The notes under the pieces are model-generated. The model saw only the letters and a list, made by a program, of their open reading frames with translations, ran no database searches and had not been told where the DNA came from. Of a DNA stretch of 54,197 bases, positions 1 through 54,197 are shown piece after piece; position 1 is the stretch's first letter; each line of letters starts with the position of its first letter. The stretch is from Fidelibacterota bacterium (GTDB lineage: Bacteria; Fidelibacterota; UBA8477; JABMPR01): positions 1-54,197 of the forward strand of contig JABMOS010000009.1 in NCBI GenBank assembly GCA_013203185.1, in the 5' to 3' direction. A program made the position numbers and the translations under genes.

Positions 1-10
1 ATCTTGAAGA

Positions 11-121
11 TGCGTTGTGCTTTCAGGTCCTGCAATGAGAGCGAGCCGAACCCCGTCAGATCCGGAAGGAAGCAGTGGTAAGCATTGTAATCGTGTGTCG
101 GATTCGCCTGAGGCACGCGCA
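11..121 (+). ncRNA. ffs: Signal recognition particle RNA (small bacterial 4.5S type)
   Basis: This is the RNA scaffold of the signal recognition particle, which binds Ffh and directs nascent membrane proteins to FtsY. The diagnostic apical domain is visible at 54-75: the conserved GTCAGATCCGGAAGGAAGCAG block with the GGAA tetraloop and the asymmetric Ffh-binding loop. The outer helix closes with TGCG..GTGC (11-20) pairing with GCAC..CGCA (113-121), and CAGG (24-27) pairs with CCTG (107-110). The length of about 110 nt fits the short form lacking the Alu domain. It sits just upstream of dnaX-ybaB-recR, the same order as scr-dnaX-yaaK-recR in Bacillus. Its promoter lies outside the window, and the exact ends are estimated from base pairing. 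Confidence 0.93.
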
Positions 122-166
122 TCTTTGAGATCAGCTATTTTTCACCTAATTGGAAAGTCCCATAAC

Positions 167-2056
167 GTGTCTGAGCAAGAACCTGCATATATAGTATCCT
201 CCCTGAAATACCGTCCCCAGACGTTTGAGGACATGGTTGGCCAGGATCATGTTTCAAGAACATTGAGAAACGCACTGATCAGACACAGACTGGCAAATGG
301 GTATATCTTTACAGGCCCCAGAGGCGTTGGTAAAACCACATCAGCCCGAATTCTGGCCAAGGCTATCAATTGTGAGAACCCCATCGATGGGAATCCGTGC
401 AACTCGTGTAACCACTGTGTTGAAATTACAGCTGGACGGAGTCTTGATGTTCAGGAAGTTGACGGCGCTTCAACACGAGGTATTGATGCTATCAGAGAAT
501 TGCGGGAGGTTGTAAAGTATCCACCTACAAACTCCAATTATCGTGTTTATATCATTGATGAAGTTCACATGCTCACAAAAGAAGCCTTCAATGCACTTTT
601 AAAAACGCTAGAAGAGCCTCCACCGCAAGTCCTGTTCATATTTGCTACTACAGAACCTCAGAAAGTTCCTCTCACTATCCTTTCACGCTGCCAGCGTTAT
701 GATTTTCGCATGATTTCCACGGAGACCATGGTGGCACGTCTAAAAATGATCAGTGACAAAGAGGGCATTTCGATTTCAGAAGAAGGGCTCGCGCTTATTG
801 CCCGAAAAGCAGCAGGAAGTTTGCGAGATTCTTTGAGTCTCCTGGATCAGGTTTCTGCGTTTTCAGAGGATGAAGCCTCAATTGATCTTGTGAGAAGAGT
901 TCTGGGCGTCCTTGATGCTAGTATATATTTTGAATTAATGCACAATGTAGCCAGTCAGTCTCCTGAGAATCTGATGAATCAGGCCAATATGCTATTTTCA
1001 AGAGGGATCAGTATATCTGAATTCTTACATGGTCTCAGTGGACACATTCGAAATCTACTCATCGTTAAGGTCGCTGGAATCACCGATTACCTGGATGTTT
1101 CAGATACTGATGCTAAGGCCCTGGAAGAACAAACTAAATATTTTGAAGAGCGTGATCTACTGCGTATGCAGAACATTGTGCTTGAAACGGTCCGTGAACA
1201 GCGATTTGTAAGCAACCAACTGGTCTCTGTTGAGCTTATGCTTCTGAAGCTTGCTAGAAGTACTCGTGCTCTGGACCTGGATGCGATTCTATCAGGTAAA
1301 AGTGCTCCAGCACCTGTCGTACCAAAAGCAGTTCCAGCATATTTAAGTTCTCCAGCAGAACAAGGTGAATTGCCTCCTAAGAAGACCACGCCGGCACCTA
1401 AGCCTGAGCCAGAGCCTGAGATTATTCCTGAAACTTCTGAAGTGGTTGAACCTGCAGCAGTTGTTGAAGAAGTCATGACAACCGAGCAGGTACCATCTGT
1501 AGAACCAGAATCTGTTGAAGAGACTATACCTGAACCCCCAGCTGAGCCCACTGCAGAACTTGAAGAAACACCAGTATTGGTCAATACGCAGCCTGAGCCA
1601 GAGATCGCCAAAGAAATTATAACTGAACCAAGTCCGGAGCCACTTCCAGAAGCTGAAGAAGCACTAGTATCTGAAAGCAATCCGCCAGAATCTGAGAAAC
1701 CCAGTGAGATGAAAATTGAAGAACTCCTGAAGCATTGGGATAAATTTATTGAGAGCCTGAGTAAAATTAGCCGCTCCACAAGCGCATTTATGAGTGAGGG
1801 GACACCTGCAAGTTTTGAGAAAGATTGTCTCACCGTCTCATTTGCCCCTGAGCAAAAATATCATATCCAAACATTGAGTAAGAATACTGAAGAGATTCAT
1901 AAGATCGCTTCAGAAGTATTCGGAACAAAAATGACTATTCTGCTATTAGAAGAAAATGGTCGTAAACCAAAACAACGCAAAGAAGATGAAATTCTTGCTC
2001 ATCCAACATCTCAGCATCTTCTAGATATATTTGATGGTGAGATCATCGATGAGTAG
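167..2056 (+). CDS. dnaX: DNA polymerase III subunit gamma/tau
   Basis: Clamp-loader ATPase that opens the beta sliding clamp and organises the replisome. An AAA+ domain carries Walker A GPRGVGKT (residues 50-57), a zinc module with Cys 69, 78, 81 and 84, Walker B IIDEVHML, and the sensor SRCQ. After the collar domain comes a Pro/Glu-rich linker of about 120 residues (about 1390-1720), then a C-terminal domain probably tau-like. I chose GTG 167, preceded by GGAAAG at 152-157, because the open frame further upstream reads through the SRP RNA. This gives 629 aa beginning VSEQEPAY. No A-AAA-AAG slippery heptamer was seen, so a separate gamma form by frameshifting is not supported. It is followed after 29 nt by ybaB. 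Confidence 0.95.
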   Translation: MSEQEPAYIVSSLKYRPQTFEDMVGQDHVSRTLRNALIRHRLANGYIFTGPRGVGKTTSARILAKAINCENPIDGNPCNSCNHCVEITAGRSLDVQEVDGASTRGIDAIRELREVVKYPPTNSNYRVYIIDEVHMLTKEAFNALLKTLEEPPPQVLFIFATTEPQKVPLTILSRCQRYDFRMISTETMVARLKMISDKEGISISEEGLALIARKAAGSLRDSLSLLDQVSAFSEDEASIDLVRRVLGVLDASIYFELMHNVASQSPENLMNQANMLFSRGISISEFLHGLSGHIRNLLIVKVAGITDYLDVSDTDAKALEEQTKYFEERDLLRMQNIVLETVREQRFVSNQLVSVELMLLKLARSTRALDLDAILSGKSAPAPVVPKAVPAYLSSPAEQGELPPKKTTPAPKPEPEPEIIPETSEVVEPAAVVEEVMTTEQVPSVEPESVEETIPEPPAEPTAELEETPVLVNTQPEPEIAKEIITEPSPEPLPEAEEALVSESNPPESEKPSEMKIEELLKHWDKFIESLSKISRSTSAFMSEGTPASFEKDCLTVSFAPEQKYHIQTLSKNTEEIHKIASEVFGTKMTILLLEENGRKPKQRKEDEILAHPTSQHLLDIFDGEIIDE

Positions 2057-2085
2057 AATTTGAACATGTATAGGAGATACCTCCA

Positions 2086-2424
2086 ATGATGCCAAAAGGC
2101 GGAATGGGAAACCTTTTAAAACAAGCCCAGAAAATGCAAAAAGAAATGGAAATCGCTCAAAATGAGCTGATTGCCATTGAAGTAGAAGGCTCCGCCGGCG
2201 GCGGAATGGTCAACGTTAGAGCCAATGCCAAGATGCAGATCTTATCCATTAAAATAGAGCCAGATGTTCTGGCAGATGATGTGGATATGGTTGAGGATCT
2301 TGTGCTTGCTGCAGTGAACCAAGCCCTTACAAATGCACAGGATGCAGCCAACTCAAGAATGTCACAAGTAACTGGTGGTATGATTGGTGGAATGGGTGGA
2401 CTCAATATTCCCGGACTTGGATGA
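2086..2424 (+). CDS. ybaB: YbaB/EbfC family nucleoid-associated protein
   Basis: Small DNA-binding protein (112 aa) of the YbaB/EbfC family. These proteins form tweezer-like dimers that coat DNA, and the gene is almost always found between dnaX and recR. The N-terminal region has the family pattern [14 protein letters not shown] followed by a charged helix, a central beta region with the Gly-rich loop SAGGGMV, and a Gly/Met-rich C-terminus. RBS AGGAGA (2072-2077) precedes ATG 2086; ATG 2089 is an equally possible start. The stop overlaps the recR start by four bases (ATGA), suggesting translational coupling. Confidence 0.93.
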
Positions 2425-3017
2425 AAATACTTCCTGACAGTCTTGAGCGAATCACCGAGCAATTTTCACGCTTCCCGGGAATTGGCAAGAAAACTGCCCA
2501 AAGAATGGCCTTCCAGCTTATTGAGTGGGATCCAGAGGATGTTCAGCGGCTGGGTGAGGTTATCATTCAGAGCACTGAAAAACTGAGAAAGTGCTCCATT
2601 TGTAATCTGATCACCGAAGCTGATCCGTGCCCAGTGTGTCTTGATACACGAAGAGATGAATCCATACTCTGCGTTGTTGAAGATTCTAAGGATGTGGTTG
2701 CCATCGAAGAGACAAGTCGATTCAGTGGTAAGTATCATATTCTAGGGGGTGTTCTTTCACCTCTTGAAGGAATAGGTCCTGACCAGTTGAATATTCGAAA
2801 CCTTCTCGGACGCCTGGAGAATGTCACTGAAATAGTCATCGCAATGAATCCCAGTGTGGAAGGGGAGACAACTTCGTTGTATTTAGCGCGGCTCCTTCAG
2901 GATAAAGATATAAAAGTAACCCGTCTTGCAAGAGGAATTCCCAGCGGGGGTGATCTTGAGTATATTGATGGCGTAACCTTAGGGAGAGCTCTGGACGACA
3001 GGCATGAATTAACATGA
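2421..3017 (+). CDS. recR: Recombination mediator protein RecR
   Basis: RecR (198 aa) works with RecF/RecO to load RecA onto SSB-coated single-stranded DNA. The N-terminal helix-hairpin-helix ([11 protein letters not shown]) is followed by a C4 zinc finger (CSIC...CPVC, about residues 57-72) and a Toprim domain beginning [12 protein letters not shown]-terminal [14 protein letters not shown] motif is typical of RecR. It overlaps ybaB upstream and pgsA downstream by ATGA, so it is translated in a coupled chain. Length matches the family norm of about 200 aa. Confidence 0.96.
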
Positions 3018-3607
3018 TACACAATTTACCAAATATTCTGACTATTTTTCGAATCGTAATTACACCACTCATCGTATGGTTGCTCATCGGCTTTGATGGA
3101 TTGGTTCTCCATGCTCTGGCTCTCGTATTATTTATCATCGCCTCACTCACCGACTTATTTGATGGCATAATTGCTCGCAAACTTCAGGTGGTAAGCGAGT
3201 TTGGCAAATTTATGGATCCTCTCGCAGACAAGATTTTGGTAAATAGTACCTTCATTACGCTTAATATTTTAGATGTCATGCCCATCTGGATTACTGCTGT
3301 CATTATCCTCAGAGATGGTCTGGTTACCTTACTACGATGGGGCATGTTGGCAAACGGTGTCTCAATGAATACCAGCCGCATGGCCAAATTAAAAACAGTT
3401 TTTCAATACATCTCCATGTATGTGGGATTAATCTTCATCCTCCTCGGGCATTTTGAGTCTCTGGACATAATTGTGGCCTGGGTAGAGGAATGGTTTGTCA
3501 CTGAGACCATTTTTACACTTACCGGCCTGGTCACTGCCTTGACAGGTTTCAATTATTTATGGATAAATAGGGCCTTCCTTCAATCCCTCTTTTCGAAAAG
3601 CAAATGA
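3014..3607 (+). CDS. pgsA: CDP-diacylglycerol--glycerol-3-phosphate 3-phosphatidyltransferase
   Basis: Membrane enzyme (197 aa) making phosphatidylglycerophosphate from CDP-diacylglycerol and glycerol-3-phosphate, the committed step to phosphatidylglycerol. The CDP-alcohol phosphatidyltransferase signature is complete: DLFDG..AR, eight residues, G...D...D (about residues 38-60, ending FMDPLAD). Several hydrophobic segments surround it. The next gene encodes the phosphatase that acts on its product, so two successive steps are encoded side by side. Starts overlap by ATGA on both sides. Confidence 0.94.
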   Translation: MIHNLPNILTIFRIVITPLIVWLLIGFDGLVLHALALVLFIIASLTDLFDGIIARKLQVVSEFGKFMDPLADKILVNSTFITLNILDVMPIWITAVIILRDGLVTLLRWGMLANGVSMNTSRMAKLKTVFQYISMYVGLIFILLGHFESLDIIVAWVEEWFVTETIFTLTGLVTALTGFNYLWINRAFLQSLFSKSK

Positions 3608-4059
3608 TTCAAATTTTACGCGGCTTTACTTCAGTTGGATATGTAGGTCTAATACCCGGAGCGCCAGGTACATATGGCTCTCTGGTGACCCTTCCCATAG
3701 CCTATTATTGGAGCACACTGGTTACTGATAATCCTTTTATAACATTGGGGTTTATTGCCATTCTAACCTTGCTGGGTGTCATTGCCTCAAATAAGGTTGG
3801 AACACATCTGGGGGTTGAAGATCCAGGTGAAATTGTTATTGATGAGTTGGTTGGACAATGGATAGCTGTGCTAGCCATTCCAGCACATTGGGGGTTTTGG
3901 CTGGGAGCATTTATTCTTTTTAGAGTGTTTGATATCTGGAAACCATGGCTCATCGATAAATCTCAGCATTTGCCAGGTGGTATCGGCGTTATGATGGATG
4001 ATGTGTTGGCAGGATTAGTAGCCCTGGCAATTATTCAAGGGGCTGCAGCACTGTTATGA
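3604..4059 (+). CDS. pgpA: Phosphatidylglycerophosphatase A
   Basis: PgpA-family integral membrane phosphatase (151 aa) that removes the terminal phosphate of phosphatidylglycerophosphate to give phosphatidylglycerol. Family features include the N-terminal GYVGLIPGAPGTYGSL segment, the acidic EIVIDELVGQW stretch and the C-terminal GGIGVMMDDVLAG motif. Hydrophobic segments are spread along the protein. It lies directly after pgsA with a four-base overlap and overlaps cinA downstream, consistent with co-translation. Confidence 0.93.
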   Translation: MIQILRGFTSVGYVGLIPGAPGTYGSLVTLPIAYYWSTLVTDNPFITLGFIAILTLLGVIASNKVGTHLGVEDPGEIVIDELVGQWIAVLAIPAHWGFWLGAFILFRVFDIWKPWLIDKSQHLPGGIGVMMDDVLAGLVALAIIQGAAALL

Positions 4060-5306
4060 AGCAATTAACGGCAATTACAATTTCAATTGGTGATGAATTA
4101 TTGTCCGGCAAAACCCTGGATTCCAACAACGCATTCATCTCTAAGCAATTGGATCTTATTGGAATTCCTGTCATCAAGAAAATCATTATTGGAGATGTTC
4201 CCCAGGATATAATGGATTCGCTAGACTGGGCATTTGCTCAAGCTGACGTGGTGACTTTAACAGGTGGCCTGGGACCAACACATGATGATATTACCAAATC
4301 TGTCCTGTGTGACTATTTTGAAGTTGGATTGAAGTTATACCCCGATTTATTGGAGAACCTGAAAGAACGCTTCGCAAGAAGGGGATTTAAATTTTCTGAG
4401 TCAAATGCCTCTCAGGCTGAATATCCTGAAAATGCAAGTATCCTGGACAATCCATTGGGGACGGCCCAGGGCATGCACATTCGTCATGAGGGGAAACATT
4501 TGTTTGTCATGGCTGGTGTACCCAGGGAGATGGAGATTGTAACCACTGGCCAAATCATTCCCATTCTATCAAAATTGACACAGCGGTCAATTTCCAAGGT
4601 GGATATCCACGCCATTGGCGTGCCCGAATCTACCCTATATGAGCTAAGCAAGCCTGTTTTGGATGAGTATTCTGACCTTAAAGTTGCTTATTTGCCCAAA
4701 CAGGGGATGGTTACGATACGAGTATCTTTTCCGTCAAACTCATCTGAGGCTGACCAAAAACTGGCTGACGAGATATACCTGAATATCCGGGATCTTAAGC
4801 CCAAAAATATTTATGGTCGAGATGATGAATCACTACCTATCCTCATCGGTAGACTTCTCAAAGAAAAACAAGCCAGTGTCACTACGGCGGAATCATGTAC
4901 AGGGGGACTAGTTGCCAGCCTCATTACAGATATCAGTGGCAGCAGTGACTATTTTCAAACTGGCTTTGTGACCTATGCTAATGAGACTAAAATGTCTCTG
5001 CTCGGTGTTCTAGAAGAGACGCTCTTTGAGCATGGTGCTGTTAGCGAAGCTACTGTCTCGGAAATGCTTGAGGGGGCCTTGAATAGAAGTGGTGCCGATT
5101 ATGCGATTGCCATATCAGGTGTGGCTGGACCTACGGGGGGAACTGAAGAAAAACCAGTTGGAACCGTATATGTTGGCGTAGCTGGTAGGGGACATCAACA
5201 GATTAAACGCTTCCAATTCGGGAATAACCGTATCCTCAACAAGGAAATGAGCGCCTTCTCTGCACTTAATATGTTGAGATTACTGCTTGAGGAAGCACAA
5301 TCATGA
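4056..5306 (+). CDS. cinA: CinA family protein, nicotinamide-nucleotide amidohydrolase
   Basis: Full-length CinA (416 aa) with two domains. The N-terminal molybdopterin-binding-like (MoCF/COG1058) domain carries SIGDELLSG and TGGLGPTHDD. The C-terminal CinA domain carries TTAESCTGGLVAS and AISGVAGPTGG. The C-terminal domain deamidates NMN in characterised homologues, recycling pyridine nucleotides; the N-terminal domain has been linked to ADP-ribose pyrophosphatase activity. cinA is often next to recA, as here with only thpR between. The overlaps with pgpA and thpR suggest one mRNA. Confidence 0.93.
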   Translation: MKQLTAITISIGDELLSGKTLDSNNAFISKQLDLIGIPVIKKIIIGDVPQDIMDSLDWAFAQADVVTLTGGLGPTHDDITKSVLCDYFEVGLKLYPDLLENLKERFARRGFKFSESNASQAEYPENASILDNPLGTAQGMHIRHEGKHLFVMAGVPREMEIVTTGQIIPILSKLTQRSISKVDIHAIGVPESTLYELSKPVLDEYSDLKVAYLPKQGMVTIRVSFPSNSSEADQKLADEIYLNIRDLKPKNIYGRDDESLPILIGRLLKEKQASVTTAESCTGGLVASLITDISGSSDYFQTGFVTYANETKMSLLGVLEETLFEHGAVSEATVSEMLEGALNRSGADYAIAISGVAGPTGGTEEKPVGTVYVGVAGRGHQQIKRFQFGNNRILNKEMSAFSALNMLRLLLEEAQS

Positions 5307-5878
5307 GTGAAATAAGAACTTTTCTCGCCTTCCCTATTCCCAAGGAAATCAAGGGCTACTTCAAAAACATGTTGGTGCCCATCATTGATAAGCAGGACAA
5401 AATTAATTGGGTCAAACGAGAGAATATTCATATCACGCTAAATTACCTTGGTGAAACGGACTCAGATAATATTGAAGAACATGCCAAACACATTGAGGCC
5501 GTGGTTCATGAGTTTCCTCCATTCAGGCTGGGGACTACAGATACTGGGATATACCCTCATGCAAATGCGCCCAGAGTGTTGTGGGTTGGATCTTCACCAT
5601 ATGATCTGACGCTAAGCTCATTTAAGCAAAAACTGGATACAAAATTAGCCCATTTAGGTTATACACTTGATAAACGTCAATTTCAACCGCATATTACGCT
5701 TGCTCGCGTCAAAACAATCTCACGCAAAAGCTCCTTTATCCATAAATTTCTAACTGCTGAAGTTCGAGAATTTGATTTTGAAGTGGATACAGTATTGTGG
5801 ATGAAAAGTACTTTGACGCCAAGTGGTGCAGAATATGAAGAATTGAAATCATTTAAATTTAATAGTGGAGGTCAGTGA
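5303..5878 (+). CDS. thpR: RNA 2',3'-cyclic phosphodiesterase (LigT/2H family)
   Basis: 2H-phosphoesterase of 191 aa. The two catalytic HxTx motifs are visible as HITL at residues 43-46 and a second HITL near residue 130 (in PHITLARV). Characterised members hydrolyse 2',3'-cyclic phosphates to 2'-phosphates on RNA ends. The N-terminus RTFLAFPIP matches the family. It sits between cinA and recA. Its stop TGA (5876-5878) shares one base with the recA ATG, and its last codons carry the recA ribosome-binding site. Confidence 0.93.
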
Positions 5879-6909
5879 TGAGTACTACTCAGGGGAAATC
5901 AAAAGATAAAGATAAAGCAATAGAATTAGCCGTCTCCCAAATTGAAAGACAATTTGGAGCAGGGGCTGTTATGAGGATGGGTGAAGACCAGATGAACCTG
6001 GCTGTAGAGGCCATTTCTACTGGAGCGCTGTCCCTGGATGCTGCCCTGGGAGTTGGTGGTGTACCCCGCGGGAGAATTATTGAAATCTACGGCCCAGAAT
6101 CGTCTGGTAAGACCACTCTGGCTCTCCACATCGTAGCCAATGCCCAGAAAACCGGAGGCTATGCTGCTTTCATTGATGCTGAACATGCACTGGACCCCAA
6201 ATATGCCAGTCAACTTGGTGTAGATGTCAAAAATCTACTTATTTCACAGCCTGATTCAGGTGAACAGGCATTGGAAATTACAGAAACCCTGGTTCGAAGT
6301 AATGCATTGGATGTCATTGTAATCGATTCTGTAGCCGCGCTGGTTCCACGGGCTGAGTTGGAAGGTGAAATGGGAGACAGCCATATGGGTCTCCATGCCC
6401 GTCTCATGTCTCAGGCACTCAGGAAATTGACAGGCGCAGTTTCAAAGTCAAACACCTCTGTCATCTTTATCAATCAAATCCGTGAGAAAATTGGTGTTAT
6501 GTTCGGAAGTCCTGAAACAACTACAGGTGGACGAGCATTAAAATTTTATGCTTCAGTTAGAATGGATATTCGCCGCATAGGGTCCTTAAAAGATGGTCAG
6601 GACAATATCGGTAATCGTGTTCGGGTGAAAGTGGTGAAGAATAAGATGGCACCACCATTTCGCGAGACAGAATTAGATATCATGTTTGGTAGGGGATTCT
6701 CTTTCGAGGGTGATATTTTAGATCTAGCCTTACAGGCAAATCTGGTTCAGAAAAGTGGATCATGGTTTAGCTATGGTGAAGAACGTTTGGGTCAGGGAAA
6801 AGAGAATGTTAAAAATTTCTTTATGGAGAACCCAGATCTTATGGCCAAAATAGTCGGTGAAGTTCGTCTCTTCCTAGGAATGGATACAGCAGACGAAAAA
6901 GCTGAATAG
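5878..6909 (+). CDS. recA: Recombinase RecA
   Basis: RecA (343 aa) forms filaments on single-stranded DNA, catalyses strand exchange and activates SOS repressor cleavage. Visible features are Walker [10 protein letters not shown], Walker [11 protein letters not shown], the loop L2 region with [11 protein letters not shown], and the N-terminal [15 protein letters not shown] chose ATG 5878 over GTG 5875 because GGAGGT at 5867-5872 gives proper spacing only for the ATG. The gene is at the end of an overlapping run starting at dnaX and is closed by a strong terminator at 6936-6970. The usual partner recX follows, but a small cassette separates them. Confidence 0.98.
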
Positions 6910-6935
6910 TCCCATGTAACAAATTAATGAATTAG

Positions 6936-6970
6936 TGGGCTGCCATAAGTAATGGGAGCCCATTTTTTTT
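6936..6970 (+). terminator. Rho-independent terminator after recA
   Basis: The stem TGGGCT (6936-6941) pairs with AGCCCA (6957-6962), and inside it CCAT (6943-6946) pairs with ATGG (6952-6955). Eight T residues follow directly (6963-6970). It lies 27 nt after the recA stop and closes the dnaX-recA transcription unit. Confidence 0.9.
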
Positions 6971-6974
6971 ATTC

Positions 6975-7003
6975 AACCGCAAAGACCACAAAGTTCGCAA
7001 AGA
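6975..7003 (+). repeat. Left array of three 9-bp CGCAAA units
   Basis: AACCGCAAA, GACCACAAA and GTTCGCAAA follow each other without spacing, giving a 9-bp period. The array starts five bases after the T-run of the recA terminator and ends 11 bases before the GxxExxY start codon. Its inverted counterpart lies at 7423-7449. Confidence 0.7.
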
Positions 7004-7013
7004 CTATTTAATT

Positions 7014-7399
7014 ATGAATGATTTCTCCGAGAATGAACTTTCTGAAAAGATTATCGGTGCGGCGATTGAAGTTCATAAGGAACTTGGCCAGGGCTACTAG
7101 AATCAGCATATGAAGCTGCACTATTTTTTGAATTGAACTCAATGGATCTTTTTGTACAGAAGCAGGTGCCCGTTCAAACTGTTTATAAAGGACAAAGTCT
7201 GGATATTGGGTTCAGGATAGATTTATTGGTGGAAGATAAAGTGGTCATCGAGCTAAAAGCGGTAGAACATATTTCAAATATTCATTTAGCTCAAACTCTT
7301 ACCTATCTAAAAATATGCAAGAAGAAGTTAGGCCTGATACTGAATTTCAATGTGAAGTATTTAAAATCTGGTATCAAGAGAGTGGTAAATGGACTATAA
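7014..7399 (+). pseudogene. GxxExxY protein (PDDEXK-like), frameshifted
   Basis: The 5' part from ATG 7014 reads MNDFSENELSEKIIGAAIEV..ELGQGY and stops at TAG 7098. From 7094 another frame continues LLESAYEAALFFEL and runs to 7399, with the family's IDLLVEDKVVIELK nuclease-like core and C-terminal LNFNV segment. Adding one C after 7089 restores the canonical ELGPGLLESAYE, so a single-base deletion has hit the name-giving GLLESAY motif. The restored product would be about 128 aa. There is no other stop in the downstream 100 codons, so the lesion is recent or is a sequencing error. ATG 7133 could give an 88-aa fragment, but that would lack the motif. The function of GxxExxY proteins is not established. 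Confidence 0.85.
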
Positions 7400-7422
7400 T
7401 TTAGAGCATGTAGTCGATACAC

Positions 7423-7449
7423 TCAGCGCTCTATGCGTATTTTGCGGTT
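7423..7449 (-). repeat. Right inverted array of three degenerate 9-bp units
   Basis: Read on the minus strand from 7449 this is AACCGCAAA, ATACGCATA and GAGCGCTGA. The first unit is identical to the outermost unit of the left array at 6975, and the following two keep CGC at the same position of the period. It lies between the GxxExxY stop and the recX start. Confidence 0.6.
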
Positions 7450-7475
7450 AACTAAGTATAATTGGTTTGTTGTTA

Positions 7476-8117
7476 ATGCCTAAAATTACCAAAATCACAC
7501 AACAGAAGAAACTCAGCGAGAGATTTAATCTTTTCGTAGATGGAAAATTTGAGCTTGGTGTTGACGGCTCACTCATCGTTAAGTACGATATCAAAGTCGG
7601 GGATGAGTATACAGAGAAACTCAAGCAATATCTCGAAAACGATGATCGCATCGAAATTGCCTATATCGGTTTGATCAACTTTATTGCCTTTCGAGAGAGA
7701 TGTGAATATGAAGTCAAGGAGTGGCTGTACAAAAAGAAATATGCAGATTTGGCAGATGAATTAATTACTCGCCTCACGGATCGCAACTATTTGAATGACG
7801 AACGATTTGCCAGATTATTCATAAAAGATCGCGTGAAGATCCAGGGCTGGGGTCCCATTAGATTAAGACACGAGTTGAATGCAAAACGAATAGCCAAACA
7901 GATTATTGAGTCTGAGATTGAAGCCATTTGTGAATACTTTGATTTCAATGAAATGGCCCACGATTTAGCTGAGCGAAAATTAAAAAATATAGCAAAACCA
8001 ACCTACAAAGATAAAAAACGATTGTGGAGCCTGCTCCAACGCCGAGGTTTCGAAGGTCCATCCATCACCTTTGCCCTTCAGAGCTATACCTTTGTCAGCG
8101 ATGACAAAACTACCTGA
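7476..8117 (+). CDS. recX: Regulatory protein RecX
   Basis: RecX (213 aa) binds in the groove of the RecA filament and modulates its activity. The protein shows three-helix repeats of the family, including LINFIAFRERCEYEVKEWL, the YLNDERFARLFIKDR segment and GWGPIRLRHEL. ATG 7476 is preferred to the in-frame TTG codons at 7467 and 7470; the Shine-Dalgarno is weak for all three. A TATAAT hexamer at 7458-7463 could be a -10 element, but no convincing -35 is seen. The cassette at 6975-7449 and the recA terminator mean recX is probably not read from the recA transcript. Confidence 0.9.
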   Translation: MPKITKITQQKKLSERFNLFVDGKFELGVDGSLIVKYDIKVGDEYTEKLKQYLENDDRIEIAYIGLINFIAFRERCEYEVKEWLYKKKYADLADELITRLTDRNYLNDERFARLFIKDRVKIQGWGPIRLRHELNAKRIAKQIIESEIEAICEYFDFNEMAHDLAERKLKNIAKPTYKDKKRLWSLLQRRGFEGPSITFALQSYTFVSDDKTT

Positions 8118-8167
8118 TATTCTAATCCTGTAACTCATATTTCTATTTGGTGAATACACGTTCATCT

Positions 8168-8198
8168 CCTATGTTTGGGCAACCCCCAAACACGTAGG
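8168..8198 (+). promoter_or_regulatory. Hairpin at the comEC start
   Basis: GTTTGGG (8173-8179) pairs with CCCAAAC (8185-8191) around a five-base loop. T8172 pairs with A8192 and, past a two-base bulge, CCTA (8168-8171) pairs with TAGG (8195-8198). The 3' arm TAGG is the only Shine-Dalgarno-like sequence before comEC ATG 8203, so folding would hide it. There is no following T-run, so it is not a normal terminator. A role in limiting comEC translation is inference. Confidence 0.5.
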
Positions 8199-8202
8199 TA
8201 AG

Positions 8203-10575
8203 ATGTACAAAAGTATCATGAGCTTTGTGATACCGCGTCCAATGATATTGGTATCACTTCTATTTATTCTAGGTATTGTAATTCAATGGAATCTCAATGT
8301 ATCCCTTTGGATCCTCGTTTTGATTACCATTGTTTGTATTGTTCTAGCTCCCATGAGCAGGAAGCCTGAGATATTGCTCCTTCTCCTTGTGCTATCTGGA
8401 TGTTTCAGAGTCGCTTTTGAAAAAATGTTACCTGTGACCCATCTCTCACTGTTTAAGGCTAAAGCTGATTCAATCTTTGTTGTAAAGGCAATTGTCTTAG
8501 AGGTGGGAGAGACACAAAAAGGCACTCCAAAGTTTATGATTCAACCGGAGACGATAGATAATAAGGACATCTCAGGTGGATCTATACTCCTCTACTCAAA
8601 AGATATTCAGCAGACTGTAAGTCCCGGGGATACGCTGTTCGGTCGTTTGCAACTGAACAAGCCGCGTGATAAAAGGAACCCTCATGAATTTGATTATGCC
8701 AGGTATCTGGCAGGTAAGGATGTTTATTATGAAGCATTTTTAGAGGATGCTGGGGAGGTCAGCGTTTATCCCAGGGGTGACACTTCCGTACGCCTCTTCA
8801 TGCAGGATGTGCAAGGTATGATTTCCAGACACTTCCACGAATATTTGACGCCTCGATCAGCAGGGATCCTATCTGCCTTAATCCTCGGTGAGAAAAGTGA
8901 GATTGAAGAAACAACTAGAAATGATTTTGCCAACACAGGTGTCATCCATGTCCTGGCGGTAAGTGGACTACACGTTGGGTATGTGTCGCTCATTCTCATC
9001 ACCATCTTTGGCTTAGCTCGGTTGCCTCATCAAATACAAATGGGCTGTGTAATCATGGGATTGTTCTTTTATGTCGGACTTACGGGTTCAGCGCCTTCGG
9101 TCATGCGGGCATCCATCATGGCTTCCCTCATGATTGTGGGAGGTTTGCTTGAACGTAAACCAGATATAATCAATATTCTTGCTTCTGCCGCTTTTATCAT
9201 ATTAATCATTTCCCCAGAACAATTAAATAATATTGGATTCCAGCTTTCTTTTTTAGCGGTGTTGAGTATTGTAACTTTATTTCCTGTCTTCAAAGGAATG
9301 GTTAGTGGTCTTCAAATATCCAGAAGTGGATTTGGAAAATTGATCAGTCCACTCCTTGATCTCTTCCTTGTCTCACTTGCCGCCCAACTTGGTACCCTGG
9401 CTATAACCATCTTTTACTTCCAGAAGATTCCTATTATAAGCCTGGGCGCAAATCTTGTAGTGGTTCCACTGATAGGAGTAATCGTAGCCACAGGCATGAG
9501 CTTTCTGATCCTGGGATCGTTTTTCCCTATCCTGGCTCAACTGTGGGCAGCTACTCTAGAAGGTGCCATCGACATTATGCTCTGGTTCGTTCAATTTTGC
9601 GCTGGTGCTGACTGGGCCTACATCACAGTAAGATCAATTCAACCTTATGAGTTAATACTTCTATTAACAGCTATTTTTTCAATCACAGTAATAAAGGGTG
9701 GAAAGCTCATCAAGTTCTGGCTTATCCTGGTGTTGCTTTGGCTATGCGCCCAATCATGGCAATCCTTGCTAAAAGACCCGCATCTCGAAATGGTGGTTCT
9801 GGATGTGGGACAGGGTGATGCCATCCTCATCCATGCGCCCAATGGAAACACCATTCTCATCGATACTGGCCTAAGATTTGGGGGAAAGGATATGGGGGAG
9901 GATGTCATTCTACCATATATGCAATATCGTAATTGGTCAAAGTTAGATTTGCTGGTAATGACACATCCCCATAACGACCATATAGGTGGCGCCCAATTTC
10001 TAATAGAGAACATTGAGGTTAAGAAGGTACTTATGCCTGAGATCGAATATGAATCATATGGCTATGAGAAATTATGCGACATCATTGACACAAAGAAAAT
10101 CCCTTCTTCATCAGTATTCGCAGGCTATACAGATTCCACTCTTAAACCTATATATTTTAGGGTTACCGGACCTAGGCGTTATGATCATGAATCACGACCT
10201 TCAAACATCAACAATACATCCATCGTCATACAACTATTCTATGGCGAATCAAGTGTGTTGCTCCCAGGAGATGGAGAAGAACGTATTGAGCATGATCAGC
10301 TTCACCTGGGCGGACTATTAAAAAGTGACCTTATAAAAGCACCCCACCATGGATCAAAAACGAGTTCAACTCAGGAATATATCAATCTTGTGAAGCCCCA
10401 GGTTTGCCTCATTAGTCTTGGGCTGAAGAACAAATTCAGACATCCTTCTAAAGTAACATTGGACAAATATGAACAGCTTGGGTCTGAGATACACAGGACC
10501 GACCTAGAGGGTGCCCAAATATATCGGAGTGATGGAAAAAAATGGTATCGAGATGAGTGGAAAGATAAATATTAA
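8203..10575 (+). CDS. comEC: ComEC/Rec2 DNA internalisation protein
   Basis: Polytopic membrane protein (790 aa) that carries one DNA strand through the inner membrane during natural transformation. The N-terminus has hydrophobic segments and an OB-like domain. The Competence domain includes VIHVLAVSGLHVGYV and the PSVMRASIMA segment. The C-terminal metallo-beta-lactamase domain starts VLDVGQGDAILI and has HPHNDHIGG and APHHGSKTSS. All three domains are intact. ATG 8203 is assumed; ATG 8218 (MSFVIPRP) is an alternative. No other competence genes are in the window, so transformation ability cannot be judged. Confidence 0.94.
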   Translation: MYKSIMSFVIPRPMILVSLLFILGIVIQWNLNVSLWILVLITIVCIVLAPMSRKPEILLLLLVLSGCFRVAFEKMLPVTHLSLFKAKADSIFVVKAIVLEVGETQKGTPKFMIQPETIDNKDISGGSILLYSKDIQQTVSPGDTLFGRLQLNKPRDKRNPHEFDYARYLAGKDVYYEAFLEDAGEVSVYPRGDTSVRLFMQDVQGMISRHFHEYLTPRSAGILSALILGEKSEIEETTRNDFANTGVIHVLAVSGLHVGYVSLILITIFGLARLPHQIQMGCVIMGLFFYVGLTGSAPSVMRASIMASLMIVGGLLERKPDIINILASAAFIILIISPEQLNNIGFQLSFLAVLSIVTLFPVFKGMVSGLQISRSGFGKLISPLLDLFLVSLAAQLGTLAITIFYFQKIPIISLGANLVVVPLIGVIVATGMSFLILGSFFPILAQLWAATLEGAIDIMLWFVQFCAGADWAYITVRSIQPYELILLLTAIFSITVIKGGKLIKFWLILVLLWLCAQSWQSLLKDPHLEMVVLDVGQGDAILIHAPNGNTILIDTGLRFGGKDMGEDVILPYMQYRNWSKLDLLVMTHPHNDHIGGAQFLIENIEVKKVLMPEIEYESYGYEKLCDIIDTKKIPSSSVFAGYTDSTLKPIYFRVTGPRRYDHESRPSNINNTSIVIQLFYGESSVLLPGDGEERIEHDQLHLGGLLKSDLIKAPHHGSKTSSTQEYINLVKPQVCLISLGLKNKFRHPSKVTLDKYEQLGSEIHRTDLEGAQIYRSDGKKWYRDEWKDKY

Positions 10576-10648
10576 TTGATTAACGGTTTCGATATGGTAG
10601 GTATTGTACGATATTGAATGCCAACACTTTCACTATATGGAGCAACAG

Positions 10649-11965
10649 ATGTGGACCCCAATACTAATTAAAAACGCCAGATGTGTCTCATCCAGCGGTA
10701 TCGTTCAACAGGATGTTCTACTAAAGGATGGAATAATTGCACAGTTAGGCCAATTAAAAGAGTCTACAGCAGAGAAGGTGATTGATGGCACCCATCTCTA
10801 TCTGTTGCCTGGAGCGCTGGATCCACAAGTTCATTTTCGGGATCCAGGGTTGACACACAAAGAAGATTTGAGAACTGGATCCATGGCAGCTGCTTCTGGA
10901 GGAGTCACAAGTTTCTTTGACATGCCCAATACCAAGCCATCTACGATAACCATTGAAGCCATGTCTGAGCGAAAAAGAGTTGCTTCCGAAAAATGTGTGG
11001 TGAACTACAATTTTTTCATTGGAGCTACCAATACCAATCTGGAAGTCCTTAATGGGGTTGAGAATGTGCCTGGCATAAAAATATTTATGGGTTCTTCAAC
11101 TGGGGATTTACTGGTGAATGATTCAAAGGACCTGGACAATATCTTTGGCAATGGATCTCGCTTGATTGCTGTCCATGCAGAAGACGATGAAATCATTAAC
11201 GCAGCGACAGAGATATATAAAAATTCTACAGATTTTAACCACCATCAATTTGTCAGACCGGCTGACGCTGCATTAAAAGCAACGACTCTGGCAGTGGAGC
11301 TGTCCATCAAGTATCAACGACGTCTCCACATTTTACATATGACCACCATGGATGAGGTGCGCTATCTCGAAATTCAAAAATCGAAGGCTCCCATCTCCGC
11401 AGAAGTTTGTCCCCAACATTTTCTATTAAGTGCACCCCATGTTTATCAAAAATTAGGGGCTTATGCTCAAATGAATCCTCCCATCAGGGATAAGCAACAT
11501 GGTGAAGCTCTCTGGGAGGGCCTGGTGAATGGTGTCATAGACTGTATTGCTACTGATCACGCACCACATACCCATGAAGAGAAGGCCAGCCCCTTTGGCT
11601 CAGCTCCCTCTGGAATGCCAGGGGTGGAAACATCATTACCCATGCTGCTTGATCGTGCAAATCGTGGATTATGCCGATTAGAGGATGTGGTGAAGTGGAT
11701 GTGCGAAAAACCTGTAGAACTATACAAGGTCAAGAACAAGGGCCACATTAAAGCAGGCTATGATGCGGATCTTGTCTTGGTAGACATGGGGAAAAAGCAC
11801 TCCATTGAAAATGGGAAACTCTGGACAAAGGTTAACTGGAGTCCCTATGATGGCTGGACGACTCAGGGATGGCCAGTGACCACTATTGTGAATGGACATA
11901 TTGTTTTCCAAGATGGTGAAATCGATGAAAGTGTCAAGGGGAGAGAAGTTTTAATCGACGCCTAG
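10649..11965 (+). CDS. pyrC: Dihydroorotase
   Basis: Zinc amidohydrolase (438 aa) cyclising N-carbamoyl-aspartate to dihydroorotate in pyrimidine synthesis. The type I dihydroorotase motif VHFRDPGLTHKED and the C-terminal IATDHAPHT zinc/catalytic motif are present, and GMPGVETSLP is typical. I chose ATG 10649 (MWTPILIKN) because GGAG at 10639-10642 precedes it; ATG 10637 and a TTG further upstream are less likely. It ends at TAG 11963-11965, which overlaps the stop of the convergent hydrolase gene. Confidence 0.92.
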   Translation: MWTPILIKNARCVSSSGIVQQDVLLKDGIIAQLGQLKESTAEKVIDGTHLYLLPGALDPQVHFRDPGLTHKEDLRTGSMAAASGGVTSFFDMPNTKPSTITIEAMSERKRVASEKCVVNYNFFIGATNTNLEVLNGVENVPGIKIFMGSSTGDLLVNDSKDLDNIFGNGSRLIAVHAEDDEIINAATEIYKNSTDFNHHQFVRPADAALKATTLAVELSIKYQRRLHILHMTTMDEVRYLEIQKSKAPISAEVCPQHFLLSAPHVYQKLGAYAQMNPPIRDKQHGEALWEGLVNGVIDCIATDHAPHTHEEKASPFGSAPSGMPGVETSLPMLLDRANRGLCRLEDVVKWMCEKPVELYKVKNKGHIKAGYDADLVLVDMGKKHSIENGKLWTKVNWSPYDGWTTQGWPVTTIVNGHIVFQDGEIDESVKGREVLIDA

Positions 11966-12585
11966 ATCTTGGGAAGGTGGTTCTCTAAAAGTGTAAACAG
12001 TGCATTGGCAATCAGGGCATGCCCCTCGCGGTGAGGATGTATCTGATCATCTGCCCATTCTGATGCTGGCTTTATGCTCACTGCGCTATCAAATACCTCT
12101 TGAATATCAAGCACAGGTATTTCAAATTTTTCCCCAAGAGCTTTTACGACACTGCAGTACTCCTGCATGACCACATAAAATGCTTCAGTTTTCAAATCCG
12201 AAATAAGATATGGTGTCAATAGGAAGAATTGAGCCCTAGGTAAGTCGGTGCGAAGATTTTGTATGAGCATCTTAAGACCAGTTTCATATTTGTGCAAATC
12301 ACTATTCGCGAGTCCAGAGATGAAATCGTCATGGGCATCATTAATTCCGATTTTTATAACCACCGCATCAGGTTGATGATCCAAAACATCAGTGTGATAG
12401 CGGTTGAGTAGGTCTCCAACCATATGTCCATTCACGCCTGAATTAACGAAAGTGATACCTTCCAAATAGTGTTCCATAGCAAACAAATCTTTCAAAATGG
12501 ATACATACCCATCCCCAAGAGGATGAATAGCAGTTCGGTTGCCTGCAGTAATAGAATCCCCAAAAAAGAGCAATTTAGATATCAT
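11962..12585 (-). CDS. SGNH/GDSL-family hydrolase
   Basis: Probable esterase/lipase-type hydrolase (207 aa) of the SGNH fold. Block I is FFGDSITAG with the nucleophilic Ser near residue 10, block III contains GINDA, and block V is DQIHPHREGH with the catalytic Asp/His pair. No signal peptide is seen, so a cytoplasmic location is likely. The substrate cannot be deduced; acyl-CoA thioesterase/lysophospholipase-like or carbohydrate esterase activity is possible. It starts 8 bases after the nitroreductase stop, so the two form an operon on the minus strand. Confidence 0.85.
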   Translation of the reverse strand: MISKLLFFGDSITAGNRTAIHPLGDGYVSILKDLFAMEHYLEGITFVNSGVNGHMVGDLLNRYHTDVLDHQPDAVVIKIGINDAHDDFISGLANSDLHKYETGLKMLIQNLRTDLPRAQFFLLTPYLISDLKTEAFYVVMQEYCSVVKALGEKFEIPVLDIQEVFDSAVSIKPASEWADDQIHPHREGHALIANALFTLLENHLPKI

Positions 12586-12593
12586 GCTGTTAC

Positions 12594-13259
12594 CTAGAAA
12601 TGACTTGATATATCCTTGAGCTCCTTCTTGTGAATATCTGGTACCTCAACATTTTCTGCAGGGTGACCAACTACAAGTAGGAGGAACGGCTTCTCACCAT
12701 CAGGACGGTTTAAAATTTTTGTCAGGAAATTCATTGGACTGGGCGTATGGGTCAATGTCGCAAGGCCCACATTATGGAGTGCTGTGATAAGTACTCCAGT
12801 CGCTATGCCGACGGATTCTTTGGCATAGTAATGCTTCGTTTTATTTCCCGTTTCATCAAGGGCATACTTTTGCTCAAAAATGGCGATGAGGACAGGCGCT
12901 TTCTCAAGGAAGGGCTTATGGGCATTGGTACCCAGGGGTTCAAGTGTTTCCAACCATGTATCGCCAGCTCGTCCTGCGTAAAAATTTCGCTCCTCTTCCT
13001 CTGCTGCCATGCGGATTTGGTTTTTGATGAAAGCATCTCGAATGACAACAAAATGCCAGGGCTGCTGATTGGCTCCGCTTGGCGCCGTACCAGCTGACCG
13101 TATACAATTATCGATGACGTCTTGTTGCACATCTTGGTCAGAAAATTCTCTTATGGTTCGCCTGGAGCGTATGAATTGATAAAATTGGTCGGAACGGGAA
13201 GACATTTCCGCATCAGTCAGATCCATGGGTTTTGCATACGGGATGAATTTCTTATTCAT
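12594..13259 (-). CDS. Nitroreductase family protein
   Basis: FMN-dependent NAD(P)H oxidoreductase of the nitroreductase fold (221 aa). Recognisable elements are RSRRTIREFSDQDV, SAGTAPSGANQQPWHFVVI and a C-terminal PFLLLVVGHPAE segment. The physiological substrate is unknown; the family includes nitroaromatic, quinone and iodotyrosine reductases, and the SGANQQPW pattern resembles the iodotyrosine-deiodinase/BluB-like branch. The start at 13259 (MNKKFIPYAK) is favoured by GAGG six bases upstream rather than the longer frame at 13316. A TATAAT on the minus strand at 13354-13349 may be its -10, without a convincing -35. Confidence 0.87.
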   Translation of the reverse strand: MNKKFIPYAKPMDLTDAEMSSRSDQFYQFIRSRRTIREFSDQDVQQDVIDNCIRSAGTAPSGANQQPWHFVVIRDAFIKNQIRMAAEEEERNFYAGRAGDTWLETLEPLGTNAHKPFLEKAPVLIAIFEQKYALDETGNKTKHYYAKESVGIATGVLITALHNVGLATLTHTPSPMNFLTKILNRPDGEKPFLLLVVGHPAENVEVPDIHKKELKDISSHF

Positions 13260-13379
13260 TGGGGGCCTCTTAGAATGCTTAGCGTTTCTAATAAAGTAAT
13301 CGGTGTAAGGAAGCATCCATGCTCATTTTGAGAGTAAGTGAGGAAGTAATTATAATTTGACATATACCCGGTTGAACTA

Positions 13380-13619
13380 TTACAGCCTCTTCTTTGCAAA
13401 AGCCGGCCCTGATGGAGTTTTTAGATATCTCTCAAAGGCAATGGCCATCTCTTTGAACTGAAAAGCGCGATAAGTTTTAATTATCCATGGTTTGTACCTA
13501 GATGAATATTCACCATCATGACGATTATGCTCAGCTAACCTTCGCTTTAAATCCTTAGTAGCTCCTGTGTAGAATCGATGAGGATGTGGAATAGACTGAA
13601 TTATATACACATAATGCAT
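13380..13619 (-). CDS. GIY-YIG nuclease-domain protein (small, stand-alone)
   Basis: A 79-aa protein made almost entirely of a GIY-YIG domain. YVYIIQS and YTGAT form the name-giving pair of strands, followed by DLKRRLAEHN with the catalytic-type Arg and a Glu in the later helix (FERYLKT). Stand-alone GIY-YIG proteins of this size are widespread and of unknown role. Start ATG 13619 is preferred over GTG 13625 because GGAG at 13628-13625 (minus strand) gives correct spacing. It lies about 120 bp downstream of tRNA-Leu on the same strand and 120 bp upstream of the nitroreductase. Confidence 0.85.
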   Translation of the reverse strand: MHYVYIIQSIPHPHRFYTGATKDLKRRLAEHNRHDGEYSSRYKPWIIKTYRAFQFKEMAIAFERYLKTPSGPAFAKKRL

Positions 13620-13712
13620 ATTCACTCCAGATGCCTGCTGGTACGTAGCTCAATTATTTTTTTGATTTGTAAAACCCGTCTTCGCTTCATGTTATTCAGC
13701 TTCGACGCGGTT

Positions 13713-13737
13713 GACTTCTCTCCGTTAGAGCGAAGTC
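13713..13737 (-). other. Hairpin downstream of tRNA-Leu
   Basis: On the minus strand GACTT pairs with AAGTC and CTCT pairs with AGAG around a five-base loop, with a two-base bulge. It starts four bases after the tRNA 3' end. No T-run follows, so it may be a processing or stabilising structure rather than an intrinsic terminator. Confidence 0.4.
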
Positions 13738-13740
13738 TAG

Positions 13741-13824
13741 TACCAGGGGGGGGAGTCGAACCCCCACAGTGTTGCCACCGGTGGATTTTGAGTCCACTGC
13801 GTCTACCAATTCCGCCACCCTGGC
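13741..13824 (-). tRNA. tRNA-Leu (anticodon CAA)
   Basis: 84-nt tRNA on the minus strand. The acceptor GCCAGGG (13824-13818) pairs with CCCTGGT. The anticodon stem GTGGA/TCCAC closes the loop CTCAAAA, giving anticodon CAA for codon UUG. The long variable arm (CGGTG..CACTG) is typical of class II Leu tRNAs, and the T loop is TTCGACT. The discriminator base is A73 and CCA is not encoded. Pair 1-72 is G-U. A clear promoter lies just upstream. Confidence 0.96.
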
Positions 13825-13844
13825 TCTTTCTAAAAGCGCGCGCC

Positions 13845-13873
13845 ATGATACATTCTGTCAAGGTATGTGTCAA
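13845..13873 (-). promoter_or_regulatory. Promoter of tRNA-Leu
   Basis: On the minus strand a perfect -35 TTGACA (13873-13868) is followed after exactly 17 bases by -10 TATCAT (13850-13845). The sequence right after the -10 is GC-only (13844-13836), a discriminator typical of stable-RNA promoters under stringent control. Transcription would begin about 14 bases before the tRNA. A second TTGACA lies inside the spacer and is badly placed to act as a -35. Confidence 0.8.
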
Positions 13874-13949
13874 TAAAATGCTGTGCTTTTAAAAGAAAAT
13901 GTTTATCATTGACGAAACTAATAAAAACCCTAATAAAGGAGGAGCTGTC

Positions 13950-15737
13950 GTGGAATTCAAGACGATTGCAGAAATGTTTCTAAATGTCACAAAAAGCCAT
14001 GCTGATGCTGAGTTGTTTACTGAGAAAGTAAATGGCGAATGGGTTGGCGATAAGGGCAAAGATATATATGAAATGGTCAAGAATGCATCCTACGGTATGG
14101 CATCCCTTGGCATAGAGGCGAAAGATATGGTCGCCATTCTATCAACAAACTGTAGACGGTGGGCTTATTCAGACTATGCTATTGCCACACGAGGCGCTAC
14201 CTCCGTGACTGTTTATCCAACATTGATCGCCAGTCAGGTTCAGTACATTGTAGCTCACTCAGATTCAAAACTGATATTTGCACAGGACGCAAGTCAAATG
14301 GAGAAGGTTCTTCAGATCAAGGCTGATTGTCCTGAGTTAAAGTCTGTAGTCTATTTTGATGAATCCCTATCCTATGACGATCCTGATATCATTTCCTTTA
14401 ATGAATTAATGGAGAAGGGGAAAGCATATGCTTCATCTGATGGCGCCTATGACTATGATACTCAGGCACTTAGCGTGAAGCCAGATGATATACTTACCCT
14501 TATTTATACCAGTGGTACCACAGGAAACCCCAAGGGAGTTATGTTAAAACATAGCAACCTCGTAAGTAATATCCTGTCTGCAAATGCCCGTCTTGGCATT
14601 AGTGATAAGGATAAGTTTCTATCCTTTCTCCCGCTAAGCCATAGTTTTGAAAGATTGGGAGACTATGTAGGTACTCACGTTGGTGCAAACATTACCTATG
14701 CCGAATCTATGGAGCAGGTTATTGCCAATTTGTCAGAGGTTAATCCTACTGTGGCCATGTCAGTACCAAGGCTATATGAAAAAATGTATGCTGGTGTTCA
14801 GGCCAAGTTTGCTGGTGGCTCATTTATCAAGCGCAAAATTGCAGCCTGGGCTGTAAAAACAGGTTTTGAGTATGTTGATGCCCGCAACTCTGGGACTATT
14901 TCACCAAAACTGGCAAAAAAGAAAAAACGAGCCGATAAACTTGTATTCGGTAAAGTTCAGGCCCTTTTGGGAACGCAATTTAAATTATTTGCCAGTGGCG
15001 GTGCTCCTTTGGGAGCTGATATTGGTCGATTCTTTGATGCAGCCGGTATCACGATTCTTGAAGGTTACGGTCTTTCTGAAACATCTCCAGTTATCACACT
15101 CAATCCACCCCATGATTTCCGTTTTGGAACTGTGGGCCCTACCATAGATGGTGTAGAGATCAAGATTGCTGATGATGGTGAAATTCTTTCACGTGGTCCA
15201 CATATCATGCATGGTTATTACAAAGATGAAGCCGGAACGAGGGAAGCAATCAATGACGACGGGTGGTTCCATACTGGTGATATCGGTATCATTGATGATG
15301 GTTATCTTAGAATTACCGATCGCAAAAAGAATATCATTGTGACTGCTGGTGGGAAGAATATTGCCCCTGCGCCAATCGAAGGTGCCATCTGCATGAGCAA
15401 GTTTTTTGAGCAATCTTTGGTTCATGGTGACCGCAGGAAATTCGTTTCTGCCATTGTCGTCCCCAATTTCACAGAGGTTGGTGAATGGGCTGCAGACAAT
15501 GATATCACTGACGTGACGCCAGAAGCGCTTAGCGAGAACCAAAAAGTGTACGATATGCTATTGGCTGAGGTAGAGCGTATCATGGAGAATTTCAGCAGTT
15601 ATGAGGCTGTTAAAAAAATCATCGTTGTACCCAGAGAGTTTAGTGTTGAAGATGGTACACTTACGCCCACGCTGAAAATTAAGAAACGGGTCGTTGAAGA
15701 ACGCTATAAGGCCAAGCTAGACGCCCTGTACGAATAA
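13950..15737 (+). CDS. Long-chain acyl-CoA synthetase (AMP-forming)
   Basis: ANL-superfamily enzyme (595 aa) activating fatty acids to acyl-CoA through an acyl-adenylate. The P-loop motif LIYTSGTTGNPKGVML, the central GYGLSETSP motif and the hinge region RITDRKKNIIVTAGGKNIAP are all present. It resembles the eukaryote-like/FadD15-type long-chain ligases. I chose GTG 13950 because AAAGGAGG (13935-13942) precedes it by seven bases; ATG 13899 would add 17 residues without a good ribosome site. A terminator follows at 15761. The fatty-acid substrate is inferred from family only. Confidence 0.9.
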   Translation: MEFKTIAEMFLNVTKSHADAELFTEKVNGEWVGDKGKDIYEMVKNASYGMASLGIEAKDMVAILSTNCRRWAYSDYAIATRGATSVTVYPTLIASQVQYIVAHSDSKLIFAQDASQMEKVLQIKADCPELKSVVYFDESLSYDDPDIISFNELMEKGKAYASSDGAYDYDTQALSVKPDDILTLIYTSGTTGNPKGVMLKHSNLVSNILSANARLGISDKDKFLSFLPLSHSFERLGDYVGTHVGANITYAESMEQVIANLSEVNPTVAMSVPRLYEKMYAGVQAKFAGGSFIKRKIAAWAVKTGFEYVDARNSGTISPKLAKKKKRADKLVFGKVQALLGTQFKLFASGGAPLGADIGRFFDAAGITILEGYGLSETSPVITLNPPHDFRFGTVGPTIDGVEIKIADDGEILSRGPHIMHGYYKDEAGTREAINDDGWFHTGDIGIIDDGYLRITDRKKNIIVTAGGKNIAPAPIEGAICMSKFFEQSLVHGDRRKFVSAIVVPNFTEVGEWAADNDITDVTPEALSENQKVYDMLLAEVERIMENFSSYEAVKKIIVVPREFSVEDGTLTPTLKIKKRVVEERYKAKLDALYE

Positions 15738-15760
15738 GTAAGATAATGCTATAAAAGATG

Positions 15761-15795
15761 AAGAGCTCCTGATTCAAATCAGGGGCTCTTTATAT
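15761..15795 (+). terminator. Rho-independent terminator after the acyl-CoA synthetase
   Basis: AAGAGC (15761-15766) pairs with GCTCTT (15785-15790), and inside it CCTGAT pairs with ATCAGG. A short T-rich tract follows. It separates the acyl-CoA synthetase from gpsA. Confidence 0.8.
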
Positions 15796-15813
15796 TAGAA
15801 CAGGATTCATTCC

Positions 15814-16824
15814 ATGAAAATTGCAGTAATAGGATCTGGAAGTTGGGGATTAACCCTGGCAATACATTTGCATAAAAATGGGCATGATGTTGATGTTTGG
15901 TTTTACCTGGAAAAGGATTTCCATCAAGCTCAGGAGACCAGAGAACTACCAGACTATCTACCAGGTATTGCCTTGCCTCCTGAGCTGGGTTTTACTATGG
16001 ATATGGAAGCCTGTGTCCGTAATAAAGACATCATTCTGGTGGCTATTCCTTCACATACTGTTGGTATCACACTTTCAAAAATATCCCAATCAATTGCTGC
16101 AGACTCAATCATCGTTAATGTGGCCAAGGGTATTGAGAATGACACTTTGAGAACCATGAGCCAGGTGATTTCACATGCGCTCCCAGATCACCCCATAAGC
16201 AATATTTCCACACTGTACGGTCCAACACATGCTGAAGAAGTTGTTCAGGAAATGCCATCAACTATTGTGGCGGCTTGCTCAGATGAAGCATCAGCGAAGA
16301 TTGTACAGAAAGCCTTTATGTCTGACACGTTTCGCGTATATACCAATGTGGACATTCTTGGAGTTGAGTACGGTGGTTCATTGAAGAATGTGATTGCCAT
16401 TGCCGCAGGTATCCTGGCTGGAATGGGCTATGGAGATAATACGTTGGCAGCTTTGCTGACTCGAGGTCTTTTTGAAATGACTCGGCTTGGTGTGTTTCTT
16501 GGGGCAAAGGAACAGACCTTCGCTGGATTGAGTGGAATGGGTGATCTCATAGTGACCTGTCTTAGTACACACAGTCGAAATAGACATGTAGGTTTTGAGC
16601 TGGGTAAGGGCCGAAAATTAAACGATATCCTTGAGGAAATGAAAATGGTAGCCGAGGGAATCAATACAGCAAGGTCGGTACATCAGCTCATTGCTAAAAC
16701 TGGTGTCGAAATGCCAATCTCAGAACAAATATTTCAAGTCCTGTTTGAAGAAAAAGATCCTCACGTGGCTGTTGAAGAGTTGATGGGCAGAGCTCCCCGG
16801 CGAGAGCGGCATTCAATAGGCTAA
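15814..16824 (+). CDS. gpsA: Glycerol-3-phosphate dehydrogenase [NAD(P)+]
   Basis: GpsA (336 aa) reduces dihydroxyacetone phosphate to sn-glycerol-3-phosphate for phospholipid synthesis. The N-terminal Rossmann motif GSGSWGLTLAIHL is followed by NVAKGIEN. The C-terminal catalytic domain has the family motif GGSLKNVIAIAAGI with its conserved Lys, then LSGMGDLIVTCLS. Length matches the norm. Its product feeds the PgsA step encoded at 3014. It is preceded by a terminator and followed by a 273-bp intergenic region, so it is probably transcribed alone. Confidence 0.95.
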   Translation: MKIAVIGSGSWGLTLAIHLHKNGHDVDVWFYLEKDFHQAQETRELPDYLPGIALPPELGFTMDMEACVRNKDIILVAIPSHTVGITLSKISQSIAADSIIVNVAKGIENDTLRTMSQVISHALPDHPISNISTLYGPTHAEEVVQEMPSTIVAACSDEASAKIVQKAFMSDTFRVYTNVDILGVEYGGSLKNVIAIAAGILAGMGYGDNTLAALLTRGLFEMTRLGVFLGAKEQTFAGLSGMGDLIVTCLSTHSRNRHVGFELGKGRKLNDILEEMKMVAEGINTARSVHQLIAKTGVEMPISEQIFQVLFEEKDPHVAVEELMGRAPRRERHSIG

Positions 16825-16998
16825 AAATGGTCTTGGTTTGGTTTCAACTTTCGTCCCACTATCATCAATAAAAATGACTCTCACCAGTCATCCAAAGTTG
16901 ATAAATATGTAAATCACTTTCGCTATAATCTATTTAAATATCCCTAATTATATCATCTTTACAAAAGCTTGGTTTTTATTGATCTGATTGCTGAATCG

Positions 16999-17027
16999 TT
17001 TGTATCTCATAGGTTAACGAATATATT
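16999..17027 (+). promoter_or_regulatory. Possible promoter for the nrnA-to-ccm run
   Basis: TTTGTA (16999-17004) and TATATT (17022-17027) are 17 bases apart and lie in AT-rich sequence. The -35 match is weak (3 of 6). Transcription would start near 17034, exactly where a large dyad begins. Apart from this, the intergenic region 16825-17097 contains only a small ATGACT/AGTCAT hairpin at 16874-16891. Confidence 0.35.
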
Positions 17028-17033
17028 CAATGT

Positions 17034-17064
17034 TTCGGATTCGAAAGTGATTCGAAGAACCGAA
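17034..17064 (+). promoter_or_regulatory. Dyad symmetry (operator or leader hairpin)
   Basis: TTCGG (17034-17038) pairs with CCGAA (17060-17064), and inside it TTCGAA (17040-17045) pairs with a second TTCGAA (17051-17056). The symmetry is broken only by a one-base versus three-base spacer. TTCGAA is itself palindromic, so this could be two half-sites of a regulator. It ends 33 bases before the start of the DHH phosphoesterase gene. Confidence 0.5.
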
Positions 17065-17097
17065 AATAGAAATATTTTTTGAGGTATTTTTACATAA

Positions 17098-18129
17098 ATG
17101 AGTACTGATAGAACTGGGGAGCAGAGAAACTGGGAAGCCTTACGGTCTTTGCTGGTCGAAAATGACACATTCGTGTTCTCCACTCACTTACAACCAGATG
17201 CAGATGGAGTTGGCTCTGAGCTTGCTTTAGCGAGGTTTTTGACCTCCCTGGGTAAAACAGTTCACATCCTCAATCCATCACCTCTTCGCGTTAATCTTGA
17301 GTTTTTACCCAATGTCGATGAGATTCACGTTTACGATACTGGTAAACACGCAAAACTCGTTGAAAATTCAGATTTATTTATCGCCTTTGATATTGGCCAC
17401 TTCGATCGTTTGATGGACTTGAGCAAAGACCTTCAATCCATGGACATTACCAAGGTGAGTATTGATCACCATCCCGGAGATAAATCTCAGTTTGATATGT
17501 CATGTGATTTCCCCACAGCGAGTTCAACAGGTGTACTCATTTATGATCTTATTAACTCCATGGATGAACAGGCTAATTCTCGAACTGAGATCGCCATTCC
17601 AATCTACTCAGCCATGATGAGTGATACTGGGAACTTCAGGTTCAATAATACAGATCCAGAAACTTTATTGGCAGCCGCCCATTTGGTATCAGCTGGTGTA
17701 AAGCCATATGAGCTATACGTTTATCTGTATGAAGATTTAAATACTCCAGGGAGACTTCAAGTTATTCAGAAGCTCTTGAGTGAGTTGAAATATGACTGTG
17801 AAGGTAGATTAGCCTGGTCCGTCATCGATTTTGAAAATATTCGACCCTTAGGCGCTGCTCCTGATGACATGAACTCTCTGTCAGATTTTATTCGGTCAAT
17901 TAAAGGTGTTGAAGTTGGAGTTTCAATTACACAGATGGCAGGTAAAAAAGTTGATGTGAGCTTCAGATCGAAGGGAAAGATTCCCATAAACACAGTTGCC
18001 CAGTCATTTGGTGGTGGTGGGCATGCCTTTGCTGCGGGATGTCATGTTGATGGAACCCTTGAGGAAGCCGCGGCATTAATAGTGAAGAAAACTGTTGAAG
18101 CTATAGAAGCCTGGGATAAGAATGTCTAG
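17098..18129 (+). CDS. nrnA: DHH-family phosphoesterase (NrnA-like oligoribonuclease / pAp phosphatase)
   Basis: DHH/DHHA1 protein of 343 aa. HLQPDADGVGSELAL supplies the first metal ligands, IDHHPGD is the DHH motif and a nearby Asp lies in MSDTGNFRF. The C-terminal DHHA1 domain carries the substrate-binding GGGGHAFAAGC. Characterised NrnA proteins degrade short oligoribonucleotides and pAp; some relatives hydrolyse linear products of c-di-AMP, which may matter because a c-di-AMP synthase is encoded at 37648. It overlaps ispH by eight bases. GAGGT lies about 12 bases before ATG 17098. Confidence 0.88.
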   Translation: MSTDRTGEQRNWEALRSLLVENDTFVFSTHLQPDADGVGSELALARFLTSLGKTVHILNPSPLRVNLEFLPNVDEIHVYDTGKHAKLVENSDLFIAFDIGHFDRLMDLSKDLQSMDITKVSIDHHPGDKSQFDMSCDFPTASSTGVLIYDLINSMDEQANSRTEIAIPIYSAMMSDTGNFRFNNTDPETLLAAAHLVSAGVKPYELYVYLYEDLNTPGRLQVIQKLLSELKYDCEGRLAWSVIDFENIRPLGAAPDDMNSLSDFIRSIKGVEVGVSITQMAGKKVDVSFRSKGKIPINTVAQSFGGGGHAFAAGCHVDGTLEEAAALIVKKTVEAIEAWDKNV

Positions 18130-18979
18130 CGTCCTAAAAATAATGGTAGCGAAAGATGCAGGATTTTGCTTTGGGGTGAGAGATGCCATAGAAAAGGCCA
18201 GAGAAGTAGCCAGAGAGCATGGCAAGGTTTATATGCTGGGGGATATCGTTCATAATGAGCGTGTTGTGAAGGATCTGGCCAAGGAAAACGTTAACGTGGT
18301 TGATTCCCTAGAGCAGGTGAAAGATGCTCCAGTCCTTTTTAGAGCACATGGGACTATCCCTGAAATCTGGGCAGAAGCAGGTAAAAAAGAATTGGAAATA
18401 GTTGATGCTACCTGCCCTTTGGTCCATGAGATACACGATGAAATCAAAAAGCTTCACCTTGAAGGTAGAAAATTGATCATTATTGGTGACCATGGGCATG
18501 ATGAGGTGGTTGCCATTCAGGCACAGGTGCCACAAGCCATCATCATTGCTTCAATTAAAGAAGCTGAAGCCCTGCCGCGAATGAAAAAAGCCGGTGTCGT
18601 TTCTCAATCAACTCAAATGATCGAAAATGTACAGGAGATTATTGGCATCCTTTCCATGAAGATCTATGATTTGCGGTTTGTGAACACCGTTTGTTTCCCC
18701 ACCAGAAGAAATCAGAGCCAAATTAAAGAAATTGCTCCAAATGCTGATGTGATGATCATTGTCGGATCATATACTAGCGCCAATACCAAAAGATTGCACG
18801 AAGTATCACTCTCTTTGAATCCAAGATCCTATATGGTTGAAAATGCTTCTGATATACAGGAGAGCTGGTTTGACAAGGCCGAATCCGTGGGAATATCCGC
18901 AGGGGCGTCTTCACCAGATGATCTTATCGAAGAAGTCGTTGAACATTTGAATAACTTGCACGTGAAATCACGTGTGTAA
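18122..18979 (+). CDS. ispH: 4-hydroxy-3-methylbut-2-enyl diphosphate reductase
   Basis: IspH/LytB (285 aa) is the last MEP-pathway enzyme, an iron-sulfur protein making IPP and DMAPP from HMBPP. The three cluster cysteines are in AGFCFG, DATCPLV and NTVCFPT. Other family motifs are GDIVHNERVV and RAHGTIPE. The start overlaps the end of the DHH gene. dxs, the first enzyme of the same pathway, is at 20514, after the two PLP synthase genes. Confidence 0.95.
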   Translation: MSSVLKIMVAKDAGFCFGVRDAIEKAREVAREHGKVYMLGDIVHNERVVKDLAKENVNVVDSLEQVKDAPVLFRAHGTIPEIWAEAGKKELEIVDATCPLVHEIHDEIKKLHLEGRKLIIIGDHGHDEVVAIQAQVPQAIIIASIKEAEALPRMKKAGVVSQSTQMIENVQEIIGILSMKIYDLRFVNTVCFPTRRNQSQIKEIAPNADVMIIVGSYTSANTKRLHEVSLSLNPRSYMVENASDIQESWFDKAESVGISAGASSPDDLIEEVVEHLNNLHVKSRV

Positions 18980-19012
18980 ATACTGACATTATAAGTTTCT
19001 GGAGATTATGAA

Positions 19013-19894
19013 ATGACAAATGAGCTGTTCGAAGTAAAAACGGGATTGGCTGAAATGCTAAAGGGTGGTGTGATTATGGATGTCACGACACCTGAGCAGG
19101 CTAAAATTGCTGAACAAGCAGGTGCAGTGGCCGTAATGGCTCTGGAAAGAATTCCAGCAGACATTCGTAGGGATGGGGGCATTGCAAGGGCTTCAGATCC
19201 AAAAATGATTAAAGAAATTCAGCAAGCTGTATCAATACCTGTCATGGCCAAATGTCGGATCGGTCATTTTGCCGAGGCTCAAATACTTGAGGCTTTAGAG
19301 ATAGATTACATCGATGAGAGCGAGGTCTTGACGCCTGCTGATGAAGCCAATCATATCTGGAAGCACGATTTTAAAACTCCATTTGTCTGTGGTGCCACGA
19401 ATTTGGCAGAAGCATTGCGCCGGATTGGTGAGGGTGCAGCCTTGATACGAACCAAGGGTGAGCCTGGCACTGGGAACATTGTTGAAGCAGTCCGTCATAT
19501 GCGCACCATCACTACAGAGATTGCAAAATTAAGTACTTTAAGAACTGATGAACTTATGGCTGCTGCAAAAAACATGGGAGCTCCTTTCCATCTGGTTGCC
19601 CAGGTGGCGGAAACGGGTAAACTCCCTGTACCAAATTTTTCAGCAGGCGGTATTGCCACCCCAGCAGATGCTTCACTGATGATGCAGCTTGGCGCAGAGA
19701 CAATTTTTGTGGGATCCGGAATTTTTAAATCTGAGGACTCTGAGGCCATGGCTAAGGCCATCGTTCAGGCTGCAACTTTTTATGATAAACCGGAGAAGCT
19801 AGCTGAGATTTCCGCAGGTCTAGGCAAGGCCATGAAGGGCCTTGATATGATTGAAATTAATCCAGAAGACAGAATGCAAGATAGAGGTTGGTAG
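19013..19894 (+). CDS. pdxS: Pyridoxal 5'-phosphate synthase, PdxS subunit
   Basis: PdxS (293 aa) condenses ribose 5-phosphate, glyceraldehyde 3-phosphate and ammonia to PLP in a 12-mer with PdxT. The (beta/alpha)8 barrel shows [18 protein letters not shown] with the catalytic Lys, [13 protein letters not shown], and the C-terminal MQDRGW. RBS GGAG precedes ATG 19013. The gene is among the most conserved in the window. Confidence 0.97.
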
Positions 19895-19903
19895 GGAGAG
19901 ACT

Positions 19904-20506
19904 TTGGAAGTTAGACCTGAATACGAAGAATTAACGATTGGTGTAGTTGCTTTACAGGGCAGCTTTGCTAAACATGCTTTCAGCATGGGCAAGCTTGGTA
20001 TCAAGAGTCGAGCTGTTCGTGAACCCGAGGACTTAAAGCTTATCGATGCACTGATTCTTCCCGGCGGTGAATCAACCACCATGTCACTCCTCCTTGAGGA
20101 GGAAGGCTTGTGGGAGCCTATGAACGAGGTATTGGGGACAATGCCTGTATTTGGGACTTGTGCCGGAGCTATACTTCTAGGACAACAGATAGATGATGAC
20201 AGGGTTCGCTGTTTTGAGAAAATTGATTACAAAGCAGAACGAAACGCATTTGGACGTCAAATTGAATCCTTCAAGACATCTCTTATTATTCCTACCATCT
20301 TAGACCACGACTTTCATGCCATTTTCATACGTGCTCCTAAATTTAGGGAAATCCAACCAAACGTCATGTCACTGGCAGTATTTGGTGCAGACCCGGTTCT
20401 ATTGAGACAGGACAATATATTGGTAGCCTCCTTTCACCCTGAGCTGACTGAAGATCCAGGCATTCACAAATATTTTGTGGATGAAATTGTTTTAAAATCG
20501 AGGTAA
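19904..20506 (+). CDS. pdxT: Pyridoxal 5'-phosphate synthase glutaminase, PdxT subunit
   Basis: Class I glutamine amidotransferase (200 aa) supplying ammonia to PdxS. The family motif PGGESTTMS, the nucleophile motif FGTCAGAILLG and the C-terminal His/Glu pair in SFHPELT are present. The likely start is TTG 19904, preceded by GGGAGAG at 19894-19900; no ATG occurs early enough to retain the conserved ALQGSFAKH region. It follows pdxS after nine bases. Confidence 0.94.
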   Translation: MEVRPEYEELTIGVVALQGSFAKHAFSMGKLGIKSRAVREPEDLKLIDALILPGGESTTMSLLLEEEGLWEPMNEVLGTMPVFGTCAGAILLGQQIDDDRVRCFEKIDYKAERNAFGRQIESFKTSLIIPTILDHDFHAIFIRAPKFREIQPNVMSLAVFGADPVLLRQDNILVASFHPELTEDPGIHKYFVDEIVLKSR

Positions 20507-20513
20507 TCTGTTC

Positions 20514-22391
20514 ATGTCAGATAAATATAAGTTGTTAAATACAATAGATTCTCCTGCTGATATGAAATCGCTATCCATGGAGAGTTTGCTCCAGTTGTGC
20601 CAGGAAGTGCGGGATTACACTATTGAAATTGTGTCTGAAACCGGCGGTCACCTGGCGCCGACCCTTGGAGTAGTTGAGCTATCAGTGGCACTTCATAAGG
20701 TATTTGACTCACCTAAGGACAAAATCATCTGGGATGTGGGCCATCAGGCCTATGCTCACAAAATCCTTACTGGAAGACGGGATGCGCTCAAGACTATTCG
20801 TCAGTATGGTGGTATCAGCGGGTTTTGTAAGCCCCTGGAAAGTGACCATGATATTTATGGTGCTGGTCACGCATCAACGTCTATATCTGCTGGCGTTGGA
20901 TTTGCGATAGCGCGAGATTTGAAGGGTGAGAAGCACCAGGTTATCTCTGTTATTGGCGATGGGGCATTGACTGGAGGATTATCATTTGAAGGTCTAAATA
21001 ATCTTGGGCACCTGAGAACCCGGATGATGATCATCCTCAATGACAATGAGATGTCCATCTCACCCAACGTGGGTGCCATGTCGAAATATCTTTCAAAAAT
21101 TACTACCAATCCGTTGTATAACCGTGTCAGGGACGAGCTCTGGAATGTGACCGGGAAACTTCCCATTGGGAAAAATACTGTTCGAACCGGGATGAAAAAA
21201 ATTGAGGAAAGTCTCAAGAATTTATTGGTACCTGGAGTCATTTTTGACGAAATGGGCATTCGCTATTTCGGACCCATAGATGGCAATGATTTACCCCTTT
21301 TGATTTCTACTTTGGAAAATATCAAAGATATTAATACACCTGTATTACTGCATATCATTACTAAAAAGGGTTTGGGCTTTGCCCAAGCAGAAGAAAATCC
21401 AACAAAATTTCATGGGATTGGTCCTGCAGCCAAGCCTGGTCAGGCCAGTACAAAGAATGACGTTCCGCCATTTCTCAATGTTTTTGGGGATGAGCTGACT
21501 TCGCTGGCAAAAAACGATAAACGAATTGTGGCAGTTACGGCTGCCATGCGTGAGGGAACAGGGTTGACTGGTTTTGCCAAGGAATATCCCAATCGTTTCT
21601 ACGATGTTGGGATTGCCGAGGGACATGCCGTGACTTTCGCAGCAGCACTCGCATCTCGTGGTCTTAAGCCGGTTGTAGCTATTTATTCAACCTTCCTGCA
21701 ACGTGCCTACGACATGCTTGTCCATGATATTGCTGTCCAAAAATTACCTGTCATATTTATGCTTGATAGGGCTGGATTGGTGGGCGAGGATGGGCCTACA
21801 CACCATGGGGTTTTGGATCTTGCGTATCTATCCAGTATTCCTGGAGTAGTTGTAGCAGCGCCCCGAAATGGTGAGGAACTGCGTCATATGATGCAGACAG
21901 CACTGGCACATGAGGATGGTCCTTTCTTTATTCGTTATCCCAAAGCCACAGCGGTAAAAAATAGAAAATCAGTTAAGAGTAAGGCAGTTGAAATAGGCAA
22001 GTGGGAGACACTTTCAGAAGGCGAAGATATAGCTATTATTGCAGTGGGATCCATGAACCCTGTGGTGGAGAAAGCAGTTAAAATATTGGATGCTGAAGGT
22101 GTTAAAGTCAGTTATGTCGACGCCAAATTTATAAAGCCCTTTGATGAGGAGATGCTCTTGTCTCTCCTGAACTCAAATAAGCATGTCGTTGTTGTGGAAG
22201 AGAACAATTACCCTGGTAGTCTTTCTCAGACCATAAAGGCATTTGCAGAGCCTCTGGAGAAGCGCGCCAGAATACACTCGCATACACTTCCAGACAGATT
22301 TGTGACACATGGATCAAGGGCACAATTGCTGGCCGAGGTTAAGCTGACCTCTGAAGATATTGCTGCATCAATTCTTAAATTGAATAAATAA
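20514..22391 (+). CDS. dxs: 1-deoxy-D-xylulose-5-phosphate synthase
   Basis: Thiamine diphosphate enzyme (625 aa) joining pyruvate and glyceraldehyde 3-phosphate to DXP, the first MEP-pathway step. Features include TGGHLAPTLGVVEL, GDGALTGG with the TPP/Mg motif ending in LNDNEMS, and the transketolase pyrimidine-binding domain with DRAGLVGEDGPTHHG. Length matches the family. It lies seven bases after pdxT. PdxST does not need DXP for PLP, so the adjacency is not a direct substrate link. Confidence 0.96.
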   Translation: MSDKYKLLNTIDSPADMKSLSMESLLQLCQEVRDYTIEIVSETGGHLAPTLGVVELSVALHKVFDSPKDKIIWDVGHQAYAHKILTGRRDALKTIRQYGGISGFCKPLESDHDIYGAGHASTSISAGVGFAIARDLKGEKHQVISVIGDGALTGGLSFEGLNNLGHLRTRMMIILNDNEMSISPNVGAMSKYLSKITTNPLYNRVRDELWNVTGKLPIGKNTVRTGMKKIEESLKNLLVPGVIFDEMGIRYFGPIDGNDLPLLISTLENIKDINTPVLLHIITKKGLGFAQAEENPTKFHGIGPAAKPGQASTKNDVPPFLNVFGDELTSLAKNDKRIVAVTAAMREGTGLTGFAKEYPNRFYDVGIAEGHAVTFAAALASRGLKPVVAIYSTFLQRAYDMLVHDIAVQKLPVIFMLDRAGLVGEDGPTHHGVLDLAYLSSIPGVVVAAPRNGEELRHMMQTALAHEDGPFFIRYPKATAVKNRKSVKSKAVEIGKWETLSEGEDIAIIAVGSMNPVVEKAVKILDAEGVKVSYVDAKFIKPFDEEMLLSLLNSNKHVVVVEENNYPGSLSQTIKAFAEPLEKRARIHSHTLPDRFVTHGSRAQLLAEVKLTSEDIAASILKLNK

Positions 22392-22412
22392 TTATTGGAA
22401 ATGGGTGTAGGT

Positions 22413-24074
22413 ATGCCAAATCAATCTTACCAGGAGAGCCTGAATCGCTGGAAACAGAACATTGCTGAATCCAAGGAACGAGAGTATGACTATGATACGG
22501 TCTCTGGTTTACCCAATGAATTATTATATCTGCCTGATGAAGAGAATGAAAATTTAGATCAATATATGGAAAAAATTGGATTCCCTGGAGAATACCCTTT
22601 CACCAGGGGGGTCCACCCAAATATGTATCGAGGTCGATTGTGGACCATGAGGCAATTTGCCGGGTTTGGAACTCCAGAGGATACCAATAAACGTTTCAAA
22701 TTCTTACTGGGACAGGGGCAGACTGGTCTGAGTGTCGCATTTGATATGCCCACACTCATGGGCTACGATTCAGATCATGCGCTCTCCCTGGGTGAAGTAG
22801 GTCATTGCGGTGTTTCAATTAATTCAATTGATGATATGATGACCCTGTTTGATGGTATTCCACTAGACCAGGTCTCAACATCTATGACTATCAATGGACC
22901 TGCCATCATCCTCCTGGCCATGTATGTAGTAGTTGGAGAGCGGCAGGGTATTTCCTCTGATAAGCTACATGGCACGCTACAAAACGACATTCTTAAGGAA
23001 TACATCGCACAGAAGGAATTTATTTTCCCGCCTGAACCATCCATGCATATCATCACAGATATGATTGAATGGTGTACGGATTATATGCCTGCCTATAACA
23101 CCATTTCAATATCTGGATATCATATTCGAGAAGCGGGATCAACTGCAGCTCAAGAATTGGCATTTACCCTGGCTGATGGATTTGCCTACGTTGAGGCGGC
23201 TATTGAAAGGGGACTGGATGTAGACAAGTTTGCCCGTCGACTGAGTTTCTTTTTTAACTCACATATAGACTTCTTTGAGGAAATTGGAAAATTTAGAGCC
23301 GCCAGACGAATTTATGCAAAACGCATGAAGGAAAAGTATGGCGCTAAGGATCCAAGATCCTGGATGCTCCGGTTCCATACTCAGACTGCTGGACATAGTC
23401 TCACGGCACCTCAACCTGAAAATAACATCGTTAGAACTGCCTACGAGGCGCTTGCAGGCGTTTTAGGAGGAACACAGTCACTCCACACCAACTCAATGGA
23501 CGAAGTGCTGGCGTTGCCCACAGAGAAAAGTGTGGAAATAGCCTTGAGGACCCAACAGGTGATAGCATATGAGACTGGAGTTGGTTCTACCATTGATCCA
23601 CTTGGTGGCTCTTATTATGTAGAAGCAATGACTGATAAGATGGAATCTGAAGCAGAAAAATATTTTGAAACCATCGATGAACTGGGTGGAGTAGTGGCCG
23701 CTATTGAAGTGGGCTACTTTCAAAGAGAAATCGGCAAAGCTGCCTATGATGTCGCCAAGAAATATGATGCGAAGAAGCGAGTCATCGTTGGGGTGAATGC
23801 TTTTATTCGTGAAAATGAGACAATTGATATCCCCGTTCTCAAAATTGATAAATCTGTGGAAGAAAAACAGGTCTCTAAAGTCAAAGCGTTAAGGACACTC
23901 AGAAATCAGGATAATACGGCGAAGGCATTGGCTGATCTAACACAGGCCTGTGAATCTGGCGCTAACGTAATGCCACCTTTACTTGAGGCTGTGCGACAAT
24001 CAGCCACACTTGGAGAAATGGTGGATGCCATGAAGGCTGTTTACGGAACCTACACTGAAACCCCTGTATTTTAA
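22413..24074 (+). CDS. B12-dependent acyl-CoA mutase large subunit (isobutyryl-CoA mutase-like)
   Basis: Catalytic TIM-barrel subunit (553 aa from ATG 22413) of the methylmalonyl-CoA mutase superfamily. The C-terminal B12-binding domain is missing, so a separate small subunit is needed and is not in the window. Family motifs [31 protein letters not shown] and [11 protein letters not shown] are intact. Two residues that separate subfamilies are visible: Phe82 (RQFAG) and Gln200 (YIAQK). By alignment these correspond to Tyr89 and Arg207 of methylmalonyl-CoA mutase and match Phe and Gln of isobutyryl-CoA mutase. Annotation as MCM would therefore be doubtful. ATG 22401 or TTG 22395 are alternative starts. 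Confidence 0.85.
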
Positions 24075-24092
24075 AAGGATATTGATCCCCAA

Positions 24093-24887
24093 ATGATAGA
24101 TATTCATAATCATATGCTTCCGGCAGTAGATGATGGTGCCAAAAATGATGATATGGCACTATCTATGCTAAAAGAGGCCGTGAAGCAGGGAGTGGAACAT
24201 CTTGTATTAACACCACATCTGTATGAAGCTGACATAATCAAGGGGACTGGAGAGTGGAAGGCTAAGATTGAGAAAGGCAAACACACGGTTATGGAGCTTG
24301 TTAAAGCCCATGAGCTTCCCGTTGAAGTCACAGTTGCTGCAGAAGTTCGATACCAGGATATGTTGCCAATCATACTTGAAGAACTTGAAGTCCTTATCGG
24401 TGGTAAATACATTCTGCTTGAATTCTCATTCCATTCGGTACCAAATAATCTTGAGCGAATCATTTATGAAATCACACGCAAGGGAATTATACCAATTATT
24501 GCTCATCCCGAGCGAATTAAACCATGGCAACAAGACCCAAAAAGACTGGAAGAGTTGATTAATATGGGCTGTCCGACACAATTGGATATCGGGTCATTTC
24601 TTGGTTCGCTAGGACCAAACACGGAAAAACTCGCACATTTTCTTTTTGACAGAGATGCAGTGCATCTTGTTGGAAGTGATAGTCATAATTTAGAAGCAAG
24701 ACCACTTTACTCAAAACCTGGATATGACTGGTTATCAGAGAGATACGGGGCTGAGTACGCAGATTTATTGCTAAAGGAAAATCCAGGAAAAATTCTTCGC
24801 GGTGATCCCGTTGAGGTCTATCCCGTAAATCTTGAACCGGCGGCGATGTCGATGAAAGATAAACTTTTGAATATGTTTAAATCATAA
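24093..24887 (+). CDS. CpsB/YwqE-type PHP-domain phosphatase
   Basis: PHP-superfamily protein (264 aa) resembling the manganese-dependent tyrosine phosphatases CpsB, Wzb-alternative and YwqE, which dephosphorylate bacterial tyrosine kinases in capsule control. Metal-binding motifs in order are DIHNHMLPAVDDG at the N-terminus, LVLTPHL, a central EVRYQD Glu, IAHPER and GSDSHN. No polysaccharide kinase or capsule operon is next to it, so its target is unknown. RBS AAGGA precedes ATG 24093 by about 12 bases. Confidence 0.87.
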   Translation: MIDIHNHMLPAVDDGAKNDDMALSMLKEAVKQGVEHLVLTPHLYEADIIKGTGEWKAKIEKGKHTVMELVKAHELPVEVTVAAEVRYQDMLPIILEELEVLIGGKYILLEFSFHSVPNNLERIIYEITRKGIIPIIAHPERIKPWQQDPKRLEELINMGCPTQLDIGSFLGSLGPNTEKLAHFLFDRDAVHLVGSDSHNLEARPLYSKPGYDWLSERYGAEYADLLLKENPGKILRGDPVEVYPVNLEPAAMSMKDKLLNMFKS

Positions 24888-24903
24888 ATAGGAGTTAAAT
24901 CCA

Positions 24904-25323
24904 TTGAATAGTAAAAAACTCAAATTTGTTATCGGCTCTCTTGTCATTATTGCTGCAGTCATTGTCTTGGCAGTTCAAGGTATGAAAGAAGATAAAACCA
25001 TGTCCTACTCAAAAAGCGTAAGCGAGGTTATGATGCTTGGCTCACGAGCTCAGGCGTTGACTCTCAAGGTAAATGGTGACCTGAAAAAGGGGAGTATTGT
25101 TCGCAATAACCTGGATCTGGATTTTATCATTACGGAGGGTGACTCTGAATTGGGCATCCACTATATAGGTAAAGACCCTATTCCAGATACATTTAACAAT
25201 GATATGGACGCTGAAGTCATTGTTTCAGGAAAACTGCAACAAGATGGTGTTTTCCATGCAGAACGTATTCAAGCGAAATGTGCTTCAAAGTATGAAGCTG
25301 ATTATTCTTCCCCTGAGATTTAA
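24904..25323 (+). CDS. ccmE: Cytochrome c maturation protein CcmE, CxxxY type
   Basis: Periplasmic haem chaperone (139 aa) with an N-terminal signal anchor (FVIGSLVIIAAVIVLAV) and the OB-fold CcmE domain. The haem-binding site is CASKY at residues 126-130. Canonical CcmE has a His in HxxxY at this place; here it is Cys126, with the Tyr kept. This is the CxxxY variant known from Desulfovibrio and archaea, described there in systems lacking CcmG and CcmH. The start is probably TTG 24904 with AGGAG at 24890-24894. It opens the ccm cluster. Confidence 0.9.
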   Translation: MNSKKLKFVIGSLVIIAAVIVLAVQGMKEDKTMSYSKSVSEVMMLGSRAQALTLKVNGDLKKGSIVRNNLDLDFIITEGDSELGIHYIGKDPIPDTFNNDMDAEVIVSGKLQQDGVFHAERIQAKCASKYEADYSSPEI

Positions 25324-25350
25324 AAAACGATATAGTTAGGATCTAGTTAA

Positions 25351-27336
25351 ATGGCTGATTTAGGAAACATCCTTTTATTTTTTCTGTTCCCGGTAAGTGT
25401 CTTTACCGCACTCACCGCATTAGCGGCAGGAGTGACAAAACGCAGAGGGCTATTAGAAGCTGCCAGACGAGGCGCATATGCTGCCTTTGGTGTGACAACG
25501 CTTGCAGTCCTCGCTCTCGAATATTTATTAATAACCAGTGACTTTTCAGTTGAGTATGTAGCCAGCAACACCAATTATGCTTTACCATTATTCTACAAGA
25601 TTGTAGCACTGTGGGCTGGGCATAACGGCTCCCTGTTGTTATGGACATGGATTGTAACCATATTCAGTGCCATTGTTGCCTACCAACACCGTCACAAGAA
25701 CAATGATCTCATGCCATATGTCCTTTTTGTTATGGCTTCCACTATGGTTTTCTTTTCCATTTTAAGTGTTTTTATTTCTAATCCGTTCCAGACACTTTAC
25801 CAGGAATTCGGAAATACTTTACAGGAATTTACTGCTCGTGATGGACATGGACTGAATCCATTACTTCAGCATCCTGCAATGATAATTCACCCGCCCATTC
25901 TGTTTATCGGCTATGTGGGATCCGTTGTACCCTTTGCCTTCGCAATTGCAGCCCTGATTACAGGCAAGCTCGGTGCAGGCTGGATTCACACCACCCGACG
26001 CTGGGCACTTACTACCTGGGGCTTTCTTGCCGTAGGTATCGTGCTAGGCGGAAAATGGGCATATGTTGAGCTCGGCTGGGGTGGTTACTGGGCCTGGGAT
26101 CCAGTTGAAAATGCTTCCCTGCTGCCATGGTTGACATCAACAGCCTACTTGCACTCTGTAATGATTCAAGAACGCAAGGGTATGTTAAAAGTCTGGAATA
26201 TGGCACTGGTAATTGCCACATACTTACTTTCAATATTTGGTACTTTTCTGACTCGTAGTGGTATTGTGAGCTCGGTTCACGCTTTTGCCAATTCCGGATT
26301 GGGACCAGCGTTTGCCATCTTTTTAAGTATGGGAATAATCTTTAGCGTTACGCTACTCTTGTATCGCCGCAAGGATCTAAAGCCAGATGAAGAGATGGAA
26401 TCACTTGTTTCCAGAGAAAGTGGATTCCTGTTTAACAATTTGCTATTCCTGCTAGCGACTATTGCAGTATTGTGGGGAACCTTGTTCCCTGTCATTAGTG
26501 AGTTGTTTACTGGGGATCAGATCACTGTAGGCCCTCCCTGGTTCAATAATATTATGATTCCTATTGGCCTGGCGCTATTACTGCTGACTGGCGTTGGACC
26601 GCTATTGGCCTGGCGGCACACCTCTGTTGAAACCCTGAAACGCAGCTTTGGCTGGCCTATATTAGGGAGCGCCATACTGGTTGCTGTGCTAATGGCATTC
26701 GGTATACGTGATGGTTGGGCTCTAGGCTCTTTTGCAATCTCCTTTTTTGTCATGTGGACCATTGTTGTAGAGTTTGTGAAGGGTGCTAATATTCGCAAAA
26801 AGAATTCCGGTGAGAATTTTCTGGTTGCCATGTATATGCTTTCGCGTAAAAATACTCGAAGATATGGTGGCTATTTGATCCATGCTGCCATCGTTCTCAT
26901 GTTTGTGGGATTTACTGGTAATGCGTTTAACTCTGAGACACGTGCTGAAGTGGGAGAGGGTGACTCGTTTCAATTGGGTCCATACACATTTAACGCCATG
27001 AAAATTATCGAATCTCAAAACGAAAATTACTCATCACAAACACTTGAGATGGAAATGTACAAAGAAGATCGGCTTATCTATGTCATCTCACCGGAAAAGC
27101 GATTCTATTTTGCATCTGAGCAACCTTCTACAGAAGTTGACATCTATTCAACTCTTCGTGAAGATATTTATGCCGTGCTCTCAGGAATGAGTAATGATGG
27201 GACAAAAGTCATCGTCCAGGTTTATCGAAATCCATTTGTAAGCTTGGTTTGGATTGGGTCATTTATCCTGGCTTTGGGAACCCTGTTTGCCATGTTACCC
27301 AATCTGCGAGAATCTAAGGGGGGAGCCGAATTATGA
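25351..27336 (+). CDS. ccmF: Haem lyase CcmF
   Basis: Large polytopic membrane protein (661 aa) that transfers haem from CcmE to apocytochrome c. The tryptophan-rich periplasmic motif WGGYWAWDPVENASLLPWL is present, together with a preceding LWAGHNGSLLLW and many hydrophobic segments, and the C-terminal periplasmic loop is retained. Length is typical. It overlaps the next gene by four bases (ATGA). Confidence 0.95.
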   Translation: MADLGNILLFFLFPVSVFTALTALAAGVTKRRGLLEAARRGAYAAFGVTTLAVLALEYLLITSDFSVEYVASNTNYALPLFYKIVALWAGHNGSLLLWTWIVTIFSAIVAYQHRHKNNDLMPYVLFVMASTMVFFSILSVFISNPFQTLYQEFGNTLQEFTARDGHGLNPLLQHPAMIIHPPILFIGYVGSVVPFAFAIAALITGKLGAGWIHTTRRWALTTWGFLAVGIVLGGKWAYVELGWGGYWAWDPVENASLLPWLTSTAYLHSVMIQERKGMLKVWNMALVIATYLLSIFGTFLTRSGIVSSVHAFANSGLGPAFAIFLSMGIIFSVTLLLYRRKDLKPDEEMESLVSRESGFLFNNLLFLLATIAVLWGTLFPVISELFTGDQITVGPPWFNNIMIPIGLALLLLTGVGPLLAWRHTSVETLKRSFGWPILGSAILVAVLMAFGIRDGWALGSFAISFFVMWTIVVEFVKGANIRKKNSGENFLVAMYMLSRKNTRRYGGYLIHAAIVLMFVGFTGNAFNSETRAEVGEGDSFQLGPYTFNAMKIIESQNENYSSQTLEMEMYKEDRLIYVISPEKRFYFASEQPSTEVDIYSTLREDIYAVLSGMSNDGTKVIVQVYRNPFVSLVWIGSFILALGTLFAMLPNLRESKGGAEL

Positions 27337-27764
27337 CCTATTTAGCTTACCTAACGGGTCTGGCATTCCTCATCTGGATCGTCATGCCTCTATTCAAAAA
27401 AGACAGCACCTGGGTGTCACTCCATATGGAAGTTGAGGAACTCGCAGATAGAAAACAGCGGGTTTATGGTAATATTGCCGATTTGGAATTTGATTTCGCC
27501 ATGGGACGTTTGAGTGAAAAGGATTTCAAGAATATTCGTCAGTCCTTCCTCAGTGAGGCAGGTCGAGTTATGGAGAAACTTGAAAGCCAAAAGTCCAAAG
27601 CGTTTATGGATCGAATTCAAAATGACATTGCCCATCTAGGTAAGAAGCAGGGTAAAATTAAAAAGAAATCAAAAAATAGCGACTCCGTTTTTTGCATTGA
27701 GTGTGGAGCAGAGAATCTGGCTGCAGCAAAATTCTGTATGAAATGCGGAAAGGGGCTGTCATGA
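27333..27764 (+). CDS. CcmI-like membrane protein with C-terminal zinc ribbon
   Basis: 143-aa protein with one N-terminal transmembrane segment (YLTGLAFLIWIVMPLF), then a helical cytoplasmic region including IADLEFDFAMGRLSEKDF. That segment resembles the LDxDxxxGKLSxxDY element after the first membrane helix of CcmI. It ends in a zinc ribbon of two CxxC pairs (CIEC...CMKC). It overlaps ccmF upstream and the next gene downstream. The position in a ccm cluster supports a role in haem delivery or apocytochrome handling, but the precise function is unknown. Confidence 0.75.
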   Translation: MTYLAYLTGLAFLIWIVMPLFKKDSTWVSLHMEVEELADRKQRVYGNIADLEFDFAMGRLSEKDFKNIRQSFLSEAGRVMEKLESQKSKAFMDRIQNDIAHLGKKQGKIKKKSKNSDSVFCIECGAENLAAAKFCMKCGKGLS

Positions 27765-28924
27765 TTTCAAGATTTGCTAAGCAATTTCTGGTTCTCCAGC
27801 TTCTTATTGGATTAAGCCTCGCTGGTGACCTCAGAGTTAATATTATCAATGGAACAAAAAATGAATCTGGCAATGCTGATCGTGTTGCTCTGATTGATCT
27901 CACAGCCGGGATGGCTGAAGTCGCGTCAGCTTCAAATGTTATCAAATCAACAACGTTCAGTGACCTTAGCACCAATGCTCAGAGTCAATATCTTGTCCGT
28001 GCCACACTAAGCGGAGTCAACTATTCCACGATGTTTGTGCCAACACCTGGAGTAACTGCATGGGAAACCTCCTTGACGGTGTATGAGTCAAGCGAAACCA
28101 TCCATGATGTTAATGCATCAGTTCCATTCTTTGTTATTTATGGATTTGAAGACAGATTGTATATCCAGAAGCGGATTATTCTTGAGAATATGTCTTCGCC
28201 TGCGGTAACCTTTTCTGCCATACCTGGACTGGCAAAAGTACACGTTCCTGAAAATATTATAGAGATGGAAAATCTAACTTTTAAAAGTGGCACTATGCCC
28301 GTTCGGACTGCTCCCATTGATTCTGATGTTGGTCAGGTACTACCCAACCCCATCAAACCTGGTCTATCTGAGATTGATATGGCGTACTATACCCCATATG
28401 ATCCAAATGGAACCTCACTATCCGAATTAGTGGGATATGATATCGACCATTTTCACGTCTATACTATGCCCCTGGATTTATCGATTTCTGCTCCTGGACT
28501 CTCCCGTGAAGGGACAGATAATGAGAATGGACTTGCTATCTATGCCATTGAGGGTGTCAAAGCTGGAACCCTCTTGGATTTTCAGATTTCAGGGAAAGGC
28601 ATGTCGGAAACCGGTGGCGATGATCACAATCACTCAGAGGAACAGAATACGGGAAAAATTGTTATTGAGAACCGCATTGATTCTAGTGTTGAATTAATTC
28701 TGGCAGGTGTGCTGGTCATGGCGCTTCTCATTTCATTGTTTGTTTCAGTAACGCAACAGAGTGAAGATTTGAAGCAAGAATCTATCGAAATGTTGAAAAA
28801 GCAAAAATCTGATCTTTTAAAACAGTATGCCAAATTAGGTGATACAACTTCCGAGGCTGATGAGAAGGAGAAACTTCTTTATCGTCTCGTCTCAGTCTAC
28901 AAAACATTGGATCGGATCAAGTAA
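27761..28924 (+). CDS. Unassigned signal-peptide membrane protein of the ccm cluster
   Basis: I do not recognise this 387-aa protein. It has a signal peptide (about residues 1-22, FLVLQLLIGLSLAG), an extracytoplasmic beta-rich region of about 280 residues, and a low-complexity stretch with DDHNHSEE. Near residues 308-330 there is a transmembrane helix (VELILAGVLVMALLISLFV), followed by a 57-residue cytoplasmic tail predicted to be a coiled coil (Glu/Lys/Leu rich). The start is ATG 27761, overlapping the previous stop; the frame upstream to 27701 is not coding. Lying between the zinc-ribbon gene and ccmA, it is a candidate accessory factor of cytochrome c maturation. No CxxC pair is present, so it is not a CcmH or CcmG. 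Confidence 0.8.
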   Translation: MISRFAKQFLVLQLLIGLSLAGDLRVNIINGTKNESGNADRVALIDLTAGMAEVASASNVIKSTTFSDLSTNAQSQYLVRATLSGVNYSTMFVPTPGVTAWETSLTVYESSETIHDVNASVPFFVIYGFEDRLYIQKRIILENMSSPAVTFSAIPGLAKVHVPENIIEMENLTFKSGTMPVRTAPIDSDVGQVLPNPIKPGLSEIDMAYYTPYDPNGTSLSELVGYDIDHFHVYTMPLDLSISAPGLSREGTDNENGLAIYAIEGVKAGTLLDFQISGKGMSETGGDDHNHSEEQNTGKIVIENRIDSSVELILAGVLVMALLISLFVSVTQQSEDLKQESIEMLKKQKSDLLKQYAKLGDTTSEADEKEKLLYRLVSVYKTLDRIK

Positions 28925-28925
28925 T

Positions 28926-29642
28926 TTGAGCGTTCCTGCTCTTGAAGTATTAGGAGTATCCAAAGATTTTGGACGTATAATTGCGCTGCGTGGTGTCTCG
29001 TTCTCTGTTCAATCTGGAGAGTTTGTAAGTATCCTGGGTCGTAATGGTGCTGGAAAAACCACACTTCTAAATATTGTGAGCGGTGTCTCCAGACCCAGTG
29101 AGGGTGAAGTCAAACTATTTGGAACCGATCCAAGTGACCGTGAAAACAAGGCCAAGTTAGCGGTTATCTCCCACGAGATGTTTCTATACGGCAATTTGAC
29201 TGCTTTGGAAAATCTTCAATACTATAGTCGCATTTACAATGTGCCTGATTCAAAAGAACGCATTGAAGCCGTCTTGAATGATGTTGAGCTTACCCATCGT
29301 CGTTTTGATTTGGTGGCGACCTACAGCAGGGGTATGACCCAGCGTCTAACGATAGCCAGAGCGTTGCTCCATGAGCCCTCTTTGTTGCTCCTTGATGAAC
29401 CTTTTACCGGACTTGACCAACACGCAATCGGAATGCTCATTGCCTTGCTCAAAATGCAAAAGGAGATGGGGAGAACCATTGTTTTAACCACCCATGATTT
29501 GCATACTGCAGCAGAGCTATCGGATCGCTATCTGGTGATATCCAAACACAAGATTGTAAAAGATGGATTAATGTCTGGCACAAATCCAGAAACGATTCGG
29601 GAAAATTTCTTCAGTGCTGAAACTGGGGGAATACAGTCATGA
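28926..29642 (+). CDS. ccmA: Haem exporter ATP-binding protein CcmA
   Basis: ABC ATPase (238 aa) of the CcmABCD complex that releases holo-CcmE. Walker A is GRNGAGKTT, the signature is YSRGMTQRL, Walker B is LLLLDEPF, and the H-loop is TTHDL. The start is taken as TTG 28926, immediately after the upstream stop, giving MSVPALEVLGVSK; a longer reading to 28839 would overlap the previous gene by 86 bases and add non-ABC sequence. It overlaps ccmB by ATGA. Confidence 0.9.
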   Translation: MSVPALEVLGVSKDFGRIIALRGVSFSVQSGEFVSILGRNGAGKTTLLNIVSGVSRPSEGEVKLFGTDPSDRENKAKLAVISHEMFLYGNLTALENLQYYSRIYNVPDSKERIEAVLNDVELTHRRFDLVATYSRGMTQRLTIARALLHEPSLLLLDEPFTGLDQHAIGMLIALLKMQKEMGRTIVLTTHDLHTAAELSDRYLVISKHKIVKDGLMSGTNPETIRENFFSAETGGIQS

Positions 29643-30310
29643 TGCGGACAGCCATATCAATTCTAAAAAAAGATCTCCGTATGGAGTTCAGATCCAAAGA
29701 GAGTATTCTGGCCATGTGGATATTCTCTTTGCTCATATTCGTCATTTTTAATTTTACTTTTGAAGTATCCAGATTGGTCATGCTTGAGATTGCTCCAGGG
29801 CTCCTATGGGTAGCATTCGTCTTCTCCGGTATGTTCGGCCTTAATCAGTCATTTGCTCTGGAAAAAGAGAATGGAAATTTGCGAGCCATGGCCTTGATGC
29901 CTGTTGACGGTGGACAAATCTATGTGGGAAAATTTTTAAGTGTCACCATCATTATGCTTATGTTTGAGGCATTAATCTTCCCCATTTTCATCATCTTTTA
30001 TGATCTTCATCTTTCTCTGGGTATGTTCAAACTTATTCCAGTCATTCTGGCTGGGACTATAGGATTTACAAGTCTGGGAACCATACTCTCTGCTGTAGCT
30101 GTCCATACGAGGAACCAGCAGATTCTATTATCCCTCTTACTTTGGCCATTGGTTTCACCCATTATTATCTGGTCAGTTACTCTCAGTGGTATGGTATTAA
30201 GTGGTGAAGTTACTGAAGCATTTTATCCACTTCTTTTGAGAGTTGGAGCGTTTGATGTAATATTCTTCACCCTTTCTTATATGCTCTTTGATTTCATTCT
30301 AGAAGATTAG
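29639..30310 (+). CDS. ccmB: Haem exporter protein CcmB
   Basis: Integral membrane partner (223 aa) of CcmA with six likely hydrophobic segments. The N-terminal KKDLRMEFRSKESI and the FALEKENGNLRAMALMP segment match CcmB proteins. It starts at ATG 29639 inside the ccmA stop; ATG 29642 is also possible. A gap of 36 bases separates it from ccmC. Confidence 0.93.
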   Translation: MMRTAISILKKDLRMEFRSKESILAMWIFSLLIFVIFNFTFEVSRLVMLEIAPGLLWVAFVFSGMFGLNQSFALEKENGNLRAMALMPVDGGQIYVGKFLSVTIIMLMFEALIFPIFIIFYDLHLSLGMFKLIPVILAGTIGFTSLGTILSAVAVHTRNQQILLSLLLWPLVSPIIIWSVTLSGMVLSGEVTEAFYPLLLRVGAFDVIFFTLSYMLFDFILED

Positions 30311-30346
30311 AATGGACCAACCAAATCAATCTATTAAAGGCAATTC

Positions 30347-31039
30347 ATGAGATCTACTATTGATAAAATATTACTCGTAATTCTATTCTTTGCATTCCTG
30401 GTGAGCATCTACTTAATATTTCAATGGGTCCCTCAAATTAAGGCTTCTAACCCAGCAGAGCAGATAGCCCAAAGGATATTCTATTTTCACGTTCCTAGCG
30501 CCTGGCTAGGCTTTCTAGCCTTCTTTGTGGTATTCGCTGGCAGTGTGGCTTACCTGATGACCCGGAACCGCAAATATGAGCTAATTTCTGTGGCCTCAGC
30601 GGAAATTGGAGTTCTCTTCATTACACTGGTTTTAATTACTGGACCCATCTGGGCGAAACCTGTCTGGGGCATCTGGTGGACCTGGGATGTACGTTTGACT
30701 TCATCACTTATTCTCTGGCTCATTTATGTGGCATATCTCATGCTGCGTCGTTATCTACCTGATGGAAGTAAGCGGGCTAACCTCTCAGCAGTGGTTGGGA
30801 TCATTGGATTTATGGATGTCCCAATAGTCTATTATTCAATACGTTGGTGGGAGACCCAACATCCCAAGGCAGTTATGGCCAGTAGCGAAGGTAGTTTAGC
30901 TGCACCGATGTTTTTCGCATTCATGTTTTCTCTGGCAACATTCACACTTCTGTATGTGTATTTAATTCGCAAGCGCTACCAGTTGTTGACACTTGAGGAC
31001 ACTCTGAACAAGCAGTTTAAAGAAATGGAGATTTTATAA
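30347..31039 (+). CDS. ccmC: Haem exporter protein CcmC
   Basis: CcmC (230 aa) binds haem in the membrane and loads it onto CcmE. The haem-handling motif WGIWWTWDVRLTSSLILW is intact, with a preceding HVPSAW His segment and a later His in WETQHPKA. Six hydrophobic segments are visible. Its TAA stop is followed without a gap by the ATG of ccmD. Confidence 0.94.
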   Translation: MRSTIDKILLVILFFAFLVSIYLIFQWVPQIKASNPAEQIAQRIFYFHVPSAWLGFLAFFVVFAGSVAYLMTRNRKYELISVASAEIGVLFITLVLITGPIWAKPVWGIWWTWDVRLTSSLILWLIYVAYLMLRRYLPDGSKRANLSAVVGIIGFMDVPIVYYSIRWWETQHPKAVMASSEGSLAAPMFFAFMFSLATFTLLYVYLIRKRYQLLTLEDTLNKQFKEMEIL

Positions 31040-31183
31040 ATGGACGCTTTTGTATATTTGTTTCTTGCCTATGGTTTCATCTGGCTGGGAATCTTTGGAT
31101 TTATCTGGTATATGAATAAAAAAGTAGATGTTTTAAACCAGGAAATGACACTCCTAAAAGAGCTTATCGACCAAAAAAAATAG
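31040..31183 (+). CDS. ccmD: CcmD-like small membrane protein
   Basis: A 47-aa gene starting directly after the ccmC stop (TAAATG). The product begins MDAFVYLFLAYGFIWLG, has one transmembrane segment to about residue 24, then a short charged helix (DVLNQEMTLLKELID). Size, one-helix topology and position after ccmC are those of CcmD, which stabilises CcmC and helps release holo-CcmE. Confidence 0.85.
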   Translation: MDAFVYLFLAYGFIWLGIFGFIWYMNKKVDVLNQEMTLLKELIDQKK

Positions 31184-31195
31184 GGATTATTCTGT

Positions 31196-32269
31196 ATGTC
31201 TAAAAAAATTGTTCACGTTGTAGGTACAGGCACAATTGGTGAGCCATTAATTGGATTGTTATCTGACTATAAAGCCAGCCTAGGAATTGATGAAATTACC
31301 TTTCACAAGCGGACACCTCTTAAAAGTGAACACGCCAAGGTCATACGCCTTCTTAAACGAGGCGCTCGTCTGGTAACTGATCAAGAAGCAATTGAAGGCT
31401 TTGAGGACATAGGATTGTCACCGGCATTTTCTACCGTCGAAGCTATTGACCGAGCATCTGTCGTCATTGATTGTACGCCAAAAGGCGTTGGTCATAAAAA
31501 CAAAGTTAAATACTACCATAATTTTGATCATAATACCCTGGGATTCATTGCCCAGGGAAGTGAAACTGGCTTTGGCAAGCCCTATGCACGCGGTATTAAT
31601 GACGAAGCCTTGATCCATGGTGAAGATCGTTTTTTACAGGTTGTTTCATGTAATACCCACAATCTTTCCTCTCTGGTAAAGACCATTGGTATGCATAATG
31701 GTGATCCAGAGAATCTTCTGGATGGGCGGTTTGTGATGATTCGGAGGGCCAACGACTTGAGTCAAGCCAATGATTTCATCCCTGCCCCTGAAGTGGGTCA
31801 TCATAGCTCCGAGCGCTACGGGACACACCACGCAAAGGATGCAGCCAATCTGTTTAAAACTTTGGGTTATGATGTAAATATTTTTTCGTCTGCCATGAAA
31901 TTGAATACCCAATACATGCACATCGTTCACTTTAATATGAAGATGAGATCACCCCTGACCATGCCCCAGGTCATGGATATTTTTGAAAATAATCCTCTAA
32001 TTGCTATCACAGAGAAGAAACTCTCCAGTCAAGTATTCTCATTTGGACGAGACCATGGACACTATGGTCGAATATTGAACCAGACAGTTATTTCAGCACC
32101 AAGTCTCCAACTTATCGATGGGGGGAAGGAATTGGTGGGATTCTGTTTCACCCCACAGGATGGGAACTCATTGCTGAGCTCTATTTCCGCTGCTACTTGG
32201 TTTATGTATCCGAATTCTTATGAACAAAAGATTCAATCTTTGAGCGATTGGTTCTTTGATGAGGTGTAA
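31196..32269 (+). CDS. Type II (archaeal-type) glyceraldehyde-3-phosphate dehydrogenase-like protein
   Basis: Dehydrogenase of 357 aa related to the archaeal type II GAPDH. VVGTGTIGEPLIGLL is the Rossmann motif, VVIDCTPKGVGHKNK corresponds to the archaeal DATPGGIGxKN block, and VVSCNTHNL holds the presumed catalytic Cys152. A later HH pair lies in EVGHH and the YMHIVHFNMKM block is similarly placed. It is not the bacterial type I enzyme, whose catalytic motif is SCTTN. It starts 12 bases after ccmD, so it may share that transcript. The substrate is inferred; a related aldehyde or aspartate-semialdehyde-like substrate cannot be excluded. Confidence 0.78.
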   Translation: MSKKIVHVVGTGTIGEPLIGLLSDYKASLGIDEITFHKRTPLKSEHAKVIRLLKRGARLVTDQEAIEGFEDIGLSPAFSTVEAIDRASVVIDCTPKGVGHKNKVKYYHNFDHNTLGFIAQGSETGFGKPYARGINDEALIHGEDRFLQVVSCNTHNLSSLVKTIGMHNGDPENLLDGRFVMIRRANDLSQANDFIPAPEVGHHSSERYGTHHAKDAANLFKTLGYDVNIFSSAMKLNTQYMHIVHFNMKMRSPLTMPQVMDIFENNPLIAITEKKLSSQVFSFGRDHGHYGRILNQTVISAPSLQLIDGGKELVGFCFTPQDGNSLLSSISAATWFMYPNSYEQKIQSLSDWFFDEV

Positions 32270-32296
32270 TCATCCAGCAAAATATTAATAAATATG

Positions 32297-32329
32297 AAGT
32301 GACTCTATTGATCTTGTAGGGTCGCTTTT
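32297..32329 (+). promoter_or_regulatory. Hairpin before tilS (terminator or attenuator)
   Basis: AAGTGACTCT (32297-32306) pairs with AGGGTCGCTT (32318-32327) in a ten-base-pair stem with two G-T wobbles. TTTT (32326-32329) ends the tract, and the tilS ATG begins at 32330. The only Shine-Dalgarno-like sequence for tilS, AGGG (32318-32321), is in the 3' arm. It can act as a weak terminator of the upstream run and as a block to tilS translation. Confidence 0.55.
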
Positions 32330-33712
32330 ATGTTAACCCGATATTCATTTCGTCAATATATTCTATCATCAGACTGGTATAAACCACAGCTGAAGGTCCT
32401 CATCGCTTGTTCGGGTGGGATTGACTCGACCGTTCTGCTACATCTCTTAAGCGATATTCCCAATCTTGGAATAAGCATCGTACATTTTAATCATCAGCTT
32501 CGTGGTGCCGAGAGCGATAAAGATGCAGAATTTGTTCAGGAACTGGGCTCAAATCACGGAGTTCAGGTACATATGATCTCAGAGGATATCCAAGCATATG
32601 CAGAATCAAACGGTTTGAGCCTTGAGGAAGCTGGCAGCCTTAGGCGTCGAACTACCTTCCAAACACTCATGGAAGATCTGGACTATGACTTCATCGCTTC
32701 AGGTCAGCATATGGATGATCAAATTGAAACTATCCTAATGAATATATACCTGGGGACTGGTCTTCAGGGGTTGACAGGTATTAGTGAATGTGCCCAAAAC
32801 TATATCAGACCTTTACTGAACCACACACGCCGTGAAATCCTGCTCTATTCGGAGAAACACAAGCTGGGATATCGTACTGATGGATCCAATATGGATATAT
32901 CATTTTTACGAAATAACTTCAGAGCAAATGTTATTCCCACCCTGGGTAATAATATTGATGAGCGTCTGCGATCCACTATCGAGGGCATATTTCGTGAGAG
33001 TCAGTCGTTAAATCAATTGGTCGAAACAAGTGTAGAAGATATTGATATAAAAGGATTTAGAGTAGATTATGCTCCGAAAATAGCATTAGGATTGAGAGGG
33101 CTCCCCGACTATTTTTCGCCGATCCAAAAGGCGATTTTTGACAGAGCTTTTCAATCAATTTCTTTGATGCCACAAGGAATCTCTTCGAAGCATTTTGATG
33201 CTTTGAAATCATTATTTAGTGACAATTCAATTGGTAAAGAAATGCAACTTCCAGGTTCAGTAACAGCTTTTCGTGATAGAGGGGGAATAACATTATTCAA
33301 GAGATCAGATTATCAATGGTCTACAGGATTGCTACCAGACTCAGGTAGCGTGAAATACCCATTCTTTCAAGTAGAATATACCACATCTTTTCTTGAAGAT
33401 AATGTTCAAGATCCGGCATACTTCTGGGACCTGGATGGACTGGACTCTTACATAATCCGGGTTGCTAAATCAGGGGATAAGATGATTGTGGATACATTCG
33501 GTAGAGCCCTGCCTGTGTACCAGATCATGCAATCAGCACGCGTTGCTCCTCATTTAAAAGAATTTTATCCAATTGTTGAACATCAAGGTAAAGTTATATG
33601 GGTGCCGGGCATTCGCACTGCACCATCCCATATGATTTCTGAAGAAATAATCAGAGAAAATAGATCGAAGCACTGTATGAAGGTAGAATTTCAAAAGGGA
33701 ACGTTTGAATGA
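32330..33712 (+). CDS. tilS: tRNA(Ile)-lysidine synthetase
   Basis: TilS (460 aa) converts C34 of tRNA-Ile(CAU) to lysidine so that it reads AUA. The N-type ATP pyrophosphatase loop SGGIDS is at residues 28-33, followed by IVHFNHQLRG and SGQHMDDQIET, and the C-terminal TilS domain is present (SGDKMIVDTFG...). The order tilS-hpt-ftsH is a widely conserved cluster. The start coincides with the end of a hairpin, leaving AGGG at 32318 as the only ribosome-binding candidate. Confidence 0.93.
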   Translation: MLTRYSFRQYILSSDWYKPQLKVLIACSGGIDSTVLLHLLSDIPNLGISIVHFNHQLRGAESDKDAEFVQELGSNHGVQVHMISEDIQAYAESNGLSLEEAGSLRRRTTFQTLMEDLDYDFIASGQHMDDQIETILMNIYLGTGLQGLTGISECAQNYIRPLLNHTRREILLYSEKHKLGYRTDGSNMDISFLRNNFRANVIPTLGNNIDERLRSTIEGIFRESQSLNQLVETSVEDIDIKGFRVDYAPKIALGLRGLPDYFSPIQKAIFDRAFQSISLMPQGISSKHFDALKSLFSDNSIGKEMQLPGSVTAFRDRGGITLFKRSDYQWSTGLLPDSGSVKYPFFQVEYTTSFLEDNVQDPAYFWDLDGLDSYIIRVAKSGDKMIVDTFGRALPVYQIMQSARVAPHLKEFYPIVEHQGKVIWVPGIRTAPSHMISEEIIRENRSKHCMKVEFQKGTFE

Positions 33713-34278
33713 AGACACGAGTCGTGGAAAATATGGGTAAATACACTGGACAGATTTTAGAAGAAGTCTTTTCTCGTGAAGTCCTCGAGAAAAGGATTGA
33801 TGAGCTGGCCAAACAAATATCCACTGACTATGCTGGTAAGGTGCCAATTTTAATTGGTGTCTTGAATGGCTCAGTATTCTTCCTGGCAGACCTGGCAAAA
33901 AGGCTTGAAATTGATTGTGAGATGGACTTTATAAAAGTATCCTCATATCATTCAGGCACCCAATCCTCAGGAACGGTTCGACTCCTCAAAGATATTAGCT
34001 GTATTATCACAGATCGTGACGTGATCATTGTTGAAGATATCATTGACAGTGGGTTAACAGCCAGATTTTTGAAACACAGAATTCTAGAAAATCAGCCTGC
34101 ATCAGTTGCCTTCGCTTCACTGCTTTTTAAACCTGAATGTCTCAAGCTGGAATTTGAAGCTGAGTACGTCGGCTTTGAAGTAGCAGACCGCTTTTTAGTA
34201 GGCTATGGTTTGGATCTAGACCAAAAGTTCAGGAACTTACCCTCGATCTGGGCATTTCCTGTAAATATGAATTTGTAA
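33709..34278 (+). CDS. hpt: Hypoxanthine phosphoribosyltransferase
   Basis: Purine salvage enzyme (189 aa) making IMP or GMP from hypoxanthine or guanine and PRPP. Motifs are VLNGSVFFLADL, the flexible-loop region with SSYHSGTQSSG, and the PRPP-binding loop IIVEDIIDSGLTA. The start at 33709 overlaps the tilS stop; ATG 33733 (MGKYTGQILEE) is an alternative with GGAAAA before it and would be closer to typical length. Confidence 0.93.
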   Translation: MKTRVVENMGKYTGQILEEVFSREVLEKRIDELAKQISTDYAGKVPILIGVLNGSVFFLADLAKRLEIDCEMDFIKVSSYHSGTQSSGTVRLLKDISCIITDRDVIIVEDIIDSGLTARFLKHRILENQPASVAFASLLFKPECLKLEFEAEYVGFEVADRFLVGYGLDLDQKFRNLPSIWAFPVNMNL

Positions 34279-34287
34279 AAGGACATC

Positions 34288-36753
34288 ATGAACGCAGACA
34301 ATCAATCAAATAAAAATCAGGAGAGAGGTCCTAAAAACCAGGATAATTCTCCTCGTCGTAACGAACGAAACCCTAATCAACGTCGCAGACCACCAAGAAA
34401 ACCCTATCCCAAAGCGGATAATCGCAATCAGCGAGATACTAGAGACAAGCAGGGCAACCGGGACAAAAGAGATTCTCGATCTAAGAATACACCCCGTCCT
34501 GAATCAAAACCGGTAAAAAAATCTACCAATATCAAGATTACACGTCCCTCAGAGGGGAATAACAACTGGCAAAAAGGTTTGAAAACTACTCTTTTATGGG
34601 TTGCCATACTCATGTCAGTATTTGTTTTTGCGCAGGTTTTAAAAACGGATACTGAGCATATCCAAAAATTGGGCTATACAGAATATAGGGCACTGCTTTT
34701 AGATGGCAAAATCGAAAGCGCTGTATTGAAGAAAAATCAATTCCATGGAACACTTAAGGCCCCTGAAACGACTGTCATAAACGATATTAGCAAAGATTAT
34801 ACGAAATTTTGGGTTGTGTTGTCTCCAACTATTGACAGTGATGTCACTGCAGAGTGGGATGCCATGGGTATTGTTTATGAATTCCAGGATGAGACCCGAG
34901 ATTGGGTAGACTATCTATTCCAGATTTTACCCTGGTTCCTCATCATTTTCTTCTGGTTCTTTATCATGCGCCGCATGCAATCAGGCGGTGGTGGAACTAA
35001 GGGGATCTTTTCCTTTGGTAAGAGCCGTGCAAAAATCATTGATCAGGAAAAACCACAGACCACGTTCAGGGATGTTGCCGGGTGCGAGGAAGCCAAGGAA
35101 GAGCTTAGAGAAATTGTTCAATATCTGAAGCATCCCAATCGTTTCCAAAAACTTGGCGGTAAGATTCCCAAGGGTGCTCTTTTGGTTGGACCTCCTGGAA
35201 CTGGAAAAACATTATTGGCGAGAGCCGTTGCCGGTGAAGCTGGAGTTCCTTTCTTTAGTCTTAGCGGTGCTGATTTCGTTGAAATGTTTGTTGGTGTTGG
35301 CGCCAGTCGCGTTCGTGATCTATTTGAGCAAAGCAAGAAAAGCGCACCTTGTATCATTTTTATAGATGAATTAGATGCTGTAGGTCGCCAACGAGGCGCA
35401 GGTCTAGGCGGTGGTCATGATGAGAGAGAGCAAACGCTAAATGCCCTCCTTGTGGAAATGGATGGATTTGAAGCCACTGACAATATCATTCTAATTGCCG
35501 CAACCAACCGACCTGATGTATTGGATTCAGCCTTATTGAGACCAGGACGTTTTGATAGGCAGATTTCCGTAGATAATCCTGATGTCCGTGGCCGTGAAGC
35601 CATTCTCAAGGTGCATTCCAAAAATATACCTCTAGCCAAAAATGTCCGCCTTGATATCATCGCCAAAGGAACTCCAGGAATGTCTGGAGCCGATCTGGCT
35701 AACCTTATTAATGAAGCGGCCCTGCTGGCATCCAAACACAGAAAACAACGTGTTGAGATGGTAGATATTGAGCATGCAAAAGACAAGGTCATGATGGGCT
35801 CTGAACGTCGTAGCATGGTTATCACTGAAAAAGAGAAGAGAACCACAGCGGTTCACGAGGCCGGACATGCATTGGTGGCCCGACTGACTCCTGGTACGGA
35901 TCCAGTTCATAAAGTAACTATCATTCCACGAGGCCGCGCGCTTGGTCTTACAGCTCAATTGCCCGTTGATGATCGCTATAATTTTTCAAGAGATTACATG
36001 GAAGGCATGCTGGCAATCCTGATGGGTGGTCGAGTTGCTGAGGAAGTGGTCCTGAACCAGATGACCACAGGTGCTGGGAATGATATTGAACGTGCAACCT
36101 CTCTCGCAAGAAAAATGGTGACTGAGTGGGGCATGAGCGAAAAAATGGGTCCCATGACTTATGGTCAGAAGAAAGAAGAAATCTTTATTGGCCGTGATTT
36201 GGGAGTGCACCGTGATTTCAGTGAAGACATTTCTAAAAAAATTGATGCTGAAGTTAGAAAGATCATTGACACAGCATATAAGAAAGCCAAAGACATCATA
36301 TCCAAAAACAAGGATAAGCTGGAATTGATTACTAATCTTCTCCTTGAAAAAGAGAGTATCGATGGTCGGCAGCTTGATGGGATTTTAGGATTAAAGTACG
36401 TTGATCAAAATCAGGTCAAGAAGGTAGATAATCCCCAGAGAAATCGGGGAAGATCCAATAACCCCAGATTCCGTTCTGACAATCCACGTCAAAAGCAGGA
36501 ACAGAACACACAAAAGCCTGAAGCCGCAACCCAACAAGCTTCAGAGCCTGAGGTGCCTACTGTTGATGCAACTGCTCCAGACAGTCCAAAGGTCTCACCT
36601 GTTGAAACTGAACCAAATAAAGCGGATGAAGGGGTTGAAAAACCTGCTCCCGTCAAGAAAAAAGCTCCTGTGAGAAGGAGACCTCCAAAGCCAAAGAAAA
36701 CAGCGGAGAGCGAGGGTTCTAAAGAGCCGACTCCAGAAGAACCGAAAGAATAG
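34288..36753 (+). CDS. ftsH: ATP-dependent zinc metalloprotease FtsH, with extended termini
   Basis: Membrane AAA+ protease (821 aa) degrading unassembled membrane proteins and regulatory substrates. Order: a basic, Asn/Arg/Pro-rich cytoplasmic extension of about 95 residues, a transmembrane segment ([17 protein letters not shown]), a periplasmic domain, a second segment ([11 protein letters not shown]), AAA domain with Walker A GPPGTGKT (301-308), the SRH, and the zinc site HEAGH (523-527). About 110 residues follow the protease domain, first basic, then Pro/Glu/Ala-rich and finally Lys/Pro-rich. The family norm is near 650 aa, so both extensions are unusual. It lies 9 bases after hpt. Confidence 0.96.
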
Positions 36754-36769
36754 TATTTCACCATTTCCT

Positions 36770-37639
36770 ATGACTGTGGACAGAGTCTCATCTGAAATAG
36801 GGCAAAAATGGTTGATTAAAGATCAGGAGTTACATCTAGACATCCCAGTTATAATGGGGATCCTAAATGTGACTCCTGATTCATTTAGTGACGGTGGACA
36901 GTTTATTGATCCTTCAAAAGCGGTTTCTCGAGCTTTGGAGATGGTGGATCAGGGAGCCACCATTATAGATGTGGGAGGGGAGTCTACTCGTCCTGGCTCA
37001 CTGCCCATCTCAGTTAAAGTGGAAGTCTCTCGCACGATTCCAGTTATCAAAGCGCTGGCTGCAAAATCAGATGTATTTATCTCAATCGATACCCAAAAAG
37101 CAGCTGTAGCTCAGGCCGCTATTAAAGCTGGCGCACATATTGTCAACGACATCTCTGCAGGACAAAGTGATTCAGAAATGTTCACGATTGTTAGTGGAAG
37201 CCGGGCAGGATATATCCTCATGCATATGCAAGGCAAGCCTGAAACCATGCAGGTAGCACCCGTCTATAACAGTGTGCTGGATGAAGTGGCTGGTTTTCTT
37301 GTTGAAAAATTAGATTCTGCGCTTTTGGCTGGGATTGATCTTGAGCGGATAATTGTTGATCCTGGCATTGGTTTTGGAAAATCTCTGGATGACAATCTTA
37401 AGCTTATGGCAAATCTACATAGATTTAACCCCAGAGGCAGACCCTTATTACTAGGTGCCTCAAGAAAATCATTTATCGGCATGATTGACAACTCAGCAGC
37501 TGACCAGCGCCTCGGTGGATCATTGGCAGCTGTCATCTCAGCTTTTCTCAGAGGTGTGAGGATATTCAGAGTTCATGATGTTGCTGAAACATCCCAAGTT
37601 CTTGATATCTTCAGTGCCATTCAAAAACATTCGGATTAA
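36770..37639 (+). CDS. folP: Dihydropteroate synthase
   Basis: FolP (289 aa) joins p-aminobenzoate to dihydropterin pyrophosphate in folate synthesis and is the sulfonamide target. Signatures MGILNVTPDSFSDGG (residues 29-43), GATIIDVGGESTRPG and IIVDPGIGFGKS are present, as is the C-terminal RVHDV motif. The barrel is complete. It lies 16 bases after ftsH. Confidence 0.96.
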   Translation: MTVDRVSSEIGQKWLIKDQELHLDIPVIMGILNVTPDSFSDGGQFIDPSKAVSRALEMVDQGATIIDVGGESTRPGSLPISVKVEVSRTIPVIKALAAKSDVFISIDTQKAAVAQAAIKAGAHIVNDISAGQSDSEMFTIVSGSRAGYILMHMQGKPETMQVAPVYNSVLDEVAGFLVEKLDSALLAGIDLERIIVDPGIGFGKSLDDNLKLMANLHRFNPRGRPLLLGASRKSFIGMIDNSAADQRLGGSLAAVISAFLRGVRIFRVHDVAETSQVLDIFSAIQKHSD

Positions 37640-37647
37640 ATTGAACA

Positions 37648-38484
37648 ATGCCTGAACGAAAAAATATTCTCTTTATAGTCCTTGGACTGTTGGTCACAAC
37701 AGTCACCGTTTATTTCTGGCGTTATGAACTATTCTCACTCGCTTTCTTGTCAGTGCGGGTCTACGATGTGGTTGATATTCTTGCAGTTTCCTTCGTTCTT
37801 TACTCGCTATACAAAATATTTAAAGGGACACGAGCGGCACAATTGCTATCAGGTATCCTCATTTTGATATTACTCTCAGTTATTGTCCGCTGGTCAGAAC
37901 TCCACGGAATGTCCTGGCTCTTATCCAATCTTTCTACCGTCTGGGTTATTGCTGTTGTTATTCTTTTTCAGCCAGAACTTAGAAGAATATTGATTTATCT
38001 GGGGCAAAACCCTTTTGTCCGATATCTGTTCAGAGTGAAGAATCTGGCAATGGTTGGTGAGATATCTGATGCCATATTGATCTGCCAGGAGCGTAAATGG
38101 GGCATGCTCATTGTGATGGAAGGTGAGGTAGGGCTGAAGCATATCAAGGAAAAATCAGCGTCAATCAACGCCCGGGTATCAGCCGAACTTCTGGTTTCAA
38201 TATTTAATCCAACATCTCCTCTCCACGATGGAGCTGTGATTATCAGTCACGAAGTGATTGAATCAGCCAAGTGTATCCTTCCTCTGTCAGAAGAGCCTCA
38301 GGGTGCCAGGATGAAGTTGGGAACACGACATCTCGCTGCATTGGGACTCTCCGAAGAGACGGATGCTCATATTCTAGTTGTATCTGAAGAAACGGGCACG
38401 CTATCTCATGTCTACAATGGGGTGATGAAACGCGGTCTTGATGAAATTCAACTGCGCAAAGTTCTAAATAACCTGATAATCTAA
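37648..38484 (+). CDS. cdaA: Diadenylate cyclase CdaA
   Basis: Membrane-bound c-di-AMP synthase (278 aa). Three N-terminal hydrophobic segments are followed by the DisA_N/DAC domain with the metal-binding LHDGAVII and the ATP-binding GTRHLAALGLSEET. CdaA proteins regulate osmolyte and cell-wall homeostasis through c-di-AMP. No CdaR or glmM is beside it; the common folP neighbour is. The stop is one base before the porU start. Confidence 0.93.
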   Translation: MPERKNILFIVLGLLVTTVTVYFWRYELFSLAFLSVRVYDVVDILAVSFVLYSLYKIFKGTRAAQLLSGILILILLSVIVRWSELHGMSWLLSNLSTVWVIAVVILFQPELRRILIYLGQNPFVRYLFRVKNLAMVGEISDAILICQERKWGMLIVMEGEVGLKHIKEKSASINARVSAELLVSIFNPTSPLHDGAVIISHEVIESAKCILPLSEEPQGARMKLGTRHLAALGLSEETDAHILVVSEETGTLSHVYNGVMKRGLDEIQLRKVLNNLII

Positions 38485-38485
38485 T

Positions 38486-41400
38486 ATGCGACAACGGCTG
38501 ATATGGATTCTTCTGCTTGGATCCTTTCTCTCAGCAGACTCTGTGGAGCGTTTAAGCTCCATTGGGGATGCCAACTTTCAATCCGAAATTATCTGGACCA
38601 TCGAGATCCCAGGTATCAATGCTATTGGTGTGAACTCAGATGGACTAGAATATTTCGGATGGAATCAGACCATACTGGATAATGGCATTCGTATCCCCGT
38701 AAAATCAAAATTAGTGTACACACATTCCAGCCCACCCAAAATTGATTTTGAGTTAGGTATTACACAATCTATCTCCATTTCCTATGCCCAGCCTATTACC
38801 CTGGAACAAGGCAAAGGTATTGAAACACAGACACTACCATTGCTGGCAGTGGATCGTGAAATAGTCAGTTTTAAGCATATCAGAAGTGGCGATGGATATC
38901 AGTTGTGGTCAGTGAACGTCCTGGGTGCTAAATACAATGAATCAGCTGGAGAATGGATAATTCCTGAGCAGATTAGGGTGAGCATCGAGACAGATATGTT
39001 GATGTCAACTCAACAAGATAATAATGATCTATACCTTAATCACTTTGCTGAATCACCGAATCAGACGTTTCTAGCAAATAATAATGGTTTTGGTCAGGGT
39101 AAGCTCAAACTGCATATTCTTCAGGATGGTATCTATCGTATTTACTACGATTCACTTTCACAAATGGTGGATCTCCCTGATGGTCTAATTACTAGTAGAT
39201 CCTTGATACTAAAAGCGGGAGGCGAAGCGCAGGCCATTCACGTCAATGATCATGGCGATAATATTTTTAACTCTGGAGATTATTTTGACTTCATTGGAAA
39301 GCAGAAATATTTTGACGGTGAATCTCAATATTTCGATGCTTTTTCTGACATTAATATCTATTGGCTGGACTGGGGTGGGGCTGATGGATTGCGGTTTGTC
39401 GAAGAATCAGGGGCTCTGGTGGATTTAACTCCCGTTAGACCTACCACTTTCTGGGACAGGATTCATGTTGAAGAAGACAATGACTTTGAGCGACTGGGAC
39501 AGGTTGATACGGATATGCCCAGCATTACACGGGATCATTACTTTTGGGAATCCGTGAATTCAGGTGTGACCAAGGAAGTTAATTATTTTCTCCCCAACCC
39601 ATTCCGTGGATCCAGTGAAAATCTAGAAGTATCTATTGGTCTTCACGGACTTACCTATAGTGAAACTGCTGGTGAGGTAAAAAATCACACTCTCTATGCA
39701 TTCATGAATGATCACTCTATTGGGGAAGGTAGCTGGATCCAGCAGGAAGAGTATATTCTCACATCACCATCGGCTCTGAACCTTTCTCACAATATTCTAG
39801 CAGCCAATGGAGACAACACGCTGGCTATTTTTGCTCCGGTTAGCACCGAACCTGGAAATTATGATAAGATCGTATTGAATTGGATTGAAATAGGGTATGA
39901 ACATCTCCTAAAAGCTCACCAGGACAAGCTTCGGTTTAGAAAATCGTTTATTAATCCTTCGACCAATCTTGAATATGAAATACAAGGCTTCCAATCCCAC
40001 GAGCTGGTGCTGTATAAAGAGGGTCTATCAAAAATTACTGGATTCACCATTCGAGAGAACTGGGATGCTATTGAACCTGAATACAGCCTGGTATTTCAGG
40101 ATCATTCTACAGAATCAACTCCAGATTATTGGGCTGCCAGTCTTGAGGGGATATTACAACCATTAGAAGTGACAATAGATACAGTAGCCTTCCTTAGAGA
40201 ACAGGATGCAGATATGATTGTCATAACTATCCCTGATTATATGGATGCTCTGGAACCCTATCTTGAATTCAAGCGAACTGAGGGCTGGAATCCAATTGCC
40301 GTCTCTGTGGCGGATATATATGATGAGTTTAATTGGGGTATCCATTCACCCCTGGCCATCAAATCTTTTTTGCGTTATGCGAATAACAATTGGGTGTCTC
40401 ATCCAGAATATGCCGTGTTCTTTGGCGATGCCACATCAAATCCTCAGCAGGCGAAACGTGACACACGAATTGAGAATATTCCAACCTTCTATATGCAAAC
40501 CTATGGCTGGGGAGCAGCTGAGGCAGATTACTGGTACAGTCTCATAAACGGTGATGATTACCTACCAGATATCAATATTGGCAGAATCCCCAGCAATAAT
40601 ACTGTAGATTTGAATAACACGCTTATAAAACTGATTGAGTATGGTTCTGGCTCAAATTACGGAAGCTGGCAAAATGAACTCATTGCCATTGCTGGATTCG
40701 ATGCAACCTTCAAAACCCAGAGTCAATCAATCCTTAGAAACTCAGTACCGCCTGCATATATGCCTTCTCGTATATTCATCGATCGAGATTCGGAGGGTCA
40801 AATCTTCTGGGGGGATACAGACTCTTTGGTGGAACACTGGAACCGTGGGAAGCTTCTCATCAATTTTTTAGGCCATGGTGGTGGCGCTGTCTGGGCAGAC
40901 AGATCACTGTTTGTAAGAGATGATATTTGGTATTTAAATCTGACCACTCCTCCAGCATTTGTAACCAGTATGACCTGCTTTACTGCATCATTTGCCCAAA
41001 CCAGGGGCCTGGGTGAGGTGGTCGTCTCTGAATCACCAACAGGAGCCATTGGATGGTTTGGTTCATCAGGTGTAGGCTGGTTAATCAATGATTATTTGAT
41101 GGTGCAGCCCCTCATAAGAAGATTACTTGAAGACGATAAGACGGTTGGGGAAATTATCAATATTGCCAGGATGGAGTATTTCTTGTCCAATAGCGGCTAT
41201 GATTACTTAAAACCTTCCATGCTGTTCCAATACAATTTTCTGGGGGACCCTACAACGCGGTTGCTCCGTCCAGAAAGACATGCATCCTTAGAATCCGATC
41301 AATCCATCTACGATGTGACTGATCAGCTCAATCTGAATTATGTTGGGGGTGAATCTGGGGATATCAAGCTATTACCAATTAACGCCGAGAACGTTCCCTG

Positions 41401-43132
41401 GTGGTCTTTACCGCAGACATTCCCAGGAACACCCAACGCTAACTATATCCTTGCGCAGGAGGAGTCTACCCCTTCAGGAATGGCAAGAACAATCTACACT
41501 CTGGATCGGGGTCGTGATGAATCTGCATATCAGGGTTATGCCGCATATTCTATAGCCGCAGACTGGTTTGAACATCAGCCACCTACGGCAGAAGAATTGT
41601 CCCAATCTCCAACCATACCAATTCGTGTCAAGTTCCACAGTTCTGCCATTCAAGCAGATAGCATGATTCTTGTACTCTCAGGATCCAATCAAGGACGTAT
41701 TTCACTCATCAAAGAGGATGGGTGGTGGGAGCTCTCGGATACGACGCGTTTGAGTGCCGGAAATGCAGCTACCTACTACTCCTTTTCGGCGTTTTCTCAG
41801 GGATCTCATATACAGAATTCGAACACATTCACACTCTACCTTCCGCGGGATATCTCACTGACTACCAATGATATAAGAGTTGGAGTTAAAGACAATTTGT
41901 GTGGTGTTCTGGTTGATTATTCCTTGACAGGCCAGAGTGTGACGACTGCCGTTTTGCACTTTGAAGCAATCTTGGCCGATGGCACTCAAATAACAGATAT
42001 AACAGTTGACATATTTGAAGGGAATAATTCAGTCTTTCTTCCTGTGATATTTGGAGTTGAACCTGTTGAAGTAAATGTTTCATTGAATACCCTGGACGAT
42101 CAGACACCTGATGACAATTCCCTTACGAAAATATTAAGTTCTGAATATTTTCAGATTCTACCTGGATTGGGCATCACTTTCAATGGACTCACATCAGATA
42201 CACTTCAGCTTTGGTCAAATGGAAGCATCTCAGGCGGGCAGGGAGATTCTTCCTGGGTCAGAATCAGATCTCATGCTGAAGCTATTACGGCGCTCCCAGG
42301 GGTAACTCTGTACCAGGATTCAACAGTCTACTCGGTCCAATCCTATTCAAAATATCTCACTTTCCGTGTCCATTCGAAGCGGCAACTATTTCAGAAAGAT
42401 TTAAATCTCTCAGCCTGGGAATACATTGAGGCGGTTCAGGCAGACACCTATTTATTGAATGGTTATGGTTTTATCGCCATGGGTGTGAAGCAAGATTATT
42501 CTGGTCCAGATGTATCCATGATGATCGAAGGACAGTTATTCTTTGATGGTGATTATTTATTGGAATCCAGCCATATCAATTTATTGGCTGAAGATGAAAA
42601 TGGTTTTTCCTGGAATCAATCTAGTGTAAGGGTTACAGTAGACGGAAGCCTTGCTGAAGCACAATTTGGTGATACCACTCAGTCTGGTCAGATCATTAGT
42701 GCCACCATAGCTCTGGACCTCGAGGTAGGTGAGCACAATATTTTGTATCAAATGAGCGATGCACTGGGGAACTGGTCAGAAGAGGTATCAATAACCGGTG
42801 TGGTTGCAGGCGCTGCAGCAATTTATGATTATGGAAATTATCCAAATCCATTTCAAGGCGAAACCCTCATTATTTATGAGCTAACCCAACCTCTGGATGA
42901 AGTGGTCATCGATATTTACACGCTATCTGGATATAAACTCCACACCATCGATGTATTCAGCGCCAGGGTGAGTATAGGCCTTGGGGCCATTGGATATCAC
43001 GAGGTACCATGGAACGGACGTGATCGCTCAGATGACTTTGTAGCTAATGGCGTGTACTTCTATCGCATAAAGGGCAAACTGGATGATGAGGAAATTGTTG
43101 GGCCTGTAGGGAAGATGGTGAAAAACAGATGA
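38486..43132 (+). CDS. porU: Type IX secretion system sortase PorU-like (gingipain C25 family)
   Basis: Very large secreted protein (1548 aa) with a signal peptide (about residues 1-18). The long N-terminal beta-rich region is followed by a C25 peptidase domain with a catalytic-type His797 in FLGHGGG and Cys831 in SMTCFTAS, 34 residues apart as in Porphyromonas PorU (33). The C-terminus (about 1455-1548) has the NYPNPFQGETLIIYEL motif and a FlgD-like/CTD beta-sandwich that targets proteins to this system. PorU removes CTD signals from substrates at the outer membrane and attaches them to lipopolysaccharide. It overlaps the barrel gene by ATGA. A secreted gingipain-like protease is the alternative. 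Confidence 0.83.
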   Translation: MRQRLIWILLLGSFLSADSVERLSSIGDANFQSEIIWTIEIPGINAIGVNSDGLEYFGWNQTILDNGIRIPVKSKLVYTHSSPPKIDFELGITQSISISYAQPITLEQGKGIETQTLPLLAVDREIVSFKHIRSGDGYQLWSVNVLGAKYNESAGEWIIPEQIRVSIETDMLMSTQQDNNDLYLNHFAESPNQTFLANNNGFGQGKLKLHILQDGIYRIYYDSLSQMVDLPDGLITSRSLILKAGGEAQAIHVNDHGDNIFNSGDYFDFIGKQKYFDGESQYFDAFSDINIYWLDWGGADGLRFVEESGALVDLTPVRPTTFWDRIHVEEDNDFERLGQVDTDMPSITRDHYFWESVNSGVTKEVNYFLPNPFRGSSENLEVSIGLHGLTYSETAGEVKNHTLYAFMNDHSIGEGSWIQQEEYILTSPSALNLSHNILAANGDNTLAIFAPVSTEPGNYDKIVLNWIEIGYEHLLKAHQDKLRFRKSFINPSTNLEYEIQGFQSHELVLYKEGLSKITGFTIRENWDAIEPEYSLVFQDHSTESTPDYWAASLEGILQPLEVTIDTVAFLREQDADMIVITIPDYMDALEPYLEFKRTEGWNPIAVSVADIYDEFNWGIHSPLAIKSFLRYANNNWVSHPEYAVFFGDATSNPQQAKRDTRIENIPTFYMQTYGWGAAEADYWYSLINGDDYLPDINIGRIPSNNTVDLNNTLIKLIEYGSGSNYGSWQNELIAIAGFDATFKTQSQSILRNSVPPAYMPSRIFIDRDSEGQIFWGDTDSLVEHWNRGKLLINFLGHGGGAVWADRSLFVRDDIWYLNLTTPPAFVTSMTCFTASFAQTRGLGEVVVSESPTGAIGWFGSSGVGWLINDYLMVQPLIRRLLEDDKTVGEIINIARMEYFLSNSGYDYLKPSMLFQYNFLGDPTTRLLRPERHASLESDQSIYDVTDQLNLNYVGGESGDIKLLPINAENVPWWSLPQTFPGTPNANYILAQEESTPSGMARTIYTLDRGRDESAYQGYAAYSIAADWFEHQPPTAEELSQSPTIPIRVKFHSSAIQADSMILVLSGSNQGRISLIKEDGWWELSDTTRLSAGNAATYYSFSAFSQGSHIQNSNTFTLYLPRDISLTTNDIRVGVKDNLCGVLVDYSLTGQSVTTAVLHFEAILADGTQITDITVDIFEGNNSVFLPVIFGVEPVEVNVSLNTLDDQTPDDNSLTKILSSEYFQILPGLGITFNGLTSDTLQLWSNGSISGGQGDSSWVRIRSHAEAITALPGVTLYQDSTVYSVQSYSKYLTFRVHSKRQLFQKDLNLSAWEYIEAVQADTYLLNGYGFIAMGVKQDYSGPDVSMMIEGQLFFDGDYLLESSHINLLAEDENGFSWNQSSVRVTVDGSLAEAQFGDTTQSGQIISATIALDLEVGEHNILYQMSDALGNWSEEVSITGVVAGAAAIYDYGNYPNPFQGETLIIYELTQPLDEVVIDIYTLSGYKLHTIDVFSARVSIGLGAIGYHEVPWNGRDRSDDFVANGVYFYRIKGKLDDEEIVGPVGKMVKNR

Positions 43133-44124
43133 GGATCCTTTTTACAGTCCTGTTGCTTCTATCTGTGACTATTGAATCACTTCACTCTGGTGAATATGGA
43201 GATGCATTTTTGCTGGCCAGTCATCACCCACAAGTCCAATCACTGGGATATAGCACTGTTGCTGGAAGGGTTGGTGCTGGTCACGCTTTAAATAATCCAG
43301 CTGGTCTGGCTGGCAATGGTCAGCAATCGCTGGTGAGCATGGTTTATCAGCAATTCACAGGTCTATCTAATAATATTGCCCTGGAAGGGAAGTACCCTCT
43401 GGGAGAATCATATTTAATCGGCTTCACTGTGATTCATAGTGCCGTAGATGGATTATACTCAAGACCTGATTTATCTGGATTAGCGCCTGGAGATAGGCGG
43501 GACTCAGTGCTAACTCTTGATAACTCGAATTCTGATATCATTGATTATAGAGAGGATGGCGCATTTATCACTTTGGCTCGAGAATTTGAATTTGAGTTTA
43601 ACCTGGGGTGGAAGTTCTTTAAAGTGCCCTGCCGGTTACCCCTGGGTGCTTCAGCCAAATACATCGATAAAGTGTTGGTAGACAATCGGGGATTAGGGTT
43701 CGGAATAGATCTTGGGGGCCAACTTTTCTTCAATCTTGCAGATATGACCTCAGTGCTAAGCAATACGGAGTTCGGGATTGGTATATGTCTTAGTGATGTG
43801 TTAAATACACCCGTGTACTGGACCACGGAACACCAGGATGCGATCAAGCGGAGTCTGGTGGGCGGTTTCTCCATAACCCAAAATTTCTCCAAATATGCAT
43901 CTCAAATTACCCTTTCGACTTCAGCTCAGACCAGATATGAAGGTGTTAGGCAATATGGTGTTGGGATCAAGGTGAAAGACACGCTTTTCCTCCGGGGAGG
44001 TCATGATGGATACACGCCTTCCTTAGGTCTTGGCATTGGCTTAAAAAAGTTTATTATTGATTACTCGTTTAGCCAGCATGAGTTGGCAAACATGCAAAAA
44101 ATTGGAATTAATTACCATTTCTAA
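43129..44124 (+). CDS. PorV/PorQ-family outer membrane beta-barrel protein
   Basis: 331-aa protein with a signal peptide (ILFTVLLLLSVTIESLHS), then alternating polar/hydrophobic strands ending in an aromatic residue (INYHF), the usual barrel end. The N-terminal GYSTVAGRVGAGHALNNPAGLAG pattern is that of PorV/PorQ and FadL-like proteins. PorV and PorQ accept cargo for PorU, and the four-base overlap with porU supports a joint role. Which of the two it is cannot be told. Confidence 0.8.
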   Translation: MRILFTVLLLLSVTIESLHSGEYGDAFLLASHHPQVQSLGYSTVAGRVGAGHALNNPAGLAGNGQQSLVSMVYQQFTGLSNNIALEGKYPLGESYLIGFTVIHSAVDGLYSRPDLSGLAPGDRRDSVLTLDNSNSDIIDYREDGAFITLAREFEFEFNLGWKFFKVPCRLPLGASAKYIDKVLVDNRGLGFGIDLGGQLFFNLADMTSVLSNTEFGIGICLSDVLNTPVYWTTEHQDAIKRSLVGGFSITQNFSKYASQITLSTSAQTRYEGVRQYGVGIKVKDTLFLRGGHDGYTPSLGLGIGLKKFIIDYSFSQHELANMQKIGINYHF

Positions 44125-44140
44125 TGGTGTGTAGAAAAAT

Positions 44141-44632
44141 ATGGGGCGAAGCGTGCAAAAAAGAATTGTATTAATATTAACAATATTGTTCATGATTCAA
44201 GTTTCATGGGCTCAAAATAAAGATCAGAGTCAAGCCGATCCAAGATACATAATTGATCCTGAGACCGGGAAATTAAGTATGTCAATTCGTATTTGGGGTG
44301 AGGTGAAGGTCCCTGGTGTCAAATTGGTGCCCAGTGATGCTGATCTTATCTCTATCCTCAGTTATGTCGGTGGTCCCACAGATAAGGCAAAGCTTGATAA
44401 TATCAGAATCCTTCGATTTAATGAAACTGACGGTGAACCCAGAGTTGTTATTGCCAATGTGGAAAAATTTCTTGAGACAGGTGATAGTAAACACATCCCA
44501 AAGATTTATCCCAACGATACGATTATCGTCAAGGGAACCATATGGAAAATATTGAGCACAGCTACACCGTATATAAATCTCATGGTAACTTTGATCAATG
44601 GCTATTATCTCTATACAAGAACGACGACCTAA
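44141..44632 (+). CDS. SLBB-domain polysaccharide-export-like protein
   Basis: 163-aa protein with a signal peptide (about 1-25) and one SLBB ligand-binding domain: IRIWGEVKVPGVKLVP, then DLISILSYVGGPTDKAKL and IYPNDTIIV. A hydrophobic C-terminus (ATPYINLMVTLINGYYLY) could be a membrane anchor. It is shorter than Wza-type export proteins and lacks their second SLBB domain. Its stop overlaps none of its neighbours; prfB starts one base after it. Confidence 0.78.
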   Translation: MGRSVQKRIVLILTILFMIQVSWAQNKDQSQADPRYIIDPETGKLSMSIRIWGEVKVPGVKLVPSDADLISILSYVGGPTDKAKLDNIRILRFNETDGEPRVVIANVEKFLETGDSKHIPKIYPNDTIIVKGTIWKILSTATPYINLMVTLINGYYLYTRTTT

Positions 44633-45740
44633 ATGTTTGATGAAATCAGAGATGAAATGGGTGGACTTAAGCAGCGTCTCGATACGCTGAGGGGGCATCT
44701 TTGACCTCTCTGAGGTGCGAAAAGAACTTGGAGAATTAAGAGAGTTATCCGTTAAAGACGATTTCTGGAATGACCAGACCACCGCTCAGGAAACCCTCAA
44801 AAAAATTAACTTGTTAGAGTCCCAAGTCTCAGATTGGGAAAATGTCCTCAGTCATGAGGAAGATCTTGATATTCTCGTTGAATTAGCCCTTGAGGATCAA
44901 GATGAGAGTCTGACTCCTGAGTTAGCAAAATCTCTGCGGAAATTCCGCAAAACCCTGGATGACTATGAGCTACGCCAATTGCTTTCCAATGAAGATGATG
45001 CACTCAATTGTATTGTCACCATTCATCCCGGTGCAGGTGGGACAGAATCCCAGGATTGGGCTGAAATGCTTTATCGTATGTACACAAGGATGTTTGACAA
45101 TCGGGGGTGGGCCTGGAAAGCGCTTGATTATTTGCCTGGGGATGAGGCAGGGCTAAAGGATGCCACCATCGAGGTCAAAGGTGCTTTTGCCTTCGGATAT
45201 CTGAAGGCAGAGAACGGGATTCATAGATTGGTGAGGATAAGCCCCTTTGATTCAAACTCCAGACGACATACGTCCTTTGCTTCTGTTTATGTTTACCCAC
45301 TTTACGATACTGAAATTGAAATCACCATAGATATGAGTGAAGTAAGAGTAGATACTTATCGTGCCAGTGGCGCAGGTGGACAGCATATCAACAAAACAGA
45401 TTCAGCTGTGCGGCTCACGCATGGACCTACCGGTATAGTTGTCCAGTGCCAGAATGAGAGATCCCAGCATAAGAATAAAGAAACGGCCATGAAAATGCTC
45501 AAGGCCAGACTCCATCAACTTGAGAAAGAAAAGGAGCAGGCCAAGATGGATCAAATGGCCTCCTCAAAAACTGAAATTGGTTGGGGCAACCAAATCAGAT
45601 CCTATGTGTTTCATCCGTATACCATGGTCAAAGACCATCGTACCAAACATGAAACAGGAAATATACAAGCCGTTATGAATGGTGAGATTGACGGTTTTAT
45701 CAAAGCATATTTATTGAATCAAATGGGAAAAGAATCCTAA
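44633..45740 (+). CDS. prfB: Peptide chain release factor 2 (programmed +1 frameshift)
   Basis: RF2 (368 aa) terminates translation at UGA and UAA. The first 23 codons run from ATG 44633 to CTT 44699-44701, followed by in-frame TGA 44702-44704. Reading continues in the +1 frame at GAC 44703-44705. The classical signal is intact: Shine-Dalgarno-like AGGGGG (44690-44695), three bases, CTT TGA C. The downstream frame contains RISPFDSNSRR with the stop-recognising SPF and SGAGGQHINK with the GGQ motif. The frameshift lets RF2 control its own synthesis. lysS starts one base inside its stop. Confidence 0.97.
44690..44705 (+). promoter_or_regulatory. RF2 programmed frameshift signal
   Basis: AGGGGGCATCTTTGAC contains the internal Shine-Dalgarno, the slippery CTT codon and the TGA stop followed by C, a poor termination context. 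When RF2 is scarce the ribosome shifts +1 and makes RF2. Confidence 0.96.
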
Positions 45741-47233
45741 TGAGTGAGCGCACCTTAAATGAGATTATGGATCAGCGTAAAGAAAAGATTAAAACGCTGC
45801 TGGCTGAAGGTATAAATCCATATCCACATAAATACGAACGTACCCACCTGATAACTGACGCGTTGGAGCTTTTTGACGACCTCCAGGAGAAAAAAGGCAC
45901 TCGATTAGCTGGTAGACTCATGTCCAGGCGTGTTATGGGTAAAGCCAGTTTTGCAAACATCATGGATGGTAGCGGGAAAGTGCAACTTTACATCGGTCGT
46001 GATGATATCGGCGTTGATACTTACATGATGTTCAAGCAACTGGACATTGGCGATTTCGTGGGTGTGAGTGGTGAACTTATGACAACTCGAACTGGTGAAA
46101 AAACCCTGAAAGTTCATGAGTTAACTCTGCTGAGTAAGAATGTTCGCCCGCTTCCCAACGTAAAGGAGAAGGATGGTCAGACGTTTGATGGCTTTGAGGA
46201 CAAAGAGCAGCGCTATCGTAAACGCTATCTAGATCTCATTGTCAATCCTGAGGTGAAGGAAACCTTCGTTAAAAGGGCAAAGATTTATAAGAGCATTCGT
46301 GCCTTTTTTGACGATTCAGGCTACCTGGAGGTGGAAACACCTATTCTTCAACCCCTCTACGGAGGTGCATCAGCACGTCCCTTTAAAACCCACCACAATG
46401 CCCTGGATATTGATCTCTACTTGCGTATCGCAGATGAACTGTATCTCAAAAGGTTAATTATAGGTGGTTTTGAAAAGGTATTTGAATTTTCTCGTAACTT
46501 TCGAAATGAGGGTATGGATCGCACCCACAATCCTGAATTTACGGCCATTGAGTGGTACGAAGCCTATGTTGATTATTTCTATCTCATGGATCAAGTCGAA
46601 GCTCTCTTTAAGCATCTGGCCGCAGATCTGGGACAGAGTACATTTGAGTTTAATGATCATAAAATAGATCTTACGCAACCCTTTCACCGTGCGACCATGG
46701 CAGAGCTGGTTCAGAAGCATGCCAATATTGATCTATCAACGGCTGATACGGCTGAGCTTCTCAAAGTTTGCCGTGAACACAAGATTGATGCTGCAAGTGA
46801 TGCAAATTATGGCCAGCTTTTGGATGCCCTATTCGATGAATTAGTACAACCACATTTGAGTCACCCCACTTTTGTTACAGAATATCCCAAAGCAATTTCG
46901 CCTCTTGCCAAAGAGAAGCGTGAGAGTGATGGGACATTTGTTGAGAGATTTGAATTATTTATTGCTGGGTATGAATTTGCCAATGCTTTCAGTGAGTTAA
47001 ATGATCCCATTGACCAACGGGAGAGACTGGAAGCCCAGTCTGCCCTTCGAGCAGCAGGGGATGAAGAAGCTCAGACTTTGGACGAGGATTTCCTTCAGGC
47101 CATGGAATATGGCATGCCTCCCACAGGAGGTGTTGGTCTTGGACTTGATCGTTTGATCATGATGCTAACAGGGAATAGATCCATCAGGGATGTATTGCTG
47201 TTCCCACAAATGCGTCCTGAAGTAAAAGGATAG
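45740..47233 (+). CDS. lysS: Lysyl-tRNA synthetase (class II)
   Basis: LysRS (497 aa) charges tRNA-Lys. An N-terminal OB-fold anticodon-binding domain (RLAGRLMSRRVMGKASF) precedes the class II core with motif 1 region (EVETPILQPLYGGASARPF), motif 2 (FEFSRNFRNEGMD) and motif 3 (GVGLGLDRLIMMLTG). Length matches the bacterial family. It shares one base with the prfB stop, the same prfB-lysS order as in Escherichia coli. Confidence 0.97.
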   Translation: MSERTLNEIMDQRKEKIKTLLAEGINPYPHKYERTHLITDALELFDDLQEKKGTRLAGRLMSRRVMGKASFANIMDGSGKVQLYIGRDDIGVDTYMMFKQLDIGDFVGVSGELMTTRTGEKTLKVHELTLLSKNVRPLPNVKEKDGQTFDGFEDKEQRYRKRYLDLIVNPEVKETFVKRAKIYKSIRAFFDDSGYLEVETPILQPLYGGASARPFKTHHNALDIDLYLRIADELYLKRLIIGGFEKVFEFSRNFRNEGMDRTHNPEFTAIEWYEAYVDYFYLMDQVEALFKHLAADLGQSTFEFNDHKIDLTQPFHRATMAELVQKHANIDLSTADTAELLKVCREHKIDAASDANYGQLLDALFDELVQPHLSHPTFVTEYPKAISPLAKEKRESDGTFVERFELFIAGYEFANAFSELNDPIDQRERLEAQSALRAAGDEEAQTLDEDFLQAMEYGMPPTGGVGLGLDRLIMMLTGNRSIRDVLLFPQMRPEVKG

Positions 47234-47249
47234 GTTAAAGAGCCTAGAA

Positions 47250-48452
47250 GTGTCCTATACTGGCTATCTCGCGACACGGTATCTTTTCGGTAAACACCAG
47301 GTTCCCTTTATAGCGTTTATTTCTCGCACTACCATGATTGGAATGGCCCTGGGCGTGGCTACCCTGTTGTTAGCTCTGGGTGTAATGCGCGGGTTTGAGT
47401 CAGTAGTCACCAATAAAATAATCGGATTCGATACGCATATTCGCATTGAAAAACTATTTCAATCTGGTTTTGATCTTGATGCTGAAAAAATTTCTCAAAT
47501 TTCTGAGATCCCTGGCGTTGAACAAATATTCCGCATCAAAAAAGCAGAGGTAATGCTTAAAGCCAACAGTATTACCGAAGGTGCTCTTCTTGAAGTGATG
47601 CCTGAATCAGCATTGAGTCAGCTATACTCGGTGAGTTCAAACTATACAAAAGGGGAGAGCAACCAATCGGGTCTGATTATTGGTGCAGCCTTGGCTGACC
47701 AGCTTGAAGTGGGCATCTCAGACCAGATTCTCGTCTATGATTTAGGATCCTTCACTGATCAAATGGGTCTCCCCACTATTGCTTCGAGCCGAGTTCAGGC
47801 TGTCTATGAATCAGGTATGATTGATTATGATCGGAGTTTTCTCTATTGCTCACCACAAACCATGGATGAGCTATTCCCTGATAGTCCAGATACAGATGAT
47901 TTTGGTATTTTTCTTACTGATATTTCTCTCACCAATGATGTGATGAACCAGATTGACCAAATTCTTCCCTATTCCCACTTGTCTATTTCCTGGCGGGACA
48001 GGCATCAAACCTTGTTCAACTGGATGAAAACACAGCAACTCCCAATTTTTATCATCTTTAGCCTGATAATGATTGTGGCACTGGTCAATATTGCTAGTAC
48101 ACTCATCTTGATAATTATGGAGAAAAGAACGGAGATTGGTACCTTACGGGCCCTGGGTACCAGTAAAAAACGGATCCGGCGAATTTTTGCACTAGAGGGG
48201 CTGATGATGGGACTCATTGGGACCATCGCAGGGATCATGTTCTCTGTTTTACTATCCTGGCTTCAGACAAGATTTGGACTCATTTCACTCCCCAGTGATG
48301 TCTATTTCATGGACAAGGTCTCAATATTAATTGGGCTAAAGGATGTTATTGGCATATCAGGAGGCGTCATTTTGCTGGCTATCCTATCTTCACTTATCCC
48401 TGCTATGCAGGCAAGTCGTCTCCAGCCTGCTGACACTTTGAGGGATGAATGA
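47250..48452 (+). CDS. lolC: Lipoprotein-releasing ABC transporter permease (LolC/LolE family)
   Basis: FtsX-like permease (400 aa) with an N-terminal membrane helix (IGMALGVATLLLALGVMRG), a large periplasmic MacB-type core domain and three C-terminal helices; TEIGTLRALGTS is the coupling helix region that contacts the ATPase. Starts at GTG 47250. It overlaps the second permease by ATGA, followed by the ATPase gene, the arrangement of lolC-lolE-lolD that extracts lipoproteins from the inner membrane. A MacB-like exporter is a less likely reading. Confidence 0.87.
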   Translation: MSYTGYLATRYLFGKHQVPFIAFISRTTMIGMALGVATLLLALGVMRGFESVVTNKIIGFDTHIRIEKLFQSGFDLDAEKISQISEIPGVEQIFRIKKAEVMLKANSITEGALLEVMPESALSQLYSVSSNYTKGESNQSGLIIGAALADQLEVGISDQILVYDLGSFTDQMGLPTIASSRVQAVYESGMIDYDRSFLYCSPQTMDELFPDSPDTDDFGIFLTDISLTNDVMNQIDQILPYSHLSISWRDRHQTLFNWMKTQQLPIFIIFSLIMIVALVNIASTLILIIMEKRTEIGTLRALGTSKKRIRRIFALEGLMMGLIGTIAGIMFSVLLSWLQTRFGLISLPSDVYFMDKVSILIGLKDVIGISGGVILLAILSSLIPAMQASRLQPADTLRDE

Positions 48453-49648
48453 GCCAGTTGAACTGGTATATGGCCCGTCGATATTTCTTTGCCAAGAGGA
48501 GCAATCGATTTATCAGTCTTGTCGGTGGGATATCGATTGTCGGTATTGCTCTGGGCGTCATGGCCCTCATCATAACCATGGCCATACTAAACGGTTTTGA
48601 AGGTGAAGTGACACGCCGCATCGCAAATTTTATTCCTCATGTTGTCATCTCTTCTAAGGCCAATATTGCTGAGCTTCAAGCTTTGGTTCCAGAGGCTAAA
48701 GCCATTTATGCAAGTACGGAACGAAAGGCTGTCCTTGAAGTATTGGATGATAAGATGGTGTTGAATGTTCATGCTATTGATCAGGATTATTGGGAATATT
48801 TCTTAACTGATGCACCCCATGATCAAAATATTTCAGGGCGACTCAGAAGAAGTGAATTTGAATTGCCTGGAATCGTCATTGGTGCTGGAATTGCTGATAA
48901 GTACTTTATCACAACGGGAGATACAGTAAATATTCAGAGTCCTCTGGATATTCGATCAGGCTTGTTTCGTATTCCCCAAAGGCATTTTATTGTGACTGGA
49001 ATCTTTCGTTCTGATATTTTTGATTTTGACCGTAATCTGGCCATCATAGAGTATGCTGAGGGTCGCAGAATGTTTAAATCAGCTGGTAAGGAAGTGATTC
49101 ACATGCAGCTCGATGACTTCAATGATGCAAAAGAGATCAAGACACGGCTGATAAATGCAATTCCTGATTTGGAAATTCAATCCTGGTATGATCAGCATAA
49201 AACCCTCTTCGATGCCATGCGCATGGAAAAGTGGGGGAGCTTTATTGGACTGAATTTGATCATTTTGATAGCAGTATTCAATATTGTCAGTTCGTTGATG
49301 ATGATGGTTCTTGAAAAAACTGGTGACATAGGTATTCTGCGGGTCATGGGTGCACAATCGTCAGATATCAGGAAAATTTTTAATCTTCAGGGTCTCATTG
49401 TGGCCTTTCTTGGTGTCGTCCTCGGTGTGCTGGTGGGAAGTCTGCTGGTTCTAAGCCAGATAAAGTGGAGCTGGATTACGCTGCCAGATGAAATCTATTT
49501 GATACCAGTCCTACCAGTAGAATTATACTGGTCTGAAGTGTTCATGGTGGGAATTGTGGCCTTTGCCATCGTTCAATTGTCGGTTCGATATCCATCCAAA
49601 AAAGCAGCAAAGCTTTTACCTCTGGATGCAATCAATTATAAAAGATAG
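48449..49648 (+). CDS. lolE: Lipoprotein-releasing ABC transporter permease (LolE/LolC family)
   Basis: Second FtsX-like permease (399 aa), paralogous to the previous one and colinear with it. It has an N-terminal helix (GIALGVMALIITMAILNG), a periplasmic domain and three C-terminal helices with GDIGILRVMGAQ before them. Two distinct permeases with one ATPase suggest a LolCDE-type heterodimer rather than the LolF2 form. It ends 10 bases before lolD. Confidence 0.87.
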   Translation: MSQLNWYMARRYFFAKRSNRFISLVGGISIVGIALGVMALIITMAILNGFEGEVTRRIANFIPHVVISSKANIAELQALVPEAKAIYASTERKAVLEVLDDKMVLNVHAIDQDYWEYFLTDAPHDQNISGRLRRSEFELPGIVIGAGIADKYFITTGDTVNIQSPLDIRSGLFRIPQRHFIVTGIFRSDIFDFDRNLAIIEYAEGRRMFKSAGKEVIHMQLDDFNDAKEIKTRLINAIPDLEIQSWYDQHKTLFDAMRMEKWGSFIGLNLIILIAVFNIVSSLMMMVLEKTGDIGILRVMGAQSSDIRKIFNLQGLIVAFLGVVLGVLVGSLLVLSQIKWSWITLPDEIYLIPVLPVELYWSEVFMVGIVAFAIVQLSVRYPSKKAAKLLPLDAINYKR

Positions 49649-49658
49649 AGAAGCAGAT

Positions 49659-50315
49659 ATGAATACAATCCTTCAAGTTATCGATATTAACAAGAGCTAC
49701 TCAGCAGCTGGCGAAAGTCTTGAAGTCCTGAAGAACGTCAATTTGAGTATGGATAGAGGTGAAATTGTCGCCATCAATGGTCCTTCAGGGATTGGGAAGA
49801 CCACACTGCTTAACATTATCGGCACGCTTGATAATGCAGATTCAGGTGAATTGATTATTTCCGGCAAAACGCCCTTGAACATGAATGACGAAGCTTTGAG
49901 CACCTTTCGTGCTGAGAATCTAGGGTACATATTTCAATTTCACTATTTACTTCCAGAATTTACAGCATTAGAAAACGTATTGATTCCCGGGAAGATAATT
50001 GACCTTGAAAAAGGAATGGCCCAGGAACGCGCAAGAAGCCTCCTGGAAGCCGTTGGCGTCTATGAGAGGCGTCATCATAAGCCTTCACAGTTATCTGGGG
50101 GTGAGCGGCAGCGTGTGGCAGTAGCCCGAGCTTTGATGAATCGTCCTGAATTGGTGTTGGCTGATGAACCCACAGGGAACCTTGATCCAGATAATGGCAA
50201 ACGCCTTATCGATTTGATTCACTCCGTAAGAACCGAGTTTGGACAGTCTTTTCTTATTGCAACTCACAGTAGATCACTGTCTGCAGCTTGTGATAGAGTC
50301 TTCACCCTGACATAA
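49659..50315 (+). CDS. lolD: Lipoprotein-releasing ABC transporter ATP-binding protein
   Basis: ABC ATPase (218 aa): Walker [12 protein letters not shown]-loop [16 protein letters not shown], signature [10 protein letters not shown], Walker B LVLADEPT and H-loop [17 protein letters not shown] is typical of LolD. I chose ATG 49659 ([10 protein letters not shown]) because the longer frame to 49554 overlaps lolE by about 95 bases and has no family sequence. The RBS is a weak AGAGAAG. Confidence 0.91.
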
Positions 50316-50338
50316 TCGAATTCAATCACACACATTGA

Positions 50339-50367
50339 TTTACACAGAGGGGTTCATGCCCTATATT
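50339..50367 (+). promoter_or_regulatory. Likely promoter of clpC
   Basis: TTTACA (50339-50344) and TATATT (50362-50367) are separated by exactly 17 bases, 39 bases before the clpC start. Each hexamer matches the sigma-70 consensus at five of six positions. No CtsR or HrcA/CIRCE site was seen. Confidence 0.6.
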
Positions 50368-50405
50368 AGCACCTGTTGAAACATGAATAATTTTGAGGTT
50401 ATAAA

Positions 50406-52877
50406 TTGAAAGCAAATTTCCATAAAAAACTCCAGGCTGTGATTCAGCTCTCCAAAGAAGAGGCTATCAGGCTGGGGCACGCATATATTGGTTCTGAACA
50501 TCTATTGTTGGGAATCTTCAGGCAGGGTGACAATAAGGTCATAGATATCCTGCAGTCCTTAAATATTGATCCTACTGAAATTAAGAATCACATTGAGGAG
50601 CAAATCCGTACATCAGGTGGCACCATGATTCTTGGCACACTTCCCTTTACCAAGCGAGCCGAGCGAATTTTAAAGAATACTTACCAGGAAGCTCGTGATC
50701 TTAATGCCGACATCGTGGATGTTGAGCATTTACTCCTGGCAATACTTCGTGAGCAAGAAGGCATTGCTGCTGATATGCTGGCGCAATTCAGTATAGACTA
50801 TGAAATAGTTCGCGATGAAATGGAGTTTTCTCCTGAGGCAGGAGGGCGTGAGTCCGAACCTGGCAAAGGGAAACCTCAAAGTAAAACACCTGCTCTGGAT
50901 CATTTTGGTCGAGACATGACTGCCTTAGCAAGGGGTGGCAAACTTGATCCTGTTATAGGCAGAGACAAAGAAATAGAGAGGGTCGCCCAGATTCTTTCTC
51001 GCAGGAAAAAGAATAATCCAGTGCTTATTGGCGAACCTGGTGTAGGCAAAACAGCAATAGCTGAAGGCTTGGCTTTGAGAATTATCGGAAAGAAAGTTCC
51101 CCGCATACTCTTAAGTAAGCGATTGGTCTCACTTGATCTAGCTGCTTTGATCGCAGGTACCAAGTACCGTGGTCAGTTTGAAGAGAGAATGAAGGCCGTT
51201 ACTGCTGAGCTGGAAAAAAATGACGATATCATTCTATTTATTGATGAACTCCATACCATTGTTGGCGCAGGTGCGGCCAGCGGATCCATGGATGCCAGTA
51301 ATATGTTCAAGCCAGCCCTTGCCCGGGGTGACTTGCAGTGTATTGGTGCTACGACCCTGGATGAGTTTAGAAAATATGTTGAAAAAGATGGCGCTCTGGA
51401 GCGACGCTTCCAGAAAGTCATGGTAGAACCTCCATCAAGAAAAGAAACCTTACAGATTTTACATGGTTTGAAAGATCGCTATGAGGCTCACCACAATGTG
51501 CAGTACAGCGATGAGGCCCTGGAAGCTGCCGTGTCCTATTCAAGCCGCTACATACAGGATAAATTTCACCCCGATAAAGCCATTGATGTCATGGATGAAG
51601 CCGGAGCCAGAGTGCATTTGGCCAATGTGGACATCCCTGATAATATTGTGCAACTTGAAGCTGAATTAGACAACCTTCGTATCAGAAAAGAAGATGTTGT
51701 CCGCAACCAGGAATTTGAGTTGGCCGCATCTCTCCGAGATGATGAGAGAAATCTTACTAAGAAATTAGAAGAAGCCAATGAAGAGTGGAATACGGCTATG
51801 AAGATTGATCCACCACCTGTTCAAATTGTGGATATTGCAGCTGTGGTTTCATTGATGACCAGTATTCCTATTCAGGATGTGGCTGAGAGTGAGGCTGAGA
51901 GGCTTTTGAAGCTTGAGTCTGAGATGACCAAGCACCTGGTGGGGCAGGAGCACGTGATATTGGCAATGGCCAAGGCGCTAAGACGTGCTCGTAGTGGATT
52001 TCGCGATCCACGTAAACCTATTGGTTCATTTCTTTTTCTAGGACCCACTGGTGTTGGCAAAACAGAGATGGCAAAGGTATTGGCCAAGTATATCTATCAG
52101 AATGAGAAAGCACTCATAAAAATGGATATGTCAGAGTATTCCGAGCGCTTTAATGTGAGTCGACTGATTGGTGCCCCTCCAGGATATGTGGGGTATGAAG
52201 AAGGCGGTACACTTACTGAGGCTGTACGCCGTAATCCATATAGTGTGGTTCTTTTTGATGAAATTGAAAAAGCCCACCCTGAAGTATATAATATGCTCCT
52301 TCAGATCATGGACGAAGGACAATTGACAGACAGCCTGGGTCATACAGTTGATTTTAAGAACTGCATTTTGATCATGACTTCCAATCTGGGAGTAAAGAAT
52401 CTTACCCAGCCAGGAATTGGTTTCAATCGTAAAGATCACAAAGCCATTCTTGATGATCAGCGTGCCAAGATAAACAAGGAAATGAAAGAGACTTTCAAAC
52501 CTGAATTTATCAATCGGCTCACTGATTCATTTGTATTCAACTCATTGATACGTAAGGATTTAATCCAAATTGTGGATCTCATCCTAGATGATGTAAGCAA
52601 TTACGCCAACGAGAAAAATGTCAAAATCAAACTGAGTCCAGCCGCAAAGGCTTTGATTGTTGATCAGGAGATGGAGACTGCATATGGTGCGCGTCCCTTG
52701 AGACGGATCATTCAGAATTTGATTGAGGACAAGATTGCAGAAATGACACTGAAAGGTCATGTTAAAGCGGACTCCACAGTTGCCGTATCTGTAAAAAATA
52801 GACTCCTGACCTTCAAAGTTTCCAGGTCAGTCAAGAAAAAATCATCAAAATCTGAGGCCTCACTAAATCACGAGTGA
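50406..52877 (+). CDS. clpC: ATP-dependent Clp protease ATP-binding subunit ClpC
   Basis: Hsp100 unfoldase (823 aa) that feeds proteins to ClpP. The N-terminal double Clp repeat ([16 protein letters not shown] and [11 protein letters not shown]) is followed by AAA1 with Walker A GEPGVGKT (209-216), a short UVR/M region ([12 protein letters not shown]), AAA2 with Walker A GPTGVGKT (546-553), and a tripeptide IGF in PGIGF, the ClpP-binding loop. The start is TTG 50406 with GAGG seven bases before it. The UVR motif and lack of a long coiled-coil middle domain separate it from ClpB. clpP is not in the window. Confidence 0.95.
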
Positions 52878-53557
52878 GATCCTTCTTGAAAACATCGAAC
52901 ACAGTCATCGTAATCCCGGTCTATAACGACCGGGATTCTGTTTTAGGGCTTGTTCAGGGAATAAGAACTATCATCGATTGTCCAATAATAGTTATTGATG
53001 ATGGATCATCAGATGGAATCAGAGCTGAAGATTTTGTGGACGTTGCATATATGAAGCATTCTGAGAACAGGGGCAAGGGTGCTGCTTTGAAAACAGGGCT
53101 GAACCTTGCACAAAGAGCAGGTTTCGATTATGCGATTACCCTGGATGCAGATGGTCAGCATGACCCACACGAAATACCTAATTTTATTTCTCAGACAAAG
53201 GAATATCCAGATTCTCTCGTGGTGGGAATGCGCAATTTGATTAACAGGGATATGCCATTCCATCGCCAATTATCAAACAATGTCACCAGCCTGATGTTAT
53301 CCTTAAGAATAGGACAGAGAGTGAGAGATAGTCAGGTGGGATATCGCTGTTATCCATTGAAGTATAGTCGATTATGGGATTCTATTGAAGATGGATTCAT
53401 GTTTGAGTCAGTGGTCTTTTTTAATGCAGCGAAGCTGAGAATCCCCTTAGCCTGGCAAGCAATTCCTGTTATATATGGGAATGAGGAAAGTCATATTAAT
53501 CCTCTTATTGATACATTACGATTTATAAGAACCTTTTTCAGGAGTTTTAAGTGGTAG
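52874..53557 (+). CDS. Family 2 glycosyltransferase
   Basis: GT-A fold enzyme (227 aa) resembling dolichol-phosphate mannosyltransferase/polyprenol-phosphate transferases. The nucleotide-binding IVIPVYNDRDSV, IVIDDGSSDG, NRGKGAALKTGL and the metal-binding DADGQHDP are all intact, followed by the acceptor QVGYRCYP segment. No membrane segments are obvious. The start is GTG 52874 overlapping the clpC stop, without a clear ribosome-binding site. The acceptor is unknown. Confidence 0.88.
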   Translation: MRSFLKTSNTVIVIPVYNDRDSVLGLVQGIRTIIDCPIIVIDDGSSDGIRAEDFVDVAYMKHSENRGKGAALKTGLNLAQRAGFDYAITLDADGQHDPHEIPNFISQTKEYPDSLVVGMRNLINRDMPFHRQLSNNVTSLMLSLRIGQRVRDSQVGYRCYPLKYSRLWDSIEDGFMFESVVFFNAAKLRIPLAWQAIPVIYGNEESHINPLIDTLRFIRTFFRSFKW

Positions 53558-54045
53558 AATCAGTTCTTCATTTCTTTCAAGAGTTTATACAAGACCCGCG
53601 TTGGATCACGTTTTTATTGGCTATGACACCCATCGGCGAACTCAGGGTAGCCTTACCCTGGGGGATAACTTTTGGGAATATGGTGTGGTATGATGCTTAT
53701 CTGTGGGCTGTAGCAGGAAATTTTTTGATTTCTGTTCCAATAGTCCTTCTTTTAGGTCCAATTTCTAAATTTTTAATGCGATGGCCCCTGGGTGAGAAGT
53801 TTTTCAATTGGTTATTTACCAGAACCCGCCGCAAGGGGAAGATGATAGAAACCTGGGAGTTTCTCGGTTTGGTCATTTTTGTAGGTATACCTTTGCCAGT
53901 CACGGGTGCCTGGACCGGTTCAGCGGCTGCATTTTTATTTGGGTTATCATATAGAAAGTCTTTTCTAGCTATTTTTGCAGGACTCATCATGAGTGCCACG
54001 ATTGTCACCATCATAACGACTACTGGTGTAAAACTCTTCGGTTAG
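53551..54045 (+). CDS. Small multidrug export family (COG2426) membrane protein
   Basis: 164-aa protein with four hydrophobic segments. The pair of re-entrant-like motifs TPIGELRVALPWGI near the N-terminus and GIPLPVTGAWTGSAAA near the C-terminus identify the COG2426 family, related to DedA/VTT proteins. The name is historical; the function is not established. It starts at GTG 53551 with CAGGAG upstream and overlaps the glycosyltransferase by seven bases, so the two may act together on a lipid-linked sugar. Confidence 0.85.
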   Translation: MVESVLHFFQEFIQDPRWITFLLAMTPIGELRVALPWGITFGNMVWYDAYLWAVAGNFLISVPIVLLLGPISKFLMRWPLGEKFFNWLFTRTRRKGKMIETWEFLGLVIFVGIPLPVTGAWTGSAAAFLFGLSYRKSFLAIFAGLIMSATIVTIITTTGVKLFG

Positions 54046-54077
54046 TCCCCATCAGCAGGAAATCCATAATTATCCTT

Positions 54078-54106
54078 TTGCTAACAGTGATTGACAATGA
54101 TATACT
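54078..54106 (+). promoter_or_regulatory. Promoter before the Pro-like tRNA
   Basis: TTGCTA (54078-54083) and TATACT (54101-54106) are separated by 17 bases. Transcription would start near 54113, about 14 bases before the tRNA. A TTGACA at 54091-54096 is too close to TATACT to act as its -35. Confidence 0.5.
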
Positions 54107-54126
54107 ATCGAGCGTTTAGGGCATTT

Positions 54127-54197
54127 CGGGGTGTAGCGCAGCCCGGTAGCGAGCTTCATTCGTGACGAAGAGGTCGGAGGTTCAAATCCTCTAACCC
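54127..54197 (+). tRNA. tRNA-Pro-like gene, aberrant, cut by the window end
   Basis: The sequence follows tRNA-Pro closely: acceptor CGGGGTG, D arm GCGC-AGCCCGGTA, CTTC..GAAG anticodon stem, and a TTCAAAT T loop; the last bases fall outside the window. Four deviations are visible. The anticodon loop is TTCGTGA, giving CGT (Thr) where tRNA-Pro(CGG) has TTCGGGA. A31-C39, G10-A25 and G7-A66 are mismatched. G37 is kept as in Pro tRNAs. It is therefore either a decaying tRNA-Pro or an error-prone contig end. Confidence 0.7.

Follow-up and report, generated by a model that had tools for sequence, protein, structure and literature searches.

A short block that separates recA from recX in a Fidelibacterota bacterium is probably a decayed copy of a small mobile element, which ends in arrays of short repeat units and would have been moved by its own predicted nuclease, a GxxExxY protein. 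In the window, which is the whole stretch of 54,197 nucleotides analysed, the locus is composed of the following features.

5875-6909, plus strand: recA, the left neighbour (PF00154, E 2.9e-140).
6937-6969, plus strand: probable recA terminator, GGGCT...GGGAGCCC plus a T-run (read from the sequence).
6975-7004, plus strand: left terminal array of three 9-bp units, outermost unit AACCGCAAA (sequence, TRF and genome pattern match).
7014-7100, plus strand: N-terminal part of the GxxExxY gene, ended by a stop (TIGR04256, E 8.2e-4, profile positions 1-21).
7088-7399, plus strand: rest of the GxxExxY / PDDEXK_3 gene, read in a different frame (PF13366, E 4.4e-32; TIGR04256, E 2.3e-34).
7422-7449, minus strand: right terminal array of three degenerate 9-bp units, inverted, outermost unit AACCGCAAA (sequence and pattern count).
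7467-8117, plus strand: recX, the right neighbour (RecX_HTH2 and RecX_HTH3 above their cut-offs; NF010733, E 7e-39, under its cut-off).

Profile searches identified recA, recX and comEC as the neighbouring genes, and the profile matches confirmed that the block splits recA from recX. Judging from its sequence, the hairpin at 6937-6969 probably serves as the recA terminator, and the element would start just downstream of it. In the left array, AACCGCAAA occupies positions 6975-6983, and the cores CGCAAAG, CACAAAG and CGCAAAG lie at 6978-6984, 6987-6993 and 6996-7002, respectively. On the minus strand, the cores of the right array lie at 7440-7446, 7431-7437 and 7422-7428 with a spacing of 9, and the outermost AACCGCAAA is the reverse complement of 7441-7449. 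The first-pass annotation, which was made from the sequence alone, had described three 9-bp units at each edge, in inverted orientation and with an identical outermost nonamer, and this description was correct, the right units being degenerate. It had also placed a single gene inside the block. The assignment to GxxExxY holds, with the 7088-7399 part scoring 118.2 bits against TIGR04256 (cut-off 35) and 111.3 bits against PF13366 (cut-off 22), but the gene is not intact: the 7014-7100 part reached 19.7 bits, under the TIGR04256 cut-off of 35, and a frameshift between the two parts breaks the reading frame.

Triple CRC..A arrays with a period of 9, a motif taken from the wider family, were found in the 54-kb window only at 6978 (plus strand) and 7446 (minus strand). 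Mononucleotide shuffles of the window contained on average 0.005 and 0.025 triple arrays per window, and an inverted pair was seen in 0 of 200 shuffles. A search of the 3.07-Mb genome for CRCRRAKNNCRCRRAKNNCRCRRAK, the CRCRRAK triple, with up to two mismatches gave 8 matches versus 1 for the control, and the left array was the sole match with zero mismatches. Meanwhile, the generic inverted flank similarity of the window copy had a score of 10; of 1030 other positions compared in the window, 147 scored as high or higher. This weak similarity indicates that the right array is degenerate and makes the window alone unpersuasive. The case therefore rests on the GxxExxY family.

RecX was found in 50 of the 60 genomes searched, including the window's own, and 30 loci were retrieved. 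Five loci of the same genus (L012, L013, L014, L015 and L017) showed a clean junction, with recX 53-66 bp past the recA stop, and by eye a hairpin with a T-run resembling that of the window precedes recX in all five. L018 and L021 were also without the block, with gaps of 74 and 81 bp. By eye, the block with its arrays was recognised in the window (L008), L009, L016, L022 and L023, while L010 carried two internally deleted copies with both ends kept and L020 the right array alone. This makes 7 loci without the block, 6 with it (L010 entering as two deleted copies) and 1 with only the right array. The comparison of recA-recX loci recommended along with the initial annotation thus shows that the block is not present in all relatives.

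On a RecA-RecX tree, with L010 and L020 scored as occupied and L019 unscored, the distribution of occupied and empty sites requires at least three changes, either gains or losses. The element copies at recA-recX mostly fall in one group, so this site may represent one old insertion with later losses. Additionally, a 13-row subfamily spanning four sites in the genus forms a single clade (SH-aLRT 99, quick method), which supports dispersal. Among the copies at recA-recX, an unbroken frame over the family profile was found only in L022/L054; the frame is interrupted by an in-frame stop in L009 and L016 and by a frameshift in the window and L023. The earlier reading of the block as a mobile unit with terminal inverted repeats is supported by this presence and absence, as well as by the enrichment across the family described below, except that the unit is element-specific and the window copy has decayed.

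TIGR04256 matches were present in 16 of the 19 genus genomes, with 68 matches in total, some of which are pieces of broken genes. An inverted-flank score of 14 was reached by 22 of the 30 genus loci retrieved, and more loci had arrays by eye. The same layout was found across phyla when the best 80 of 580 GxxExxY loci from a contig scan were analysed, a set that covers many phyla and includes one archaeal record (L101). The period and inverted-flank tests were motif-free and admitted only loci with full flanks, which excluded 8 of the 80 loci of this first set, where flanks of 260 bp were taken. A self-similarity at period 9 that reached 14 of 18 or more was detected in 29 of 152 flanks versus 2 of 138 flanks taken 1000 bp off. 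Periods 10 and 8 were also enriched (17 and 12 versus 2 and 2), and the other periods from 6 to 13 showed no enrichment in the flanks. Inverted similarity of at least 16 was found between the own flanks of 46 of 72 loci versus 18 of 720 mismatched pairs; own flanks compared in direct orientation reached it in 16 of 72.

With the three same-genus loci L068, L070 and L097 left out, inverted flanks were present at the gene in 45 of 69 loci, and at 400, 800, 1200 and 2000 bp from it in 0/61, 0/57, 1/51 and 0/45, respectively. Whole-genome searches in 24 genomes revealed 103 GxxExxY matches, 1-11 per genome. From these, 40 mostly full-length places were picked, and 35 remained after four repeats of the first set and one place without full flanks had been dropped; they represent other sites in the same genomes. 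Inverted flanks were found in 22 of these 35 further copies versus 0/35, 0/34 and 0/34 at 400, 800 and 1000 bp. The control genes gave no inverted flanks (0 of 24 RecX genes and 0 of 169 further ORFs from these loci that are 100-200 codons long). Clear inverted flanks were absent in 24 of the 69 and 13 of the 35 loci. A tblastn search with one query found no match in phages, and the same single query matched 8 plasmid records. The expectation that inverted CGCAAA units would also surround other GxxExxY genes was met by a strong enrichment of arrays, but the unit is not always CGCAAA.

The unit varies among elements even within the genus (CGCAAAG, CACGGAT, ACGAAT, CGCGGAT and others). A frequent core is CRCRRAK, and the spacing is 8-11 bp, most commonly 9 and 10. 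Units in the further set include CACTGAT, CACGGGG, ACAGGAT and CGCTAAC, and the left and right ends of an element agree. Strict CRCRRAK arrays stood on each side of the gene, oriented as expected, in 30 of 69 loci in the first set, where the counts are post hoc since the motif was derived from that set, and in 8 of 35 in the second; among the 69 loci, 10 of the left flanks and 8 of the right ones had strict arrays in the opposite orientation.

The array follows the protein. A score of 14 or more was reached by 115 of 143 elements, 110 of which are stop-free, and 90 elements outside the genus were used for Mantel tests. Protein identity was correlated with array similarity (Mantel 0.22, 0 of 2000 permutations), and the correlation was retained with GC, phylum and genome held (partial Mantel 0.23, 0 of 1000 permutations) and when only pairs from different phyla were taken (0.22, 3438 pairs). 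Moreover, the last base of the unit, read on the strand richer in units, is G in 49 and T in 29 elements and changes only four times on the protein tree of these 78 elements, versus a shuffled mean of 23.6, with 0 of 500 shuffles as low; the other 32 of the 110 elements, in which fewer than three units were recognised, were omitted. G-type and T-type clades both occur in the genus of the window. At an operon junction termed site A, the downstream gene was identified in 8 of 19 genomes, and 7 of these 8 carry a GxxExxY gene, whole or in part. By eye, these are T-type in L226, L228, L229 and L232 and G-type in L230, L231 and L233, the latter with a leftover T-type right array. The nuclease is thus co-inherited with its array, which it presumably recognises.

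An AlphaFold2 model of the L097 protein, built from a 37-sequence alignment, had a mean pLDDT of 95. Foldseek ranked lambda exonuclease (E 1.6e-3) and the Cas4 protein SSO0001 (TM of at most 0.60 relative to the query) first among PDB structures; no PDB structural match was obtained for this model at E <= 0.001, so its resemblance to known nucleases is weak, and no solved relative was found by sequence at E <= 1. Among 46 sequences, D62 and K74 are invariant, and E22, E72, Q86 and Y90 are conserved in at least 90%; residues 86-90 form the QxxxY motif. The PDDEXK-like fold named in the initial annotation was borne out by the predicted model and the conserved E, D, ExK and QxxxY, and the modelled fold resembles a PD-(D/E)XK nuclease of the lambda exonuclease/Cas4 type. 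One of two proteins tested showed weak similarity to Cas4 (PADLOC, E 1.9e-4) and, in PHROGs, to a CRISPR-associated family (E 3.3e-6), and the second showed no Cas4 similarity. Of 11 pairs compared, 5 allowed an estimate of dS, and their dN/dS of about 0.03-0.12 indicates that the GxxExxY gene is under purifying selection.

In the window gene, PDDEXK_3/GxxExxY was the only match at E <= 0.001, and no transposase or recombinase domain was matched. The earlier remark that the block has no transposase may still be wrong in spirit, because the nuclease is the likely mobility enzyme. In one passage of PMC8934634, GxxExxY appears as an annotation remark. Our literature search found no role for GxxExxY proteins.

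Array pairs also occur without a gene. Contig C154 of the window's own genome carries a palindrome of about 73 bp that consists of two arrays and a short loop, and its flanking genes are taken for gatE and gatD on the basis of their sequences. The genome of L140 has a gene-less element of about 130 bp with 19 matches, some of which are parts of one copy, and that of L135 has 46 array matches, including six gene-less inverted pairs 124-237 bp apart. In some gene-less copies of the latter genome (L275, L276, L257 and L258; G060), a central hairpin was seen by eye; the copies differ in the sequence of this hairpin and resemble each other in their end arrays.

A search for the three-unit pattern that allowed one mismatch gave 278 matches in the 19 genus genomes versus 7 for the control and 1283 versus 11 in 24 other genomes. 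These counts take in the arrays of gene-bearing copies, long arrays may count repeatedly, and one genome contributes 590 of the 1283. This genome, Herpetosiphon llansteffanensis (G070, the genome of L089), has 590 three-unit CRCRRAK arrays versus 5 for the control, together with 2 GxxExxY matches. All 24 genomes were selected for having a GxxExxY gene, and three-unit CRCRRAK arrays with a period of 9 were absent from four of them. Three genus genomes lack a gene match, and they contained 0, 1 and 4 arrays, the one with 4 being 63% complete; the genus genomes with a match had 3 to 50. The number of gene matches was weakly correlated with array density (rho 0.46, p 0.045).

The orientation of neighbouring arrays was analysed in three genomes among the matches listed (27 of 27 in G071, 23 of 43 in G062 and the 71 zero-mismatch ones of 144 in G066, whose one-mismatch matches were omitted), with overlapping matches entered once. 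Within 700 bp, 30 of 34 neighbouring pairs were plus then minus, 2 were minus then plus, and 2 were plus and plus. Among the matches listed, the starts of the plus-then-minus pairs were 34-142 bp apart in 25 of 30 and 34-50 bp apart in 20 of 30, and at least 2 of the 30 hold a GxxExxY gene or part of one.

We propose that an intact element consists of one gene of roughly 120-130 codons, encoding a predicted PD-(D/E)XK nuclease, and on either side of it an array of about three short units, mostly with a CRCRRAK core or a relative of it and usually spaced 9-10 bp, the right array being inverted. The nuclease would bind the units of its own arrays and cut at or near the element ends, and repair or replication would put a copy elsewhere, without a target duplication of fixed length. 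Landing would be mostly intergenic and at times beside or within an older element, and gene-less array pairs might be moved in trans, giving rise to REP-like palindromes. The distribution of the elements points to such mobility, and a nuclease of so small a size probably needs host factors. Target-site duplications with a length k of 2-9 were sought in 77 elements, and at none of these lengths were they clearly commoner than between mismatched flanks; the highest results were 6 elements for k=4, where the controls peaked at 3-5, and a single element for k=9, where the controls gave 0.

A homing or gene-conversion process, in which the nuclease cuts array-bearing sites and the cassette is copied in by recombination, so that the arrays are targets first and ends second, would agree with this result, as it would with the elements that lie, by eye, beside or within remnants of other elements in L039, L045 and L047. 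The junction at site A was used by elements of both deep clades, T-type and G-type, and this reuse by different subtypes leaves room for homing-like entry into old arrays. However, there are empty recA-recX sites that have no visible array, and many gene-less arrays lie at dispersed places, so the arrays themselves must spread. We consider this alternative unlikely.

Inverted arrays flanking an ORF could also act at the RNA level, as in 23S intervening sequences: the arrays would pair in the transcript and the stem would be processed, with the protein or the stem protecting the host mRNA. A precedent is described in a portion of PMC4990558, where the Coxiella 23S intervening sequence has tandem heptamer repeats before an S23 ORF and is excised by RNase III. 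In addition, site A lies between two apparently co-transcribed genes. Pairing in RNA would favour G-U-compatible differences between left and right arrays, but sense versus antisense counts were 154 versus 144, with no real excess. The predicted fold is of a DNA-nuclease type, the unit type tracks the protein with phylum, genome and GC held, and no Rfam match was found in the window at 6600-7800 (E <= 0.5) or in ten further loci (gathering scores). An RNA element is thus very unlikely.

It is highly improbable that the arrays are REP-like palindromes moved by another enzyme, with GxxExxY genes as passengers or parasites caught between two of them. Whole palindromes do stand on both sides of the gene in L081, L104, L113, L120 and L140 (by eye), and arrays greatly outnumber genes in some genomes. 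Nevertheless, if the genes were passengers, one would not expect the unit type to follow the phylogeny of their protein across phyla, and two of the three nuclease-less genus genomes are nearly or entirely free of arrays, the incomplete third being the one with 4. A host or defence gene whose arrays serve as operators for autorepression, with no mobility, can practically be dismissed: the distance from the left array to the matched gene start is often about 100 bp or less and one protein weakly resembles Cas4, but the arrays are inverted on both sides, gene-less pairs and presence/absence at one site occur, and the decayed L010 copies retain both ends.

The array-ended mobile element that we favour resembles several known systems. 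RAYTs are REP-associated tyrosine transposases, and REP/BIME sequences are small multi-copy palindromes that flank the RAYT gene. The elements described here likewise comprise small multi-copy palindromes and a gene flanked by them, in this case with no fixed target duplication, but the gene encodes a protein with a predicted PD-(D/E)XK nuclease fold instead of a tyrosine transposase, and the ends are tandem arrays with an element-specific unit and spacing. As in pairs of MITEs and insertion sequences, some elements have a gene and others do not, the ends are inverted, and presence/absence polymorphism is seen; unlike them, no transposase or recombinase domain was matched, the ends are arrays of about three units, and no target duplication was detected. 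The 23S rRNA intervening sequences with an S23 ORF also have one small ORF between inverted ends, but the protein is unrelated, the units are of 7-8 bp versus mostly 9-10 bp here, and those sequences sit in rRNA whereas the window block sits between recA and recX. With Cas4, lambda exonuclease and RecB-type nucleases, the protein shares the predicted fold and the E, D, ExK and QxxxY residues, but it has 129 residues versus 194-229 for the listed chains of Cas4 and lambda exonuclease, and it is flanked by arrays.

The intergenic TAACTGA direct repeats of Beggiatoaceae and others have, according to a part of PMC4679880, a period of 7 and an unknown origin, and a mobile repeat-binding protein was considered there. 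As far as that part describes them, they are not inverted-paired around a gene and are closer to the four-helix-bundle arrays described below than to GxxExxY arrays. A literature search by title and abstract start, mostly outside subscription journals and bioRxiv, found no description of elements such as these. We call the element categorically new in layout and protein type, and its working would be REP/RAYT-like or MITE-like.

GxxExxY proteins occur in many bacterial phyla and one archaeal genome, often several per genome. If they drive array-ended elements, they could explain many intergenic palindromes, such as those behind the arrays of the Herpetosiphon genome, and would offer naturally matched pairs of protein and DNA whose specificity changes. 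Moreover, the origin of rRNA intervening sequences would become testable.

A second family has the same layout. TIGR02436 four-helix-bundle genes (S23 family) were found in 18 of the 19 genomes searched. Among 30 loci of this family (L283-L312), inverted flanks were present in 17 versus 4 of 600 mismatched pairs and 0/29 and 0/29 at displaced positions. With a threshold of 14 of 18, 35 of the 60 flanks showed period 7 and 11 of the 60 showed period 8. S23-family genes therefore show the inverted-array layout of GxxExxY genes with units of 7-8 bp, and we propose a link between their arrays and the 23S intervening sequences, of which the Coxiella heptamers are an example. More tentatively, both families might belong to a phylum-spanning class of minimal mobile elements without a classical transposase, each consisting of a tiny protein and the inverted unit arrays it would read, the two diverging together. 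At least two unrelated proteins would be involved, the GxxExxY nuclease with units of 8-10 bp and the four-helix-bundle S23 protein with units of 7-8 bp, and the 23S rRNA intervening sequences would be members of the second branch that landed in rRNA. We regard this wider grouping as a reasonable possibility, held with less than even confidence.

Elsewhere in the window, a 21-bp tandem repeat of 2.1 copies is located at 34924-34967; it is unrelated to the array-ended block.
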